DNA of 64,000 nt, taken from positions 382,944 to 446,943 of the forward strand of contig NVVD01000001.1 in NCBI GenBank assembly GCA_002402105.1, read 5' to 3'. This DNA comes from Candidatus Cloacimonadota bacterium. Its GTDB lineage: Bacteria > Muiribacteriota > UBA6191. The stretch's first letter is position 1; the number at the start of each line of letters is the position of its first letter. The notes beneath the pieces were generated by a model. It worked only from the letters and a program-made list of their open reading frames with translations. It did no database searches and was not told where the DNA came from. This document shows, one piece after another, positions 1 through 64,000 of this stretch. The position numbers and the translations under genes are program-made.

Positions 1-129
1 TTTCATGAATGACCTAAAAATTATTCTAAAAGTAAATTGGGGATTTTAGTTGAATTTAGAATAGTTTCAGAATATTCTAAGGGCTGAATAATTAATATAC
101 AAGTAATTAATTAATATTTTTATAAAATT

Positions 130-2550
130 ATGAAACAAACTTCGATTATAAGAAAGCTAAATTTATCTAATACCATTGGTTTTTGGATAAACTATTGTTT
201 TGTAGCTACTATTGCAGGTTTTTGTTTTACATCTTTAGATCATTCAATCAATAAACTATTAGAACTACAAATTAAAAGTCACGTGGAAGAGCTTATCGAA
301 AGTTCAAAATTAACTCTTGATTTAGAAAAAAAGCTTCGTTTAAATATTTTAAAAGATAAGGGTAGTACTTTATTACAAAAAGGGAGATTTGTTTTAACTT
401 CCTATTTAGAAAAAAAATCAACAAAAGCTCTTCGTGAATATTTAGAGATTAATTATGATTTTGACGATGAAATTGGCTTAGTTTCTTTTTTTGTAGAAAA
501 AGGAAATAAATTAACTCTTTGGCAGTTTTTATCTTTTGAAGATGCTTTTTCTATGAAGAATGAAGTTGTTTATGACAGAAAAAAGAAAAGTTGGATTGAT
601 GATAATTATGAGGTATTTGATCCAGATGTTTTAAAAATCATTGCTTCTGATAAACTAAGCATCATTAGTAAAAAGTATCCCATAGGTAATTCAGAACAAA
701 ATAATTTAGTTGATGTTTATGATTGTTATACCCCGATTTATAATGAAGATGAAAGTACTTTAAGTGAGTTAAAAAAATCAAAAAAAAGAATTGGATATTT
801 ACGATATATTATTACTCATGAGCAATTAAAATTGCTAACTAAAAAAGAAAATAAAAAATTGTTAGAAAATATTAAAACATTTAAGCTAGATGGAGAAACA
901 AGAATATCCAAAATTAAAATTTTAGTAAACAAAGTAAAATGGGAATCTCTATTTATACTTGTTTTTTTTGGAGGAATTTTTTCAGCAGCAAGAGGTTATT
1001 ATTTAAGTCGTTATATTAAAAGAGAAATATTAACCCCAGTAATTAATTTGAGTTCATCTTTGGTGAGGGTTAGTAAAGGAGACTTATCTGTAGTTATTGA
1101 AGACATGGATCGTAAAGATGAAATTGGATTGATGTCTCAATCTATGGATAAACTAATTCAAACAATTCGTTTAGCAGTAACAGAGTTTGACCAACAAGTA
1201 AATCATATTGAAATAGGAAAATTTTCTTACAGAGGGAATATTGAAAAGTTTGAAGGTTCTTATGTTGATTTAATATCTGGGGGGAATAGACTGATTGAAT
1301 CATTTATTTCACACTTAAATGTGATTCAAAATATGATAGTAATTATTAATGATGAAGGGCAAATTTTATTTGCAAATAAGCAAGTAAGGCTTGTTACTCA
1401 AAAAAAAATAGAAACAGTTTTAGCAGATAATATTTTTTTATTATTTGAATGGAATATTAGAAAAGACGAATTATTAAATAAAGAAGTTTTTAAAAAAGAA
1501 AGAAAAATAAGCTTAGACTGTAAGATTTCAATAGAAGAAAAGACTTACGAAATAGTTGTGACTGCTGTTCAAATAAAACCAAATATTGGAACTTATTTAT
1601 TAGTATTAGTAGATCAAACAGAGATAAAAAAGGCCGAATTTGAAATGAAAGAAGCTTTTATTTTGGCACAAGAAGCTTCGATTGAAAAAAGTAAGGCACA
1701 AACACAATTAGTAGAGGCTGCTCGTTTAGCAGGAAAAGCAGATATTGCTTCGAGTGTATTGCATAATGTTGGAAATGTTTTAAATAGTATAAATGTGTCA
1801 GTATCTATTTTAAAAGATAAAGTTTATGAATCTAGCTGTAATAGGTTACACCAGGCATTAGATTTGATAGAGCAAAATAAAAAAGATCTAAACTTTTATT
1901 TAAATGAAGATGATAAGGGTAAAGTTTTACTAAATTATTTGAGACAATTAGCCGCTGTTTTGGTGGCAGATAATAAAAAGTTACAAGAAGAAACTTTATT
2001 AATCGAAAAAAATATAGGACATATTAGAGAGATTGTTAATGTACAACAAAGACATACAAAATCAATATATGGTGTTCTTGAAAATTTTTTACTTGAAGAT
2101 ATTTTTGATGATGCTTTTTCAATAGGTTTTGATGTTGATGAGAGTAGTAAAATTGATTTAATAAATAAGATACAGGGTAGTGTTACCTTATCTTTAGATC
2201 GTCATCTTTTATTACAAATTATTGTAAATTTATTAAAAAATGCTAAGTTTTCAGTTGAAGAATCAAAAATAGAAAAGCCAATCATTGAAATAAGTTCGAG
2301 ATTGATCGGTAATAAGGTAGAAATTTGTATTAAAGATAACGGTCTTGGTATAAAAAGTGCTAGCTTACTTAAAGTTTTCTCCTATGGTTTTACTACAAAA
2401 AAAGAAGGTCATGGTTTTGGGCTTCATAGTTCAGCAAATGCAGCTAGTGAAATGGGCGGAGAGCTATATGCAAAATCAAAAGGTGTGGGTTATGGTGCAG
2501 AGTTTTATTTGGTGCTACCAATAGTAAATGAAGGAATAAAAAGTGAATAG
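130..2550 (+). CDS. Membrane sensor histidine kinase with HAMP and PAS domains, HNVGN-type H-box
   Basis: Membrane sensor kinase of 806 residues. One membrane segment lies near residues 17-36 and a second near 272-290, enclosing a roughly 235-residue extracytoplasmic sensor region. A HAMP-like linker (about 291-345), a PAS-like domain (about 392-500) and a helical segment follow. The phospho-acceptor is probably H545 in 'SVLHNVGNVLNSI', the variant H-box of the HNVGN kinase group. The ATPase shows the N-box (VNLLKNAKFS), G1 (DNGLGI) and G2 (GHGFGLH) motifs. Its end overlaps the next gene by 8 bases, so the two are probably co-translated, and the downstream protein starts with a receiver that could be its target (inference). 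The sensor ligand is not evident. Confidence 0.9.
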   Translation: MKQTSIIRKLNLSNTIGFWINYCFVATIAGFCFTSLDHSINKLLELQIKSHVEELIESSKLTLDLEKKLRLNILKDKGSTLLQKGRFVLTSYLEKKSTKALREYLEINYDFDDEIGLVSFFVEKGNKLTLWQFLSFEDAFSMKNEVVYDRKKKSWIDDNYEVFDPDVLKIIASDKLSIISKKYPIGNSEQNNLVDVYDCYTPIYNEDESTLSELKKSKKRIGYLRYIITHEQLKLLTKKENKKLLENIKTFKLDGETRISKIKILVNKVKWESLFILVFFGGIFSAARGYYLSRYIKREILTPVINLSSSLVRVSKGDLSVVIEDMDRKDEIGLMSQSMDKLIQTIRLAVTEFDQQVNHIEIGKFSYRGNIEKFEGSYVDLISGGNRLIESFISHLNVIQNMIVIINDEGQILFANKQVRLVTQKKIETVLADNIFLLFEWNIRKDELLNKEVFKKERKISLDCKISIEEKTYEIVVTAVQIKPNIGTYLLVLVDQTEIKKAEFEMKEAFILAQEASIEKSKAQTQLVEAARLAGKADIASSVLHNVGNVLNSINVSVSILKDKVYESSCNRLHQALDLIEQNKKDLNFYLNEDDKGKVLLNYLRQLAAVLVADNKKLQEETLLIEKNIGHIREIVNVQQRHTKSIYGVLENFLLEDIFDDAFSIGFDVDESSKIDLINKIQGSVTLSLDRHLLLQIIVNLLKNAKFSVEESKIEKPIIEISSRLIGNKVEICIKDNGLGIKSASLLKVFSYGFTTKKEGHGFGLHSSANAASEMGGELYAKSKGVGYGAEFYLVLPIVNEGIKSE

Positions 2551-4924
2551 AAAAATTTTAATTGTAGACGATAGCAAAGCTATTCATGATGACTTTAAAA
2601 AAATTTTCACGCCAAATAAAAATATAGAGTTTGAAAATTTAGGGTCTTTTTTATTTGAAGATCAAAAAGTAAAACCTACAATAGATACTGAGTTTCAATT
2701 AGAAAATGCCTTTCAAGGACAAGAAGCTCATCAAATGGTACTTGATTCAATAAAAAATAATGCTCCTTATGCAATGGCCTTCGTAGATATGCGAATGCCT
2801 CCTGGCTGGAATGGTATAGAGACAATTCAGCATTTATGGAAAGCTGATCCAAATCTTGAAATTGTTATTTGTTCGGCTCATTCAGATTATTCATGGAGAG
2901 ATATCATGGATAGATTAGGTGGTACAGATCAATTATTAATTTTAAAAAAACCATTTGATAATATTGAAGTAAGGCAGCTTGCTTTTAGTTTAACTCAAAA
3001 GTGGAATTTGAAAAAACAGGCGAACTTAAAATTAGAAGATTTAGAAGAATTAGTTCAGCAAAGGACTCTTGAACTTAAAAAAGCAAATGATGCCAGACTT
3101 GATTTTTTTGAAAGTATGAGTCATGAGATAAGGACTCCAATAAGTGGTATCTTAGGTATGTTAGAGCTGATTTCTAATAGTGATTTAAATAGAGGTCAAT
3201 TAGAGTCAATTAATTTAGCAAAATGGTCGGCTAAATCTTTACATGCACTTATCAATGATGTTTTAGATTATTCCAAAATAAAGTCTAATAATTTAAACTT
3301 AGAGAAAATAGAATTTTCATTAAACTCAACTTTAGAAGAAATTTCTCAAATGTACTCCATTATGGCAGATGAAAAAGGTCTGGTGCTATATTGTAAGCAA
3401 GATTTTTCTTTGCCAAATTCTTTGTTTGGTGATCCAACTCGTTTACGGCAGATTATTATAAATTTAATTGGTAATGCTTTAAAATTTACGAAGAGTGGGT
3501 ACTTGTATATAAAATCAGAAGAAATATCAAGAAACAGTAAAATAGTTAAATTTAGAATATCAGTTCAAGATACAGGGATAGGTGTTAAAAAGGATAAATT
3601 AGAAACTATTTTTTCAAAATTTAAACAAGCTTCTGAAGATACTACTAGAAACTTTGGAGGTACAGGACTTGGTTTAAGTATTTCAAAAGATTTAATTGAA
3701 CTAATGGGAGGCAAAATTGGTATTGAATCAAAGTTAGGTAAAGGTTCTACCTTTTATTTAAATTTAGAGTTACCTTTTATTAGTTATGAGAAAGATAAAG
3801 CTTTATCTGTCGAAGATAAAATTTATTTATTAATTCAAGATAATTTACAAAGAGACATTATAGAATATTATTTGAAACAATTTAATATAGGTTTTAAGAT
3901 ATTACTTTCTTTAGAAGAAATAAATAAATGTAAAATATCTGATATAATATTGACAGATTATTTGACTGTAGATAATTACTTAAATGATTATCATAATATT
4001 TATCAATTAGTAAATATCTCTAATCCAACTTTATTAGAAGAGCAAAATCAATCTGTTAAGTATTTAACCTTACCAATAAAAAAAAGGGACTTTATAGAAG
4101 TTTTAAGTAGCTCAATTTTTCTAAAAAAAGAAATAGATGCTCTAAAAGATGAAAGTTTTGAACATAATATTTTAATTGTTGAAGATAGCTTAGTAAATCA
4201 AAAGATTATCTCTTTTATGTTAAAAAAACTTCCTTGTAAATTTGATATTTGTAGTGATGGAGAGTCAGCAATAGATCAATTAAAACAAAAAAATGATTAT
4301 GATTTGATTTTTATGGATTGCCATTTGCCTGGCTTAAATGGTTATGAAACGAGTAAAATTATAAGAAATCAAAAACTAGTTTTTGATGATGTTGCTATTA
4401 TTGCAATGACAGCAGATATGAATTTAGATGATAAAGAAAACTGTATTGCATCAGGAATGAATGACATTGTAATTAAACCTTTTGATATAAAAAGAATACA
4501 ATTTGTTATTAATAAATTTACTTTAAATAATTTTGTAAAAAATCAGGGCTCTTTAATAAAAGAAAGAAAGATATTTTTTGTGATTGATGCTGATGTAAAA
4601 TCTTTTGAAGTAAAAAAAATATCTATCATAGAAGTATTTGAAACAGCAGAAGTAAAGCAAATTAAAACAACATTAGAGGCTTGCTCTGCTTTAAAGAACC
4701 ACCAACCAGATTACTTAATTTTAGACTTAGATGTAGAGCTTGTCAGTGGTATAGAACTTTTATCTTTAGTCTTTTCAAATGAAGCTTTAAAACAAGTAAA
4801 AGTTATTTTATTCACAGATTTATCAGAAGATGATGATTTAATTATTGAAGCTAAAGACATTGAAGGTTTATACTTTTGTAGTAAGTCATCCAACTTTCAA
4901 GAATATTTATCTTCGATTAGATAG
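2543..4924 (+). CDS. Receiver-first hybrid histidine kinase (REC-HisKA-HATPase-REC-degenerate REC)
   Basis: Cytoplasmic hybrid kinase of 793 residues with no membrane segment. It starts with GTG inside the end of the upstream kinase gene. The N-terminal receiver (residues 4-150) has VDD, a likely phospho-acceptor D82 in 'FVDMRMP' and lysine K136 in 'KKPF'; it carries an insertion of about 30 residues after its first helix. HisKA has H194 in 'MSHEIRTP'. The HATPase shows DTGIGV and GGTGLGLSIS. A full second receiver (about 545-660; VEDS, MDCHLPG, KPF) is followed by a third receiver-like domain that keeps 'LDLDVE' but lacks the acidic start. This is a phosphorelay design; the output is unknown. 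Its stop codon directly abuts the stop of the convergent gene, with no spacer. Confidence 0.9.
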   Translation: MNRKILIVDDSKAIHDDFKKIFTPNKNIEFENLGSFLFEDQKVKPTIDTEFQLENAFQGQEAHQMVLDSIKNNAPYAMAFVDMRMPPGWNGIETIQHLWKADPNLEIVICSAHSDYSWRDIMDRLGGTDQLLILKKPFDNIEVRQLAFSLTQKWNLKKQANLKLEDLEELVQQRTLELKKANDARLDFFESMSHEIRTPISGILGMLELISNSDLNRGQLESINLAKWSAKSLHALINDVLDYSKIKSNNLNLEKIEFSLNSTLEEISQMYSIMADEKGLVLYCKQDFSLPNSLFGDPTRLRQIIINLIGNALKFTKSGYLYIKSEEISRNSKIVKFRISVQDTGIGVKKDKLETIFSKFKQASEDTTRNFGGTGLGLSISKDLIELMGGKIGIESKLGKGSTFYLNLELPFISYEKDKALSVEDKIYLLIQDNLQRDIIEYYLKQFNIGFKILLSLEEINKCKISDIILTDYLTVDNYLNDYHNIYQLVNISNPTLLEEQNQSVKYLTLPIKKRDFIEVLSSSIFLKKEIDALKDESFEHNILIVEDSLVNQKIISFMLKKLPCKFDICSDGESAIDQLKQKNDYDLIFMDCHLPGLNGYETSKIIRNQKLVFDDVAIIAMTADMNLDDKENCIASGMNDIVIKPFDIKRIQFVINKFTLNNFVKNQGSLIKERKIFFVIDADVKSFEVKKISIIEVFETAEVKQIKTTLEACSALKNHQPDYLILDLDVELVSGIELLSLVFSNEALKQVKVILFTDLSEDDDLIIEAKDIEGLYFCSKSSNFQEYLSSIR

Positions 4925-7615
4925 TTAAAGATACTTTTTAATTATATTTAAGGCTTTTTTTCTGTTGATTGGTTTGTGTATGATATCGTTCATACCACAA
5001 TCAATACAATTATCTAAATCACTTTTTGTAGCAATTGCTGTTAAAGCAATAATGGATATTTTTTTATTTTTTTTATCTAATATCTGGTTTTTTCTAATAG
5101 TTTTAGTTGCTTCAAACCCATCCATAACAGGCATTAAGCAGTCCATTAAAATTAAATCAAAACTGTTTTTATATAAAATTTGAATGGCTTCTTCTCCATT
5201 ATTAACAACAGTAATAGTAGCACCTAGTCTTTGAAGAAAAATTTTGGCGTAAATTTGATTTGATAGATTATCCTCAACTAGTAGAAAGTCTTTATTGAAA
5301 AATTCATTTGAGTTAGTATTATTAACATTTTTATTTAGTATAGAGTCTGTTAAAAGTTTGATTTTAGAAGAGTAGATAGGTTGTTGAATAATTTGATCGT
5401 AACCTAATTTAATTTCTAGTTTTGATAAAAATGAAGATTGTTTAGTTAAGAGTATTTTAGGAGTATTTTTATGAAAGTCAGAATTGTTAAAAAAATCTAA
5501 AATAGTTTTATGAGGGTAAACATTAGACTTATCAATTAAAATAGCTATTGGAGGTTCAAAAATATCCATAGACTTAATATTAAATTGTCCATTCTCTTCA
5601 TTTGGTATGATGCTATAAGCCTGAATTTGATAATCAGAGAACTTATTAATTAATATTTTGGTTATTTGTTCATCCTCTGAAAATATAGCAATAGTTTGAG
5701 TTTTTAGGCTTTTATCAACTAATGGGCTATATTGATTACAATAAGGTAGAGGTAGTTTGAATGAAAATGTACTTCCCTTTTTTATTTCAGATTGAATTGA
5801 TAATTTACTATTCATTAGTTCTAGTAATTTAGTTGCAAGAGTTAGTCCTAGTCCTGTTCCTCCTTGTCTTCTTGTATGGCTACTATCAACTTGATAAAAA
5901 AGTCCAAAAATAGAGTTCATTTGTTTTTGTGATATTCCTATTCCGTTATCAATGATCTCAATTTGTATGATAGCTTTATTTTCGCTTAAATTTTCACTTT
6001 TAATATGTATATAGACCTTTCCTTTAGGACTAAATTTAATAGCATTATCAATTAGGTTATATAAAATAATACGAATTCTTTCAGCATCTCCTATGTAGTG
6101 TAAAGGGACGCCAAAATCATAATCTAATATAATCTCTGTATTTATTTTTTTTGCTTTAAATAGTAAGGATTCAATAACTTCTTCTATTTCTTCTTCTAAA
6201 TTAAAGTCTTTAATACTTAATAAAACTTTGTTTTCATCTAATTGGATGTATTCTAAGATATCATTGACTAAAATAGTTAGAGCACTTGCAGAAGTTTTAA
6301 TGATCTCGGTTAATTCTTTAATTTCGATATCTTCTATTGATTCTTGAACAAGTTCAGCTGAACCTAGCATTCCGCTTAAAGGAGTTCGCAGTTCATGGCT
6401 CATTACGGCCAAAAATTCTGATTTTACTTTATTAGAGCGTTCTGTTTCTGCTTTTGATTTCTCGACTTCGACTAAGCTAGCTTGTAGTTCTTTTGTTCTT
6501 TCTTTTACGGTCGTTTCTAGATTTTTAGTATAATTTTGTAGGTCTTGACCCATGATTTTCATAGATTGTGCTAGTTGAGCAATTTCATCTTGTCCTTGGA
6601 TAGTATGTTCAATGTCAAAATTTCCATGAGAATAATTATAGGCGATATCTTTTAGATGATTAATAGGTTGAAAAATTGCTTTTGAAATAAAAATAGAGGT
6701 AAAAAAAATAGATAGAAGTAATACGATTAAGATTAAAAAACTTTTATTAGATAGATCATTAATCGTTTTTAAAGTTATATCATTATTTTTTAAAATAATG
6801 ATTTTCCAGTTAAAGTTAGGTATTAAATATTGATAAGATAAGTATTTTTTTTGGAAAAAATTTAGATAGTTTTCTTGGTTGGTAGAGCTATTTTTTAACT
6901 GGTCTAAGATCTTATATTCATCAAAGTTAGCTTTTGTAAAAAAACTGGGAGAGTATAATAACTTATCTTTAGAATCTAAAATAAAGAGAAATTGTTGAAT
7001 AGATTGTTTAAGTCCTCCTATATGTAAGTTTTTAAATTTATTTTGTAAAGTATCAAGTTTAATGGTTGCTTGTAGGAGATGTTTTTTGTTTTCTAAATCA
7101 AGAACTGGATAAAAAATAGAAAAAATATTTTGATTGTTTAGTTTTGATTCACTTAAAAGTGGGGCAGACTTATTTAAAGAATATACTTTTTGATTTTGAA
7201 AATCTTGTTGAATGTTTTTTGGTACATTTAATGTAAGTCTTTGAGGATGAGTACTTTGATAATAGTTTAACTTTAGGGAGTGAGAGTCAAGGCAAATAAC
7301 TTCATGGATTTTTGAGTTTTGTTTTAAAAAATCTTGTAAATGTAATTTAAAAAAAGATTTAAGGTGTCTACCCTTTGTCATTTGCCCTCTAAAAAAAGTA
7401 GAATCAGATAAAATTTTTAATTGATTTTGTTTACTTTTAAAAAAATCAATCGTATCTGTACTAATAGCACTAGATATTTCATGAAACTGTACTTGAGTAA
7501 GGTCTGTAATAGTTTTACGAACAGTATTGATTGAGTAATAAGAAGCAATAAACAGGGGTATTAACCCAAATAAAAAAAAGATGGTGATTAATTGATTTCT
7601 TAACGATAGTCTCAT
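4925..7615 (-). CDS. Membrane hybrid sensor histidine kinase (sensor-HAMP-HisKA-HATPase-REC)
   Basis: Hybrid kinase of 896 residues. Membrane segments lie near residues 8-27 and 292-312 and enclose a large extracytoplasmic sensor of the double-Cache type (fold inferred from size and position). HAMP (about 313-366), a coiled coil and HisKA with H407 in 'VMSHELRTPLSG' follow. The HATPase shows DNGIGIS and GGTGLGLT. A degenerate receiver without the phospho-site lies near 645-760. The C-terminal receiver is intact, with VEDN, 'LMDCLMPVMDG' and 'HKPI'. The gene is monocistronic by spacing, with 70 bases to the proline dehydrogenase gene upstream. The convergent layout with two other kinases makes this a signalling cluster. 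Confidence 0.9.
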   Translation of the reverse strand: MRLSLRNQLITIFFLFGLIPLFIASYYSINTVRKTITDLTQVQFHEISSAISTDTIDFFKSKQNQLKILSDSTFFRGQMTKGRHLKSFFKLHLQDFLKQNSKIHEVICLDSHSLKLNYYQSTHPQRLTLNVPKNIQQDFQNQKVYSLNKSAPLLSESKLNNQNIFSIFYPVLDLENKKHLLQATIKLDTLQNKFKNLHIGGLKQSIQQFLFILDSKDKLLYSPSFFTKANFDEYKILDQLKNSSTNQENYLNFFQKKYLSYQYLIPNFNWKIIILKNNDITLKTINDLSNKSFLILIVLLLSIFFTSIFISKAIFQPINHLKDIAYNYSHGNFDIEHTIQGQDEIAQLAQSMKIMGQDLQNYTKNLETTVKERTKELQASLVEVEKSKAETERSNKVKSEFLAVMSHELRTPLSGMLGSAELVQESIEDIEIKELTEIIKTSASALTILVNDILEYIQLDENKVLLSIKDFNLEEEIEEVIESLLFKAKKINTEIILDYDFGVPLHYIGDAERIRIILYNLIDNAIKFSPKGKVYIHIKSENLSENKAIIQIEIIDNGIGISQKQMNSIFGLFYQVDSSHTRRQGGTGLGLTLATKLLELMNSKLSIQSEIKKGSTFSFKLPLPYCNQYSPLVDKSLKTQTIAIFSEDEQITKILINKFSDYQIQAYSIIPNEENGQFNIKSMDIFEPPIAILIDKSNVYPHKTILDFFNNSDFHKNTPKILLTKQSSFLSKLEIKLGYDQIIQQPIYSSKIKLLTDSILNKNVNNTNSNEFFNKDFLLVEDNLSNQIYAKIFLQRLGATITVVNNGEEAIQILYKNSFDLILMDCLMPVMDGFEATKTIRKNQILDKKNKKISIIALTAIATKSDLDNCIDCGMNDIIHKPINRKKALNIIKKYL

Positions 7616-7685
7616 TACTTTTAAACTTCATGTAAAATTAGCGATAGTATAATAGTTTAGCAAAAATTAAGAAGACTAGCTATTT

Positions 7686-8855
7686 TTAATTGATATTTTT
7701 TCTTCTTTGGAGTTCTTCTTGAAGATAGCCTAACTCTCGGCTCATCTGACCAGTCATAGAGACATTTTCTTCTGCTCGACGCATAAGATAGGGTATAACA
7801 TCATTTACTGGGCCATAAGGTATATACTTGAGGGTTCTAAATTTTGATTTGGCTAAATTATAAGAGATATGATCACTCATGCCATATAGCTGCGCAAAAG
7901 ATATATGTGGGTGGTTGTTTTCTAGATTATTTTGTTTCATGTAGTTTACAAGTTTTAATGTGCTTTCTTCGTTGTGACTAGCTAAACAAAAAGAAGTGTG
8001 TTTAAGAGACTCTAAACAAACCTCTACGGCTTTGTCGTAACAAAAGTCAGTTTTATCTTTTGTAGGATTCATGGGAGTTTTATAAGAAAACTGCCTTGCT
8101 CTTTCGTTTTCTTGTTCAAGGTAGGCTCCTCTAACAAGCTTTACAGCAAAAAAGTAGTTATTATCTTTAGCATGTTGAATGGACTGATTTAAATAATCGA
8201 GTCTGTCATTACGATACATTTGAAAAGTAGTAAAAACTCTTGCTTGTTTTGTATTATATTTTAGCATCATTTTTTGAGCAATTTCATCTATGGCTTTTTG
8301 TATCCAAGTTTCTTCTGCATCAATAAAAAAGTTGAGATTATTATCTAAGGCTTTTTGGCATAAAATATCTAATCTTTTTATACTATTGGACCAATCTTCT
8401 TTTTCATTTGTATTTAATATTTCATTTTTGCTAAGTTTTTGAAGGATCTTAAAGTGGGCGATGCCCGTCATTTTAACAACGGTAAAAGTTAGACTAGGGT
8501 GATTTTTTGAAAAATCAATTAGTTCACTAATCTCATTTAATGTTTGATCAAACCCTTTATTTGATGCTTTAGCTTCAACAGAATAATCTAAAACCGTTTG
8601 AATATTATATGTGCTGAGTTTATTTATACTCGAAATACATTTTTGTGGAGATGTTCCTCCGACAAACTGTTGATAAATAGTTGAAAGAATTAGAGGCTCT
8701 ATTGGTAGGTTAAAATCAAGAGCTTTTTGAGTTAAAGTTGCTCCAATTTTATTGATTACAGGATTGCTTAAGATTTTAAACAATAAGTTGGCCCTTTTTA
8801 AGTCAAAATCAGATTTGCTTGAAAATGCTACAGATAAATCTTTGATATTCAACAT
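7686..8855 (-). CDS. Proline dehydrogenase (monofunctional, FAD-dependent)
   Basis: Oxidises L-proline to pyrroline-5-carboxylate using FAD and passes electrons to the quinone pool. The 389-residue protein matches the single-domain ProDH family rather than bifunctional PutA: no aldehyde dehydrogenase domain is present here or next door. Family motifs visible are 'VKLVRGAYLEQE' (FAD/substrate strand), 'ASHNE', 'FAQLYGM' and the C-terminal 'YIPYGPVNDVIPYLMRRAEEN', which carries the double arginine that binds the proline carboxylate. The ATG follows an A-rich leader with a weak ribosome site. No P5C dehydrogenase gene lies in the window, so the second step must be encoded elsewhere. Confidence 0.93.
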   Translation of the reverse strand: MLNIKDLSVAFSSKSDFDLKRANLLFKILSNPVINKIGATLTQKALDFNLPIEPLILSTIYQQFVGGTSPQKCISSINKLSTYNIQTVLDYSVEAKASNKGFDQTLNEISELIDFSKNHPSLTFTVVKMTGIAHFKILQKLSKNEILNTNEKEDWSNSIKRLDILCQKALDNNLNFFIDAEETWIQKAIDEIAQKMMLKYNTKQARVFTTFQMYRNDRLDYLNQSIQHAKDNNYFFAVKLVRGAYLEQENERARQFSYKTPMNPTKDKTDFCYDKAVEVCLESLKHTSFCLASHNEESTLKLVNYMKQNNLENNHPHISFAQLYGMSDHISYNLAKSKFRTLKYIPYGPVNDVIPYLMRRAEENVSMTGQMSRELGYLQEELQRRKNIN

Positions 8856-9027
8856 AAAAGCCCTTATTTTAAAATTAAAAGATAATAGGTGACATTACAC
8901 TATTTGAAAAATAATTGTCAATAGTAGTTTGTACTTAAGTTTGAGATGTAAATGATAGATGGAGGGCTTCATGTTGAAAATTATGTTATGATTGATGGCT
9001 TTCATGTAACTTTTTTAGGTTTTTATT

Positions 9028-9480
9028 ATGATGTCATTAGTTTTTTTATCAAGTGTTTTTATTTTTTTATTATTCTTTTCATTTTTATCTAATTTTGTGA
9101 TATTACGTTTATCCTTTGTCAATGAAGGTAACAAATATAAACTTAAAATATCTAAAGCTATTTCTTTTAAGATTCAGATATTGACGGTATTAAGCTCATT
9201 TTTATTTTTTTATGGAAAAATAGCCATTTTATTTCAATTTTTTTTGTTAATTTTTATCCCTTTAATTTGGATAAAAAAATATAAAAACATTTATTTATTT
9301 AGAGTTATATTGGTTCAATTGATTTGTCAGTATTTTTTTCTGAGCTCTTTTTTATTAACATATCACTTTACTACTTTTGCTATAGAAAAAGGGGTTTTTC
9401 GTCCTTTACCTTCTTATGTTCGATTACCAGTAATAAAAAGCTTAGATAACAAAATTAAAGAAGTCTTCGTTCGCTTTTAA
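9028..9480 (+). CDS. Small hydrophobic membrane protein, unknown
   Basis: A 150-residue very hydrophobic protein with about four predicted membrane segments (roughly residues 3-27, 47-66, 67-83 and 93-115) and a short basic C-terminal tail. I recognise no family. The gene starts at ATG and its last 39 bases overlap the 3' end of the convergent glycosyltransferase gene. Composition is extreme (Phe/Leu/Ile-rich), as expected for AT-rich DNA, so some doubt remains that it is expressed. The 172-base gap before it contains no other clear gene. Confidence 0.55.
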   Translation: MMSLVFLSSVFIFLLFFSFLSNFVILRLSFVNEGNKYKLKISKAISFKIQILTVLSSFLFFYGKIAILFQFFLLIFIPLIWIKKYKNIYLFRVILVQLICQYFFLSSFLLTYHFTTFAIEKGVFRPLPSYVRLPVIKSLDNKIKEVFVRF

Positions 9481-10452
9481 ATGAAAATTTTCTAATTGTT
9501 TATACATTAAGTTTAAAGAGTTTTTTTGTGAGACAGCTAATAAAATGATAGGTTTTGTAAGACTTAAAATAAAGTTTATATCCTTTAATTGAATGTCGTA
9601 AATGGTTTGGCCAACTTTTTTAGGGTTTTCACAAATCCATTGGGGCTGGAGATTTTGTTTTTGGAGCTCTTTGATTAGTTTTTTCCCTTTGGGACCAGCT
9701 CCCCAAACTACTAATGGTCTTTCTCTTTTATAGTGAAATTTTTTAAAATACTTGATTTTAATCGTAAAAAAGCATTGATCGAGGTAGTTTGGATCATTGC
9801 GTGAAGCTCTTGTTTGATGGTCTCTCCATAAATGTAAAATTTTTTGTGAGGCTTTTATTTCAAATTTTGCTTGATACCAACGATAAAATAAATCATAGTC
9901 TTCAGGGTAGGTTTTGATTTGGTATGCGCCAATTGAGTCATAATCTTTTGAATACATCATCCAACAAGGAGAAGCTACAGGGCACTCTGTGTATATATCT
10001 TGATAGTGACTAGATTTTTTAGAAATTTCATTTAACCAGTTTTGGTACCTAACAAACCCCAAACCAATTTTATTTTCATCACAAAAGTATTGTACTAAAC
10101 CAGTAGCAACAGTTGGAACTTTTGATGAGTCTAAAATATTTTTAAGTTCAGTTAGTTTATTTTGAGGCATAATATCATCTGAGTCCATTCTAGTTATATA
10201 TGAACCACTTTTTTGAGAGTAGACATAGTCTAAACCAGGCAAAATACCCTTGCTAGGATTTTTAAAGACTTTAATTCTTGGGTCAAGTTTAGCAAATTCA
10301 GAAATGATTTTATAGCTATCATCGCTAGAGTGGTCATCAACAGCAAGGAGTTCAAAATTTCTATGACTTTGTATTAAAATAGACTCTATACATGTTTTAA
10401 TATACTTTTGAGTATTTTTAAAGGGCATAACTATAGTGATTTTATTTTTCAT
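9442..10452 (-). CDS. Glycosyltransferase family 2 with C-terminal nucleotide-binding-like extension
   Basis: A 336-residue protein. Residues 1-220 are a GT-A glycosyltransferase of family 2: 'ITIVMPFKNTQKYI' at the start, 'VDDHSSDDS' for nucleotide-sugar binding, and the metal-binding 'RMDSDDIM' (DxD). The C-terminal 80 residues contain 'LVVWGAGPKGKKLIKEL', a Rossmann-like glycine-rich loop seen as an accessory domain in some surface-sugar transferases. It probably transfers a sugar to a lipid or surface glycan, but donor and acceptor cannot be told. The gene stands alone, far from the polysaccharide locus near 50 kb, and a divergent spacer of 248 bases separates it from the hemerythrin protein. 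Confidence 0.88.
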   Translation of the reverse strand: MKNKITIVMPFKNTQKYIKTCIESILIQSHRNFELLAVDDHSSDDSYKIISEFAKLDPRIKVFKNPSKGILPGLDYVYSQKSGSYITRMDSDDIMPQNKLTELKNILDSSKVPTVATGLVQYFCDENKIGLGFVRYQNWLNEISKKSSHYQDIYTECPVASPCWMMYSKDYDSIGAYQIKTYPEDYDLFYRWYQAKFEIKASQKILHLWRDHQTRASRNDPNYLDQCFFTIKIKYFKKFHYKRERPLVVWGAGPKGKKLIKELQKQNLQPQWICENPKKVGQTIYDIQLKDINFILSLTKPIILLAVSQKNSLNLMYKQLENFHLKANEDFFNFVI

Positions 10453-10700
10453 ATATTGGAGAGTGGTATTTGATGAAATTAGAGTGCATTGTAGTTTTAG
10501 TTATACCCAAGTGCAAATGGTCAGTTTTGGATATATACTTTAACAAAATACAGAGTATTTTAGTATGAATTTGAAGCATTAACGAATAATTGTTATTTTT
10601 TATTTTTTTGTGATAAATGGTTTATCTTTGTTTTTGGATTGAAAAAAAAGGAATAAAAGTAGATAATATTTCAAAATTAAGAAGTTATTAAGGATAGATA

Positions 10701-11924
10701 ATGTCAAATAATCAAGATGTAAAAGAATCTTTAGAAGAAATAAATGTTCAATTAAACAGGGTTTCTAACGGTGGGAGCGACGTATTTGAAAATCTCAAGG
10801 ATTTTGGAAAAGAGATGGAAAATATTTTGGAAACCGTACAAAAAGTAGAAAATGAATCTCAAGAAATTAGGTCTAATTTAGATAGCTCTAATATATCTAT
10901 TCAAAGTCTAAATGAGCAAATCTTAGAAAATACAAATTTAGTAAAAGAACTCTATAATAAAATTAATCATATTCAAAATGTCCAATTAAAGGTTGAAAAC
11001 TCTATAAAAAGTTTAGATGATATTGCTACTCAAACTAGATTTTTAAGTTTAAATGCTATTATTGAAGCTGGTAAAGCTGGAGATGCTGGTAAAACATTTA
11101 CAGTAATTGCCCAAGAAATACAAGTTTTAGCAGAAGTAGCTGCAAATACTGCTTCAACTGTAGAGGGGTTAGTGTCTCAGGTAAGTAAAGCATCTGATGA
11201 GTGTATAGGTGCTATTGAATCTGTTGAAGACTCTTTTGGGAGATCAATAGGGATAGTGGAAGAGGTATCATCATACGTTAAACAATCTTCACAAAACTCA
11301 TTTGAGCAATTATCTCATACTCAAGAAATGGCGATTGGCATTAATAAAGGATATGAAGTTTTGACTTCTAGTTGTGCTTTAAGTCAGGGTATTGACTTAT
11401 GGAGCCGTGCAGCTAGAGTTTACTTTGATGATTTAAAATCAAGATTAAATATTGAGATTGAGGATAAAAGTACTTCAAAAGTAATTTTAATGGACTTTAA
11501 TTCAAGACTTAGAATTGGTATTAACTCTATTGATTTTCAACATAGTATTTTAGTAGGTATTATAAATGATATTTATGTACACTTAAGAACAGGTTCTGAC
11601 ACATCTCAGCAAACATTAATTAATTTAGTTGAGAAACTTGCTAAAAACACGGTAAATCATTTTGCTTTTGAAGAAGAGTGGTTTAAGAAATGTTTATATG
11701 ATGAAGGAGATGGGCATAAGAAAATTCATGATAACCTTTTAGCTAAAGTCATTGATTTTAAAACTCAACTTGAGACAAATTATAGTTATATGGTATCACT
11801 CGATTTGATTGAGTTTTTAGTTGACTGGTTAACAAGTCATATTCTTGGTGTTGATAGACGTTATATAGATCACTTGCAGGCTCATATGGCTGTTGAACCA
11901 AATCAGTCTGACTTTGGTTTCTAA
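10701..11924 (+). CDS. Cytoplasmic chemoreceptor-like signalling protein with C-terminal bacteriohemerythrin
   Basis: A 407-residue protein without membrane segments. Residues 30-250 are helical. The centre (about 104-160) carries the MCP signalling hairpin: 'IATQTRFLSLNAIIEAGKAG' is close to the consensus chemoreceptor tip that binds CheA and CheW, although several tip positions differ. Residues 262-395 are a hemerythrin with all seven iron ligands of the bacterial type: H281, H320, E324, H339, H343, H380 and D385. Hemerythrin binds O2 at a di-iron site, so an oxygen- or redox-responsive signal to a chemotaxis-like kinase is a reasonable inference. No che genes lie in the window. Start ATG with the site 'AAGGAT' upstream. 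Confidence 0.9.
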   Translation: MSNNQDVKESLEEINVQLNRVSNGGSDVFENLKDFGKEMENILETVQKVENESQEIRSNLDSSNISIQSLNEQILENTNLVKELYNKINHIQNVQLKVENSIKSLDDIATQTRFLSLNAIIEAGKAGDAGKTFTVIAQEIQVLAEVAANTASTVEGLVSQVSKASDECIGAIESVEDSFGRSIGIVEEVSSYVKQSSQNSFEQLSHTQEMAIGINKGYEVLTSSCALSQGIDLWSRAARVYFDDLKSRLNIEIEDKSTSKVILMDFNSRLRIGINSIDFQHSILVGIINDIYVHLRTGSDTSQQTLINLVEKLAKNTVNHFAFEEEWFKKCLYDEGDGHKKIHDNLLAKVIDFKTQLETNYSYMVSLDLIEFLVDWLTSHILGVDRRYIDHLQAHMAVEPNQSDFGF

Positions 11925-11927
11925 AGC

Positions 11928-13166
11928 TTAACTAAATAAAAAGTCAGAGATGTTATTTGAGTAAATTTTTTTAAGATTAGAGTTTGACTTTTCTATTGAA
12001 AATATTAATTTTGAGGCTAGTTTTTCATCTATACTGTTAATATCGCCAACTTTTAAATTTAGTTTAAGGTCAGTAGTTAGGGTGTATAAAGAAGTATTGT
12101 TAATATCTTTGTATAAAATATATTCGTTTGATTCACTTTTGATTAAGTAATTTGTTTTCATTAGTTTTTCAAGCAGATAAATAGTTAAAGATTGGGGTGC
12201 GTTAGTAGCTTTTAAAATATCCTTAACTTGTACTTTTTGAATTTTTGAAGTGGATTGACTGATGTATTGTAAGATTTTTAAAGAGTAAAATAATTTTCTA
12301 GCAGAACTATTTTTGACACTATCTGAGCTTTGTTGTTGATTTAAAAGAGAATATTGAGATAAATTTGCAGCAATCTCTGCCCCAAGTAATGCTGATGCCC
12401 AAGATAAATATAACCAAATTAGGATAATGGGTATAGTTGCTAAAGCTCCATATAGCTCTTGATAAAATGGAAAGTGGCTAATATAGTAACCAAATGCCGC
12501 CTTAAAAGCTTCAAATAGAGCTGTTGCAAAAAAAGCTCCTATAATAGAGTATCTCCATCTAACATGAGTGTTTGGTACAACTATATAAAGTAAGAAAAAA
12601 GCTATTAATTCAAGTAAAAATGGAAGTACAAATACAAATAAAGCATTTGCTTCTTGTAACATAGGTACATTTAATACTTGGGCTTGTGCAAATAAATAAC
12701 TTGATAAAGATAAGCTAGAACCTAAAAGCAGGGGCCCAAGGGTCAAAGAACTCCAAAAAGTTAAAACATTATTAATAAAGGTTCTTTTTCCAGAAGACTT
12801 CCAAATTGCATCAAAACTACTTTGAATAGTCATTAATAACATCAATGAGGTAACAGCTAAAGAAGTTATTCCAAATATTGTGGAATGATTGGCATTAGAT
12901 ATAAATTTAGTAATATAAGTTTCAATTGAACCAGCTGCTTCGGGTAAAAAAGCCAAAAAAATGAGTTCTTTTATTTTATTTTCCATACCATTAAAAGCAG
13001 GGAAAGCACTTAAAATAGCAAAAGCAATTGCAAGAACTGGGGTTATTGCTAATAAAGAAGTATAGCTTAAACTACCAGCAACTCTAAAGCAGCCATCTTT
13101 GTAAAATTGATATATGATATAAAAAGTAAACCTTAGTGGTTTAGGTAGATTTTGTAATTTATTCAT
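11928..13166 (-). CDS. YihY/BrkB family inner-membrane protein
   Basis: A 412-residue integral membrane protein of the YihY/virulence-factor BrkB family (formerly confused with RNase BN). The N-terminal 'FYKDGCFRVAGSLSYTSLLAITPVLAI' region and the later 'IWLYLSWASALLGAEIAANL' are family signatures. About six membrane segments occupy residues 35-265. The C-terminal 140 residues form a soluble winged-helix-like tail, also present in longer family members. Biochemical role is unsettled in the literature. The gene converges on the hemerythrin protein with only 3 bases between stops. Confidence 0.88.
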   Translation of the reverse strand: MNKLQNLPKPLRFTFYIIYQFYKDGCFRVAGSLSYTSLLAITPVLAIAFAILSAFPAFNGMENKIKELIFLAFLPEAAGSIETYITKFISNANHSTIFGITSLAVTSLMLLMTIQSSFDAIWKSSGKRTFINNVLTFWSSLTLGPLLLGSSLSLSSYLFAQAQVLNVPMLQEANALFVFVLPFLLELIAFFLLYIVVPNTHVRWRYSIIGAFFATALFEAFKAAFGYYISHFPFYQELYGALATIPIILIWLYLSWASALLGAEIAANLSQYSLLNQQQSSDSVKNSSARKLFYSLKILQYISQSTSKIQKVQVKDILKATNAPQSLTIYLLEKLMKTNYLIKSESNEYILYKDINNTSLYTLTTDLKLNLKVGDINSIDEKLASKLIFSIEKSNSNLKKIYSNNISDFLFS

Positions 13167-13440
13167 TTTTATCCCTGATGACCTTAAAATAAATTGAAGA
13201 TTTAAAAATTATGTTGAATGCTTCATTTTTATTTTTTATCGACTAGCTTTAATTATGCTTTATCAATAAACTACAGTTTTAATTTTTAATTTGATATTTT
13301 TGATACAGAAAACTTGTTCTAATGATTTTTTTGATATGTATTTAATTTTTATTAGTATTAATTTAATACTTAAGTGAACTTTATATGAAATTTGATACAA
13401 TGTCATTTTGTCATTACAAATGGATTTAAGGACTTATCTT

Positions 13441-14799
13441 GTGACTAATAAGATTTTAATTGTAGAAGATGATTTATCATTACAAAACTTAATTAAGAGT
13501 CATTTTTTGAATAAATCGCTTGAGGTGGTTTGTTGCGAAAATGGTAAAGAAGCAATTGAAGCAATAGAAATTAATAAGTTTCAATTTATTTTAACTGACT
13601 GGAAAATGAAAGTAATGGATGGTATGGAGTTTTTATTAAAAGCTCGTCGTTTATCTCCTTGTTCTGTTATTATCATGATGACTTCTCACTCAACCGTAGA
13701 GGCAGCAGTAGAAGCCATAAATAATGGGGCAGATTCATTTATATCTAAACCTTTTAAAATGATTGACTTAGAAGATTTAATTAATAAAATTATTATTAAA
13801 AAAGAGAGATCTCTTGGTTTAGCAGAAGAAGTTAATAATAAATATAGTTACGGTATTATAGCGAAATCAAAATTGATGAGTCAATTAATACAATTTATTG
13901 ATAGAATCCAAAATGTAAGATCTTCTGTTTTGATTACAGGTGAATCTGGTACGGGTAAAGAAGTAGTAGCAAGAGCAATTCATGCGGGTAAAAAAACAAA
14001 ATCACGTCCATTTGTTGCTATTAATTGTGCAGCAATGCCAGAGCACTTATTAGAGAGTGAACTTTTTGGTCATGTAAAAGGCTCATTTACTGGGGCAGAT
14101 AAAAATAAAAAAGGTCTATTTTTAGAGGCAGATGGTGGAATCTTATTTTTAGATGAAATTGGTGATATGCCTCTAAGTCTTCAAGGAAAACTATTAAGAG
14201 TTCTACAAGAAAAAGAAGTACGTCCAGTTGGAGCAAATAAATCAATTCGTATAGATACAAGAGTAATTTGTGCGACTCATCAAAACTTACAAAATAAAAT
14301 GGATACGGGTGAGTTTAGAGAAGACTTATTTTTTAGATTAAATGTTATACCTGTTCATATTCCTGCACTTAGAGAAAGACAAGATGATATTGGTTTACTA
14401 GCTAATTACTTTTTACAAAAATATAGTAAATTAAATGATAGATACTTTACTCATATTAGTGAATCAGGTATAAATTATTTATCTTGTTTGCATTGGCGTG
14501 GAAATGTAAGAGAGCTAGAAAATTACATAGAAAGAGCTGTAATTTTATCAGAAGGCCCAATTATTGAAATGGAAGATTTTTTATTATTTCAAAATTCAAT
14601 TGAGAGAATCCCACCACAATCTATCCAGAAAAACCTTTTTCAAGGTAATCCTAAACTAGAAGAACTAGAAAAAGACTATATCTTAAAAATTTATACTGAG
14701 GTAAATGAATGTAAGGATGAATGTGCCGAAATTTTAGGAATTTCAAAAAGAACTTTATATAGAAAGTTAGAGAGATATCAACTAGGGATTGAAGAGTAG
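13441..14799 (+). CDS. NtrC-family sigma-54 dependent response regulator
   Basis: A 452-residue activator with receiver, AAA+ and Fis-type HTH domains. I place the start at GTG 13441 because the receiver begins there and 'TAAGGA' sits 8 bases upstream; in-frame TTG (13408) and ATG (13420) starts lie further upstream with poorer sites. The receiver has VEDD, phospho-acceptor D53 in 'LTDWKMKVMDG' and K in 'SKPF'. The AAA+ domain shows Walker A 'GESGTGKE', the sigma-54 contact loop as 'GSFTGA' (a known variant of GAFTGA), Walker B 'ILFLDEIGD' and the arginine region 'RLNVIP'. The C-terminal HTH is 'CAEILGISKRTLYRKLE'. It should activate RpoN promoters after phosphorylation. The kinase that converges on it 4 bases away is a plausible but unproven partner. 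Confidence 0.94.
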   Translation: MTNKILIVEDDLSLQNLIKSHFLNKSLEVVCCENGKEAIEAIEINKFQFILTDWKMKVMDGMEFLLKARRLSPCSVIIMMTSHSTVEAAVEAINNGADSFISKPFKMIDLEDLINKIIIKKERSLGLAEEVNNKYSYGIIAKSKLMSQLIQFIDRIQNVRSSVLITGESGTGKEVVARAIHAGKKTKSRPFVAINCAAMPEHLLESELFGHVKGSFTGADKNKKGLFLEADGGILFLDEIGDMPLSLQGKLLRVLQEKEVRPVGANKSIRIDTRVICATHQNLQNKMDTGEFREDLFFRLNVIPVHIPALRERQDDIGLLANYFLQKYSKLNDRYFTHISESGINYLSCLHWRGNVRELENYIERAVILSEGPIIEMEDFLLFQNSIERIPPQSIQKNLFQGNPKLEELEKDYILKIYTEVNECKDECAEILGISKRTLYRKLERYQLGIEE

Positions 14800-14803
14800 C
14801 TTT

Positions 14804-16888
14804 TTAATTATTTAAGCTTAAATCGATCATTTCTCGAAGTTGACTAACTGAAAATGGTTTAGATAGAAAGTTTTTGACTCCTATATCTTTGAAGCGATTT
14901 AAGTTATCTTCATTTGATTTACCAGTCATTATTATAATGGATGGAGAGCGCTTATTAAAGATACTTTGTACAAGATCAAACCCATTCATTTCTGGCATTT
15001 GAATATCAGTAATAATAAGTTTTGGTAAAGTTTCTTTTTGTTGAATTAAAGAGTTGTATTTAGTTAAGAGCTCTTTTCCATTATTAAAGTATTTGACATT
15101 AGTATAACCAAAACTTTTAATCATTGTTTTAATAAACCTAAGAAAATGCTTTTCATCATCAACAACAAAAATAAGTTCATTTGGATTGTTTACTGCTTTA
15201 GGCAGTAAATCTTGTAGTTTTTTATTTTCTGCTTGTGGAAAAATAGCTGGAAATGAAATAGTGAACTTTGTTCCTGTAAATTCGGTAGATTGGTGTGAAG
15301 AGATTAGGTCATTTTCATGAGTTGACTCTAGTTGTATTGTACCTGAGTGTGCTTGAATAGTTGAAAATACCATTGACATACCAAGGCCAGTACCTTTTTG
15401 CTCGGATCGTTCTTTGGTTGTAAAAAATGGGTCATAAATTTTGCTCTGAATTTTTTTTGGGATTCCTCTACCTGTATCTGTTAAGATTAGTATAATTTGA
15501 TTATTTAAGAGCTGTCCTTGAATTGTAAACTTGTGGCCACTTTTAGGGATTTGATTTAAAGAAATAGCCTCTTGGATAGAATGTAAGGAGTTCATTGTTA
15601 GGTTTCTGATTAGATCACTAATTGAATTTTGATTCAGTAAGACAATAGGAAAGTTTACTGGCACGTCAATCGTCATAGTTATGCCAAGTGACTGGAATAC
15701 AGGTTTTAAGAGTTGTAGAGCATCATTAATTGTTTCTATTAGGATAGTGGCTTGCGCTTGAGTTTTAAGTTTTTTACCGAGTGACATTAACTTTTTGGTT
15801 AATGAGGAGGCATTGAGAGCTGTTGATTTCATTTTAATCAAAGTTTCTAAAACTTCTTGAGGTAGCGCATTGATTAAGCAGACTTCAATGCCCATAGTGA
15901 TTACACTCAAGGTATTATTAAAGTCGTGAGATATTTCAGCAGCTAAAGTACCCATATCAGCAAAACGGCTTGTGCGATCAAGATGCTCATTTGCTTCTTT
16001 TAACTCGATTAAAGCTTCTTTTAATTTTTCTTTTTCTTTTTCAAGCTTTGTAGAAAGTTCTATTTTTTGAGTTACATCATGTCTAATAGCGACATATTGA
16101 GTTACTTTTTTGTTTTGATCTAAAAAAGGTACAATGGTCGTATTAACCCAGTAAAAACTTCCGTTTTTTGTTTTATTCTTTACTAATCCTTTCCAAATAC
16201 TTCCACTTTTAATAGTAGTCCAAAGATTTTTAAAAAAAGATTTTGGATGGTAACTAGAGTTTAATATTTTATGATCTTGTCCAATTAACTCATTTAAAGT
16301 AAAACCAGAAATTTGGCAAAGTTGATGATTGGCGTAAGTAATTTTCCCTTTTGAATTGGTAATAGCTACAATGGTTGAAGAGTCTAATGCTTTTCTAATG
16401 AGTCCAAGTTCTTTAAAAGAGCTTTTTAATAGCATCTCATGAAAAGAATCTTTAGAGTCTTTTTTTCTAAAGTGATGGTACTCCCTTTGGAGGCAACTAA
16501 CTTGGCTTTGAAATGATCTTAAAATAAGAGAGTTTTTATGATTTATTTTTTTATTGTTATGGATTCCAAATAAGAAATAGGAGTGACTATTTGTAGAAAA
16601 TATAGGTAAAGATACTAATAGCTCTATGGATGTATCACATTTGATGCTTTTTAAATCTTCTTTTTGTAAAAAGTGAGTTTCTTGTGATTTAAAAAAAGAG
16701 GAGATATAGTCATTATTTAGACAGGTACATTCATAGTTTTGATTAAAGTCTAAAATATTTTTAATTGTACCATTTGAATAGGAGATGACAGCTAAGTAGT
16801 TGAGTTGAGTTAATTCAAAGCAAACTCCTAGATTCTCTTTCCAGTCCTCAATAGAGATAGCACCATTTTCATTGAAGATTTCTTTCAT
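14804..16888 (-). CDS. Soluble PAS hybrid histidine kinase with C-terminal receiver
   Basis: A 694-residue cytoplasmic kinase. Residues 1-140 look like a divergent GAF domain and carry several cysteines (C53 and C55 among them). A PAS domain with PAC motif spans about 160-275. HisKA has H321 in 'AEISHDFNNTLSVI'. The HATPase shows 'LTDTGRGIP' and 'GTGLGMSMV'. The C-terminal receiver has VDDE, 'IITDIQMPEMNG' and 'LSKPF'. The start is 2 bases after the stop of the SafE-like gene, with a GGAG site inside that gene's end, so it is probably the last gene of the cbb3 oxidase run. This suggests a link to respiration or redox control, but that is inference from position only. Confidence 0.9.
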   Translation of the reverse strand: MKEIFNENGAISIEDWKENLGVCFELTQLNYLAVISYSNGTIKNILDFNQNYECTCLNNDYISSFFKSQETHFLQKEDLKSIKCDTSIELLVSLPIFSTNSHSYFLFGIHNNKKINHKNSLILRSFQSQVSCLQREYHHFRKKDSKDSFHEMLLKSSFKELGLIRKALDSSTIVAITNSKGKITYANHQLCQISGFTLNELIGQDHKILNSSYHPKSFFKNLWTTIKSGSIWKGLVKNKTKNGSFYWVNTTIVPFLDQNKKVTQYVAIRHDVTQKIELSTKLEKEKEKLKEALIELKEANEHLDRTSRFADMGTLAAEISHDFNNTLSVITMGIEVCLINALPQEVLETLIKMKSTALNASSLTKKLMSLGKKLKTQAQATILIETINDALQLLKPVFQSLGITMTIDVPVNFPIVLLNQNSISDLIRNLTMNSLHSIQEAISLNQIPKSGHKFTIQGQLLNNQIILILTDTGRGIPKKIQSKIYDPFFTTKERSEQKGTGLGMSMVFSTIQAHSGTIQLESTHENDLISSHQSTEFTGTKFTISFPAIFPQAENKKLQDLLPKAVNNPNELIFVVDDEKHFLRFIKTMIKSFGYTNVKYFNNGKELLTKYNSLIQQKETLPKLIITDIQMPEMNGFDLVQSIFNKRSPSIIIMTGKSNEDNLNRFKDIGVKNFLSKPFSVSQLREMIDLSLNN

Positions 16889-16890
16889 TT

Positions 16891-17598
16891 CTATTTCTCC
16901 AAGCTATTGGTATTGTCTTGTTTTTCAATATAAAAACAATGAATAAGGGTTTTGGTATAATTTTTGTCTGAGGTGACTAAAATGCTACCTTGAATAATAA
17001 ACAAAACTCCCATAACTAAAGCAAGTTTATTAGATATTCCCTCAAAAGAAAACTTTAGTTTTTTATGAATAAAAAAAGGTAAGAATAAAGCAGGTAAAGT
17101 ACCTAATCCAAAGGCTAACATAATAAAAAAACCATCGACTAAAGAAGCGCTACCAGAGGCACTAATTAGTCCAATAGCTAAAAATCCACAAGGAATAAAG
17201 GCATTCAATGCTCCTAAAATAGGCATTAAAAAGGCTCTATGTTTTTTGAGATTAGATTGTAAAATTGTATTAAACTGTAAGCTTAAATTTATTTTATTTA
17301 ATAGGGGTTGAATAGGGTTAAATTTAAAAAAACTTAAAATTAATAATGTGCCTGCAATCAGAGAAATAAAACCTGGTATTGTTGCAAAATCTAAGGTTCT
17401 TCCCATTAAACCACAAAACATACCAAGCATAGAGTAGGTTAATATTCGCCCAAAATGAAATAAAAAAAACTCTAGAAATCTGTTTTTCTTTTTTGTGAAT
17501 AGATTTAAACCTTTGTGTAAGGGTGAGCACATAAATAGGCAGTGAAAACTACCTAAAAGCGAAACTGTAAAAGTTAAATAAATTAATTTTTGGTTCAT
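16891..17598 (-). CDS. Sulfite exporter TauE/SafE-like (DsbD-type) membrane protein of the cbb3 cluster
   Basis: A 235-residue protein with about six membrane segments. The opening 'LLGSFHCLFMCSPLHKGL' is the His-Cys-x-x-Met-Cys motif found in the small SafE/DsbD-like proteins that accompany cbb3 oxidase genes and are suspected of copper or thiol handling. A second signature, 'GALNAFIPCGFLAIGLI', repeats the Pro-Cys pattern in the second half. Its ATG overlaps the ccoG stop by 4 bases (ATGA), so it is translationally coupled to oxidase assembly. Metal transport is inferred from context. The family name 'sulfite exporter' should not be read as function here. Confidence 0.85.
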   Translation of the reverse strand: MNQKLIYLTFTVSLLGSFHCLFMCSPLHKGLNLFTKKKNRFLEFFLFHFGRILTYSMLGMFCGLMGRTLDFATIPGFISLIAGTLLILSFFKFNPIQPLLNKINLSLQFNTILQSNLKKHRAFLMPILGALNAFIPCGFLAIGLISASGSASLVDGFFIMLAFGLGTLPALFLPFFIHKKLKFSFEGISNKLALVMGVLFIIQGSILVTSDKNYTKTLIHCFYIEKQDNTNSLEK

Positions 17599-18989
17599 TT
17601 CATTGGTACTAAAAAATTTGTTTTAAATGTATCTATAACTTTGTTATTAATTGTTACTGCAAATTCAATGCTTAACTTACCACTAGGGTTAGCTTGTTTA
17701 GGAAAGATAACAATAGCATGAGATTTAAAAGCATCGGCCGATGAAATCTCTTTTTTACTTCCAGGCATAATGATTTGTACATCTTTATGAGATAAAACTT
17801 TGATATCAAAGTTTTGATTATGAAGGCTTTTATTAAATAACTGTATAATGTAATGATTAGATATTTTATTTTGTGGTAAAATTTGATATACAGCACCTCT
17901 TTGCCTATTTGCCATTAATTCAAGAATTGGTCTTTTATATAAAAAATATGAAAAAGTACCTAGTAAAATAATCAGAATAGTAGAGTATACATAGGTTCTA
18001 TTTCTTAAAAAATTATATCCTTTACCTTTTAGCTTATTGAGAGAAGTGTAGCCAATGAGTGACTTTTCTTTAGATACGTTTTGCATGACATTTTCACAAG
18101 CATCAATACAGGCAGTACAATTTACGCATTCAAGTTGAATACCATTTCTAATGTCAATACCCATTGGGCAAACTACTACACATTGATTACAGTCGATACA
18201 TGAACCAGCGGGACTTTGTTCTTTTTTACGTGTAGCTAGAGATTTTCTGTCTTCACCACGATTAAAATCATAACTAACAACAATAGAATCATCGTCTAAA
18301 AGTACAGACTGCAATCTTGCATAAGGGCAAACAAGTACACAGGCTTGTTCACGAAACCATGAAAAAATGAAGTAAAAGAAGCCAGCAAAAGAAAGCATAA
18401 TTGTTAGGCCAGTTGTGTGTTTTGATGGGGGGTCTGTAATAATGATATATAGTTTATCAACACCAATAATCCAGGCTAAAAGTAGGTTGCCAACACAAAA
18501 TGCAATAGAAAAAAAAGTGATATGTTTGAAAGACTTTCTAATAATTTTTTGAAAACTCCAAGAACTTTTATTGAGTTTTTTTTGTTGAGAGGGGCCTCCT
18601 TCGATAAAATACTCTATTTTACGAAAAACGTTTTCCATGAATATAGTCTGCGGACAAGCCCATCCACACCAAATTCTACCAACTAAAGATGTAAATAGAA
18701 AAATGGATATAAAACCACTTAAAAATAATAATAAAAGTAGTATTAAATCTTGGGGCCAAAAGACAATTCCGAAGATAAAAAAGATTCTATCTGGAAAATT
18801 AAACATAAAAAGTGGATTACCATTTATTTTTAGAAAGGGTACTCCAACTAATATAAGGATTAAAAGAAAAGCAACAATATTGCGAAGATTTGTAAAGAAA
18901 CCTTTAGGAGCTTTTGCATAAATCCATTTTCTACCACCTTCTTTATCAATAGTAGAAATACGATTTCTATGGTCTATTTTGTTTTCCAT
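17595..18989 (-). CDS. ccoG: Cytochrome c oxidase accessory protein CcoG (FixG/RdxA type)
   Basis: A 464-residue membrane protein needed for cbb3 oxidase assembly; CcoG is known as a cupric reductase in the copper-delivery route to CcoN. It has about five membrane segments. The first polyferredoxin-like region contains 'GRIWCGWACPQTIF' and 'QACVLVCPYARLQ'. A classic two-cluster ferredoxin follows, with 'CIDCNQCVVVCPMGI' and 'CVNCTACIDACENVM'. The last 100 residues form an Ig-like periplasmic domain of the FixG C-terminal type. It lies 115 bases after ccoP, separated by two strong hairpins, and is coupled to the next gene. Confidence 0.95.
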   Translation of the reverse strand: MENKIDHRNRISTIDKEGGRKWIYAKAPKGFFTNLRNIVAFLLILILVGVPFLKINGNPLFMFNFPDRIFFIFGIVFWPQDLILLLLLFLSGFISIFLFTSLVGRIWCGWACPQTIFMENVFRKIEYFIEGGPSQQKKLNKSSWSFQKIIRKSFKHITFFSIAFCVGNLLLAWIIGVDKLYIIITDPPSKHTTGLTIMLSFAGFFYFIFSWFREQACVLVCPYARLQSVLLDDDSIVVSYDFNRGEDRKSLATRKKEQSPAGSCIDCNQCVVVCPMGIDIRNGIQLECVNCTACIDACENVMQNVSKEKSLIGYTSLNKLKGKGYNFLRNRTYVYSTILIILLGTFSYFLYKRPILELMANRQRGAVYQILPQNKISNHYIIQLFNKSLHNQNFDIKVLSHKDVQIIMPGSKKEISSADAFKSHAIVIFPKQANPSGKLSIEFAVTINNKVIDTFKTNFLVPMK

Positions 18990-19027
18990 TTTAACCTCTT
19001 TTTTAAGTTCATTCGCTGAGTGAAAAT

Positions 19028-19058
19028 AATCGTTTAGTTTTTACAAAACTAAACGATT
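19028..19058 (-). terminator. Perfect 14-bp hairpin between ccoP and ccoG
   Basis: Arms 19028-19041 and 19045-19058 are perfectly complementary, with a 3-base loop. On the minus strand the stem is followed by TTATTTTC, so it could act as a Rho-independent terminator, an attenuator or a 3'-end stabiliser for the ccoNOQP message. The stem is AT-rich, which weakens a pure terminator reading. Confidence 0.6.
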
Positions 19059-19070
19059 AAAAGTAAATGT

Positions 19071-19099
19071 GTTTGCTTTGTTAATTAAACAAAGCAAAC
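19071..19099 (-). terminator. Second hairpin (11-bp stem) directly after ccoP
   Basis: Arms 19071-19081 and 19089-19099 pair perfectly around a 7-base loop, beginning 6 bases after the ccoP stop. No long T run follows on the minus strand, so a role in mRNA processing or stability, setting ccoP apart from ccoG, is as likely as termination. Confidence 0.5.
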
Positions 19100-19104
19100 A
19101 TATT

Positions 19105-19662
19105 TTATTCTTCTTTTCCTTCTGGAGCTTTAGCACCAGCTGGATTTGTTCCTTGAAGAGAAAGAATGAAACTAGAAACTTCTAAAATTTGCTTAGGTTT
19201 CAGTATTGCTTTCCAAGAAATCATGCCTTTTGCAGGTACTCCTTCAGAAATAGTATGAGCAATTTTTGTAACGCTTCCACCGTGTATCCAAAATTTATCT
19301 GTTAAGTTAGGGCCTACAAGTCCACCAGCATCTGGTTTATGACAAGCAGTACAGTTTTTATCATAAATGATCTTACCATTAGCAAGGCTAGTTGCATCAG
19401 TAAGAACAGTCATTTCTTTAGTCGGTTTTTTAGACTCTTCTTTATCTTGTTTGTTTTTGCTTATCTCGTATTCCCTATAAATTTCAGCATCAACTTTGTT
19501 ATTAAAATAAAGATGGTCTGCTGTGTAGTAGATAGAAAAAATGATTGTTATTACAAAGAGTCCAACCCACCAACCTGGTAAATTATTATCTAGTTCTTGA
19601 ATTCCATCGTAATCGTGATCCATCAATAGTGGGTCAATATTTTTATCTTGTTTTTTAGACAT
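19105..19662 (-). CDS. ccoP: cbb3 oxidase subunit CcoP, mono-heme form
   Basis: A 185-residue membrane-anchored cytochrome c of the cbb3 oxidase. The N-terminal 'DYDGIQELDNNLPGWWVGLF' is the CcoP signature before the single membrane helix (about 31-50). A linker follows, then one cytochrome c domain with heme motif C104-T-A-C107-H108 and a candidate axial methionine in 'AKGMISW'. Proteobacterial CcoP usually has two heme domains and about 300 residues; this one has a single heme, as in lineages with fused CcoNO. Its ribosome site AAGGA overlaps the ccoQ stop, so translation is coupled. Confidence 0.94.
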   Translation of the reverse strand: MSKKQDKNIDPLLMDHDYDGIQELDNNLPGWWVGLFVITIIFSIYYTADHLYFNNKVDAEIYREYEISKNKQDKEESKKPTKEMTVLTDATSLANGKIIYDKNCTACHKPDAGGLVGPNLTDKFWIHGGSVTKIAHTISEGVPAKGMISWKAILKPKQILEVSSFILSLQGTNPAGAKAPEGKEE

Positions 19663-19672
19663 TTTTATTTCC

Positions 19673-19831
19673 TTAGTTATCTAAAGGTAGGTTTTCCATT
19701 CTAGATTTATATTTGTCACTTGTAGTTGCTGTCCATACAGATATAACAGCAAATATAGATACAAAAATAAACATAGAAATTATTCCGTAATATTCGATTC
19801 CGTCTACTTGGGCTAGTGCTTGTTTAATCAT
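19673..19831 (-). CDS. ccoQ: cbb3 oxidase small subunit CcoQ
   Basis: A 52-residue protein read by hand between ccoNO and ccoP. It begins MIKQALAQVDGIEYYG, has one membrane helix (about residues 15-33) with 'FAVISVW', and ends in a charged tail. Size, single helix and position between CcoO and CcoP are those of CcoQ/FixQ, which stabilises the oxidase complex. It starts 9 bases after ccoNO, with the site AAGGAAAA overlapping the ccoNO stop codon. Confidence 0.88.
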   Translation of the reverse strand: MIKQALAQVDGIEYYGIISMFIFVSIFAVISVWTATTSDKYKSRMENLPLDN

Positions 19832-19840
19832 AAGTTTTCC

Positions 19841-21979
19841 TTATTTTTTGATTGCATCATGCTTACCTAGTTTTTGTAGATAAGCGATCATGGCAACCAT
19901 TTCACTGGTAGTTTTTGTTTGAATCCCATCTTTTTTCAATGAATCAACTATCTTTTGAGCCTGTTTATCGTAGTTAGATTTCCAGGTATCAATTTGTTCA
20001 TCAGTATATGGGACACCGACTATTCTTAGTGCCTTCATTTTAGTTGCAGTTGTAGATGTATCTATCATATTAGTATTAAAAAATGCATACTTTGGCATGA
20101 TAGAGCCTTTACTAGTAGATTCAGGCTCCATTAAATGCTTAAAGTGCCATGTATTATTATAACCACGCAATCCGATTCTATCTAAATCAGGGCCTGTTCT
20201 TTTTGAACCCCATAGAAATGGATGCTCGTATAAATCTTCTGCAAATGTGGTAGCATTACCAAATCTTTTGGTTTCAGCAGCAATTGCACGAATCATTTGA
20301 GAGTGACAACTGACACAACCATTTTTGATGTAAACGTCTCTTCCTTCTAGTTCTAATGGAGTATATGGTGCTACAACAATCTTGTGATTTTTAGCTCCTT
20401 CTATTAAAGAAGTTGGGTATAGTTCTAAAAGTCCACCAGCAACTGATGCAACAACTACTAGAGCTAAAAAAAGCCCCATTTTACCTTCAAGCCATCTATG
20501 AAGTCCTTCGTTTTCATCTTCTTTAATTTCAACTCCATTTTCAAGATTGAAGTTAGCATCAACAAGTACATCTTCGTTTGCTTCTAGTTTACCCTGCATA
20601 GCTGTTAAAACTAGGTTATATCCCATAAAAATTGCACCCAATAAGTAAATGAAACCACCAAATGCTCTAATGTAATAAAAAGGTACTAACTTTAAAACTG
20701 TATCTAAGAAGTTAGGGTATTTTAAATAGCCTTCTGCATCCATGTCTAACCACATTAAACCTTGAGTTAATCCAGCAAAATACATAGAACAAACATAAAA
20801 GATTAGACCAATAGTAGCCATCCAAAAATGTAAATCCATTAATTTTCGAGAATAAATTTTAGTATTATAAAGTCGTGGGATTAACCAGTATAAAATACCA
20901 AAGGCTAACATTCCGTTCCAGCCAAGGGCTCCAACGTGTACGTGGGCTACGATATAATCGGTATAATGAGCAACTTTATTTAAAGCTCTAATGGATAATA
21001 AAGGGCCTTCTAAAGTTGCCATACCATAACAAGTAATAGCAACAACCATAAACTTGATAACAGAGTCATCTCTTACTCTATCCCAAGCACCTCTTAGAGT
21101 TAGTAGACCGTTTAACATTCCTCCCCATGAAGGAGCAATTAACATTAATGAAAAAACCATAGCTAATGTTTGAGTCCACTCAGGTACAGATGTAAACAAT
21201 AAATGGTGAGGTCCTGCCCACATATATAAAAATACGATAGACCAAAAATGAATGATGGATAATCGATAAGAAAACACAGGCCGTCCAGCTATTTTTGGTA
21301 AAAAATAGTACATCAAACCAAGGTATGGTGTAGTTAAAAAGAAAGCTACTGCGTTATGACCATACCACCATTGTACAAGAGCATCTTGGGCACCAGCATA
21401 AATTGAGTATGATTTAAATAAAGATACAGGAATCTCCATTGAATTGACTACATGTAGGATTGTAATTGCGATAAAAGTAGCGAAGTAAAACCAAATGGAT
21501 ACATACATGTGCTTTTCTCTTCTTTTCCAGACTGTACCAATTAAGTTTGCTCCAAAAGTTAACCAAATGACAGCAATAGCAATATCAATTGGCCATTCTA
21601 GCTCGGCATATTCTTTTGAGGTTGTATATCCAAGAGGTAATGTAATAACAGCAGATACAATGATAAGCTGCCATCCCCAAAAATGAATTGCACTCAACTT
21701 GTCACAAAACATTCTGGACTTACAAAGCCTTTGTAAAGAGTAGTAAACTCCCATAAAAATACAATTACCTACAAATGCAAAAACAACTGCATTTGTGTGA
21801 AGAGGTCTTAAGCGCCCAAAAGTTAAATATTCGTGTACATTTAACCAAGGCATTGGTAATTGTAAGGCAATAATTAGCCCAACAAGCATTCCTATAATGC
21901 CCCAGATGACTGTGGCCCATGCGAAGTAACTTACGATTTTATTATCGTAAGAAACTTTAATTTGTTGTGTTGTCTCCAT
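19841..21979 (-). CDS. ccoNO: Fused cbb3 oxidase subunits I and II (CcoN-CcoO)
   Basis: A 712-residue fusion. Residues 1-475 are CcoN, the heme-copper oxidase core with about 12 membrane helices. Histidine-bearing helices include 'FGRLRPLHTNAVVF' (low-spin heme), 'WWYGHNAVAFFLT' (CuB), 'WAGPHHLLFT' and 'YIVAHVHVGALGW'. After a linker and one more helix near 505-525, the CcoO part carries one heme c motif 'CVSCHSQM' and methionine-bearing sites such as 'KGSIMPKYAF'. The complex reduces O2 to water at low O2 and pumps protons. CcoN and CcoO are separate in proteobacteria, and the fusion is known mainly from Bacteroidota and some other phyla. Reading is continuous with no frameshift. Confidence 0.96.
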   Translation of the reverse strand: METTQQIKVSYDNKIVSYFAWATVIWGIIGMLVGLIIALQLPMPWLNVHEYLTFGRLRPLHTNAVVFAFVGNCIFMGVYYSLQRLCKSRMFCDKLSAIHFWGWQLIIVSAVITLPLGYTTSKEYAELEWPIDIAIAVIWLTFGANLIGTVWKRREKHMYVSIWFYFATFIAITILHVVNSMEIPVSLFKSYSIYAGAQDALVQWWYGHNAVAFFLTTPYLGLMYYFLPKIAGRPVFSYRLSIIHFWSIVFLYMWAGPHHLLFTSVPEWTQTLAMVFSLMLIAPSWGGMLNGLLTLRGAWDRVRDDSVIKFMVVAITCYGMATLEGPLLSIRALNKVAHYTDYIVAHVHVGALGWNGMLAFGILYWLIPRLYNTKIYSRKLMDLHFWMATIGLIFYVCSMYFAGLTQGLMWLDMDAEGYLKYPNFLDTVLKLVPFYYIRAFGGFIYLLGAIFMGYNLVLTAMQGKLEANEDVLVDANFNLENGVEIKEDENEGLHRWLEGKMGLFLALVVVASVAGGLLELYPTSLIEGAKNHKIVVAPYTPLELEGRDVYIKNGCVSCHSQMIRAIAAETKRFGNATTFAEDLYEHPFLWGSKRTGPDLDRIGLRGYNNTWHFKHLMEPESTSKGSIMPKYAFFNTNMIDTSTTATKMKALRIVGVPYTDEQIDTWKSNYDKQAQKIVDSLKKDGIQTKTTSEMVAMIAYLQKLGKHDAIKK

Positions 21980-21996
21980 TTTTGGTCCTTTTTTTG

Positions 21997-22176
21997 TTAG
22001 TTATTAGATTCAATATTATTTTTAACATTTTTTATTTTTTCATCATCAAATAGCATACGTATTGCAGGGGTTTGGCAGTCATTATATTGTTCGTCTTTTA
22101 CTGCCCAAATAAAGGCGATTAAAAAGATGATAGCAACACTAAGACTTGCTACAAGAAGTAAAATTATTATGTTCAT
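21997..22176 (-). CDS. ccoS: cbb3 oxidase maturation protein CcoS
   Basis: A 59-residue protein read by hand. One membrane helix (residues 2-25) is followed by 'WAVKDEQYNDCQTPAIRML', matching the CcoS pattern of a tryptophan-bearing helix end and a short tail of the form Q-(Y/F)-(D/N)-D-x-x-x-P-A. CcoS is required for cofactor insertion into cbb3 oxidase. Its ATG overlaps the ccoI stop by 4 bases (ATGA), the usual ccoI-ccoS coupling, and the ribosome site GGAGA lies inside ccoI. Confidence 0.9.
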   Translation of the reverse strand: MNIIILLLVASLSVAIIFLIAFIWAVKDEQYNDCQTPAIRMLFDDEKIKNVKNNIESNN

Positions 22177-24554
22177 TTTTTCTCCGTATTAAATATTTTT
22201 TTAGCGTGTCTTTTTGTCATAAACCAAGTAAAGAACATAACACTTAATGAGCTAAGAGGCATTAAAACTGCTGAGATTAGAGGAGTTAATTTACCTGTCA
22301 TTGCAAAATATAATCCAAAAAAGTTATAACAAATAGATAATAGTAGACTCAGTTTAACGATGCGTTTGCAAATTATTGCATATCTGAAATACTTTGATAA
22401 TTCAGTGATGTTTGAAGCAAGTATAATGCCATCACATGAAGGGTAAAAGCCTTGAAGGTTTTCACAAATAGAAAAACCAAGGGTGGAGGCTCTTAAAGCC
22501 CCAGCATCATTCATTCCATCTCCAACCATTAAACACTGTTGTTTTGTTTTTTTTATGTAATTTAGCTTATCTTCTGGAGACAGATTAAATAAAAGAGTAG
22601 ACTTATCATTGAAAATGTCAAATATTGGGTGATTTTCTTTTTTTTGATCTCCTGTTAGTAAGCTGATATCAAAAGACTTTTGAAGGTTTTGAATAAGTTT
22701 TTTTACACCTTGCCTTGGTTGGTCAAAATATGAAAAAGAATGGACTATTTTGTCATTAATAGTTATGTATGTTTTTGATAAACAATAGTTTTTCTGTTTA
22801 CTTGTAAAGCAATGTTTAGCCTTACCTATTTTGATAGTTTTTTCATTAAAAATGCCCGTTATTCCAAGTCCTTCTAGTTCTAAAAAGTCAGAGTGTACTA
22901 AAGTACTGACTTTAGAAAGTTCTGAAACAATTTTAGTACAAATAGGATGTTGTGACAAAATGGCACAACTTTTGATGAGTGATAAGTGCTCATTTGTCAA
23001 AGTGGAGTTTTGAAATATACCTAAATTTATTTGGGTTAAAGTACCTGTTTTGTCAAAAATAATATGTTCAATATCATAAAACTTTTCAAGAGTCTCTGAT
23101 TTTTTTAGAAAGAGCCCATGTTTTGATAAAATGCGTTGAGCGTTGGATAGTGTGTATGGTTTAGATAAAGCCAGAGCACAAGGACAAGCAACTATTAGTA
23201 TAGAAGTCATATGTAAAATAGCTAAATCAAAAGAAGTCGGTAGCCATATGAAAAATGTAATAATAGCTAAAAGAATAACAATGATTGAAAATATGAAGGC
23301 AAAAGGAAACTTTTCTTTTTTGTCAGAGCTTTTGATGTCTTCTAGCTCTTGCCAAAGTTTCATAAGATAGCTCTCTTTTGCTGAGTTTTCTGATTGTATA
23401 AAAATACTAGAGTTTTCAACTAAGCCACCTGCTTTTATATCTTCTCCTTTTTTAAGATTTACTGATGAAAACTCACCCGTTATAAACGAATAGTTAATTT
23501 GAGCTTCGTTTGATAATAAAGTACCGTCACATGGTATAATCTCTTTACTACGTATTAAAACTTTTTGTCCTTTGACTAGCTTGTCTAAAGGGATTGTTTT
23601 AAAATTTTCATTTTCTTCAATTGTAATACCAAGTGGTAAAAAAGAATTGAAATTTCTATCAAAATTTAATTTTTTAAAACTTCTTTTTTTTACCCACTCT
23701 CCTAAAAGAAGAAAAAATAAAAACCCACAAAGAGAGTCAAAATAAAGCTGTCCAGAGTTAGTAAATAAAGCATAAATGCTAGTAAAAAATAAAGATAAAA
23801 TACCAAGTACTATAGGTACATCCCAATTAACTATACCAAATTTAAGTGATTTACTAGCAGAGTTAAAATATGGCTTTGCCGAAAAGAAAACTACAGGGAG
23901 AGTTAAAATAAAGCTTATATAATCAAATGCTTTTTTAATAGTGGGAGTGACTTCTCCAGGGCTGAGGTACTCAGGCAAAGCAAGGGTCATTGTGTTTATA
24001 AGACAAAATGCGGCGACTCCAAGTCTAATTAATGTCTCTAAGTTTTCATCTGTAGTTTGGGAGCTATTTGTTTTTTTGTTGTCAAAATTGAGTTCGGTTT
24101 CATAGCCAAGTTGATAAATTTGTGAAATAATTTGTGATAAATCAACAATTTTTGGACAATAATTAATTGTAAGTTTTGATTGAAATAGATTACATCGACT
24201 TGACTGAACTCCATTTAAAATAGAAGGTAGTTTTTCAAGTAACCAAACGCATGAACTACAATGAATACTTGGTATAAGTAAGGTTATTTTTGCGACTTTT
24301 TCACTGTAAAACTCATGGATAGACTCTAGTAAATCAAGATCATCAAGATATGAAAAATCTTTATTTTCTTGTTTGTTAGTAATGACAGTACCAGGAGTTT
24401 TTTGAAGTTCGTAGTAGTTATTGAGCCCATTATCAGATAAAAATTGATAAACTACTTTACAGCCATTACAACAAAATATATGAGCTTTTATTGAGAAACT
24501 CTGATTGTTAGTAATTTCTCCACAATGGGTACATATTAAAGGATTTACATTCAT
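22173..24554 (-). CDS. ccoI: Copper-transporting P1B-type ATPase CcoI/FixI for cbb3 assembly
   Basis: A 793-residue P-type ATPase that exports copper toward the cbb3 oxidase assembly path. An N-terminal cysteine-rich module (CTHCGE and CCNGC) typical of FixI/CcoI precedes a heavy-metal domain with 'IHCSSCVW'. The membrane metal site is 'CPCALALSKP' and the phosphorylation site is 'DKTGTLT'. The actuator loop appears as 'TGEFSS' and the hinge as 'MVGDGMNDAGALRAS'. About eight membrane segments are present. It is the first gene of the ccoI-S-NO-Q-P-G-safE run and probably carries its promoter in the 131-base divergent gap with the DASS transporter. Confidence 0.95.
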   Translation of the reverse strand: MNVNPLICTHCGEITNNQSFSIKAHIFCCNGCKVVYQFLSDNGLNNYYELQKTPGTVITNKQENKDFSYLDDLDLLESIHEFYSEKVAKITLLIPSIHCSSCVWLLEKLPSILNGVQSSRCNLFQSKLTINYCPKIVDLSQIISQIYQLGYETELNFDNKKTNSSQTTDENLETLIRLGVAAFCLINTMTLALPEYLSPGEVTPTIKKAFDYISFILTLPVVFFSAKPYFNSASKSLKFGIVNWDVPIVLGILSLFFTSIYALFTNSGQLYFDSLCGFLFFLLLGEWVKKRSFKKLNFDRNFNSFLPLGITIEENENFKTIPLDKLVKGQKVLIRSKEIIPCDGTLLSNEAQINYSFITGEFSSVNLKKGEDIKAGGLVENSSIFIQSENSAKESYLMKLWQELEDIKSSDKKEKFPFAFIFSIIVILLAIITFFIWLPTSFDLAILHMTSILIVACPCALALSKPYTLSNAQRILSKHGLFLKKSETLEKFYDIEHIIFDKTGTLTQINLGIFQNSTLTNEHLSLIKSCAILSQHPICTKIVSELSKVSTLVHSDFLELEGLGITGIFNEKTIKIGKAKHCFTSKQKNYCLSKTYITINDKIVHSFSYFDQPRQGVKKLIQNLQKSFDISLLTGDQKKENHPIFDIFNDKSTLLFNLSPEDKLNYIKKTKQQCLMVGDGMNDAGALRASTLGFSICENLQGFYPSCDGIILASNITELSKYFRYAIICKRIVKLSLLLSICYNFFGLYFAMTGKLTPLISAVLMPLSSLSVMFFTWFMTKRHAKKIFNTEKK

Positions 24555-24685
24555 TCATTTAAATATTAAGTTTTGTTGATTACTTTTGTAAAGAATGGAC
24601 TGAATTTTAACGTATAAAAATATTGGAAGACTATATTAATTCATATAAATTAGGAGTATATTTAGCTTAAATTAGAGAGGATGTA

Positions 24686-26107
24686 ATGAGAAAAAACACA
24701 TTAGAAAAAATTGTATTAGTTGTATGTATAATGGTACCTATATTCGTACTTTGTTTGCCTACAAGTATGATTCCAATTGCTGGTATAACTTTAATTCAAC
24801 ATAGATTATTAGCAATATTTATATTAGCGGTACTTTTTTGGATATTTGAACCTATTGAAATACATGCAACCTCTGTTTTGATTATTTTTTTAGAGTTGAT
24901 TTTTTTATCGGATAAAGGTCCTGTTATTTTAGTTAATAAAATCAAAGATTCATCTTCTTTGATTGACTATAAAGAAATTTTATTTTGTTTTTCTTCTCCA
25001 ATTATTATGCTTTTTTTAGGAGGATTTTTTTTAGCATTGGCAGCAAGTAAATATGGAATTGATAGAAAAATGGCTCAGATATTACTAAAACCGTTTGGAG
25101 TTAAGACAAATATAGTTTTATTCGGAATGATTATGATTACTGCTATTTTTTCAATGTTTATGTCTAATACAGCTACAACTGCTATGATGTTAGCCATTTT
25201 GATACCTGTGGTCTTAGGATTAGACTCAGATGATCCTTCCAGAAAATCGTTTGCTTTAGCAATCCCATTTGCTGCAAATATAGGAGGACTGGGTACACCT
25301 ATTGGAACTCCACCAAATGCTGTAGCATTAAAATATTTAATTGGAGACAATAGTGTTTCTTTTTTAGAGTGGATGAGTTTCGCTGTACCTTATGTATTAT
25401 TTTTTTTAATAATACTTTGGTTCTTATTATTATTTTTTTTCCCTCCAAAATGCTCAGAGATTCATATAAAATTTGATGATAATTTTGTATGGACAAAAGA
25501 TAGACTCTTGGTCGCTTTAATTTTTTTCATAACTATATTTTTATGGCTGAGCTCTGGTTGGCATGGAGTAAACTCTTATATTGTAGCTTTATTTCCTGTG
25601 ACTGTATTTTCAATGACTAGATTAGTAAATATAAGTGATATGCATAAATTAGCGTGGGATGTTCTTTGGTTGGTTTCTGGAGGTATAGCTCTTGGTTTTG
25701 CTCTAGAAAAAACAGGTTTGAGCAGAACTTTTATAAATAGTATAGATCTTAGTGTATATCATCCAGTTGTATTAGTTGCTTATTTATGTACTCTGTCTTT
25801 AATAATGGCAACATTTATGTCTAATACGGCAACTTCTAATTTAACTTTACCAATTGCAGCTGCTTTTAGTTCAGAGATAGTTGGATTAGATGCATTTGGA
25901 GGACAGAAAATGTTAATTATAGCAGTTGCATTTTCTTGTTCTTTGGCGATGTCATTACCTGTTAGTACACCTCCTAATGCTATGAGTCATGCTAGTGGAT
26001 TGATAAATGTACGTGAAATGAGTAAATTAGGAGTTTTAGTAGGGGCTTTAGGTTTAATAGGCTTAGCCTGTCTTGTATCGATTTTATTAATGTTGGACTT
26101 TTTTTAG
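24686..26107 (+). CDS. DASS/SLC13-family sodium:anion symporter
   Basis: A 473-residue transporter with 11-12 membrane segments. Both halves carry the family's paired signature: 'MSNTATTAMM' with 'GGLGTPIGTPPNAVAL' in the first repeat and 'MSNTATSNLTLP' with 'LPVSTPPNAMSH' in the second. These SNT and TPPNA loops form the substrate and sodium sites in VcINDY-type proteins. The substrate is probably a dicarboxylate, or sulfate/phosphate; sequence alone does not decide. The ribosome site GAGAGGA precedes ATG. A CBS protein follows after 58 bases and may regulate it (inference). Confidence 0.92.
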   Translation: MRKNTLEKIVLVVCIMVPIFVLCLPTSMIPIAGITLIQHRLLAIFILAVLFWIFEPIEIHATSVLIIFLELIFLSDKGPVILVNKIKDSSSLIDYKEILFCFSSPIIMLFLGGFFLALAASKYGIDRKMAQILLKPFGVKTNIVLFGMIMITAIFSMFMSNTATTAMMLAILIPVVLGLDSDDPSRKSFALAIPFAANIGGLGTPIGTPPNAVALKYLIGDNSVSFLEWMSFAVPYVLFFLIILWFLLLFFFPPKCSEIHIKFDDNFVWTKDRLLVALIFFITIFLWLSSGWHGVNSYIVALFPVTVFSMTRLVNISDMHKLAWDVLWLVSGGIALGFALEKTGLSRTFINSIDLSVYHPVVLVAYLCTLSLIMATFMSNTATSNLTLPIAAAFSSEIVGLDAFGGQKMLIIAVAFSCSLAMSLPVSTPPNAMSHASGLINVREMSKLGVLVGALGLIGLACLVSILLMLDFF

Positions 26108-26165
26108 TATTAAATTTGGCATAGTTTCTGCATAGTTTTTAGTGTAATGACCAAAGGAGGTCAAA

Positions 26166-26564
26166 ATGGATGTAATTGAAATTATGAATACAAGAGTAGT
26201 AACAGTTAATGAAAATATGTTGATTTTAGATGTCAGAAATATAATGATGGAAGAGGATATTACAGCTTTACCAGTTGTAGATAAACTTGATTGTTTATCA
26301 GGTATAATCACCCAATCTGATTTATTTACTTTAGAAAACTTATATCTAAGGAATGATAATTATAATAAAGATCAGATCAAAGGCGTTAAAGTTAAAGATG
26401 TTATGACAAAAAGTGTAATTACAATTAACAAGTCTGTTAGTGTTGAAGAAGCAGCGAATAAAATTTTGTCTAATCATATTCATCGTTTAATAGTAACTGA
26501 TGGGCAAAAAATAAATGGAATAGTTAGTTCTACAGATATATTGAAAGCAATTTTAGATAAATGA
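26166..26564 (+). CDS. Two-CBS-domain protein
   Basis: A 132-residue protein made of one CBS pair. The first CBS has 'IMNTRVVTVNENMLILDVRNIMMEEDITALPVVD' elements and the second 'VMTKSVITINKSVSVEEAANKIL' followed by 'RLIVTDGQKINGIVSSTDIL' (each seen as shorter motif blocks). CBS pairs bind adenine nucleotides or related ligands and usually regulate a partner. No catalytic domain is attached. A very strong ribosome site (AAAGGAGG) precedes ATG, suggesting high translation. Neighbours are the DASS transporter upstream and an unknown membrane-anchored protein downstream. Confidence 0.9.
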   Translation: MDVIEIMNTRVVTVNENMLILDVRNIMMEEDITALPVVDKLDCLSGIITQSDLFTLENLYLRNDNYNKDQIKGVKVKDVMTKSVITINKSVSVEEAANKILSNHIHRLIVTDGQKINGIVSSTDILKAILDK

Positions 26565-26621
26565 CATACTAACTAATAGCAGAATAAAATACTATTCAAA
26601 TTGATGCTAAAGGGATAGATT

Positions 26622-27248
26622 ATGAATGACAAGTTTCATGCTTTTAAATTTTCAGCCTCTAATCATATTGCTCAAAATGTAAATATGCAATCTAGCTATA
26701 TTTTTTATATTTTAATTATTTTATTAATAGTGATAATTATTTACCTTATAGTACCAAATAGTTCTAAGAATAAAAAAAATAAAGAAAAGAAGTCTAAAAC
26801 ATTTTTAAATTTTTATGATTTTAATGTTTGGATTCTAAAAAAATTAGATTATAAAAAGAAAAAGCCTCTTATGGTTCAGTTAATTTCTCAAGGCATTTTT
26901 GATTTAATTCAAATACTAGAGTGGGAAAGTTTTGAATTACTTTCAAAAAGTTTAAAGGGTAATGAATTAAAAGATTTTTTGTATATTATTGCAACAAGAA
27001 AAGTTAATTTTATTAAAAAGTTAAGGTCAACAAATCACTTAAAGCTTAGAAAATTGATCAATGAGATGAGAGTTTTTACTTTAGATGAAAAGACTATTTT
27101 ATTATTAGCAAGCCCAAAAGATCAAGATAAATTTTTAAGTATGATTAAATCTTTGAGTAAGGGACATACGCAAGTTTTTGATTTGAAAAAAACGGGAGAT
27201 TTAATTAAAACTTTGCGAGGAACCTTTTTAAAAGTCGTTTTTTTATAA
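26622..27248 (+). CDS. Membrane-anchored protein of unknown function
   Basis: A 208-residue protein with a single membrane helix (about residues 26-45) followed by a lysine-rich stop-transfer stretch, so the C-terminal 150 residues are probably cytoplasmic. That part is helical, with 'FDLIQILEWESFELLSKSL' and repeated Leu/Lys patterns, and I see no catalytic motif. I do not recognise a family. It starts 57 bases after the CBS gene and may share its transcript, while the ABC-F gene begins 110 bases downstream. Confidence 0.7.
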   Translation: MNDKFHAFKFSASNHIAQNVNMQSSYIFYILIILLIVIIIYLIVPNSSKNKKNKEKKSKTFLNFYDFNVWILKKLDYKKKKPLMVQLISQGIFDLIQILEWESFELLSKSLKGNELKDFLYIIATRKVNFIKKLRSTNHLKLRKLINEMRVFTLDEKTILLLASPKDQDKFLSMIKSLSKGHTQVFDLKKTGDLIKTLRGTFLKVVFL

Positions 27249-27358
27249 AAATATGCTTAAGTATGGTACTTATCATTAAAGGTTTTGTCATTTTTGCTAT
27301 TTTCATGTAGTTTTCTTTTGGAAAATACTATTCATAAATACAATAAACTTGAGGAAAA

Positions 27359-29317
27359 ATGATACAGACCAGTAATTTATGCATGCGATATGCAGATAAG
27401 ATTTTATTTGAAAATGTTTCACTCCAAATGAATCCGGGAAATAGATACGGATTAATTGGAGCAAATGGAGCAGGAAAATCAACTTTACTTCGTATACTTA
27501 TGGGAGAAGAAGCTCCTTATTCTGGTGAAGTTTCTGTACCTTCTCAAGTTAGTTTGGGTTTTTTAACCCAAGATCATTATAAATATGAAGATTTACCTAT
27601 TTCAGAAGTTGTTTTAATGGGTAGATTGAAACTATATGAAGCACTCAATGAAAAAGAAGAAATCTTATCAAAGGCTGATATTTCAGATGAAGATGGTTTA
27701 AAATTAAGTGAACTTGAAGATATAATTTTAAATTTAGATGGTTATAGTGTTGAGGGTGAAGTATCAAGAATCTTAGATGGTCTTGGTATCCCGTTTGAAA
27801 AACAAGCTGACCCCTTAAGATCATTATCAGGTGGATATAAACTAAGAGTTTTGTTAGCTCGATTATTATTTTTTAAACCAGATGTTATGCTACTTGATGA
27901 GCCAACTAACCATTTAGATATTGTTTCTATTGCATGGCTTGAATCTTATTTAAAAAGGTATGAAGGTACAGTCGTTTTAGTATCTCACGACCAACACTTT
28001 TTAAATGAGGTATGTACTCATATAGCTGATATTGACTACGGCGAAATCAAGATGTATAAAGGCAATTATAAGCGTTTTGAAGCTCAAAAAGTCTTAGAAG
28101 CAGAACAAAAAGATTTAGCAGTTGTAAGGCAAGATAAAAAAAGAGAAGATTTACAAAAATTTGTAGATAGATTTAAAGCTAAAGCTTCAAAAGCGAAACA
28201 AGCTCAATCAAGAGTAAAAATGATTGAGAGAATGGACGAAATTAAACAAGCTCCAAGCTCAAGATTAAGCCCTCATTTTGCATTTAAAAGTGTAAGAAAA
28301 CCTGGTGTATCACCTTTAATAGTTAAAAATATAGATAAAGCGTATGCAGAGCTAAAAGTTTTAGAAAATATATCTTTTGATGTTGAACGTGGTGATAAAA
28401 TAGCTATTATTGGGCCAAATGGTATTGGTAAATCAACTCTTTTGAAAATATTAATGGAAGAAATAAAAGCTGATAAAGGTAGTTATGAGTGGGGGTATGA
28501 GACTCATTTAGCATATTTCCCGCAAGATCATGCTGAATTACTAAACTCTAAAGTGAACTTGATTGATTGGTTATGGGAGTACGATGGTTCAGCAACGATT
28601 GGTACGATAAGAGGTATTTTAGGAAAAGCTATATTTTCAGGTCAAGAAGCCGAAAAAAAAATAACTGCATTAAGCGGAGGGGAATGTGGACGTTTAATTT
28701 TATCAATGTTGATGTTAGTAAAACATAACATTTTGATTTTAGATGAGCCAACAAACCATTTAGATTTAGAGACAATCGAACAATTATCAAAAGCTTTTGC
28801 AGCTTATGATGGAACAATTTTATTTGTTAGCCATAATCGTTATTTTGTACAAAATATTGCGAATAGGATTTTAGAAATTACACCAGAAGGTTTAAGAGAT
28901 TTTAGAGGATCTTATAATGAGTATCTTAAAAAGTTTGGTGAAGATTATTTAGATAAAGAGTCTAATTTAAAAAATGAAAAATCAAGAAATAAAGAGAGAA
29001 AAGCTGAGAAAAAAATAGATATTAAAAAGAATTTATCGTACAAAGATCAAAAGAGATATTCTAAAGAAGAGCGCATTTTGAAAAAAGAAGTGACAAAACT
29101 AGAAGAGGAAATATCCTTAAAAGAAAAAATGATTTTGGAAAATGAAACTCTTTTAATGAACTACGAAGAATTTTCAAATTTACATGGCGATAAACAAAGA
29201 AAAATTATGAAAAATAAAGATGTTTTTGCCTCTGATTTAGAAAAAATAATGACTTCATGGGAAAAGGCTTGTGGGAATTTAGAGAATTTCTCTCAAAATT
29301 TTAAAGCAAGTAAATAA
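27359..29317 (+). CDS. ABC-F family ATPase (ribosome-associated type)
   Basis: A 652-residue protein with two ABC ATPase domains and no membrane segment. Domain 1 has 'GANGAGKST', 'LSGGYKLRVLLAR' and 'LLDEPTNHLD'. Domain 2 has 'GPNGIGKST', 'LSGGECGRLILS' and 'LDEPTNHLDLE'. The linker between them (about residues 240-315) is the helical P-site-tRNA interaction motif typical of ABC-F proteins. A charged coiled-coil tail of about 120 residues follows, as in Uup and related members. ABC-F proteins act on the ribosome in translation quality control or antibiotic protection; which subfamily this is cannot be said without alignment, although YbiT/Uup-like features dominate. Confidence 0.93.
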   Translation: MIQTSNLCMRYADKILFENVSLQMNPGNRYGLIGANGAGKSTLLRILMGEEAPYSGEVSVPSQVSLGFLTQDHYKYEDLPISEVVLMGRLKLYEALNEKEEILSKADISDEDGLKLSELEDIILNLDGYSVEGEVSRILDGLGIPFEKQADPLRSLSGGYKLRVLLARLLFFKPDVMLLDEPTNHLDIVSIAWLESYLKRYEGTVVLVSHDQHFLNEVCTHIADIDYGEIKMYKGNYKRFEAQKVLEAEQKDLAVVRQDKKREDLQKFVDRFKAKASKAKQAQSRVKMIERMDEIKQAPSSRLSPHFAFKSVRKPGVSPLIVKNIDKAYAELKVLENISFDVERGDKIAIIGPNGIGKSTLLKILMEEIKADKGSYEWGYETHLAYFPQDHAELLNSKVNLIDWLWEYDGSATIGTIRGILGKAIFSGQEAEKKITALSGGECGRLILSMLMLVKHNILILDEPTNHLDLETIEQLSKAFAAYDGTILFVSHNRYFVQNIANRILEITPEGLRDFRGSYNEYLKKFGEDYLDKESNLKNEKSRNKERKAEKKIDIKKNLSYKDQKRYSKEERILKKEVTKLEEEISLKEKMILENETLLMNYEEFSNLHGDKQRKIMKNKDVFASDLEKIMTSWEKACGNLENFSQNFKASK

Positions 29318-29438
29318 AAAATAATTCAAAAAACATAATAAAATAACGAACTCTTTTACTTTTTTTTCGTATAAAATTTGTGTAGAATGTATGTTTTTGT
29401 AATATACGACACAAATTTGATATTTAGGGAGATTTTTT

Positions 29439-30419
29439 ATGTTAAAAAAGTTGCTCATATGTCCTTTAGCAATAGGATGTATTTTTATAGGGACAAATAG
29501 CGCTTTTGATGTTCATTCATTAAATACGTCAATGCATGATTTGTCTGCTAAGCTAAAAACGACAATTATTTCAAGCCAAGACAAAGAACAAATGAAAAAA
29601 GATGCTGTTATCAGAAAAGAAGTTCAGGCAATTGTTTCTTCTATTGAGTCAGTAGATGATTTATTTGTGGCAAAAAAAGTAGCAGTTCAATATTCAACTG
29701 GTAATCCAGCAGATAAATTAGCTGCAAATTTATTATTAAGAGCACTTAAGAAAAAGGCTTTATTTTTAGGAGTAAACGATGCTCCAAAAGCTCCGCTCAT
29801 CGATTTAGATGGTGCTTTTAATATGCCAATCAGCAATCCAGTAGATTTTTTAAGGCCAGAAGAGTTTATCTCTATTGATGTACCAGCAGCAGAAGCAGTA
29901 GTTTATATTGATGCAAAAAAATATACTGATAGAGTGGCAAGTTTTGAAGGCATTTTACAAAGACATGAATGTGATACTTTATCAAAATATATCAATAAAA
30001 AAGGTGATGATTCATATAATTATTATGTTTCATGTAAGCAATTTGTTATTGAAGAGATAGTTCATCATTTTGATGGAGTTGTTGGTAGTGACTTTGTTGT
30101 AGAAATGGAACTCAAATCTGGTGGATGGTTAACAGGTAAAAAACTTGAGTATACTTTTAAGCCTAGTAGCAAAGAAAAGTCATCATTTCACTTTTTTAAA
30201 GCAGTTGTAGAAAAAGATCCTTTTGTATTTTTACATAACGAAAAATTAGTAGATTTAAATGAAATAGGAAAAGTAAAAGACATAGCAGGTAAAAGTACAT
30301 TAATTTTGAAAAATGCTAGAGTCAAAATGTGGGTGAAAGCTCCGGGAGCTGATAGAACTCAAGCTATATATTTTAGTGAAGAAAAATTTGGAGATATTCA
30401 AATGAGAGGGGAGAAATAA
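29439..30419 (+). CDS. Secreted protein of unknown function, first gene of a two-gene operon
   Basis: A 326-residue protein with a Sec signal (positive start, hydrophobic core to about residue 20). No family is recognised. The mature part begins with a helical region of about 120 residues. It is followed by a beta-rich part containing two cysteines (in 'RHECDTL' and 'VSCKQF') that may form a disulfide. The pattern 'GIGKVKDIAGKSTLIL'-like near the end suggests an OB-fold or similar small beta domain (low confidence). The gene is followed after only 2 bases by the TPR/coiled-coil gene, with the ribosome site AGGGGAG in its 3' end, so the two proteins probably work together in the periplasm. Confidence 0.75.
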   Translation: MLKKLLICPLAIGCIFIGTNSAFDVHSLNTSMHDLSAKLKTTIISSQDKEQMKKDAVIRKEVQAIVSSIESVDDLFVAKKVAVQYSTGNPADKLAANLLLRALKKKALFLGVNDAPKAPLIDLDGAFNMPISNPVDFLRPEEFISIDVPAAEAVVYIDAKKYTDRVASFEGILQRHECDTLSKYINKKGDDSYNYYVSCKQFVIEEIVHHFDGVVGSDFVVEMELKSGGWLTGKKLEYTFKPSSKEKSSFHFFKAVVEKDPFVFLHNEKLVDLNEIGKVKDIAGKSTLILKNARVKMWVKAPGADRTQAIYFSEEKFGDIQMRGEK

Positions 30420-30421
30420 TC

Positions 30422-31780
30422 ATGAAAAAATTTAATTTAACTCCTTTAAAGACTATGATCTCTGGTTTCGCAATAGCTAGTATACTAAGTATTAACCCAA
30501 TAAATGCAAATGAAACTAGTGAGATTGAAAAACTAGAACTCAAACTTTTACAAGTAGAACGAAATCTATTAAGTGCTGAACTTGAAAATGATGATGCAAT
30601 TAAAGATTATCATCAATTTAAAGGTATTAGAGGCTGGATAAAGGGATGGTTTAAAGGTTCAGAAAAACGTGCAATTTTAAGTGTAATGGATGAAAAATCT
30701 AAAGAAATTGATCAATTAGACTCTGAAGTTAGTCGTATCGAAAGTGGTATTCAAGCCGAAGTTTTTGAAGTTGGTCTTGGTTTTGAAAATCAAGGTGACT
30801 ACAAAAAAGCAATTGAATTTTATAAAAAAGTAACAAGAAAAGATGATCGGGTAAAACTAAGAATAGGTACTTGTTATCAAAATTTAAAAAATTATAAAGA
30901 AGCTATTACTTGGTATTTACAAATGAGTAATACAGATGAAAACTATTTATATATAGTTGATGCTTACTGGGAGTCTGGGAGCCATAAAGATGCAATTAAT
31001 TGGTTGTTTCGGATTCTTGAGCCTTATAGTGGGTATAAGGCAGAGCTAAAAGCGCTACAATTAATTGAAGAATATAATTATAATAATAAATTTAGTGATT
31101 TTGAGGACTTTAACGTTAGATTATCTGATGTTTATTTAGATAAAGCTCTAACTCTTTATGATGACTTTTTTAAAGAAGCAGTAGTTGATTATAAAAAAGC
31201 TATGACTTTAAGATCAGATGGAGATTCAGCCGCTAAAACTTCAAGAGGTGTTGTTAGATATTACTCAAGGCTTGTTCAAGAAGCAAAAGAAGTTTTAGAT
31301 GAAAAGCGTGAAGAAGCATACCATCATTATGAGTATTTATTACATCAAGCAGAAGATAATGTTAGAGATGCTGAGTATACTTATAATCAAAAGTTTCAAG
31401 AAGCTAAAAGAGACTATCGTTGGGCAATAGAGCGTGCAAAACAAAATGTGCGTGATGCTAGAAAAAACCTAAGAGCTTTAAGAGAAAATGAGAGTACTTT
31501 AGCAGAAGATCTTCAAAGAGCAGAAGTAAGAGTAAAAACGTTTGAAAGAAAATTCAACTACTTATTAAACAATGAACCAGAGTTTATTGAAAATGAAGTA
31601 AGAAGATACAGAATAAGAGTACACGAAGAGAAAAATGCATATCAGAGGTTAGTTCATTCAAGAGAACAAATTATCTCAGATTACATTGAGCCTTATCGTA
31701 GAAAAGTTGCTCGTAGTAAACGAAACTATAATCAAATTGTAGAGCTACATAGTTCTGCTTTTGATGATATTATTAGATAA
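30422..31780 (+). CDS. Secreted TPR and long coiled-coil protein
   Basis: A 452-residue protein with a signal peptide ('MISGFAIASILSI...NA' cleavage near residue 30). Residues 110-210 contain about three TPR units, for example 'ENQGDYKKAIEFYKKVT' and 'QNLKNYKEAITWYLQM'. Residues 230-450 form one long charged helix rich in Tyr and Arg, with recurrent 'A(E/K)xNVRDAxxxY' blocks, probably a coiled coil. The organisation suggests a periplasmic scaffold. It is the second gene of the operon and is followed by a strong terminator. Function is unknown. Confidence 0.8.
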   Translation: MKKFNLTPLKTMISGFAIASILSINPINANETSEIEKLELKLLQVERNLLSAELENDDAIKDYHQFKGIRGWIKGWFKGSEKRAILSVMDEKSKEIDQLDSEVSRIESGIQAEVFEVGLGFENQGDYKKAIEFYKKVTRKDDRVKLRIGTCYQNLKNYKEAITWYLQMSNTDENYLYIVDAYWESGSHKDAINWLFRILEPYSGYKAELKALQLIEEYNYNNKFSDFEDFNVRLSDVYLDKALTLYDDFFKEAVVDYKKAMTLRSDGDSAAKTSRGVVRYYSRLVQEAKEVLDEKREEAYHHYEYLLHQAEDNVRDAEYTYNQKFQEAKRDYRWAIERAKQNVRDARKNLRALRENESTLAEDLQRAEVRVKTFERKFNYLLNNEPEFIENEVRRYRIRVHEEKNAYQRLVHSREQIISDYIEPYRRKVARSKRNYNQIVELHSSAFDDIIR

Positions 31781-31826
31781 TTAAACTTTGCTTTTCTCTT
31801 GTTAGAAACAAAAGAAAAGCACATTT

Positions 31827-31854
31827 ATGCCCCTCTTTTGGGGCATTTTTTTTT
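31827..31854 (+). terminator. Rho-independent terminator after the secreted-protein operon
   Basis: Stem ATGCCCC (31827-31833) pairs with GGGGCAT (31840-31846) across a 6-base loop, followed by a run of nine T. It lies 46 bases after the coiled-coil gene stop. A second AT-rich hairpin (31790-31797 with 31813-31820) sits just before it. Confidence 0.9.
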
Positions 31855-31933
31855 GTTTAAATAATCAGCTTTGTAGTACATCGTCTTTTATAGATTACAA
31901 ATAAAAACACTTTAAACGATCTAAGGATAAATA

Positions 31934-32665
31934 TTGATAAAGAATAATTACTATTTTAAACTCTTAAAAAGTTTTTTCACTAAAAAGTCAGTAGTTTTTA
32001 ATGAATTTAAAGATTACTTTAATAATGAAATAGGTCTTGAAATAGGGGGGCCAAGTAAAATTTTTGAAGTAGATGGCTTGGTTCCTGTTTATCCTTTGGC
32101 AAGTCGTATTGATAATTGTAATTTTTCAAAAAAGACTATATGGCAAAATAATATTTTATTTAGCTCTAAAGGTAAGCAATTTATTTTAGAAGCAACAAAC
32201 TTACTTGAAATAGAAAATGAATCATATGATTTTGTTTTATCTTCAGATTGTATTGAGCATATATCAAACCCTTTAAAAGCCATAAATGAATGGCTTAGAA
32301 TACTAAAAAAAGAAGGGGTTTTACTGATGGTAGTTCCTCATAAAGGTTTTACATTTGATCATAAAAGGTCTGTCACAAAGTTTTCTCATTTATTGAAAGA
32401 TTATGAGAATGATATAGATGAGAAAGATTTAACTCATTTACCTGAAATTTTAGAGCTACATGATCTAGAAAAAGATATTCTTGCTGGTACTTTTGAAAGT
32501 TTTAAAGAGCGTTCAAAAAATAACTATCAAAATAGATGTTTGCATCATCATGTTTTTGATGAAAAACTAGTGATAGAGATGTTTAACTATTTGAATGTTA
32601 AAATATTAAATATTGAGTTTCAAAGTCCATATTATATAATAGCTTTAGTGCAAAAAACAGTTTAG
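31934..32665 (+). CDS. SAM-dependent methyltransferase (class I, type 11-like)
   Basis: A 243-residue protein starting at TTG, with AAGGA 6 bases upstream. The early 'EIGGPSKIF' is the glycine-rich SAM-binding loop and 'FVLSSDCIEHISNP' is the acidic/post-I block that places the adenine; 'EGVLLMVVPHK' is the following strand. The tail has 'TFDHKRSVTKFSHLL' and several histidines ('RCLHHHVFDE') seen in methyltransferases near glycan clusters. The acceptor is unknown. It converges on the caspase-like gene with 1 base between stops and stands apart from the polysaccharide locus. Confidence 0.82.
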   Translation: MIKNNYYFKLLKSFFTKKSVVFNEFKDYFNNEIGLEIGGPSKIFEVDGLVPVYPLASRIDNCNFSKKTIWQNNILFSSKGKQFILEATNLLEIENESYDFVLSSDCIEHISNPLKAINEWLRILKKEGVLLMVVPHKGFTFDHKRSVTKFSHLLKDYENDIDEKDLTHLPEILELHDLEKDILAGTFESFKERSKNNYQNRCLHHHVFDEKLVIEMFNYLNVKILNIEFQSPYYIIALVQKTV

Positions 32666-32666
32666 C

Positions 32667-35093
32667 TTATTGCTTAAAGTCAGTATAAATCGATAGAGTT
32701 GATTTGGTGCTTTTAATGTTTTTAACTCTTATAGCTTGAATCATATCCTTTTTGTTTAACCCAGGTATAAGTTCACCTAGATTTAATATAATACCGCTAC
32801 ATTTAGCAGTTATTGTATCACCAGAAGATTTTGTAGATAAGATATAAAACTTTTGTTGTGCAGAGTCTTTTCTTATTTTTTCTAAGGTTTCTTTAGACAT
32901 ATACTTAGGTAAAAACCTGTTATAAACTTTTACCATTTGATCAAACTTTTGTTTGGCATGAGGGTCTTTTGGCATATATGGACCAGCTTTTTCTTGAATA
33001 ATCTTATTTAATTTATGTTCAAGAAAATCAAATGTCTTTGCAACCCCTTTTCCGATTACCCATTTAGTAACTTTACTAAAAAAAGAGTTTACGATTTTTG
33101 TAGGGAGCCAACTTACTTCTGGTACTTGAGGAGCCCATCCATCTCCTAAAACTAATTGTATTTCAGGGGTAACTCTAACAGAGTTAGTTTCTTTCATCAT
33201 TTCTCGTTTTAAAAATATTTTGGTAGTAGCGTAAGCATACCTTTTACCAAGAAGGGGCCAATCTATTTTTAGCCTCCATTTTGCAGATAAATCAAGAGTA
33301 TCTTTATTTCTCCAATGATTGTTCAATCCATCAAATGACTGAAGCCCAATATAGCCTTCAATAGAGAAAGTTTTTTTACCAAGTAAATAATTGAGAGTCC
33401 AACTGTTAGAGAATATTTTCTCTTCTTTAGAAAATTGCTTTTCAATAGCTTGTTTAAAGAGTTTATTTAAATCTTTTACATTTAAATGAATTTCAAAATC
33501 AGAAGTTTTTACAGGTTTTTGAATGGGGGTCTTGCCTAAAAAAAGTTGATATCCATGTATGGTTGGTTGAACGCCTATTTTATTATTCTTAAAATTTCTT
33601 TCTAAGGTAGCATCAATTTGTAAATTAATTTCAGGAAATGATTTATGGATAGTTTTAATATTATCTTTTAATTTATCTGAATCAAGGCCCTTTACACCTT
33701 TAGTTTGATCTCCAAGAAATGAGAGTATATTTTGGAGACTTTTTCCTCTACTAACTTTTAAGTCAGCATCAAGTCGAATAGAGTTTGGGTTAGATTCATC
33801 AAGATAGAGTTTGAAATGTTTTGGTGTAATTAAATCTGGTGCAAGAGCTTGGAGTGCTATTTTAGCAACAGAATCAGAGTTTGCATTAATATAAGAATTT
33901 AAATCTTTTGTGCTTGGATTAGAGGGAAGCTTGGCATAAGAGCCATCAGAATTTGTATTTGTAATATCATTGTCATCTAAAAACTTTTGATGAGAGATTA
34001 AAAAGTTTTTCATACTATTATGAATGTTTTTATTTTTATCTTGTAAGTTGCTTGCTAAATCAATTAAATTATCTACTAGTCCGTCAACTTTTTCATCATG
34101 CACCCTAACAGATTTATCATTTTTTAGGTGGTTCCAATATTTATCACCATCGTCTAAGCCTGCCATCACAGAGATTTTTCTAAGAAAAGACCCTGTTCTG
34201 ATGTAATAATATTTCGTTGTTTTTGAACCAGACTTAATATGCCTTTGTAGCGAGTGTAAGATTTTAGGAGTCTTAGGATTAAAATATAAAGAATAAGTAG
34301 CCCAACCAGCAAAAAATCCTCCTTTTTCTACGACTTGATCCCATCTAAAGTAAGATGAAGCAGATTTGTTTAATACTTTATGTTTAGAGAGGTAGGTTTG
34401 ATAAGCACCGTTACAAGACATTAATATAAGAGCTTTAAGTTTTTTATCTCCAAGCCATTTTTTTAAATCATCAGCACTTAAGTCAGCGTGTTGATCTCCA
34501 GAAGATTTATTGATTTCCTCAAATTGAGTAGGGTCTTCGAAAGAATATTCAGAAGGATAATAAAGAGCAACACCATTTCCTGTATCGCCATGTCCATAAA
34601 ATATAATTAATTTTGTATTGTCGTCTTTGATACTTTCTTTTACAGCATTTTTATAACTAGACCCAGTATTATAGTCACTAGAAAATAAATTTTTAACAGA
34701 ATACCCCATAGCTTTTAATGTTTGTGTAGTGGCTTCTAGGTCAACAAGATATTTTTTTGAAAAATTAGATAGAGTATCTTGAGTGGATGGGATACCAGAA
34801 AAAGAGTCTTTTAATTTATTTACTATTAATTGAGCACTAGGTGGAATTGCTAATTTACCTGCTCGAATAATAATAGCTTGACCAAGTGAACTTGTTTTAT
34901 AAAATTTAGTTTGAGTTTGAGTATTACTTTGTTTATTATTTTTAGAAGCTTGATTTTGATTAGAAGATTCTAAAGAGTTTGAACTTTGCTCACTTTGAAT
35001 ATCATCAAAAGAAGGTGATTCTATTTTTTGTGAATGAGTAAAAGTGAATGTTAAAAATAAAAGTATTGAAATTAGAAATAATGTTTTTTTCAT
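32667..35093 (-). CDS. Large secreted protein with caspase-like (clan CD) His/Cys motifs
   Basis: I place the start at ATG 35093, which gives 808 residues: a signal peptide (MKKTLFLIS..., about 20 residues) begins there and AAGGGAG lies 7 bases upstream. An upstream in-frame start would add 28 residues without a better site. After a Ser/Asn/Gln-rich linker, residues 70-260 resemble a clan CD peptidase fold: 'LIIFYGHGDTG' has H168 and 'ALILMSCNGAY' has C227, each at the end of a hydrophobic strand, as in caspases and gingipains. The remaining 550 residues contain beta-rich regions with no known motif. A secreted or surface protease, perhaps self-processing, is inferred; activity is not shown. 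The protein has no lipobox. Confidence 0.75.
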   Translation of the reverse strand: MKKTLFLISILLFLTFTFTHSQKIESPSFDDIQSEQSSNSLESSNQNQASKNNKQSNTQTQTKFYKTSSLGQAIIIRAGKLAIPPSAQLIVNKLKDSFSGIPSTQDTLSNFSKKYLVDLEATTQTLKAMGYSVKNLFSSDYNTGSSYKNAVKESIKDDNTKLIIFYGHGDTGNGVALYYPSEYSFEDPTQFEEINKSSGDQHADLSADDLKKWLGDKKLKALILMSCNGAYQTYLSKHKVLNKSASSYFRWDQVVEKGGFFAGWATYSLYFNPKTPKILHSLQRHIKSGSKTTKYYYIRTGSFLRKISVMAGLDDGDKYWNHLKNDKSVRVHDEKVDGLVDNLIDLASNLQDKNKNIHNSMKNFLISHQKFLDDNDITNTNSDGSYAKLPSNPSTKDLNSYINANSDSVAKIALQALAPDLITPKHFKLYLDESNPNSIRLDADLKVSRGKSLQNILSFLGDQTKGVKGLDSDKLKDNIKTIHKSFPEINLQIDATLERNFKNNKIGVQPTIHGYQLFLGKTPIQKPVKTSDFEIHLNVKDLNKLFKQAIEKQFSKEEKIFSNSWTLNYLLGKKTFSIEGYIGLQSFDGLNNHWRNKDTLDLSAKWRLKIDWPLLGKRYAYATTKIFLKREMMKETNSVRVTPEIQLVLGDGWAPQVPEVSWLPTKIVNSFFSKVTKWVIGKGVAKTFDFLEHKLNKIIQEKAGPYMPKDPHAKQKFDQMVKVYNRFLPKYMSKETLEKIRKDSAQQKFYILSTKSSGDTITAKCSGIILNLGELIPGLNKKDMIQAIRVKNIKSTKSTLSIYTDFKQ

Positions 35094-35162
35094 AAAAGCT
35101 CCCTTAAATGTGATACGTTTTTTTTTATGTAATGTTTCATATACTGAGATAGGTATTGATAA

Positions 35163-35309
35163 TTTTTTTCTGAACAAATCAAATTACATATTAATGACAC
35201 TTCTATTTGGGGGAATCAGGACACTATTATATGGGATTTACACAGTACTGCGCATAATGAAGATTATGTTAACTTATTGGTTGATGATGAAATTGTATAT
35301 AGTTTTTAG
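35163..35309 (+). pseudogene. Possible remnant reading frame without a start codon
   Basis: After an in-frame stop at 35160 a frame stays open for 48 codons to the stop at 35307. Its composition is protein-like, for example 'TSIWGNQDTIIWDLHSTAHN' and 'VNLLVDDEIVYSF', unlike the Phe/Ile/Asn/Lys-only frames of surrounding noncoding DNA. There is no ATG, GTG or TTG, so it would be the tail of a lost gene. I recognise no family and length alone does not prove it was coding. Confidence 0.25.
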
Positions 35310-35592
35310 ATTTAAAATTCTCAATATGATTTCATAATTATGATTTTGTTTGAAAAGTTAACATAACTTTAAAAAATGACTAGAGTGAATAGGTTAGAAT
35401 TGGCTTAAAATAAAAATAATGAGTATAAGTGCTAAAAATTAAATATGGTAGAATTTCGAGCCTTACAGCACTTTAAACATTTTCATAAATCGGAAATGGA
35501 TCTTTAGACCTTATTATAAAATATTGTATCATCCTATAATACTTTTATTGAATACAATAAACTGGTATCCTCGTAAAGAAAGGACGGCTTAT
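35310..35592. other. Noncoding AT-rich spacer
   Basis: With the preceding bases, this forms a roughly 500-base stretch between the caspase-like gene start (35093) and the next small gene. It holds TGTTAAC at 35267-35273 and its complement GTTAACA near 35357, the same heptamer that clusters near 36.2 kb. I see no RNA gene, terminator or convincing promoter. Confidence 0.4.
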
Positions 35593-35727
35593 ATGATTCA
35601 TAATAAAAAATTATATCAAATAAGTAGGACACCTGATAGGAAAGAACTTATTCGCTTGATGCCAAAAAATAAGTCGGATGTTAAAGCAGCAAAACACCTT
35701 ATAACTTCGAGTTATTTTCAGAAATGA
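35593..35727 (+). CDS. Small basic protein, unknown (first of an overlapping pair)
   Basis: A 44-residue lysine/arginine-rich peptide starting MIHNKKLYQISRTPDRKE. I choose ATG 35593 because AAAGGA lies 8 bases upstream; the frame is open back to TTG 35524, where no ribosome site is visible. Its stop overlaps the next gene's ATG by 4 bases (ATGA), a layout typical of coupled small genes. No family recognised. A small-gene pair of this kind could be a toxin-antitoxin or a mobile-element remnant, but nothing in the residues proves either. Confidence 0.45.
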   Translation: MIHNKKLYQISRTPDRKELIRLMPKNKSDVKAAKHLITSSYFQK

Positions 35728-36011
35728 TAGAGTTTAATGATGAAGGCCTAAGAAAACGAATTTTACGGGATATAATCCCTTTTTGGCCAACAACTGAAAT
35801 TCAAAAGTTTAGTGATGTCCTTAGCATATATGCTACACACCCTAATAGCTCTAATACTGATTTGGATTGTTTTAAGCTTTTAATTAAGTATCAGCTTGTT
35901 GATCTTGATTGGATATACGGATGGATACAAATGAGAAGAGTGGAAACGTTAGAAAGGATGGAATTAATGAATGAATTACTTACAACCTTAAGTCAATCTG
36001 ATATCACCTAG
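35724..36011 (+). CDS. Small acidic helical protein, unknown (second of an overlapping pair)
   Basis: A 95-residue protein rich in acidic residues and leucine, with no membrane segment or signal. It contains 'WPTTEIQKFSDVLSIYAT' and a helical C-terminal part 'RRVETLERMELMNELL'. Tryptophans at three positions and an even hydrophobic pattern argue for a folded protein. No family recognised. It is coupled by overlap to the 44-residue gene before it, and 493 bases of AT-rich, repeat-bearing DNA follow. Confidence 0.55.
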   Translation: MIEFNDEGLRKRILRDIIPFWPTTEIQKFSDVLSIYATHPNSSNTDLDCFKLLIKYQLVDLDWIYGWIQMRRVETLERMELMNELLTTLSQSDIT

Positions 36012-36151
36012 TAGTAATCTATTTTGTTTGTCATCCCCTCTTTCTAATAGCGACATAATGTTAATTTTTGATGAGATAGTGGAATAAAGACTATTCTTTA
36101 CTTAAAGTGAAGGTTAATTTTTATCCTCATTATCTTTAAAAATTTAATTGA

Positions 36152-36380
36152 TGTTAACACTTAATGTTAGCCGTTCATTTTTATGTTTAAATACTAATTT
36201 TTTTATTTTAAATATAGTACTTGTGATTTAATGAATTATATTTAAGTGTTTATATGTTAGCAAGATAGCAACAAAGCTGTTAGCAAATTAATGTGTTAGT
36301 TTGTTTTAAAAGTTGCTTAAAGCATTTAATATAAGGGTTTGATATAGCAAAAATTATAGAGTTTTGTATATTATGTTAAC
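36152..36380 (+). repeat. Cluster of TGTTARC heptamers in a 493-base noncoding stretch
   Basis: In 36012-36504 no gene is visible. Exact TGTTA(A/G)C copies occur at 36152, 36165, 36255, 36279 and 36374, with a further copy at 36506 overlapping the next ATG. Near-copies lie at 36059 (TGTTAAT) and 36294 (TGTTAGT). At about 30% GC I would expect well under one by chance. The copy at 36279 also forms an imperfect dyad with TAGCAACA just before it. They may be operators for the HTH protein downstream or iteron-like sites. Spacing is irregular, and they are too short and spaced too unevenly for CRISPR. Confidence 0.5.
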
Positions 36381-36504
36381 TTTCTAAAAATCTAAAATAA
36401 CAAAGTAAATTTTGTTATAAATGAAAAGTATATAAATAACGATATATTATTTATAAACTCAAAGCTAAATAACTTGTATTTGGGTATAAAATTGAGGAGA
36501 TAAT

Positions 36505-37191
36505 ATGTTAACAGCAGTAGATAAAGAAAAACGAGTAACTATTAAAGAAGCAGAAACTCGTACAAAAATACCTCAACGAACTATTAGAAAATATGTTAAA
36601 GACTTTCCAATAATACCTGTTGGACGAGGTCAACATCAAACCTTATTATTTGATTTAGAGGCTATGGAGCTTTTAATTTACACACAGCATCTTTTTAAAG
36701 AAAGAATCCCAAAAATAACCATATCTTCTTTAATTGAAAAGAGAATAAACCCCCTTCAATGTGAAAGTTCTAAAGAAACTATCATTGACCCTTCTTTTGA
36801 TAAAGAAAAGTCTCAAGTATCAAAAATTTATTCAGAAGAAGTAAATAAAGAAGTAGAGATGCTAACACCTATACATGAGATGCCAGAGATTTATGTACAA
36901 GCCAAATTAAATGAAGATGATTTAATTGAAAAGTTATATGACAGAAATATTGAAGCTGAAAAGATGTTATCCCAATATGTTAACAGAGTAGATTTAAATG
37001 AGTCAAAGCTATTAAACCAACAATTAATGATAGATTGTCAAAGTAGTGAAGTCGATGATTTAAAAAAGATAATTTCATTTGAAAAAGAAAGAAACCTATC
37101 TTCTGTAAAGGCTATATTTGATTTGCAAACTAGGCTAGATAAATTAGAAACCCCCAAAACTTTATGGAGTAAGATAGTCTCTTTATTTTAA
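36505..37191 (+). CDS. HTH and coiled-coil DNA-binding protein, plasmid/phage-like
   Basis: A 228-residue protein. Residues 10-60 form a winged or MerR-like helix-turn-helix: 'VTIKEAETRTKIPQRTIRKYV' followed by a wing 'PVGRGQHQTLLFDLEAME'. The C-terminal half (about 130-220) is a charged coiled coil that would allow dimerisation, ending in 'TLWSKIVSLF'. Such HTH-plus-coiled-coil proteins occur on plasmids, phages and other accessory DNA as partition, replication or excision regulators, but I cannot assign one. Start ATG with the site TTGAGGAGA. The heptamer cluster lies just upstream and one copy overlaps the start, so autoregulation is possible. Confidence 0.65.
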   Translation: MLTAVDKEKRVTIKEAETRTKIPQRTIRKYVKDFPIIPVGRGQHQTLLFDLEAMELLIYTQHLFKERIPKITISSLIEKRINPLQCESSKETIIDPSFDKEKSQVSKIYSEEVNKEVEMLTPIHEMPEIYVQAKLNEDDLIEKLYDRNIEAEKMLSQYVNRVDLNESKLLNQQLMIDCQSSEVDDLKKIISFEKERNLSSVKAIFDLQTRLDKLETPKTLWSKIVSLF

Positions 37192-37202
37192 TGGCTTTGT
37201 TA

Positions 37203-37380
37203 TACCAATCCCAATTAAAAAATAAACTTATATAAAGTGCTTTTCTATTTTTTCACTAGGAAACGGGACCTTATTCCCATCGTAAAGCCTTTATTTGTCT
37301 ACTAATCTTAGTTTATTGGAATAAATTCCAATTTCCGATTTTATACTAATTTAATATCGATACTTTAGTTGGGATTGGTA
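37203..37380. mobile_element. 178-bp MITE-like element with 17-bp terminal inverted repeats
   Basis: The left end TACCAATCCCAATTAAA (37203-37219) matches the complement of the right end TACCAATCCCAACTAAA (37364-37380) at 16 of 17 positions. The interior has no gene but has smaller dyads (for example GGAATAAATTCC near 37319) that would fold. It fits exactly between the 3' ends of two convergent genes: the right end abuts the stop of the TVP38-like gene. No clear target duplication beyond TA is visible. A nonautonomous element moved by a transposase elsewhere, or a large bidirectional stem-loop, are the two readings. Confidence 0.6.
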
Positions 37381-38025
37381 CTAGACTTTATTAAGTTTAC
37401 TTTTAGATAAAAAGTACATTAAAATAGCAATAAATAATGAGATAAAAGTGACGATTAAATTTTTAGGATCAGAAAAAGAAGACCCTAAAAATACAAAACT
37501 TATACAACCAGGAATAATTCCTAAAATAGTAGCAAGTAGATAGTTTTTAAAGTTTATATGAAGTGCACCACTTAAATAACAAACAGGATCAAAGGGTATA
37601 AAACTAAGTCTTAATATTAATATGGTGAAAAAAGAATTTTGCTTAATATTGTCAGAATAAAGTAGTTTGCCAAATTTACTATTTTGATATTTTTTTAAGA
37701 TATCTTTACCAAAATAATATCCAAGTGAATATGAAAGTATAGAGCTAAGACTCTCCCCTATAAAAGTATATAAAACCCCTAGATATGGGCCAAAAATTAA
37801 GCCAGATGATAGAGCCATTATAGAAGGTGGAAATAAAATAACTGGTCTTATTGTATATAATACGATGAATAAAAAGCCCGAAATTTGACCTTGATTTTGT
37901 AAAAAAAATTGAATTTGTTTGGGATAGTTTAAAGGGTTACTATTGTTTGTATATAAATAAACAAAAAGTGTTAAGCAAGTAAGCCCCCAAATAAGAAGAG
38001 AATATTTTTTAAGTTTTAAACTCAT
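37381..38025 (-). CDS. TVP38/TMEM64 (DedA-superfamily, VTT domain) membrane protein
   Basis: A 214-residue inner-membrane protein with five to six membrane segments. The VTT-domain signature appears as 'FGPYLGVLYTFIGESLSSILSYSLGYYFG', followed by 'ILILRLSFIPFDPVCYLSGAL' and 'GIIPGCISFVFLG' (each noted as shorter blocks). The reentrant glycine motif and the R-(S/N)-x-P-x-P-F loop are hallmarks of the DedA superfamily, which handles lipid flipping or proton-coupled transport. Substrate is unknown. The stop codon lies directly at the end of the MITE-like element. Confidence 0.88.
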   Translation of the reverse strand: MSLKLKKYSLLIWGLTCLTLFVYLYTNNSNPLNYPKQIQFFLQNQGQISGFLFIVLYTIRPVILFPPSIMALSSGLIFGPYLGVLYTFIGESLSSILSYSLGYYFGKDILKKYQNSKFGKLLYSDNIKQNSFFTILILRLSFIPFDPVCYLSGALHINFKNYLLATILGIIPGCISFVFLGSSFSDPKNLIVTFISLFIAILMYFLSKSKLNKV

Positions 38026-38088
38026 AATATAAAAAACTCAAATCAAATTTAATGGGTTCGAGTAGGTAAAAATAATTAAGAAAATCAC

Positions 38089-38178
38089 GAAGCTGCAAGA
38101 GCTTCTTAAATCCTTCGGTTTATTACTATAAAAATTAAATACTCCGTTAACATGGGATTTCTATTTGTCAGCCCATGT
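38089..38178. repeat. Two short inverted repeats in the divergent gap before ybjQ-like genes
   Basis: GAAGCT (38089-38094) pairs with AGCTTC (38100-38105), and ACATGGG (38150-38156) pairs with CCCATGT (38172-38178). They lie between the divergent TVP38-like and YbjQ-like genes. They may be a regulator site or structured leader; neither is followed by a strong T run. The rest of the 261-base gap shows nothing else. Confidence 0.35.
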
Positions 38179-38286
38179 ACTATGAGCCCAAAACAGTAAA
38201 ACCATTTGTATATGAGTATAGTATATATAAATTAACTGTGATAACTTTGATATCAAAGATTTAATTTAATTGAAAGGGATAATGTA

Positions 38287-38607
38287 ATGATTTTATCAAA
38301 TTTAGAGTTTATACCTCAAAAAAAAATAGTGAAACATATTGGTTTAGTATCTGGTTCTACAATTAGAGCAAAACACTTTGGGTCAGACCTTATGGCTGGT
38401 TTAAAAAATATGATAGGTGGGGAGTTAAAAGGTTATACAGATTTAATGAATGAGTCTAGGCAAGAAGCAACTGATAGAATGATTGCCCAAGCTACTCAAT
38501 TAGGTGCAAATGCTATTATTAATATTCGTTTTTCAACTTCTTCTGTTGCTCAAGGTGCAGCTGAGTTGTACGCCTATGGTACAGCTGTAGTTGTGGAGTC
38601 TGTATAA
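38287..38607 (+). CDS. YbjQ/UPF0145 family protein
   Basis: A 106-residue soluble protein of the YbjQ (UPF0145) family. Signatures include 'LVSGSTIRAKHFGSDLMAGLKN' (seen as two blocks), 'IGGELKGYTDLMNESRQEA' and 'LGANAIINIRFSTS'. Family members form pentameric rings and have no agreed function; 'heavy-metal binding' in database names is based on weak evidence. Start ATG with AAAGGGA upstream. It overlaps the next gene by one base (TAATG). Confidence 0.9.
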   Translation: MILSNLEFIPQKKIVKHIGLVSGSTIRAKHFGSDLMAGLKNMIGGELKGYTDLMNESRQEATDRMIAQATQLGANAIINIRFSTSSVAQGAAELYAYGTAVVVESV

Positions 38608-39068
38608 TGGATCTTTTATTTACCTTTGCTCCTGTTTTCATTTTTTTAATTTTAGGATATATAGTAGGTTCAATTGTTGAAAAAAACCATTATAAAAGTA
38701 TTTATGCAAGAGAGGCTAAATTAATAGATTTACCTGTTTTGACTATTAAAAGAATACCTACTGATAAAATAGTGAGAGAAACTTTTTTAGTTCAGGGTTC
38801 GGTTGTTATTTCTTTAGATTATTTCAAGCGTTTTTTAGCAAGTATGAAAAACCTTATTGGTGGTAGGTTAGGCACTTATGAAAGTCTATTAGATAGGGCA
38901 AGAAGAGAAGCAATACTAAGATTAAAAGAAAATGCTACTGGTGCAGACATAATTTATAACTTAAAACTTGAATCCTGTGCAATAGGAAAATCTGCAAATT
39001 CAAAAAAACAAATAGGCTCAATAGAAGTATTTGCATACGGGACAGCCGTAAAATATTCAAAAGTTTGA
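38607..39068 (+). CDS. Membrane-anchored YbjQ-like paralogue
   Basis: A 153-residue protein with one N-terminal membrane helix (residues 4-22), followed by a YbjQ-like domain paralogous to the preceding gene: 'YFKRFLASMKNLIGGRLGTYESLLDRARREA' blocks and a closing 'EVFAYGTAVKY'. The tandem gives a free and a membrane-bound ring subunit. Translation is coupled to the preceding gene by the TAATG overlap. The M48 protease starts 4 bases downstream, so all three probably act together, perhaps in envelope stress (inference). Confidence 0.85.
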   Translation: MDLLFTFAPVFIFLILGYIVGSIVEKNHYKSIYAREAKLIDLPVLTIKRIPTDKIVRETFLVQGSVVISLDYFKRFLASMKNLIGGRLGTYESLLDRARREAILRLKENATGADIIYNLKLESCAIGKSANSKKQIGSIEVFAYGTAVKYSKV

Positions 39069-39072
39069 AAAG

Positions 39073-39960
39073 ATGGATGAAAGCCAAAAAAATTTAAAAG
39101 AAAAAAAGTTAGAAATGATTCAGATGACAATAAATCAATCGGATGAACACCCTTTAAAATCATTTGTTCATGTATTAGGTGGAATCTTAGTTTTTTTATC
39201 TATTGTTTATTGCAGTTTAAAAGTTGTAATAGATGCTAGTATCTATTTAATGCCAGATTCAACAGCCATTTATTTGACAAAATCTTTAGGCGATATAATT
39301 ATATTTAATCAAGAGTCTAGTGAAAAAAATGAAACTCAAAAATATGTTCAAGACTTATTAAACAGATTAAAAGAAAATTCAAGTCTAAAAAACGTAGACA
39401 TTGAAGTTATTATTAGATCAGATAGTACATTAAATGCTCTTTCTTACCCTGGCTATAAAATAGTAGTTAATCAGGGTTTGTTAGAGTTTGTTAAGTCAGA
39501 AAATGAACTTGCTTTTATTTTAGGACATGAGCTTGGGCATTATCATTACAGACATTTACTAAAAAGACTTAGCTCTTCTGTATTAGATTTTAGCGTTGCT
39601 ATTATTACTTTAATATCAGGAGTAGATACATCAATAGTTAAAACTTTATCTGCAAACTTAAATAAACAATTTTCTCAAAGACAAGAAAGTGAATCAGATG
39701 ATTATGCTCTTAAATTAGTAGATCGTACTTATGATGGAAATTCATCAGGAGCAACAGATTTCTTTGAAAAACTTTCTAAAACAGAGGGTTTTATTAGAAA
39801 TAGTTTAAACTTTCTATTTACTCACCCTCTATCTAAAGACAGAGTAAGCCATCTAAAAACTTCTATAGAAGATTTTAAAATGTCTGATAAAGGTTTAACA
39901 CCCTTACCAAAAAATATATTTATCTTAGATAACATATCCAAGAAAGAAGAAGATGAATGA
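39073..39960 (+). CDS. M48-family zinc metalloprotease, membrane-anchored
   Basis: A 295-residue protein with one membrane segment near residues 32-56 and no signal peptide cleavage site. The zinc motif is 'LGHELGHYHYRHLL' (HExxH) and the third ligand lies in 'RQESESDDYALKLV', where the glutamate is conserved in M48 proteins. It resembles HtpX/Oma1/BepA-type peptidases that clear damaged envelope proteins; the domain sits in the periplasm if the helix is an N-in anchor. It follows the YbjQ pair by 4 bases and overlaps the aspartokinase start by 4 (ATGA), making a mixed operon. Confidence 0.9.
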   Translation: MDESQKNLKEKKLEMIQMTINQSDEHPLKSFVHVLGGILVFLSIVYCSLKVVIDASIYLMPDSTAIYLTKSLGDIIIFNQESSEKNETQKYVQDLLNRLKENSSLKNVDIEVIIRSDSTLNALSYPGYKIVVNQGLLEFVKSENELAFILGHELGHYHYRHLLKRLSSSVLDFSVAIITLISGVDTSIVKTLSANLNKQFSQRQESESDDYALKLVDRTYDGNSSGATDFFEKLSKTEGFIRNSLNFLFTHPLSKDRVSHLKTSIEDFKMSDKGLTPLPKNIFILDNISKKEEDE

Positions 39961-41363
39961 TAGTAATGAAGTTTGGTGGAGCCTCGCTTCAAGATGACTT
40001 TAATTTTGCAAATGTTATTAAAGTTGTTCAAGAAAATAAAGAAAAAAACCCGATAGTTGTAGTTTCTGCCATGAAAGGTGTGACTGATTTATTACTAGAA
40101 TCAATACATTTTGCAGTTCAACGAGAAAATTTAAAGTTATCTAATCATTTAAAAAAAATTAAAGAGAAACACATAAATGTTATAGAGAGTTTGATAAAAA
40201 ATGAAAAGAAACGTACTGATGTTTTAAAAGATTTAGAAAAACATTTATTAGATTTAGGATATTTGTTAAATGCTGTTTCTGTATTAAAAGAATATACAAA
40301 AAAATCTTGGGATATGATTTTGTCTTATGGTGAAAAACTTTCCTCAAGAATTTTGATTGATTTGATGCTTTCTCATAATATAAATGCTGTTCAAGTACTT
40401 GGAGAAGAGGTTATTGTTACAGACTCTAATTTTAACTCAGCCTATCCAAATTTTTCATTAACTAAAAAAAAGTCAAACCAAATATTAAAACCAATGATAA
40501 AAAAAGGGTTTACTCCAGTTATTGCTGGTTTTACAGGGGCTACTAAAGATGGTGAAACCACGACTATGGGACGAGGTGGGAGTGATTTAAGTGCTTCAAT
40601 TATTGGTGCTTGTATGGATTGCGAAGAGGTTTGGTTTTTAAAAGAAGTCGATGGAATCATGACCCATGACCCAAGGGTTGTTAGTGAAGCTTCTTTGATT
40701 AAAGAAATAACTTATTCAGAGGTGGCAGAGCTTTCTTACTTTGGTGCAAAGGTTTTACACCCTATTGCAATTCATCCATTAAAAGAAAATGGAATCATAG
40801 CTAGAATTAAAAATGTATATGATGTTAATAGTGACGGAACAAAAGTAAGTGCTTTGATTACTACAAACACAAATAAATTAAAACCTGTTAAAGCTATTTC
40901 AGTTATCAATGATATTTGTTTATTAACGATTCAAGGTGAAGGAATGATTGGTATACCTGGAGTAGCGGCAAAGGTTTTTACTTGTCTTGCTGACTCTATG
41001 ATTAACGTTTTGATGATTTCTCAATCAAGCTCTGAACAAAATATTTGTATTGTTATTAATAAGGTGGATAGAAAGTCAGCTATTAATAAACTAAATGAAA
41101 AGTTTGAATTAGAAATATTAAAAGGCTTAATGGGTTCAATTAAGGTTCAAGAATCATTTAGTGTTTTATCTTTAGTAGGCAAAGAAATGGCTGGTACATC
41201 AGGGGTTTGTGGTAAAATTTTCAGTATTTTAGGTCAGGGAGATATTAATATAGTTATGATTGCTCAAGGTTCGAGTGAGTTAAATATTTCTTTTTTAATC
41301 GAGAAATCAAAATCTAAACTAGCGGTTAATTTATTACACAAAGCATTTTTGTTACATGAATAA
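39957..41363 (+). CDS. Aspartate kinase with C-terminal tandem ACT domains
   Basis: A 468-residue monofunctional aspartokinase for the first step to threonine, lysine and methionine. The start has 'MKFGGASLQD', the kinase core has 'TTMGRGGSDLSASIIG', and 'WFLKEVDGIMTHDPR' is the C-terminal kinase signature. Two ACT domains (about 320-465) carry 'MISQSSSEQNICIVI' and 'MIAQGSSELNISFLIE', the effector-binding pattern of ThrA-type enzymes, so threonine feedback is likely. Its stop overlaps the homoserine dehydrogenase start by 8 bases. Together they look like a ThrA bifunctional enzyme encoded as two genes. Confidence 0.94.
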   Translation: MIVMKFGGASLQDDFNFANVIKVVQENKEKNPIVVVSAMKGVTDLLLESIHFAVQRENLKLSNHLKKIKEKHINVIESLIKNEKKRTDVLKDLEKHLLDLGYLLNAVSVLKEYTKKSWDMILSYGEKLSSRILIDLMLSHNINAVQVLGEEVIVTDSNFNSAYPNFSLTKKKSNQILKPMIKKGFTPVIAGFTGATKDGETTTMGRGGSDLSASIIGACMDCEEVWFLKEVDGIMTHDPRVVSEASLIKEITYSEVAELSYFGAKVLHPIAIHPLKENGIIARIKNVYDVNSDGTKVSALITTNTNKLKPVKAISVINDICLLTIQGEGMIGIPGVAAKVFTCLADSMINVLMISQSSSEQNICIVINKVDRKSAINKLNEKFELEILKGLMGSIKVQESFSVLSLVGKEMAGTSGVCGKIFSILGQGDINIVMIAQGSSELNISFLIEKSKSKLAVNLLHKAFLLHE

Positions 41364-42378
41364 TATTTCAATAATTTTATTTGGCTATGGCAACATAGGT
41401 AAAGCTTTTCATCAGCGTTTATTAAAGCAAAAACAAGTAATTCAAAAAAAATATAAGGCAAAGTTTCATTTTGATTTAATTTTGCGTTCTTCATCTTATC
41501 TTATGGGTGATAAATGGGTAGATTCAAAAGATACATTAAATGTTTTTAAAAAATTCATAAAAAAAAGTCCTAATAAAAAGTATTTAATTGTGGATTGTAC
41601 GGCATCAAAAGAGATGTATAATTTATATTTAGAAATAAAAGATATTGATGCTTGTGTAATTGCTGCTAATAAAGTTCCGTTGAGTTTATCTCACAATAAG
41701 TACATGGATTTAATGTCTCACCTTACAAAAGAGAATATCTTTTATTTTTATGAAGCTACTGTAGGTGCTGGTTTACCAGTTGTTAAACCATTTATAGATT
41801 TACTTGATTCGGGAGATGAAATTAAAGAAGTTGTTGGTTCTTTTTCTGGTACATTAACCTATTTATTTTCAGACTCAAAGTTGCCTTTTTCAAAAAGAAT
41901 CCAAAATGCTTATGATATGGCTTATACAGAGCCAGACCCAAGGATTGATTTATCTGGTTTAGATGTTGCTAGAAAATGCTTAGTTTTAGCAAGATTAATG
42001 GGGCTTAATTTATCACTAGAGGATATTGAAATTGAAAACTTGGTTCCTGAGTCTTTGAGAGATATTGAATTAGATGAATTTTTTAATCGTTTAGATGAGT
42101 GTGACAAAAAAATTCAAGAAAAAGAAGAAAATGCCTTTAAGTTAAATAAATCTTTGTGTTACATGGGCAAAATATTTCAATCAGGTATAAAAGTAGGACT
42201 TTTTGAAGTAGAGCAGACTAGCTCTTTTTACGGATTAAAAGGGACTTCTAATTTAATTGAAATTTGCTCAAACTTTTATCCAGAAGGTTATTTAATTAAA
42301 GGTCCAGGTGCTGGTGTAGATGTTACTGTTTGTGGATTAATAAGTGACATTTTTAAAGGCTTAATAATATTGAAATAG
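41356..42378 (+). CDS. Homoserine dehydrogenase
   Basis: A 340-residue NAD(P)-dependent enzyme that reduces aspartate semialdehyde to homoserine. The dinucleotide loop is 'LFGYGNIGKAFHQRLL'. Catalytic and substrate motifs include 'VIAANKVPLS', 'YEATVGAGLPVV' and 'AYTEPDPRIDLSGLDVARK', and the end has 'KGPGAGVDVTVCG'. It lacks the extra C-terminal ACT domain of Gram-positive enzymes and matches the C-terminal half of ThrA. It overlaps the aspartokinase gene by 8 bases. A 76-base gap with a candidate promoter then separates it from thrB. Confidence 0.93.
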   Translation: MNNISIILFGYGNIGKAFHQRLLKQKQVIQKKYKAKFHFDLILRSSSYLMGDKWVDSKDTLNVFKKFIKKSPNKKYLIVDCTASKEMYNLYLEIKDIDACVIAANKVPLSLSHNKYMDLMSHLTKENIFYFYEATVGAGLPVVKPFIDLLDSGDEIKEVVGSFSGTLTYLFSDSKLPFSKRIQNAYDMAYTEPDPRIDLSGLDVARKCLVLARLMGLNLSLEDIEIENLVPESLRDIELDEFFNRLDECDKKIQEKEENAFKLNKSLCYMGKIFQSGIKVGLFEVEQTSSFYGLKGTSNLIEICSNFYPEGYLIKGPGAGVDVTVCGLISDIFKGLIILK

Positions 42379-42381
42379 TTT

Positions 42382-42411
42382 TTGAAATTTGAAAAATAGT
42401 TATGGTATGAT
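42382..42411 (+). promoter_or_regulatory. Candidate sigma-70-type promoter for thrB-thrC
   Basis: TTGAAA (42382-42387) and TATGAT (42406-42411) are spaced by 18 bases, 44 bases before the thrB ATG. It is the only gap of size in the threonine run, so internal expression of thrBC is plausible. AT-rich DNA gives many such matches. Confidence 0.3.
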
Positions 42412-42454
42412 TGTAGTTGTATAATATGCAAATAATTAATAACCCAAGGATTAT

Positions 42455-43399
42455 ATGAGACCATCTAAATGGATAAAAGTAAGCGCTCCTGCTTCTATTG
42501 GAAATGTCGGTGTAGGTTTTGATGTATTAGGTTTAGCTATAAAACAACCAAGAGACGAGGTATGGTTGAGACAATCTACATCTTTGGGTGTAAATATTAT
42601 CGAAATTGAAGGAGATGATGGTCTTCTACCTTTAGATGATAAAAAAAATACGGCTGGTATTGCAATAAACTTTTTATTAGAAATTTATTTTCAACAAACA
42701 AATCAAAAAATAGGTGTAGAGCTTAAACTAATCAAAAATATGCCTTTAAAATCTGGTTTAGGTTCATCGGGTGCTAGTGCAGCAGCAGCGGTTTTTGCAT
42801 TACAACATTTATTAAACTGTTTTACTATAGATCAACAACTTGAGGCTTGTTTATTTGCAGAAACAAGAGTTTCTGGTCGTCATGCTGATAATGTTGCACC
42901 ATCGCTTCTTGGTGGTTTGTGTATTATTCAATCAATGTCACCATTAAAGGTTTTATCTATACCAGTTGATTTTAATTTACCTATTGCTGTGATTCATCCA
43001 GATATTAAAATTTCAACAAAAGAGTCACGAAACCAGATTCCTGCTAGAGTTTCAATGGTAGATTGTGTTAATAATTTATCAAAAGTAGCTAGTTTGGTGT
43101 ATGCAATATCTAGTAAAGATCCTGTTTTATTTGCAAGGTCATTAAATGATATGATTATTGAAAAATATAGAGCACCAAATATAGCTGGTTATTCAGATAT
43201 TAAAGATAAGTTAATGGAAGACGCTGATGTTGGTGTGGCAATTAGTGGTTCTGGGCCTTCAATTTTAATTGCTGCTAGAGATACAATGCATTTAGTTAGA
43301 CAAGTTCATAAAGTAAAGGCTCATTATGAGGAGTTAAATATAGAGTTAAACGTTTATTTAAAGGGTGTTGATTCAAAAGGAGCTTGTCTTGTTGAGTAA
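42455..43399 (+). CDS. thrB: Homoserine kinase
   Basis: A 314-residue GHMP-family kinase phosphorylating homoserine to O-phosphohomoserine. The N-terminal 'VSAPASIGNVGVGFDVLGLA' is the family start, 'LKSGLGSSGASAAAAV' is the ATP-binding loop, and 'VAISGSGPSILI' is the conserved C-terminal glycine motif. The start ATG has CCAAGGA upstream. Its last 11 bases overlap the threonine synthase gene, whose ribosome site lies inside it. Confidence 0.95.
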   Translation: MRPSKWIKVSAPASIGNVGVGFDVLGLAIKQPRDEVWLRQSTSLGVNIIEIEGDDGLLPLDDKKNTAGIAINFLLEIYFQQTNQKIGVELKLIKNMPLKSGLGSSGASAAAAVFALQHLLNCFTIDQQLEACLFAETRVSGRHADNVAPSLLGGLCIIQSMSPLKVLSIPVDFNLPIAVIHPDIKISTKESRNQIPARVSMVDCVNNLSKVASLVYAISSKDPVLFARSLNDMIIEKYRAPNIAGYSDIKDKLMEDADVGVAISGSGPSILIAARDTMHLVRQVHKVKAHYEELNIELNVYLKGVDSKGACLVE

Positions 43400-44660
43400 A
43401 AAAATTAGATTAGATTGTATTTCTTGTGATAAAACTTATAGTTATGATTATAAAAGCTTTTTTTGTGATTGTGGTGACTTATTAAAAGTATCCTTTTTAA
43501 AAAAGCCCAATTTATCAAAAGAGCAAATCAATGCAAGGTCAACTAATTTTTCTTCAAAATGTCAATCTGGCGTATGGCGTTTCAAGGAGTGGCATTTAGA
43601 TTTAGATGAAAGCTCTATTTGTACTCGTTTAGAAGGTAATACAAACCTTTATCAATCAGATTTATTGTCAAAGTATACAAGAGTGGCAAATTTACGTATC
43701 AAACACGAGGGAGAAAACCCTAGTGGCTCTTTTAAAGATCGTGGAATGACGACTGCTATTTCAATGGCAAAACTTTTAGGATATAAAGCTGTTGCTTGTG
43801 CTTCTACTGGTAATACTTCGGCTTCTATGGCTAGTTATGCTGCTAGTTGCGGGTTAAAAGCTTTTGTTTTTATTCCTGATGGTAAAATTTCTTTTGGAAA
43901 ACTATCACAATCTTTGGCATACGGGGCACATACATTACAAATCCAAGGTAACTTTGATGATGCTTTGACACTTGTACAAGATTTATGTCAAAAAAAGGGT
44001 ATATACCTTTTAAATTCTTTAAACCCCTATCGCATCGAAGGTCAAAAAACTATTTTCTTTGAATTGATGCAACAATTAAACTTTGAAGTACCTGACTGGA
44101 TAATTTTACCAGGCGGAAATTTAGGTAACGTATCAGCATTAGGTAAAGCCGCTTTTGAACTAAAAGAATGGGGAATTATTGATAAAATTCCACGCTTTGC
44201 AGTAGTGCAAGCAAAAGGCGCTAACCCATTTTATCTTTTGATGAGCACAGAGTCAGACTCTTTGACTCCAATGATACCAGAAACCATGGCAAGTGCCATC
44301 AGAATAGGCAACCCTGTCAGCTGGAAAAAAGCACAAAAAGTGATATTAAATAGCAACGGTTATGTGACCCAAGTTACAGAACAAGAAATTATGGATGCAA
44401 AAACGATGGTAGACCGCTCAGGAATAGGAGCAGAACCAGCTTCTTGTTGTTCAATAGCAGGGTTAAAAAAGTTACAATCACAAGGCATCATTAAAACAAA
44501 TGAATCAGTTGTAGCAATTTTAACTGGTCATGTTTTAAAAGACCCCGATAACAATGTAAAAATACATACTGATGTTAATAGTGATTTATGTAATAACGCT
44601 GTTAAATTATCTAATGATATGGGTGAGATTGAAGGTGTTATTGATGGGTTGTTGGGGTGA
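43389..44660 (+). CDS. thrC: Threonine synthase
   Basis: PLP enzyme converting O-phosphohomoserine to threonine. I choose TTG 43389 (423 residues) because AAAGGAG ends 6 bases before it; TTG 43392 is equally possible, while a start at 43365 lacks a site. The N-terminal 'CISC...CDC' pattern (four cysteines) may bind zinc, as in some threonine synthases. The PLP lysine is in 'GENPSGSFKDRGMT', and the phosphate loop 'CASTGNTSASMASYA' is clear, as is 'ILPGGNLGN'. It closes the threonine run. A hairpin with a T run overlaps its end. Confidence 0.94.
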   Translation: MLSKKIRLDCISCDKTYSYDYKSFFCDCGDLLKVSFLKKPNLSKEQINARSTNFSSKCQSGVWRFKEWHLDLDESSICTRLEGNTNLYQSDLLSKYTRVANLRIKHEGENPSGSFKDRGMTTAISMAKLLGYKAVACASTGNTSASMASYAASCGLKAFVFIPDGKISFGKLSQSLAYGAHTLQIQGNFDDALTLVQDLCQKKGIYLLNSLNPYRIEGQKTIFFELMQQLNFEVPDWIILPGGNLGNVSALGKAAFELKEWGIIDKIPRFAVVQAKGANPFYLLMSTESDSLTPMIPETMASAIRIGNPVSWKKAQKVILNSNGYVTQVTEQEIMDAKTMVDRSGIGAEPASCCSIAGLKKLQSQGIIKTNESVVAILTGHVLKDPDNNVKIHTDVNSDLCNNAVKLSNDMGEIEGVIDGLLG

Positions 44661-44682
44661 GAAATTTCACCTACAATTTTTT
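44656..44682 (+). terminator. Probable terminator after thrC
   Basis: GGTGA (44656-44660) pairs with TCACC (44667-44671), and TACAATTTTTTG follows. The stem overlaps the thrC stop codon and is short, so the terminator is likely but modest. Confidence 0.5.
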
Positions 44683-44724
44683 GTTTTTCAGAGTTATGAT
44701 TTAATCCTCGTGTTTTATCACTAT

Positions 44725-45114
44725 TTATTGATTACTTTTTAAATAAGATAAGCTACTTTTATATTGATTTTCAACTTTTTTTAACAAAAGTTGAAATTTC
44801 TCTTCTGAAAAATTTAATTGTTTTTGAAGTGAAATAATTAAATCTTTTTCAACATTAGAAAAGCCCCCGTCAATACATGCAATTGCTAAGGCGCCTCCTA
44901 AAAGCAGCTGTTTTTCAAACTCTGAAGTTATTGCCTGAATGTCTAATGAACTTGTATAAATAGGTTGTTTGAACTCATTCTTAAATTCATTAACATCAAT
45001 ACCAAGATCTATAAACTTTTGTTGAATGTGTTGTTTTTCTGATTCACAAAAGTCTCCATCAACCCATGCAACTGCAATCCATGCTTTAATTATAGTTTCT
45101 ATAGAGTTATTCAT
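44725..45114 (-). CDS. TerB-like (tellurite-resistance TerB fold) protein
   Basis: A 129-residue helical protein resembling the TerB/YebE fold. Two internal halves share an acidic pattern: 'AWVDGDFCESEKQHI' and 'ACIDGGFSNVEKDLI', the usual D-G-x-(F/V)-x-x-x-E metal-binding-like turn of the family. TerB-like proteins are common outside tellurite resistance and no other ter gene is nearby, so the name is only structural. The start ATG overlaps by one base (TAATG) the stop of the broken gene upstream, showing the two once formed an operon. Confidence 0.82.
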   Translation of the reverse strand: MNNSIETIIKAWIAVAWVDGDFCESEKQHIQQKFIDLGIDVNEFKNEFKQPIYTSSLDIQAITSEFEKQLLLGGALAIACIDGGFSNVEKDLIISLQKQLNFSEEKFQLLLKKVENQYKSSLSYLKSNQ

Positions 45115-45209
45115 TAAAAGAAAGAACCAACTACTTCAAAAACAGTATCCATTAAGCCGTCTCCATCGGTATCAGCAATATATTCAAAAAAACCATCACC
45201 ATCTGTATC
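45114..45209 (-). pseudogene. C-terminal remnant of a calcium-binding-repeat protein, truncated by the IS
   Basis: Read on the minus strand, 31 codons before the stop give two DTDGDG loops ('DTDGDGFFEY' and 'DTDGDGLMDT'), then VFEVVGSFF. Such DxDGDG repeats bind calcium in thrombospondin type-3 or dockerin-like regions of large secreted proteins. The frame runs directly into the left inverted repeat of the IS66 element at 45210. No start or upstream part is found on the far side of the IS or before the glycan locus, so most of the gene is gone. Its stop overlaps the TerB gene start by one base. Confidence 0.75.
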
Positions 45210-45234
45210 GTGTCCTTGCAAGTTGTAGGGGTAA
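45210..45234 (+). repeat. Left terminal inverted repeat of the IS66 element
   Basis: GTGTCCTTGCAAGTTGTAGG, then GGTAA. All 25 bases are the exact complement of 47675-47699. The repeat fixes the boundary with the broken calcium-binding gene. Confidence 0.93.
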
Positions 45235-45253
45235 CTTAGAATAGAAAAAGAAG

Positions 45254-45284
45254 TATCCTTAAATTTTATAAAATTTAAAGGATA
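45254..45284 (+). promoter_or_regulatory. Palindromic hairpin covering the tnpA ribosome-binding site
   Basis: TATCCTT (45254-45260) plus AAATTTTA pairs with TAAAATTT plus AAGGATA (45269-45284) apart from one bulged A. The AAAGGA ribosome site for tnpA (ATG at 45288) is inside the right arm. Such structures are known in IS10- and IS50-type elements to block translation from outside transcripts; the same use here is inference. Confidence 0.55.
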
Positions 45285-45287
45285 AAT

Positions 45288-45662
45288 ATGACAAATTCAA
45301 AAGAAGTTTTCAATAAACTAAAAAGCGAGGTTATTGCTTGGAAAAAAGTTAAAAATCGTAATGATAAATTACCCGTAAAAATAATAAAACAAGTTTTAGA
45401 TTTATCAAAAAAATATTCAGTTAGGGTAATTCATCAAGAAAGTGATTTATCAGAGTCAGTGATAAGAAAACATATAAAAAAGTCTTTATCAAATGGTTTA
45501 GAAGCTATTAATTTAATAGAATTAAGCTCTTCTTCTTTTGGAGATATTTTAGAAGAGCCTTCAAAATTAGTTTTAAAAAATAAAAAAAAGACTCTTGAGA
45601 TTAATTTAAAATTAACTCAAGATATTTTTATACAAAGCTTAGATTGGCTGGATAAGGTTTAA
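45288..45662 (+). CDS. IS66 accessory protein TnpA-like
   Basis: A 124-residue protein at the place of IS66 tnpA. It has a basic helical N-terminal half with a helix-turn-helix-like segment ('VRVIHQESDLSESVIRKHI') and an acidic C-terminal half. Divergent from the canonical family, but size, order and coupling to tnpB (TAATG overlap at 45660-45664) support the call. Its role in transposition of IS66 elements is essential but not catalytic. Confidence 0.75.
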   Translation: MTNSKEVFNKLKSEVIAWKKVKNRNDKLPVKIIKQVLDLSKKYSVRVIHQESDLSESVIRKHIKKSLSNGLEAINLIELSSSSFGDILEEPSKLVLKNKKKTLEINLKLTQDIFIQSLDWLDKV

Positions 45663-46021
45663 TGTTACAAATAGTCCCTCAAATGAAAATCTATTTGGCG
45701 GTAGAGCCAATCGATTTTAGATGTGGAATTGAGAGTTTAGGTGGTATTTGTAAAAACGTTTTAAAAAAGGATCCATTTTCAGGTTATTTATTTCTATTTA
45801 CAAATAAAAGTAAGATAGGGATAAAAGTTTTAGTTTATGATGAGCAAGGTTTTTGGCTATGCTACAAGAGGTTTTCAAAAGGAAAATTAAAATGGTGGCC
45901 TTCAAACAAGCAATATTTATCAAATGATATAGAGTTAAATTCAGTCGAGTTACAAAACCTTTTGATGAATATAAATCCAAAAAAACAAAGGCATGAAACT
46001 TTTAGAGAATTTAAGGTATAA
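45662..46021 (+). CDS. tnpB: IS66 protein TnpB
   Basis: A 119-residue IS66 Orf2/TnpB protein. The family block 'YLAVEPIDFRCGIESLGGI' and the later 'DPFSGYLFLFTNKSKIGIKVLVYDEQGFWLCYKRFSKG' (in pieces) match closely, including the aromatic 'GFWLCYKRF' strand. It accompanies TnpC in all active IS66 elements. It is coupled to tnpA by a one-base overlap. This TnpB is the IS66 protein, unrelated to the RNA-guided nuclease of the same name. Confidence 0.92.
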   Translation: MLQIVPQMKIYLAVEPIDFRCGIESLGGICKNVLKKDPFSGYLFLFTNKSKIGIKVLVYDEQGFWLCYKRFSKGKLKWWPSNKQYLSNDIELNSVELQNLLMNINPKKQRHETFREFKV

Positions 46022-46053
46022 AAAGAGTTATAAATTATACCGAGCTTATTAGT

Positions 46054-47669
46054 ATGACAAAAAAAGCTCAAAAAATAGATAATTTGGAATTAGAAGGATT
46101 GATGAAAGCTGTAAAAGCGAATCAATTAGACGAAGATCAAATGAAAGCAATTTTTGAGATATTATCAACTTTTAATGACATTTGCTCAAGTTTAGAAGAA
46201 AAAAGAATGAGTTTAAAAAAATTAAAAGATATGCTTGGAATAAAAACAGAAAAAGAGCCGAACAGTCGAGGTATAGCAAACCCTCCTAAAAAAAAAGAAA
46301 ACAAACTTTAGGAAATTCTTCAGATGAAGAAGAGCTATCAGGATTAGAAAAAGAAAAAGAGTCTTTTCATACAGTTGAAGATTATGAGAAGGGTCAATTT
46401 TGTCCAGAATGTAAAATAGGTAAGCTATATTTAGAAAGCCAAAGACAGCAAACATTTGAAGTTTTTGTTGGGAAATCCTTTATAGAGAAAGAAATTCATC
46501 ATCAAGAAGTTTTAACTTGTAATTGTTGTAACGAAAGTTATAAAGCAGAACTACCAAAAGAAATAAACCCTAAAAAAAAATATACAGCTTCTGCTGTAGC
46601 CATAAGCATTCAATTACGATATATGATGGGCTTTCCTCATTATAGTTTAAGCTTGCTTCAATCAATATTAAAAAAAAGTTTAAGCTGTTCAACACTATTT
46701 AATATGGCAGAAGATTTTGCGAATAAGTCTCAAAGAATTTTTGATAGATTAAAAGAAGTCGCTTCAAATTCTTATTATTTTGGTATTGATGATACAAGAA
46801 TGAAAATTTTATTTCACAACAATCAGATAAAAAATAGAATTGGTATTAGAACAAGTGCTTTAGTAGCAGAAGATAAAGCACCTTATTTTGAAAAAGTAAA
46901 AGAAGGCGAAGAAGCCTTATTAAAAAAAGGAAATAAGATTTGCCTTTTTCAAACAGGTAGCCAAATTGCAGGTGAGTTTTGTGATGATATTTTGGAGCAT
47001 AAAAATAAAGGTACTCCAAAAATAATATTAATGAGTGATGCATTAAGTGCAAATAATCCAAAAGAAAATTATAATTTATGTGAACGAGCTTCATGTTTAG
47101 TTCATGCAAGAAGAAATTTTTATTCAATTAAAGATTTTTATAAAGAAATAGTTCCTGATATTTTGAATTTATTTAGTTTTGTATTTAATGTAGAAAAAGA
47201 ATGTAAATTGAATGAATTAATTGGTGAAGAGAGATTAAAAAAGCACCAAGACCTAAGTGCAAAAGCTTTGGTTAAGATTTACTTAATTTGTCGAACTCAT
47301 TTAAAAGAGGGAAAAGTAGAACCAAAGAGTTCTATAGGAAAAGCTATGTCATATTTTTTAAAGCACTTTAAGTCATTAGTTTGTTTTTTAAGATTATTAG
47401 ATTGTCCTTTGGAAAATAATGAAACAGAACGTCTTTTAAAAAGAATGATAAAGCATAGAAAAAACTCTATGTTTTATAAGACTGATGTTGGTGCTTTAAT
47501 TGGTGATATTATTATGAGTCTTGGTTTTACTGCTTGGGAGGCGGGTATTGATTCAAAATCTTATTTTGAAGATATTTATTTAAACTTTGATAAAAGTGAA
47601 GATGTAAATAATTGGCTTCCATGGAATTGGCTTAAATACAGGTCTAATCAACTTTTAAATACAAACTAA
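46054..47669 (+). CDS. tnpC: IS66 transposase TnpC, two frames joined at a nine-A run
   Basis: The first frame (46054-46311, 85 residues) ends shortly after A9 at 46288-46296. The second frame, shifted by -1, is open through 47669 and encodes the remaining roughly 450 residues, with no start codon near its beginning. Together they give about 538 residues, normal for IS66 TnpC. The second part has the zinc-finger-like 'CPECKIGK' and 'CNCCNESYK', catalytic-type aspartates in 'YYFGIDDTRM' and 'ILMSDALSANN', and 'NNETERLLKRM' with the glutamate. Slippage at A9 (transcriptional or -1 ribosomal) could make the full protein, or it is a mutation that killed it. Confidence 0.85.
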
Positions 47670-47674
47670 AAAAA

Positions 47675-47699
47675 TTACCCCTACAACTTGCAAGGACAC
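47675..47699 (-). repeat. Right terminal inverted repeat of the IS66 element
   Basis: Complement of the left repeat over 25 bases without mismatch. It begins 5 bases after the tnpC stop. Confidence 0.93.
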
Positions 47700-47809
47700 T
47701 TTTTAAGAAAGAAAACTTTTTGAATGTAATATGGAATAGGGAAGTTTATGTATTTTTCAAAATACTTAAAACTATGGTACTATTTTTCTTTCTATTTCAT
47801 TATGAGTAT

Positions 47810-49138
47810 CTAGCTATCATTTATAAGAAATACTTCTATGCTTTTTCTTTTCAAAATCCACATATATAAAAAAGACATGGAATCACAATCTTTAAATTTA
47901 AAGCATCCTTCAATAAAGCGCCAAAAAGACTTTTTTCTTTTAGATATTTCTAAAACTTTACCAAATAAGTCACACGACATCTGTTGTACCTGATCTACTA
48001 AAAAACATAACATCATTGAAAATGCGAAAACTACTGATAAATTTTTATTTCCATGTCCAAAATTATGTTCAAAATGATACCCCTGATTTTTTAAAGTATT
48101 AAACGTTTCATTCTCTATTCGCCATCTCGCTCTACCACAACGCATAATTTCATAAATATTATCATCACTCAACTCAAAGTCTGTAACCCAACTAAAATGT
48201 TGCTTCTTCCCATTTGACTTTGTTTCCCAATATTCAATAAAATTTACCAAAACATCACTATTAGACTCATTTATTGGAACATTATTTATATAACGAAATT
48301 TATGAATTGTATTCTTATCATCACTCATTTCAAGCTTAGAAACCTTACCTTCAATTACTTTTTGATCTACAAAGTGAAATAAAAAGCTATGACCTCCTTT
48401 CTTTGCACCAAGAATATACCTAAAATTATTAAACTCTAACTCCTTTATATGGGGTGCATTAGAGGCTAAACCATCTTCAATCACAATTAAGGGTAGATGT
48501 GAGTGATCTTTTCTTATTTGATGAAGTAAGCGTTTTGCTGCATTACGTTCACAATCATTTTTTGTATCTCCATCCTGCTTCATTATTGGTTCTGGCAACA
48601 TCGGGAGTACTATTTTTTCATCTGGATGGACTAATACTGCACCTAACATTTGATGATAGTAAGTGATATCACCAGTTTTCTTAGATTTTTTTTCAAGACA
48701 GCAATTTCCATGAATTTTTTTTGAAGAAAAATACCCCGTTCCATCTATAGAAAGTAAATAATACTTGTCTAAAACCTGCATTTTTTTCAATTCTCCACCT
48801 CTTTGAACTTGAGCAAAAACCTTTTTAAAAGCAGAAGAAAATAACTTAGGATCTACTTCATCAAGAACTCTTCTCATATGAGTATCTGAAATAACAGTAT
48901 TTATTTTATAAATATTTTTAAGATTATGCTCATTTATAAGATGATCTTCAAACTCTACTAATGATGGACACTTCAAAGAAAATATCGCAAAAGCTGACAT
49001 TAAAGCATCTGCTATAGGGTAAGATTTATTGATTCTTTTTTTTGTTTTATCTTCTATTTTTTCAAAGCAGCCTCGAATAGTTTTTATTAAACTATCTGCA
49101 TTTAAATGTTTTCTTAACTTAATTCGAATACTTTCCAT
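47810..49138 (-). CDS. DDE (IS4-like superfamily) transposase
   Basis: A 442-residue transposase with RNase H-like DDE fold. First aspartate in 'YLLSIDGTGYFSS', second in 'LIVIEDGLASNAPHI', and the glutamate in 'RARWRIENETFNTLKNQGY', which fits the IS4-type Y-R-E-K pattern. The 'KNDCERNAAKRLL' block is typical of a widespread unclassified IS4-like group. The frame is intact, so the transposase may be active. The upstream side carries TTCATGGGGAATTGCTGAAA near 49267 that could be an end, but I found no matching inverted end between 47700 and 47809. The left end may be lost through the neighbouring IS66 event. Confidence 0.88.
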   Translation of the reverse strand: MESIRIKLRKHLNADSLIKTIRGCFEKIEDKTKKRINKSYPIADALMSAFAIFSLKCPSLVEFEDHLINEHNLKNIYKINTVISDTHMRRVLDEVDPKLFSSAFKKVFAQVQRGGELKKMQVLDKYYLLSIDGTGYFSSKKIHGNCCLEKKSKKTGDITYYHQMLGAVLVHPDEKIVLPMLPEPIMKQDGDTKNDCERNAAKRLLHQIRKDHSHLPLIVIEDGLASNAPHIKELEFNNFRYILGAKKGGHSFLFHFVDQKVIEGKVSKLEMSDDKNTIHKFRYINNVPINESNSDVLVNFIEYWETKSNGKKQHFSWVTDFELSDDNIYEIMRCGRARWRIENETFNTLKNQGYHFEHNFGHGNKNLSVVFAFSMMLCFLVDQVQQMSCDLFGKVLEISKRKKSFWRFIEGCFKFKDCDSMSFLYMWILKRKSIEVFLINDS

Positions 49139-49312
49139 ACAAAATACCGCCTAGTGAATATATTTTGTATTAATAATCGTCTAAATAACCGTTTTTTTTC
49201 GTTATTTGTTAAAATAGTCTGCGAAAGGCTCGATAATAAAGCCTTTATTTAAGCCACTTTTAGAGTTCATGGGGAATTGCTGAAAATAGAGTAAATAAAT
49301 AGCTGAAAAGTA
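49139..49312. other. Spacer with a hairpin between transposase and glycan locus
   Basis: The gap holds AAAGGCT (49224-49230) pairing with AGCCTTT (49240-49246) and the possible IS end near 49267. No small gene is visible. The hairpin may terminate transcription from either side. Confidence 0.35.
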
Positions 49313-50506
49313 TTAGTTTAAAAGTTTTTGATAAGCGGTAAGGTAATCACTAGCACATCGTTCTATGTGAAAGGAATTGAAATGTCTTTGAGCATTTTTT
49401 TGAAACCTTTGTAACTTTTCAGTATTTTCTAAAAATGATGTGATGGTATCAAATACAAATTGGTAGTCATCAACTTCAAATAAAATACCATTTTCATTAT
49501 TTTTAATGAGTTCAGGAACCCCTCCTATATCACTAGCAATAACAACAAGTCCATATTGAAATGCTTCTAAAATACTAAGTGGGGAGTTTTCATAACATTG
49601 AGATGGAAATAATAATAAATGACAATCTAGTAAGAGTTTTTCTTTAGCTTTTCCACTAACAAAACCATGATAATATATATTTTGATAAGAGTTTTGTAAG
49701 GCAGTAATTTGCTTTTCATCAGGACCTTTTCCCGCAATATGAAACTCTACATTACTTTGATTCTTAAAATGTTGAATAGTTTTGATTAAGCAGTTGACTC
49801 CCTTGTGAGATGAAATTTGTCCCATAAAAAGAACTTTGAGAGGAAATAAGTTTGTATTTAATTGAGGCTTTGTATTGGATAATAATCCATTTTCAATTAC
49901 TTGATGACTTTTAACTTTCATTCCAAACTGTAGATATGTATTTAATAAAAATTTGCTAGGTGAAACAAATAAATCGATATTTTTTGTATTGAGTAAATGA
50001 AGAGACCGATAAATTTTACAATGAGTTTTTCCACAGTCAATTTTTTTATTTTGATGTAAAAAGTTGGCTTTTGGACAAAGTAAGTGACCATCATGTGCTG
50101 TATAAACAACAGGAATATTTAGTGATTGAGCAGCACTCCAGACAGAAGCAGAAAACCCATCAATATTATGACTATGTATAATATCTGGCTGAAACTTTTT
50201 TATTATTTTTTTTAAAGAGTAATAACTGTGTAAATTAAAGTAATCTAAAATATGCCATAAAGCTTTCTTCCATGAAGGGCGTTGATTTCTATTATATAAC
50301 CAGTACATATTTTTAGGAAAAAACCTAACAACTTTAAGGTTTTCAAAACCTGTAACTTTAAATTGCTTTTTTGAATTACTTGCACAGGTTGTAACAACGA
50401 GGACTTCGTGATCTTTGGCTAAAGTTGTAGATAATTCATAAGCAAAACTTTCAGCACCTCCAAGTACATATGGAGGGAATAAATTAGATATAACAAGTAT
50501 TTTCAA
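49313..50506 (-). CDS. Glycosyltransferase family 4 (GT-B)
   Basis: A 397-residue GT-B enzyme. The acceptor domain begins 'VISNLFPPYVLGGAESFA', with the histidine region 'PDIIHSHNIDGFSA'. The donor domain has 'VLFMGQISSHKGVNCLI' and the E-x7-E signature 'PSQCYENSPLSILEAFQYGL' (given in blocks), then 'GGVPELI'. It adds a sugar from a nucleotide donor with retention of configuration. It is the first gene of the polysaccharide locus next to the IS elements and is divergent from the second GT4 gene across 207 bases. Confidence 0.92.
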   Translation of the reverse strand: MKILVISNLFPPYVLGGAESFAYELSTTLAKDHEVLVVTTCASNSKKQFKVTGFENLKVVRFFPKNMYWLYNRNQRPSWKKALWHILDYFNLHSYYSLKKIIKKFQPDIIHSHNIDGFSASVWSAAQSLNIPVVYTAHDGHLLCPKANFLHQNKKIDCGKTHCKIYRSLHLLNTKNIDLFVSPSKFLLNTYLQFGMKVKSHQVIENGLLSNTKPQLNTNLFPLKVLFMGQISSHKGVNCLIKTIQHFKNQSNVEFHIAGKGPDEKQITALQNSYQNIYYHGFVSGKAKEKLLLDCHLLLFPSQCYENSPLSILEAFQYGLVVIASDIGGVPELIKNNENGILFEVDDYQFVFDTITSFLENTEKLQRFQKNAQRHFNSFHIERCASDYLTAYQKLLN

Positions 50507-50713
50507 AAGACATCCAAGATAGTAATGCTATTATTTTAAGAGACTTTAATATGATAAAAATTATATTAAGTATACCTAAAGATATTTAATTTTACTGTTT
50601 CGGTTCATAAATAAACATCTTAAAGTAACTTTTAGCTTTGTAGAAGGATACAAAAACTTTAGTTTTGTGAAGTCAAAGTATATACTGAATGTATAATTTG
50701 AAAAGATAAAGAG

Positions 50714-51850
50714 ATGAACAGAGAAATGAATTTAGCATTTTTATTTACAAGAAAAATATCATTAAAAACATGGATTGATACAGGACTTTTTGGTCGTGAA
50801 AAATTGATTTATGAAAAAATGATAGAAGATAAATTTTGTAGCAAAGTTTACTGGTTTACCTATGGAGTTGATGATCATAAATATCAAAAAAAACTCTGTA
50901 CTGGTATAAAAGTAATTTCAATGTCTAAAGTGTTCAACTCAAAAGTAGGTATTTATATTTACTCTATATTACTTCCTTTTATTCATTTTAAAATATTATC
51001 TTCGGTTCAGATGGTTAAGACGAATCAGATGGAAGGTAGTTGGACAGCAGTTTTAATTAAATTACTTTACGGGTGTAAATTTTATTTGAGAACTGGTTAT
51101 ACTTGGTCACAGTTGTTAGAAAAATCAGAAAAAGGTTCAAAACTATATAAACTCTCTAAAATAATTGAAAAAGTTGCATACATATATTGTGATATGGCTT
51201 CTGTTAGTAGTTTTCACAATCAAGTTTATCTTCAAGCTAACTATTCTTTTAATTTTAAAAAGTTATTTGTTTTAGGAAATTTTATTGATACACAGCTTTT
51301 TTCATCTTCAAAACCAATTCTAAAAAGAGATCAAGAAAGTCTATTATATATTGGTAGGCTAAACCATGAAAAAAACTTAAAACCTTTGATTGAGTCTATA
51401 GCAAATCTTAACCTAAAGTTAGATATTTATGGAGCTGGAGATCAAGAGAAAATGTTAAAGTCTTATACAAAAGAGCTAGACGCATCTATTATATTTCATG
51501 GGCTGGTAGCTAACGAAAAACTAGTAGATATATATAACTCACATAAATATTATATTTTATGCTCACATGCGGAAGGAATGCCTAAAACTTTGATTGAAGC
51601 TATGAGTTGTGCTTGTATTTGTTTAGGTACGGATGTTGAAGGCATAAATGAGCTAATTATCGATAATAAAAATGGATTTTTAGCCTTCGGTGTAAGTACT
51701 AATGATATTTCTTTAGTTATTAAAAGAGCTTTAAGTTGTAAAGAGACCAAAGAAATTTCAAAAGAAGCGAGGAAATTGATTCATAACTCTTTTTCTTTAG
51801 ATGCCGTATATCAACTTGAAAAATCTAAAATACAGGAGTGTTTATCGTGA
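50714..51850 (+). CDS. Glycosyltransferase family 4 (GT-B)
   Basis: A 378-residue GT-B enzyme. The acceptor half is hydrophobic and may associate with the membrane; the donor half has 'LLYIGRLNHEKNLKPLI' and the E-x7-E region 'CSHAEGMPKTLIEAMSCA', then 'TDVEGINELI'. Start ATG with AAGATAAAGAG upstream. It overlaps the following GT2 gene by 4 bases (GTGA), so the two are likely co-translated and act in sequence on the same glycan. Confidence 0.9.
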   Translation: MNREMNLAFLFTRKISLKTWIDTGLFGREKLIYEKMIEDKFCSKVYWFTYGVDDHKYQKKLCTGIKVISMSKVFNSKVGIYIYSILLPFIHFKILSSVQMVKTNQMEGSWTAVLIKLLYGCKFYLRTGYTWSQLLEKSEKGSKLYKLSKIIEKVAYIYCDMASVSSFHNQVYLQANYSFNFKKLFVLGNFIDTQLFSSSKPILKRDQESLLYIGRLNHEKNLKPLIESIANLNLKLDIYGAGDQEKMLKSYTKELDASIIFHGLVANEKLVDIYNSHKYYILCSHAEGMPKTLIEAMSCACICLGTDVEGINELIIDNKNGFLAFGVSTNDISLVIKRALSCKETKEISKEARKLIHNSFSLDAVYQLEKSKIQECLS

Positions 51851-52725
51851 CTACTTGTTCAGTTGTTATGTCTGTTTTTAATGGAGAAGACTTTTTACAA
51901 GAAGCTATTGAGAGTGTATTGAACCAATCCTTGAAAGATTTTGAGTTTATTATTATTAATGATTGCTCTACAGATAAAAGTTTAGAAATTGTACAATTTT
52001 ATCAAGATAAGCGAATTATTTTAATTCAAAATGATATAAATATTGGTTTGGCAGCCTCTTTAAACTTAGGGGTTTCAATTGCAAAAAACCCATATATTGC
52101 TAGAATGGATGCAGATGATATAATGCTAAATAACCGTTTGGAAAAGCAAACTGAGTTTTTAGATAGCAATAAAAAAATAGGGGTTTGCGGATCTTTTGCT
52201 ATTGAGATAGATAAAAATTCAAATGAAAAAGGTTTGATTAAAACAGCGACAGGAGCTCACTTAAATTTTGCAAAATGGATTCCCTCACCAGTTATTCATT
52301 CAAGTGTAATGATACGAACAGAGTTACTGAAAAATAACTTATATGATATTTCTTTAGATTCGGCCCAAGATTATGACCTTTGGTTGCGTTTACTCATGCA
52401 AGGTGTTGGTTTTTATAACATTAAATCTCCATTGTTAAAATATCGAATTCATACTAAAAGTATTACACAATCAAAGTTATCGAGCCAAAGTAAAAATGCA
52501 TATAGTAGCTTTATTAAACAAACTAAGCTACCAGAAATTTCCTATCGAAGCTTTTTGAGCTTTTGTTTACAAAATTATGAAACTGGAGTTTTTTCAAGGT
52601 TTTTTGATGCTATAAAGGTACAAAAAAGATTAAAATTAAGTTTTTTGGGTTTGATAATAAACTTGTTTAGATACTTTATTTTTAAGTATATCTTGAAGAA
52701 AGAAAATTTGGTGAATGGGATTTAG
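51847..52725 (+). CDS. Glycosyltransferase family 2 (GT-A)
   Basis: A 292-residue GT-A enzyme. I choose GTG 51847, since ACAGGAG sits 9 bases upstream and the overlap GTGA is standard; an earlier GTG at 51838 directly touches that site. Motifs are 'SVVMSVFNGEDFLQEAIESV', 'IINDCSTDKS' and the metal site 'ARMDADDIM', with 'SAQDYDLWLRLL' later as the acceptor-side ED motif. The C-terminal 40 residues are hydrophobic and basic, suggesting membrane association. It converges on a methyltransferase with a 4-base overlap. Confidence 0.92.
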   Translation: MTTCSVVMSVFNGEDFLQEAIESVLNQSLKDFEFIIINDCSTDKSLEIVQFYQDKRIILIQNDINIGLAASLNLGVSIAKNPYIARMDADDIMLNNRLEKQTEFLDSNKKIGVCGSFAIEIDKNSNEKGLIKTATGAHLNFAKWIPSPVIHSSVMIRTELLKNNLYDISLDSAQDYDLWLRLLMQGVGFYNIKSPLLKYRIHTKSITQSKLSSQSKNAYSSFIKQTKLPEISYRSFLSFCLQNYETGVFSRFFDAIKVQKRLKLSFLGLIINLFRYFIFKYILKKENLVNGI

Positions 52726-53429
52726 AATTCTTTTTTTTCTATAACAATCCAAAAAGAGTCTGAAAACATATTTTTTTGAAAGTCTTTAGAGCCAAACATA
52801 CTCATTACTGTTCGAAAGACTGTTCTTTTCCAGCTTGAGTTATTGTAATAACCAACAGGAAACATTTCAGCAATTTTAAAGTTTTTCTTTTTTGAATGAT
52901 ATATAAAAAAGTCTTCAGCTTCAGTATAACTAAATAACCATTTATGTCTATCTTCAGGCTTTTCATACGGAAGGCCATAGTATTTTGTATATTTTCCAAA
53001 CTGCTTTCTTCGATCCTCATTATTATTTTCATAAACTTTATTTTTATAATAAGACATAAGAGAAGTTACAGAATTTGGTAAAGAAATAATTAAATACTTA
53101 CTAGAGATTCTTAGCAGTTCATTAAAGACTTGATGAAAGTTATCTAAATGTTCTAAGACATCGGTGCAAACAACAGTTTCATACTTATTATTTTCAATTG
53201 GAATAGGTATTTCTTTTTCTAGGTTAATCTTTAAATCAGGAGATCCCGCTATATCTAATTCAAAGTATTGAACTTGTTCATCTAGGTGCTTTTTCATATA
53301 GTGATGTCCACCACCGCCAACATTTAAAAGAGTAGAGTTTATGTAACTATGAAATTCAGAGGCAATAAATTGATTTCTTTCTTCTCTAGAATTGAATTGA
53401 TTACCTATAATTTTTTTTGTAAATTTCAT
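52722..53429 (-). CDS. SAM-dependent methyltransferase
   Basis: A 235-residue class I methyltransferase. The SAM loop is unusual: 'LLNVGGGGHHYM' replaces the common GxGxG. The acidic strand 'YFELDIAGSPDLKINLE' and 'YETVVCTDVLEHLDN' follow, then 'YLIISLPNS'. The acceptor is probably a sugar of the locus or its precursor, inferred from neighbours only. It lies 19 bases downstream of the flippase gene in the same operon. Confidence 0.85.
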   Translation of the reverse strand: MKFTKKIIGNQFNSREERNQFIASEFHSYINSTLLNVGGGGHHYMKKHLDEQVQYFELDIAGSPDLKINLEKEIPIPIENNKYETVVCTDVLEHLDNFHQVFNELLRISSKYLIISLPNSVTSLMSYYKNKVYENNNEDRRKQFGKYTKYYGLPYEKPEDRHKWLFSYTEAEDFFIYHSKKKNFKIAEMFPVGYYNNSSWKRTVFRTVMSMFGSKDFQKNMFSDSFWIVIEKKEF

Positions 53430-53448
53430 TTTATTCCTTAATTATTAA

Positions 53449-54873
53449 TTATATTTTAAAACCTGAATCTTTATTTAATAGTCTAAATAGTGCTTCTTTT
53501 TCCCTTTTTGAAAAAACATTAGAAAAAAAGGTAACAAGTAGGATTGAAAAGAAGGAAGCAATAGATATGGTTAGAAGATTAGATATATTATTGATTGCTA
53601 CAACAGATGTAGCATAATACAGAACTCCATAAGAAATCAATAATACTTTAAGAAAGACAACAAAGTTAACTTTGAGATTAATTATTATTCCATAAACTCT
53701 TATTAGGTTAAAGTTTTTTATATTATTAGCTATGACATGAGCGATAATAGCTCCTTTAAAGCTATAGAAATACCCTAATATACATAATGAAATTAAATGA
53801 ATAGATCCCGAAGTAAAACTATTTGTTACAAAAACTTTTAAGTCATTTTTAATGTAGATTCTAGAGGCATACAGATAAGAAAAGTGTCCAATAAAAAGAC
53901 AGAAAATCGTTGGAGAAAGGAGGTAGATAATGTCAGAATATTTACCATGAAAAAAGAGCACTTCAGCTTTTTTAGATAAAAATGCAACTATCATTACAAT
54001 TGGTATAAATGTTGTAATAAAAACTTTATTCCAAATATTTAAAATAAAATAATAATAATCATCAAATTTTTTATGTTTAATTAAAATATTGTTAATTACA
54101 ACTTCTAATCTAGTCATAATTGAAATATTTGTGACAATTAAATTTGACATAGAAATTATAAATGCGTATTTAGCAACATCTATACCTGTATGTAATGATC
54201 TTAGATATAGTATTGATATAGAGGGTAACAGTAGTAACTCATAAAAACTACTTTGTAAAAAGTAACTAGCTTGAGAGATAATTTTTTTTTGACTCAAATG
54301 TCGTGAAAATAGTTTAATTTTAAATTTAAAAGTTGATAATAAAAAAAGTAGAAACTCATAACACAATAATACATATATAATATTACTTAATGTTAAACAC
54401 TTATATTTATAACAATATAAAATAGAGAAAAGCTTTAGTAAAGAAGTAAGTAATAGGCTGTTATAGGTGTAAGAATACTCTAAGTTAATTATAAAATACG
54501 AATGAATAATTAAGTTATTTATAGATTTAAAAAAAACTATTATCGATAAATAATATAAATATTCGAATTTTATAAAGTGAAAATATAAATTAGTGGTAAA
54601 TAGAATTATTATAATTATAAAACTGAAACTAACTTTAATTTGAAGTAATTGATTACAAAGGTTAAGTTTATCTTTTTTTTGTAGTTGAGGGATATATTTT
54701 TGTAATAATCCAGAAAAGCCTAAATGACTTATGAAAGTTAATATAATTATTATTGATAGAAAAAAGTTATACTTTCCAAAGCTTTCAATACTAAGAGTTT
54801 TAACTATTATTAATGAAATAATTAAGTTAATTATTGATATTAATATATTATAAAAGTATTGATACTTGATCAT
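53449..54873 (-). CDS. Polysaccharide flippase (Wzx-like, MOP superfamily)
   Basis: A 474-residue protein with 12-14 membrane segments and very high Ile/Leu/Phe/Tyr content. The N-terminal 'TLSIESFGKYNFFLSIIIIL' is a Wzx/RfbX-like start, and a charged loop near residue 275 is also typical. It would carry lipid-linked glycan units to the periplasmic face. No Wzy polymerase or WaaL ligase is recognised beside it. Spacing to the neighbours on the same strand (8 and 19 bases) shows an operon. Confidence 0.88.
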   Translation of the reverse strand: MIKYQYFYNILISIINLIISLIIVKTLSIESFGKYNFFLSIIIILTFISHLGFSGLLQKYIPQLQKKDKLNLCNQLLQIKVSFSFIIIIILFTTNLYFHFIKFEYLYYLSIIVFFKSINNLIIHSYFIINLEYSYTYNSLLLTSLLKLFSILYCYKYKCLTLSNIIYVLLCYEFLLFLLSTFKFKIKLFSRHLSQKKIISQASYFLQSSFYELLLLPSISILYLRSLHTGIDVAKYAFIISMSNLIVTNISIMTRLEVVINNILIKHKKFDDYYYFILNIWNKVFITTFIPIVMIVAFLSKKAEVLFFHGKYSDIIYLLSPTIFCLFIGHFSYLYASRIYIKNDLKVFVTNSFTSGSIHLISLCILGYFYSFKGAIIAHVIANNIKNFNLIRVYGIIINLKVNFVVFLKVLLISYGVLYYATSVVAINNISNLLTISIASFFSILLVTFFSNVFSKREKEALFRLLNKDSGFKI

Positions 54874-54881
54874 AAACAGTA

Positions 54882-55901
54882 TTAAATTAGATTAATTAGA
54901 GTTTTTATTCGGTTTATATATGTATGGGATTGGACATCTTCAAGGGCTTGATTTGTAATCTTTTCCCTAAATGACTTATTATTGATTGCATATGTAAATT
55001 TTTCTTTAAAATCGCTTAAGTCAGGATTAAACATTAAACAATTTTTTTCATTAATTAATATATCTTCGTACTTTTGTGTTTTGGGGCATAAAATGAGTGA
55101 TTTGGTTGCCATTAATTCAAAAAAACGAGTATTAAATATTCCAATAGCAGAAGGAGTATTTAAAAAGACTTTAGTTTGATTCAAAAGTTTTACATACTTT
55201 TCTCCTTTAGGAAGTAAATTTTGATAAAAGAGATTTTTTGCTCCCCATTCAGCCCAAAAAATAGAATACATTTTATACTCTGGTCTTAATAACTTGAAAA
55301 TAGAGTTTAATCCACAATTTGACTTTTTATTAATATGTTGTTTTTGAAAAATATGTTGTTTAATATTAAATCTAAGGTCAGTATGGTTTTTGTGTAAAGA
55401 TCCAGAAAATGAAAAATCATAAACTCGAGAGAGATTTAAGTTTTTGAATCTATTTAATGAAATACCAAAGGGTAGGTATAAAAACTTTATTCCAATTTGA
55501 TTTTCCCACTTTTTAGCATTTGGATGTACAGTACAAACTAAATCAATCTTATTTTTTTTTATGTATTGAAACCTTATATCCAATTTTTTATATTCTTTAT
55601 TTAAAAAATAAACCTTAGGAATATTTTTAATTAAGCTTAAATCTATACTTGGTTGAGGATCCACAGAATCTAAAGATTCGTCTTCATCCCAACTTGTTGA
55701 ACAAACAATTAAGTCTACTGTAGTTGGAGTAAAGTTAGACTTTGCAATAACCTCTAATATAGAGTCATTTGAATCATAATGACTATAGCCTGGTCCATAT
55801 ACAAATGTATTTGAAACACTTATAAAAGCATTAATAGAGTCTTGATGATAGTAACCAGAACTGTAGTTTTGATAGTTTTTTGATAATAAAATAATATTCA
55901 T
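54882..55901 (-). CDS. Glycosyltransferase, CgeB/GT-B-like (group 1_2)
   Basis: A 339-residue protein of the CgeB-like type. The C-terminal 'TRFFELMATKSLILCPKTQ' and 'EKNCLMFNPDLSDF' are the donor-binding region of glycosyl_transf_1_2 proteins, where the first half is divergent. An internal 'DFSFSGSLHKNHTDLR' fits the fold's beta-strand-loop. Role in the glycan path is clear, specificity is not. The gene abuts the next methyltransferase gene with 0 spacer and likely shares its transcript. Confidence 0.82.
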   Translation of the reverse strand: MNIILLSKNYQNYSSGYYHQDSINAFISVSNTFVYGPGYSHYDSNDSILEVIAKSNFTPTTVDLIVCSTSWDEDESLDSVDPQPSIDLSLIKNIPKVYFLNKEYKKLDIRFQYIKKNKIDLVCTVHPNAKKWENQIGIKFLYLPFGISLNRFKNLNLSRVYDFSFSGSLHKNHTDLRFNIKQHIFQKQHINKKSNCGLNSIFKLLRPEYKMYSIFWAEWGAKNLFYQNLLPKGEKYVKLLNQTKVFLNTPSAIGIFNTRFFELMATKSLILCPKTQKYEDILINEKNCLMFNPDLSDFKEKFTYAINNKSFREKITNQALEDVQSHTYINRIKTLINLI

Positions 55902-56642
55902 TTAGTTTTTTAATAAGTCATTAGAGGTGCAAATTTCTTTAAAATTTGAGTAAGGCAAAAAACTAAGTTGATGTTGAAAAAATAAGTGTTTTAATTTTAC
56001 TTTTGAATAAACTTGAATATGTTCTGGAGTAGGAACATAATTTAGGTAAGGGGTTATAAAATAAAATATTTTTTTAGTATTATTGATAGAGTAAATAAGT
56101 TTGTTTAAAATATTGTTAGGGAGGTGCTCTAAAACATCAATGGCTACAATTATATCAAAATCATCTAAAGAGTTTAATGTATCTTCTATATTTTCAACCT
56201 TAAATAAAAACCTATCATCAGATGAGAGTTTTGTTTTACATGTATTAATTGAAGCTTTACTAATATCTACCCCAACATAAGAAGCTATATTATTGTTAAA
56301 CTTTAATAATTCAGCCAAATAACCAGGTCCACAGCCTATTTCTAAAATATTTAATTTATCATTTTTATTGGCTATAAACTTAGAAATATCCTGATAGTAG
56401 TTTTTCCCGTTTTTTTTTGAATCTCCCCAATGCTTCCACATAATATCCCAATATTCAGGATCGTGAACACTATACTTTTTTCCATTTATAGCTATACTTT
56501 CTTCAATGCCATATTTAGAAAAGTCACAATTTAAATAAGGTAAAATATTAATGAAATAATCTAAAATATAAAAGTTAAATTGACCAATTAATAGTTGATA
56601 ATAATATAACAATTTAAATTTTATTTTTATTAGGATGTTCAT
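55902..56642 (-). CDS. SAM-dependent methyltransferase
   Basis: A 246-residue class I methyltransferase with a hydrophobic N-terminal 35 residues (possibly a membrane-proximal helix). The SAM loop 'ILEIGCGPGYLAELL' is canonical; 'YVGVDISKASINTC' and 'DIIVAIDVLEHLPNN' complete the fold. It overlaps the epimerase stop by 4 bases (ATGA), so it is coupled to sugar-nucleotide synthesis. It may modify a sugar, a lipid carrier or the chain end. Confidence 0.87.
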   Translation of the reverse strand: MNILIKIKFKLLYYYQLLIGQFNFYILDYFINILPYLNCDFSKYGIEESIAINGKKYSVHDPEYWDIMWKHWGDSKKNGKNYYQDISKFIANKNDKLNILEIGCGPGYLAELLKFNNNIASYVGVDISKASINTCKTKLSSDDRFLFKVENIEDTLNSLDDFDIIVAIDVLEHLPNNILNKLIYSINNTKKIFYFITPYLNYVPTPEHIQVYSKVKLKHLFFQHQLSFLPYSNFKEICTSNDLLKN

Positions 56643-57754
56643 GAAGTTTTATTTCTAACAGCACTATTAATCCCAGGATTAAAGTCAGATAATAATTGGA
56701 TGTCTTCCCAATTTTGTTTAAACCATGAAATATTTTCTAAAAAACCCTTTTCAAATTCAATTATAGGTTCATATTTAATAAGTAATTTAGCTTTTTCAAT
56801 AGAAGCAAGCAGGCGAGGTTTTGTATCCCACTTTCTTCTAGGTTTAAAACAAATAGGAGTAGTATTTTGAGTTGTTTTATTTACTAGTTCAGCCATACTT
56901 TTAATGGAAATTTCTTTTCCAGAGGCTAAGTTAAAGTTCTCTCCTACTGCTTCATTATAAAATCCAGCTTTAACTAAGCCCTGAACTAGGTCAAGAACTG
57001 AAGTGAAATCTCTAGTTTCATTACCTTCTCCAGTTATTGGTAGTGAACCCTTGGAAAGTGCCCAATATATAAAATTTGGTATAACGTTTCTATATTGGCC
57101 TGGAATTTCCCCAGGTCCGTAAGAGTTAAAAAACCTACAATTTACGATTGGTAAATTGTAGTGGTGTCTATAAAAGTTATTGTACATTTCACCAACCATT
57201 TTATTTATTTGGTATGGTGTTGTTAAATGCATTGATATAAAATCCTCTTTTAAAGGTAACTGAGGGTAAGAACCATAAATAGCACATCCACTTGATGCAT
57301 AAATAAATTTTTCAACATTAGAAATATTGGAATATTCTAAGAGTTTGATATGTCCTATTGTATCAACTTCGGCAGACTCTTCTGGAAAGTCTATAGAGTT
57401 TTGATTGGCAAAAAATGCTGCTAAGTGAAAAACAAGAGAAATATTTTCTTTAAATACTCTTTTTAAAGATCGATCATTTCTAATATCTCCTTCAATAAGC
57501 ATTACATTTGATAGTGGAGGGACATTCCAAGAGGACTTAAGTTTGATAGAAGAGAAATTATCAAGAATTAAAATTAAACCATTATCTCCTACTAATTTAG
57601 AGAGTACTAGTACAAGGTTGCTTCCTATTGCTCCTGCTCCACCCGTAATTAAAATGGTTTTATTTAAGTAGTAGTTATTAATATCATTAGATAATTTTAG
57701 AGAATTTAAGTAAGTATCAACTATTTGGATTCTAAAGCTCCAGTTTTGTTTCAT
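56639..57754 (-). CDS. NAD-dependent sugar epimerase/dehydratase (extended SDR)
   Basis: A 371-residue extended SDR. The NAD loop is 'ILITGGAGAIGSNLV' (GxxGxxG); catalytic region has 'YASSGCAIYGSYP' and the tyrosine-lysine pair in 'TPYQINKMVGEM'. A typical 'CRFFNSYGPGEIPGQYRNVI' strand follows and 'RDFTSVLDLVQGLVKAG' near the end. It makes a nucleotide-sugar by epimerisation or dehydration for this locus. It is the first gene of the minus-strand glycan operon, with a 178-base divergent gap toward the next methyltransferase. Confidence 0.92.
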   Translation of the reverse strand: MKQNWSFRIQIVDTYLNSLKLSNDINNYYLNKTILITGGAGAIGSNLVLVLSKLVGDNGLILILDNFSSIKLKSSWNVPPLSNVMLIEGDIRNDRSLKRVFKENISLVFHLAAFFANQNSIDFPEESAEVDTIGHIKLLEYSNISNVEKFIYASSGCAIYGSYPQLPLKEDFISMHLTTPYQINKMVGEMYNNFYRHHYNLPIVNCRFFNSYGPGEIPGQYRNVIPNFIYWALSKGSLPITGEGNETRDFTSVLDLVQGLVKAGFYNEAVGENFNLASGKEISIKSMAELVNKTTQNTTPICFKPRRKWDTKPRLLASIEKAKLLIKYEPIIEFEKGFLENISWFKQNWEDIQLLSDFNPGINSAVRNKTS

Positions 57755-57932
57755 AATTTTCCTGTATTTTAGTTTGTTATATTATTCCTTTAGTATAAGG
57801 TTTGTTTTAAAAAAAAGTCAAATATATAAACTCAATTTCAAAAATTTTTTTATAAAAAAATTAGCTCCTCACTCTGTGTTAATGTAGAATGGTACTAGGC
57901 ACATAGATTCTTTTTATTTCTCTTTTAAAATT

Positions 57933-58652
57933 ATGTTAGAAAAAATCCTTCAAATTCCATTTAAAATTATATTAAAACTTTTAAAACTTCACCCAATTAC
58001 TTTAATTTGGGTTTTAAAAAAAATAATGAAATTACACTCGTATTGTTATCATTTATCAGGAGAGCTCTCTATTTTATATGAAGGTGGGACTCATCCAAAG
58101 CATAAGATAATTAAATATAAAGAATGGTTTGTAGATCAAATTAATGAAAATGATAGTGTTTTAGATGTGGGCTGTAATACAGGTTTGTTGGCTCAACAAC
58201 TAAGTAAAAAAGCAAAATTTGTCTATGGTATTGAAATACAAGAAAACTTAATTAAAAAAGCTAAAAAAAGTATAAATGAAAAAAACATTGAATTTATTTG
58301 TGCAGATGCAACTACATATAACTTTGATAAAATGTTAATTAACTGTGTTACTTTATCTAATGTATTGGAGCATATAGAGTTTCGTGTAGACTTTTTAAAA
58401 AAAGTAATTAAAAATATTAAATGGTTAGATAAAAGTAATAGAAAATTTTATATACGAGTACCTATTATTGAGAGAGAGTGGATTGCTGTATACAAAAAAC
58501 AAATGGGCTTAGATTACCGCTTAGACCCAACTCACTATACAGAATACACTGTAACAGAGTTTTATGAAGAAATGAAAGAAGCAGGTATAGAAGTATTAAA
58601 TCATGAAATTAGATTTGGAGAAATTTTTTCTGTTTGTAGAGCCTTAACTTAA
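57933..58652 (+). CDS. SAM-dependent methyltransferase
   Basis: A 239-residue class I methyltransferase with a hydrophobic, basic N-terminus of 30 residues. The SAM loop 'VLDVGCNTGLLAQQL' and 'FVYGIEIQENLIKKA' are clear, and 'NCVTLSNVLEHIEF' carries the post-III block. The third class I methyltransferase of the locus. It points away from the epimerase and converges on the RDD gene with 4 bases between stops. Confidence 0.88.
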   Translation: MLEKILQIPFKIILKLLKLHPITLIWVLKKIMKLHSYCYHLSGELSILYEGGTHPKHKIIKYKEWFVDQINENDSVLDVGCNTGLLAQQLSKKAKFVYGIEIQENLIKKAKKSINEKNIEFICADATTYNFDKMLINCVTLSNVLEHIEFRVDFLKKVIKNIKWLDKSNRKFYIRVPIIEREWIAVYKKQMGLDYRLDPTHYTEYTVTEFYEEMKEAGIEVLNHEIRFGEIFSVCRALT

Positions 58653-58656
58653 TTTT

Positions 58657-60051
58657 TTATTTAGTCGAGGTTTCTATTATTACCTCAAAATCCCCTTCAG
58701 ATAACACAGTATCTATACCAACAACATAACACTTAGCTAATACATCATGTAGTCCTTGTCTTTGTTTATGAATAAAGGCATAAAACATGCCAATAAATAT
58801 ACCAAAAGATAAAACTGCACTAATTAAAGTTAAAATACTAATCATTGGGATAAAAGTAGCAATAATAGAGATTAAACTAGAAAATAACATCGGTCCAAAC
58901 TTAAGTAATGATCTGATGAGAGCCTGTTTATCACTTAATATTTGATTGTCTTTATCAACAATTTTTATTTTACAAAGAATCTTTCCGATTGTTCCTTGGT
59001 AAGTTGATGTCTCCATTTTAAAATAATAAAAAATAATTAATGAACTAAGTAAAACTTGTAATAAGCTTCCGACAATTCCTAGACCAATGGTTGATAAAAT
59101 AATATGTATTGGTACAGCGACAATAAAAGGTATCATTAAAAAAACTGTATCAATTAATGAAGAAAGTACCCGTATTTTAGGGTGAGTAAAGCTATTTTCT
59201 GAGTTATTTATTTTTAATTTAATAATAGTTGAGTCAATAGGAGATTGCAAACGTGAAGTAATAGCAGGCATTATTTTATTAAAAGATACTTTTGGAAGTT
59301 GAAACTTCTTTTTTTTAGGCTTTTTTTGTTCTTCTTCTGAACTTACTTCAGAGAGTTCATTTTCATTGAGTATTTCTTCAACTAACTTTTCATCAATATT
59401 GTTTTCAATCTGATCAGGAGGATTAACTTTTTTTGTGGGTTCTTGATTATTTTTGGTTTCTAGCTTTTCTTTTAATGATATATTTATTTTAGGTAGTGCA
59501 ATGGTCTGTTCACTAGTTATTTTATCGATACTAGGAGGAAATAAAGTATCACCATCTTTACTTGTTTCACTAAAATTAAAATCTTCATCATCCGTAATGT
59601 CAAAGGGAGAGTCTTCTTCTATAGGAGAAAAAAAGTCTACTTCTTCTTCGATGTTTTGCGATGAATCATCCACTAAGTTGTTAGTACTTTCTTGAATAAG
59701 TTGATCTAAAGATTCAAGAGTAAAATGAGAACTACAGTCCATTGAAATTGCAATATACTTTAAAATATCTTCTTGTTCATTATTAGGGTGACTCTCAGCA
59801 AGAGTTTTTTTAGTTTCCAGAAAAAAGGCCTTTAGGTCTATCATCCGATCTTGAGGGTTAGCTGGGCGAAGACTAGATGTTTCTTTTTTTATTTTTTTAA
59901 AACTTTCAGGGCTTATTTTTAAAAACGAATTTAAATTTTTAAAGTAATACTTTTCAGCGGGATTTACTTTAGACGTTTGATTTAACTCTAATAGATAAAC
60001 AGTAAGAATTTTTTCACAAAGCTCTTTTGATAAATTAAATTCTGATTCCAT
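58657..60051 (-). CDS. RDD-family membrane protein with long acidic N-terminal region
   Basis: A 464-residue protein. Residues 1-255 are soluble and low in complexity, rich in Asp, Glu, Ser and Lys with several 'EEE' and 'EED' clusters, then a basic 'KKPKKKKFQLPK' stretch. The C-terminal 170 residues form an RDD domain: 'HPKIRVLSSLIDTVFLM' (R and D of the name) and 'YQGTIGKILCKIKIVD', with four membrane helices and 'RQGLHDVLAKCYVVG' as the closing signature. RDD proteins are suggested ion or proton exchangers. The acidic cytoplasmic extension is unusual in length. Confidence 0.85.
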   Translation of the reverse strand: MESEFNLSKELCEKILTVYLLELNQTSKVNPAEKYYFKNLNSFLKISPESFKKIKKETSSLRPANPQDRMIDLKAFFLETKKTLAESHPNNEQEDILKYIAISMDCSSHFTLESLDQLIQESTNNLVDDSSQNIEEEVDFFSPIEEDSPFDITDDEDFNFSETSKDGDTLFPPSIDKITSEQTIALPKINISLKEKLETKNNQEPTKKVNPPDQIENNIDEKLVEEILNENELSEVSSEEEQKKPKKKKFQLPKVSFNKIMPAITSRLQSPIDSTIIKLKINNSENSFTHPKIRVLSSLIDTVFLMIPFIVAVPIHIILSTIGLGIVGSLLQVLLSSLIIFYYFKMETSTYQGTIGKILCKIKIVDKDNQILSDKQALIRSLLKFGPMLFSSLISIIATFIPMISILTLISAVLSFGIFIGMFYAFIHKQRQGLHDVLAKCYVVGIDTVLSEGDFEVIIETSTK

Positions 60052-60273
60052 TTTACAACCCGATAGATAAACATGATAGTTTATAAAACATTCGTAATTT
60101 AAATATAAAGATTAAAGCTTTTAGGGAGGTAAATTTGATTAGATTAAATGAGGTCTACATTAAACCCTGTTTATTTCTATTGTTGTACTGCTTTTAATAG
60201 CAATTAAATATTTTATTTGATATATCACACAGACTTGGTTTTATGGTTATGTAGAAAGTCTTTTACATTTGGA
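60052..60273. other. Intergenic region without recognised genes
   Basis: The gap between the RDD gene start and the terminator of the next gene holds AT-rich DNA only; I see no small gene or strong promoter. Confidence 0.3.
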
Positions 60274-60305
60274 TATAAAAAAACCAAAGAAAAGTCTCTG
60301 GTTTC
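60274..60305 (-). terminator. Rho-independent terminator after the glycine-zipper gene
   Basis: On the minus strand AAACCAGA pairs with TTTGGTTT (one G-U) over an 8-base loop, followed by seven T. It lies 21 bases after the stop codon. Confidence 0.8.
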
Positions 60306-60325
60306 AATTTTAATATTTATATTTT

Positions 60326-60928
60326 TTAATGATCGTTTAATTTAGCACGACTATACTTTCTACGACTTGAACGGGGGTATCTATGTGATCTTTGTGGGTA
60401 AGTTATTGGTGCTTGTACAACTCTAATTGGCTCTTGCACAACAGTATTTACAATCATATCATCAGGAAACTGAATATTTAAAAAAATATTTACTTTGTCT
60501 TTTTTATAAGTATAAAATTTGTCATAACTTTGTCCCAAAATAGTTAAGTGGTGAGTATAGCCAGTTAATACTTTTTTACTATTTTGTTTGTACCTAGTTT
60601 CGCATCTTTGCTCTTTGGTATAATAACCAGCATCACGTCTCTTTGTAACACCAGATGCAAGTAATGCGCCTAAAATTGTTGCAGCCTTTTTTCCGTTTCC
60701 TTTTCCTATTTTACTACCTATTAACCCTCCAATAATGGCTCCACCTAAATTAAACTTACTCTTTGTTCGAGCAGGAACTTTTTCAATCCAGCATGACTCG
60801 TAAGGTATTTGTTCAACAACGGTTTCATAAACAGCTGTATGGCTTTGGACTGGAATCTCTAACTCCATTCCATTTTGATGATTTGTAAATCCTATTGTTG
60901 TGATAAGTAAAAATAAAAGTGTTTTCAT
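60326..60928 (-). CDS. Secreted glycine-zipper (17 kDa antigen-like) protein
   Basis: I choose ATG 60928 (200 residues), because the hydrophobic signal starts there and GGAGA lies before it; an ATG 4 codons upstream overlaps that site. After the signal the residues 60-80 form a glycine zipper 'GGAIIGGLIGSKIGKGNGKK', as in outer-membrane-associated glycine-zipper proteins that can insert in membranes. Two cysteines are present ('ESCWIEKV' and 'QRCETRYK'), and 'TGYTHHLTILGQ' follows. No lipobox is visible. Function is unknown; family members often act in envelope integrity. Confidence 0.82.
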   Translation of the reverse strand: MKTLLFLLITTIGFTNHQNGMELEIPVQSHTAVYETVVEQIPYESCWIEKVPARTKSKFNLGGAIIGGLIGSKIGKGNGKKAATILGALLASGVTKRRDAGYYTKEQRCETRYKQNSKKVLTGYTHHLTILGQSYDKFYTYKKDKVNIFLNIQFPDDMIVNTVVQEPIRVVQAPITYPQRSHRYPRSSRRKYSRAKLNDH

Positions 60929-61032
60929 GATTGTCTCCATTTGTTTTTATAAAAGTGATACATTTTTTGTTTTCATAATGTATAGATGTTTATAAAGATC
61001 AAATGGTTACAATTATTTTTTATTTTAAAGGT

Positions 61033-61722
61033 TTAATTTTTAGAATTATATCGAATGAGTCCATCTTTAGCATAATAAATATACCCTTGGTTATTTAATT
61101 TAGGAGTTTTGCTAAAAGAGTTTAAAAGACAGTTTTGATATTGTGATTGGTTGCTTAAGTAATGACTTTTTTTAGAGACAACACAAACAAAGTTTCCAGA
61201 TCGGTTTTTTGAGTACATTGTTTTTGGAAGTTTTGAGATATATTTGATTCCATCTCCAGCATCATAAATGTTACTTAAAATAGCTTGTAATGTATTTTCT
61301 CCGTTTCTAGTGGTGATAGAATCCCCAGATGATTTAGGATTTGGATACATTTGGTTTTTATATGCATATTTATTAATAGCTTTTTGTATTTTTTTAATTA
61401 TATATTTACTTCTTTTTACTCGTCTTATTTTTTTTGCTTTTTTAATTTTTTTAATTCGTATTTTATTATTATAAGACTGATTAATAGTTAAAACTGAAAA
61501 ACAGATGCTAGAGGCTAAAAATAAAATGACAGCTTTAGAAGGAAAGTCAAACCAAAAAGCCATAGAAATAATAGAACAAGGTATGAAAGTTAAAATGATA
61601 TTAAAATCAGATAAAAACCTTGATAGATTAAAAAAACTAATTGAAAAGACCCAAATAGCCAATATAATAATAGATAATATTTGATTGGTACCAAGGGCAA
61701 TATTGTTTTTTGTTTCTTCCAT
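61033..61722 (-). CDS. Membrane protein with pseudopilin-like C-terminal domain, unknown
   Basis: A 229-residue protein with three predicted membrane segments (about residues 13-30, 38-56, 61-80), a very basic cytoplasmic linker 'KIRIKKIKKAKKIRRVKRS', and a C-terminal 115 residues that contain 'IQKAINKYAYKNQMYPNP' then several Gly/Tyr turns. That segment recalls the start of the GspG-type pseudopilin globular domain, where a long helix is followed by 'YP'. The membrane part and basic linker do not fit a pilin. I cannot name a family. Confidence 0.55.
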   Translation of the reverse strand: MEETKNNIALGTNQILSIIILAIWVFSISFFNLSRFLSDFNIILTFIPCSIISMAFWFDFPSKAVILFLASSICFSVLTINQSYNNKIRIKKIKKAKKIRRVKRSKYIIKKIQKAINKYAYKNQMYPNPKSSGDSITTRNGENTLQAILSNIYDAGDGIKYISKLPKTMYSKNRSGNFVCVVSKKSHYLSNQSQYQNCLLNSFSKTPKLNNQGYIYYAKDGLIRYNSKN

Positions 61723-61949
61723 TTTATATCTCCTTTAAGTTATGTATATAATTTAGTTTAGTTTTTCTAAGCACTAGTAGTCAAGCTACTTCCATGGATT
61801 TTTTTGCTTTAATAATTAATATTTAATAAAAATGTCAAGTGGAAAATAGCTTAATATTTTATTGATTTTTTGGCTTGACGGATAATATAAATGTTTTTTG
61901 TTATACTGGGGTTTAACTTTTGTATTATGACTAAAAAGAAGAAATAAAA

Positions 61950-63836
61950 ATGATAGATCAAATTAAATATTTAGAAAATAAAAATAAAGCTCCAAAAATA
62001 CCAGTTAGAGATTTTTTTAGAAATCCTAAAACTTCATCTTTTCAGTTAAGCCCTAGTGGCGAATATATCTCATATATGAAACCATATAAAAACCGTATGA
62101 ATGTTTTTTTTGTTAAAAAAAATCAGCTTGAGGGTGGAGATTTAGAAAGCTCTTCACAAATTACTGGTGAGGTAACGCAATTAACTTTTGTAGAAGAAAG
62201 AGATATTGCGGGTTATTTTTGGAAAGGTGATAAAACTATAGTTTATGTAAAAGACTTTGGTGGAGATGAAAACTATCATTTATTTTCTGTAAATGTTGAA
62301 ACAAAACAAGAAATAGATTTAACACCATTTGATGATATACAAGCTCAAATTATTGATGGCCTTGAAGAGCTTGAAGATCAATTAATTATTGGTTTAAATA
62401 AAGAAAACAAACAAGTTCATGATGCTTATAGAGTAAATATTATTACAGGAGACTTAAAGTTAATTGCAAAAAATCCAGGTAATATTACAGGTTGGCTTAC
62501 TGACCATACAGGACAAATTAGGATGGCAAATGTAACTGATGGAGTCAATACAAGTTGGCTTTATCGAGATAGTGAAAATGAAGACTTTGAAACTATGATT
62601 ACGACTAACTTTAAAGAGACTTTATCACCACTATTTTTTACTTTTGATAATAATGATTTGTATGTTACAAGTAACATTGGTAGAGATAAATCAGCAATTT
62701 TTAAATACAATCCAAAAAGTAAAAAAACTTTAGATTTAATATTTGAGCATGATGAGGTAGATGTATCTTCATTAACTTATTCAAAAAAAGAAAAAGCCTT
62801 AATTAGTATTGTTTATACAACAGATAAAACTCATCGTAAATTTATAAATGATTCTTGGAAAAAAATGTATGAGTATTTAAAATCTCAAATTCCAAATCAA
62901 GAAATTAGTATTTACTCTTTAACAAAAGATGAAAAGCAGTTTTTGTTTTCAACCCATACAGATAGATCTTTGGGTGCAATTTATCATTTTGATAGGGCAA
63001 CAAAAATAATTACAAAAATGATTAATCGTGGAGATTGGTTAAATCCTGAGCATTTATCTCCAATGATTCCATTTAACTATGAAGCAAGAGATGGTTTAAA
63101 AATACCAGGATATCTAAGTTTTCCAATTGGAGTCGAGCTTAAAAACTTACCAATGGTTGTATTGCCTCATGGGGGGCCTTGGGCTAGAGATACATGGGGA
63201 TATAGACCTGACGTTCAGTTTTTAACAAATAGGGGCTATGTAGTTTTACAAATGAACTTTAGAGGTTCAGTAGGCTTTGGTAGAGAGTTTTGGCAAAAAT
63301 CATTTAAGCAGTGGGGTAAAACCATGCAAGATGATATTACTGATGCTGTAAATTATGTAGTTGACTTAGGCTTAGTAGATAAAGAAAGAATCGGAATTTA
63401 TGGAGCTAGCTATGGGGGATATGCTGTACTTGCTGGTTTAACTTTTACTCCTGAGTTATATAAATGTGGTATAGATTATGTTGGAGTTTCTAATATTTTT
63501 ACCTTACTTGAAACTCTACCTCCATATTGGGAGCCAATGCTTGAAATGATGTATGAAATGGTGGGGCATCCAGTTGATGATAAAGACTTATTAGTAGCAG
63601 CATCTCCAGTATTTCATGTAGATAAGATTATAGCTCCTTTATTAATAGCACAAGGTGCTAAAGATCCAAGAGTAAAAAAATCAGAGTCAGATCAAATGGT
63701 AGAAGCTCTAAAAAAGCGTGGTATAGACGTACCTTATATAGTAAAAGAAAATGAAGGACATGGTTTCCAAAATGAAGAAAACCGTTTTGAACTTTTTGAA
63801 AAAATAGAAACTTTTTTAGAAAAATATTTAAGTTAA
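61950..63836 (+). CDS. S9-family peptidase (prolyl oligopeptidase/acylaminoacyl type)
   Basis: A 628-residue cytoplasmic serine peptidase; no signal peptide is present. Residues 1-360 are a beta-propeller with repeated strands. The alpha/beta-hydrolase domain has oxyanion residues in 'VLPHGGPWARDTWGY', nucleophile serine in 'IGIYGASYGGYAVL', the acid in 'AQGAKDPRVKKSES' and histidine in 'NEGHGFQNEEN'. These are the S9C-type marks. It cleaves short peptides, often N-acylated or prolyl. Start ATG with AAGAAGAAAT upstream. Confidence 0.93.
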   Translation: MIDQIKYLENKNKAPKIPVRDFFRNPKTSSFQLSPSGEYISYMKPYKNRMNVFFVKKNQLEGGDLESSSQITGEVTQLTFVEERDIAGYFWKGDKTIVYVKDFGGDENYHLFSVNVETKQEIDLTPFDDIQAQIIDGLEELEDQLIIGLNKENKQVHDAYRVNIITGDLKLIAKNPGNITGWLTDHTGQIRMANVTDGVNTSWLYRDSENEDFETMITTNFKETLSPLFFTFDNNDLYVTSNIGRDKSAIFKYNPKSKKTLDLIFEHDEVDVSSLTYSKKEKALISIVYTTDKTHRKFINDSWKKMYEYLKSQIPNQEISIYSLTKDEKQFLFSTHTDRSLGAIYHFDRATKIITKMINRGDWLNPEHLSPMIPFNYEARDGLKIPGYLSFPIGVELKNLPMVVLPHGGPWARDTWGYRPDVQFLTNRGYVVLQMNFRGSVGFGREFWQKSFKQWGKTMQDDITDAVNYVVDLGLVDKERIGIYGASYGGYAVLAGLTFTPELYKCGIDYVGVSNIFTLLETLPPYWEPMLEMMYEMVGHPVDDKDLLVAASPVFHVDKIIAPLLIAQGAKDPRVKKSESDQMVEALKKRGIDVPYIVKENEGHGFQNEENRFELFEKIETFLEKYLS

Positions 63837-63908
63837 GTATTTTTGAAAAAATGGCAAACTTTTTTACAAATACCTCGTAGAAAATAACAACTTTGAAAAG
63901 GATATAAA

Positions 63909-64000
63909 ATGTATAACTTAAAGCAATTTTTATTATTAGTTTTTGTTTTAGTAAATATAAGCGAAAGCTCTAATTTATTAGACCAATATAAACCACACTT
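63909..64000 (+). CDS. Start of a secreted protein, cut by the window end
   Basis: ATG 63909 follows AAAAGGA. The 30 visible codons give a signal peptide: MYNLKQ, a hydrophobic core 'FLLLVFVLVNI', then SESSNLLDQYKPH. The remainder lies outside the window, so family is unknown. Confidence 0.6.
   Translation, partial: MYNLKQFLLLVFVLVNISESSNLLDQYKPH

Follow-up and report, generated by a model that had tools for sequence, protein, structure and literature searches.

Our analysis of a 64,000-nucleotide stretch of DNA, hereafter called the window, suggested that one of its genes encodes an exported, diverged caspase-fold cysteine peptidase that is joined to a TULIP-type lipid-binding module, and that the two parts would be coupled through lipid. 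We put the probability of this combined reading at about one-half. The observed open reading frame (ORF) and its His and Cys motifs are real, and the initial annotation, which had assigned the protein to peptidase clan CD based on these two motifs, held up better than the usual two-motif guess. The TULIP-like tail is an added finding that goes beyond the His/Cys observation, and because of this tail the protein has an unusual architecture.

The minus strand of positions 32667 to 35093 contained an ORF of 808 codons that ran from an ATG at 35093 to a stop codon at 32667, and the plus-strand frame of the same interval was packed with stops and held no ORF. Thus, the interval and the length of 808 residues proposed initially were correct, and the gene lies on the minus strand. 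An alternative TTG start would extend the ORF to 35177; the ATG at 35093 begins a clean signal peptide. When the gene was compared to that of a same-genus relative, codon positions 1, 2, and 3 differed 280, 159, and 434 times, respectively. Because third-position changes outnumbered second-position changes, we concluded that this is a real gene under purifying selection.

Several parts of the protein were distinguished, all of them encoded on the minus strand. The signal peptide (MKKTLFLISILLFLTFTFTHS, residues about 1 to 21, positions 35031 to 35093) was read from the sequence and had neither a lipidation Cys nor a lipobox. The N-terminus visibly reads MKKTLFLISILLFLTFTFTHS-Q, which supported the earlier proposals that the protein has a signal peptide and is exported. 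A low-complexity linker rich in Ser, Asn, and Gln follows (residues 22 to 62, positions 34908 to 35030) and was weakly conserved in the relative. Next are the putative caspase-like (clan CD) domain (residues about 63 to 347, positions 34053 to 34907), which was delimited via hhalign and Foldseek, and a helical linker (residues about 348 to 425, positions 33819 to 34052), which was placed using the relative and the predicted structure and which contains a conserved NTNSDGSYxxLPxNPS sequence at residues 379 to 394. The tail (residues about 426 to 808, positions 32670 to 33818) is the proposed TULIP-type lipid-binding module or modules, as judged from Foldseek and from a distant relative in genome G007. 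Residues about 688 to 767 of the tail, which are helical, are an insertion that is missing from that distant relative. The initial annotation had described about 550 residues behind the Cys motif as beta-rich sequence. This description was appropriate for residues about 426 to 650 and 750 to 806, but residues about 275 to 425 were predicted to be mostly helical.

The two motifs were found where they had been reported: FYGHGDTG begins at residue 165 and contains His168 (codon at 34590 to 34592), ALILMSCNGAY begins at residue 221 and contains Cys227 (codon at 34413 to 34415), and the two residues are separated by 59 positions. The proposed nucleophile, Cys227, is one of two cysteines in the entire protein, the other being Cys765.

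The protein did not reach any Pfam or NCBIfam family, and there was no match to peptidase family C14 at E values up to 10. The score was below the curated PF00656 cut-off (21.4 bits), PF00656 found nothing anywhere in the genome that carries the gene, and PDB sequence searches yielded no match. Because no curated family and no PDB sequence was matched, profile-profile comparisons were carried out. Specifically, a domain profile of the two relatives (A3) was aligned via hhalign with a profile of 12 C14 (caspase/metacaspase) proteins of the same phylum. The alignment scored 43.3 over 99 columns, with A3 columns 57 to 166 corresponding to residues 118 to 227; it began at the helix that precedes the second strand and ended at the catalytic Cys. 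His168 was placed on the catalytic His of the GHG motif and Cys227 on the catalytic Cys of the DxC motif. None of 60 column shuffles reached this score (maximum, 25.5), and the reversed profile scored 14.2. The same placement was obtained when each relative was aligned singly (scores of 41.7 and 34.5). When about 80 other ORFs were compared to the C14 profile, the only one that scored higher was L013, which is a true caspase-like protein, and the best unrelated ORF scored 21.0. Against this profile, proteins of C25, C11, and CHAT loci that are known members of clan CD scored about 20 to 56. In the case of C14 subsets, two small ones gave a score of 29 that no shuffle reached and two others gave scores within the shuffle range, indicating that the signal needs a diverse alignment.

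Structure predictions were examined next to the profile results. The AlphaFold model of the full-length protein had a mean pLDDT of 43 with an alignment of 3 sequences, and the model of the catalytic domain had a mean pLDDT of 36.5 with an alignment of 2 sequences, so modeling the domain separately did not raise confidence. In both of these low-confidence models, His168 follows a strand (residues 160 to 167) and is continued by the HGD sequence, and Cys227 follows a second strand (residues 221 to 226). The caspase/haemoglobinase core is built from parallel strands in the order 2-1-3-4 and helices a1 to a3. The predicted order of elements in our protein, b-a-b-a-b(His)-a-b(Cys)-a-b, agrees with that core (PMC4357240). 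In a fold search with the domain model, caspases or c-FLIP accounted for 20 of the 50 best PDB matches, but none of the matches to this low-confidence model passed an E value of 0.001; Rossmann-type folds were also present among the matches. The in-register alignment with C14, the positions of the His and Cys residues at the ends of successive predicted strands, and the caspases leading the fold search all favored the clan CD assignment made initially, and we consider it highly probable that the protein is a member of this clan.

Judged by sequence comparison, the front half is nearest to C14 (the caspases, metacaspases, and orthocaspases of PF00656), with which it shares the strand-His-Gly and strand-Cys order. 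However, it falls outside C14 as defined by the curated cut-off, and the protein as a whole differs from C14 proteins in its TULIP-like tail. The initial annotation had spoken of a family that it could not name, which was apt for a protein that is nearest to C14 and yet reaches no curated cut-off. The C14 proteins compared here carry an Asp two positions before the nucleophile (DxC). Unlike the C14B metacaspases and orthocaspases, our protein has Met225 in place of this Asp (MSC, residues 225 to 227), and therefore the usual preference of metacaspases for Arg or Lys would not be expected.

The C25 (gingipain/PorU), C11 (clostripain), C13 (legumain), and CHAT families belong to the same clan and have the same His-then-Cys order, and the protein matched none of these families in Pfam. 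Each of them fit worse than C14. C25 was taken into account because its gingipain/PorU-like members are nearly universal in the phylum (36 of 37 genomes); the C25 profile scored 22.0, compared to a shuffle maximum of 23.4. The CHAT and C13 profiles scored 17.4 and 18.6, respectively, compared to shuffle maxima of 20.8 and 21.3. The C11 score of 31.0 was weakly above the shuffles and covered 45 columns that exclude Cys227. The genomes of the phylum are rich in clan CD peptidases in general, with numerous C11 proteins of the clostripain type, as many as 24 of them in one genome.

The gene is single in its own genome, and relatives were found in 3 of 40 genomes of the phylum: its own genome, a same-genus genome, and one from the same class but a different family. 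Thus, the protein is rare and lineage restricted. The same-genus relative (record JAGSHD010000025.1, deposited as Candidatus Cloacimonadota bacterium) is 57 to 59% identical over the full length. In the third relative (G007:C206; L003, L008), only the tail is visible, with 28% identity, because the gene runs off the end of the contig. Identity to the same-genus relative was 69% in residues 62 to 347, 38% over residues 1 to 62, and 47% in the first part of the tail (residues 426 to 560). The 20-residue windows that contain His168 and Cys227 were 85% identical, compared to 59% overall, and residues 261 to 280 were 95% identical. Both catalytic candidates and their loops were invariant between the two full-length proteins; this invariance rests on two sequences because a single full-length relative was available. 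As for the homologues lacking either residue that had been anticipated as possible counterevidence, the one full-length relative retains both.

No further relatives were detected in viral contigs, in plasmids, in 382 assorted genomes searched with the domain profile, or in 287 genomes searched with the tail, and two scans of genome contigs returned nothing beyond the known record of the same-genus relative. In the search of 382 genomes, the best match outside the genus was a caspase-like protein whose His strand was covered (E value of 0.0026 per genome, which is weak by itself). The weak matches that we characterized were L013, L015, and L017; L014, L016, L018, and L019 were left out. L015 was dismissed because it resembles an Obg/YchF-type GTPase, and L017 because it resembles an RHS-type repeat protein.

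The tail had been described as unknown, and this is where the initial annotation needed revision, as the PDB fold matches of highest probability were TULIP lipid-binding proteins. The TULIP fold is a tube in which a long twisted antiparallel sheet is wrapped on a long helix, and TULIP modules are regarded as lipid carriers. The Foldseek search of the PDB with the full model was led by P47, YceB, Der f 7, OrfX2, Der p 7, LBP, SPLUNC1, and BSP30b, all of which are TULIP proteins and come from separate families. Among the 50 PDB matches listed for the full model, every match with a probability of at least 0.4 was a TULIP protein. The E values were about 0.001 to 0.3, with none passing 0.001, and the model had a pLDDT of 43. 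The TULIP matches were attributed to the tail because the N-domain model searched by itself yielded none. The resemblance to the TULIP superfamily (BPI/LBP, PLUNC, Der p 7/Takeout, YceB, and P47) is at the level of the predicted fold, with long strands and helices; the tail has no sequence-detectable link. The tail profile scored 14.8 against DUF4403, a known bacterial TULIP family and the sole one compared, while shuffles scored up to 20.5. DUF4403 was chosen in place of P47/OrfX, which are families of neurotoxin gene clusters. This negative result was not considered decisive because TULIP families often cannot be linked by sequence or profile (PMC6791001). Based on the models, the tail probably adopts a TULIP-type fold. 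The initial suggestion that the protease cleaves its own tail gained no support, and we propose a TULIP-type lipid-binding module as the better account of this part.

Taken together, the architecture suggests a protease that is steered or switched by membrane lipids. The exported protein would sit in the periplasm or outside the cell, with His168 and Cys227 forming the catalytic dyad of a peptidase that has diverged far from C14. The helical linker would join this peptidase to the C-terminal TULIP-type module, whose tubular pocket may accommodate a hydrophobic ligand. By binding a lipid or lipid-like compound present in the cell envelope or the surroundings, the module could place the protease at the membrane or switch it on, and the peptidase would then cut a nearby envelope or extracellular protein. 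For a secreted peptidase with its own lipid-binding tube, the simplest role that we infer is proteolysis tied to a membrane or lipid signal. The more specific idea of a caspase-fold protease of the bacterial envelope that carries its own TULIP lipid sensor to control its activity or placement, that is, a lipid-gated protease outside the cytoplasm, is put forward tentatively.

Four other explanations were weighed against this lipid-coupled peptidase. The tail might be a different beta-rich fold that is related to lipids or the envelope, or a module for dimerization or adhesion. The low confidence of the tail model and the negative DUF4403 comparison fit this explanation, but at least seven separate TULIP proteins filled nearly all of the top places in an unbiased PDB search, and we regard it as doubtful. 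It is also possible that the protein is a pseudo-enzyme, in which a caspase fold without peptidase activity is retained for scaffolding or binding while the tail carries lipid. The large divergence from C14 is compatible with this idea, as is a survey of bacterial caspase homologues, in which 84% carry the intact dyad and homologues without it are not rare (PMC3501461). In contrast, the His and Cys loops are among the best-conserved windows, which would be unexpected if catalysis had been lost and which makes a pseudo-enzyme unlikely.

Self-processing, in which the N-domain cuts its own linker (e.g., near NTNSDGSY, residues 379 to 386) and frees the tail, would be in line with the conserved linker between the two parts and with the self-regulation and autoprocessing that are common in clan CD (PMC4357240). 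However, the linker could be conserved for other reasons, and self-processing seems improbable. Least credible is that the front half lies outside clan CD, as a Rossmann-like or other exported alpha/beta domain with HG and SC motifs that arose by chance. The missing curated family match, the weak models, and the Rossmann-type folds in the fold search speak for it, but the alignment is in register on both catalytic residues and scores far above those of the shuffles, the reversed profile, and unrelated ORFs, and we judge this explanation to be very unlikely.

No earlier description of a caspase-like or other protease paired with a TULIP domain was found when the literature was searched for "caspase-like" together with "TULIP domain." The available part of the survey of bacterial metacaspases (PMC3501461) names no lipid-binding partner, and the words "lipid" and "TULIP" are absent from that text; two papers on TULIP proteins (PMC5507252 and PMC6791001) make no mention of proteases or caspases. 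If our reading is true, then this protein would extend the caspase clan by an exported branch that is very diverged, and would be the first protease-TULIP fusion found in the literature searched. It would also allow lipid-dependent proteolysis in a bacterial envelope to be tested directly on a single protein.

The gene stands alone and is convergent with a methyltransferase-like gene. The neighbor genes of the same-genus relative differed from those in the window, and therefore gene order provided no functional context. Near the ORF, two adjacent plus-strand genes (positions 29439 to 31780) encode secreted proteins of 326 and 452 amino acids that belong to unnamed families; the larger protein has coiled-coil/TPR-like repeats. 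Elsewhere on the plus strand of the window, we recognized by eye two small ORFs similar to IS66-family accessory genes (positions 45288 to 46021), as well as two consecutive genes for small YbjQ-like proteins and, after them, a gene that resembles those of M48-type metallopeptidases (positions 38287 to 39960).
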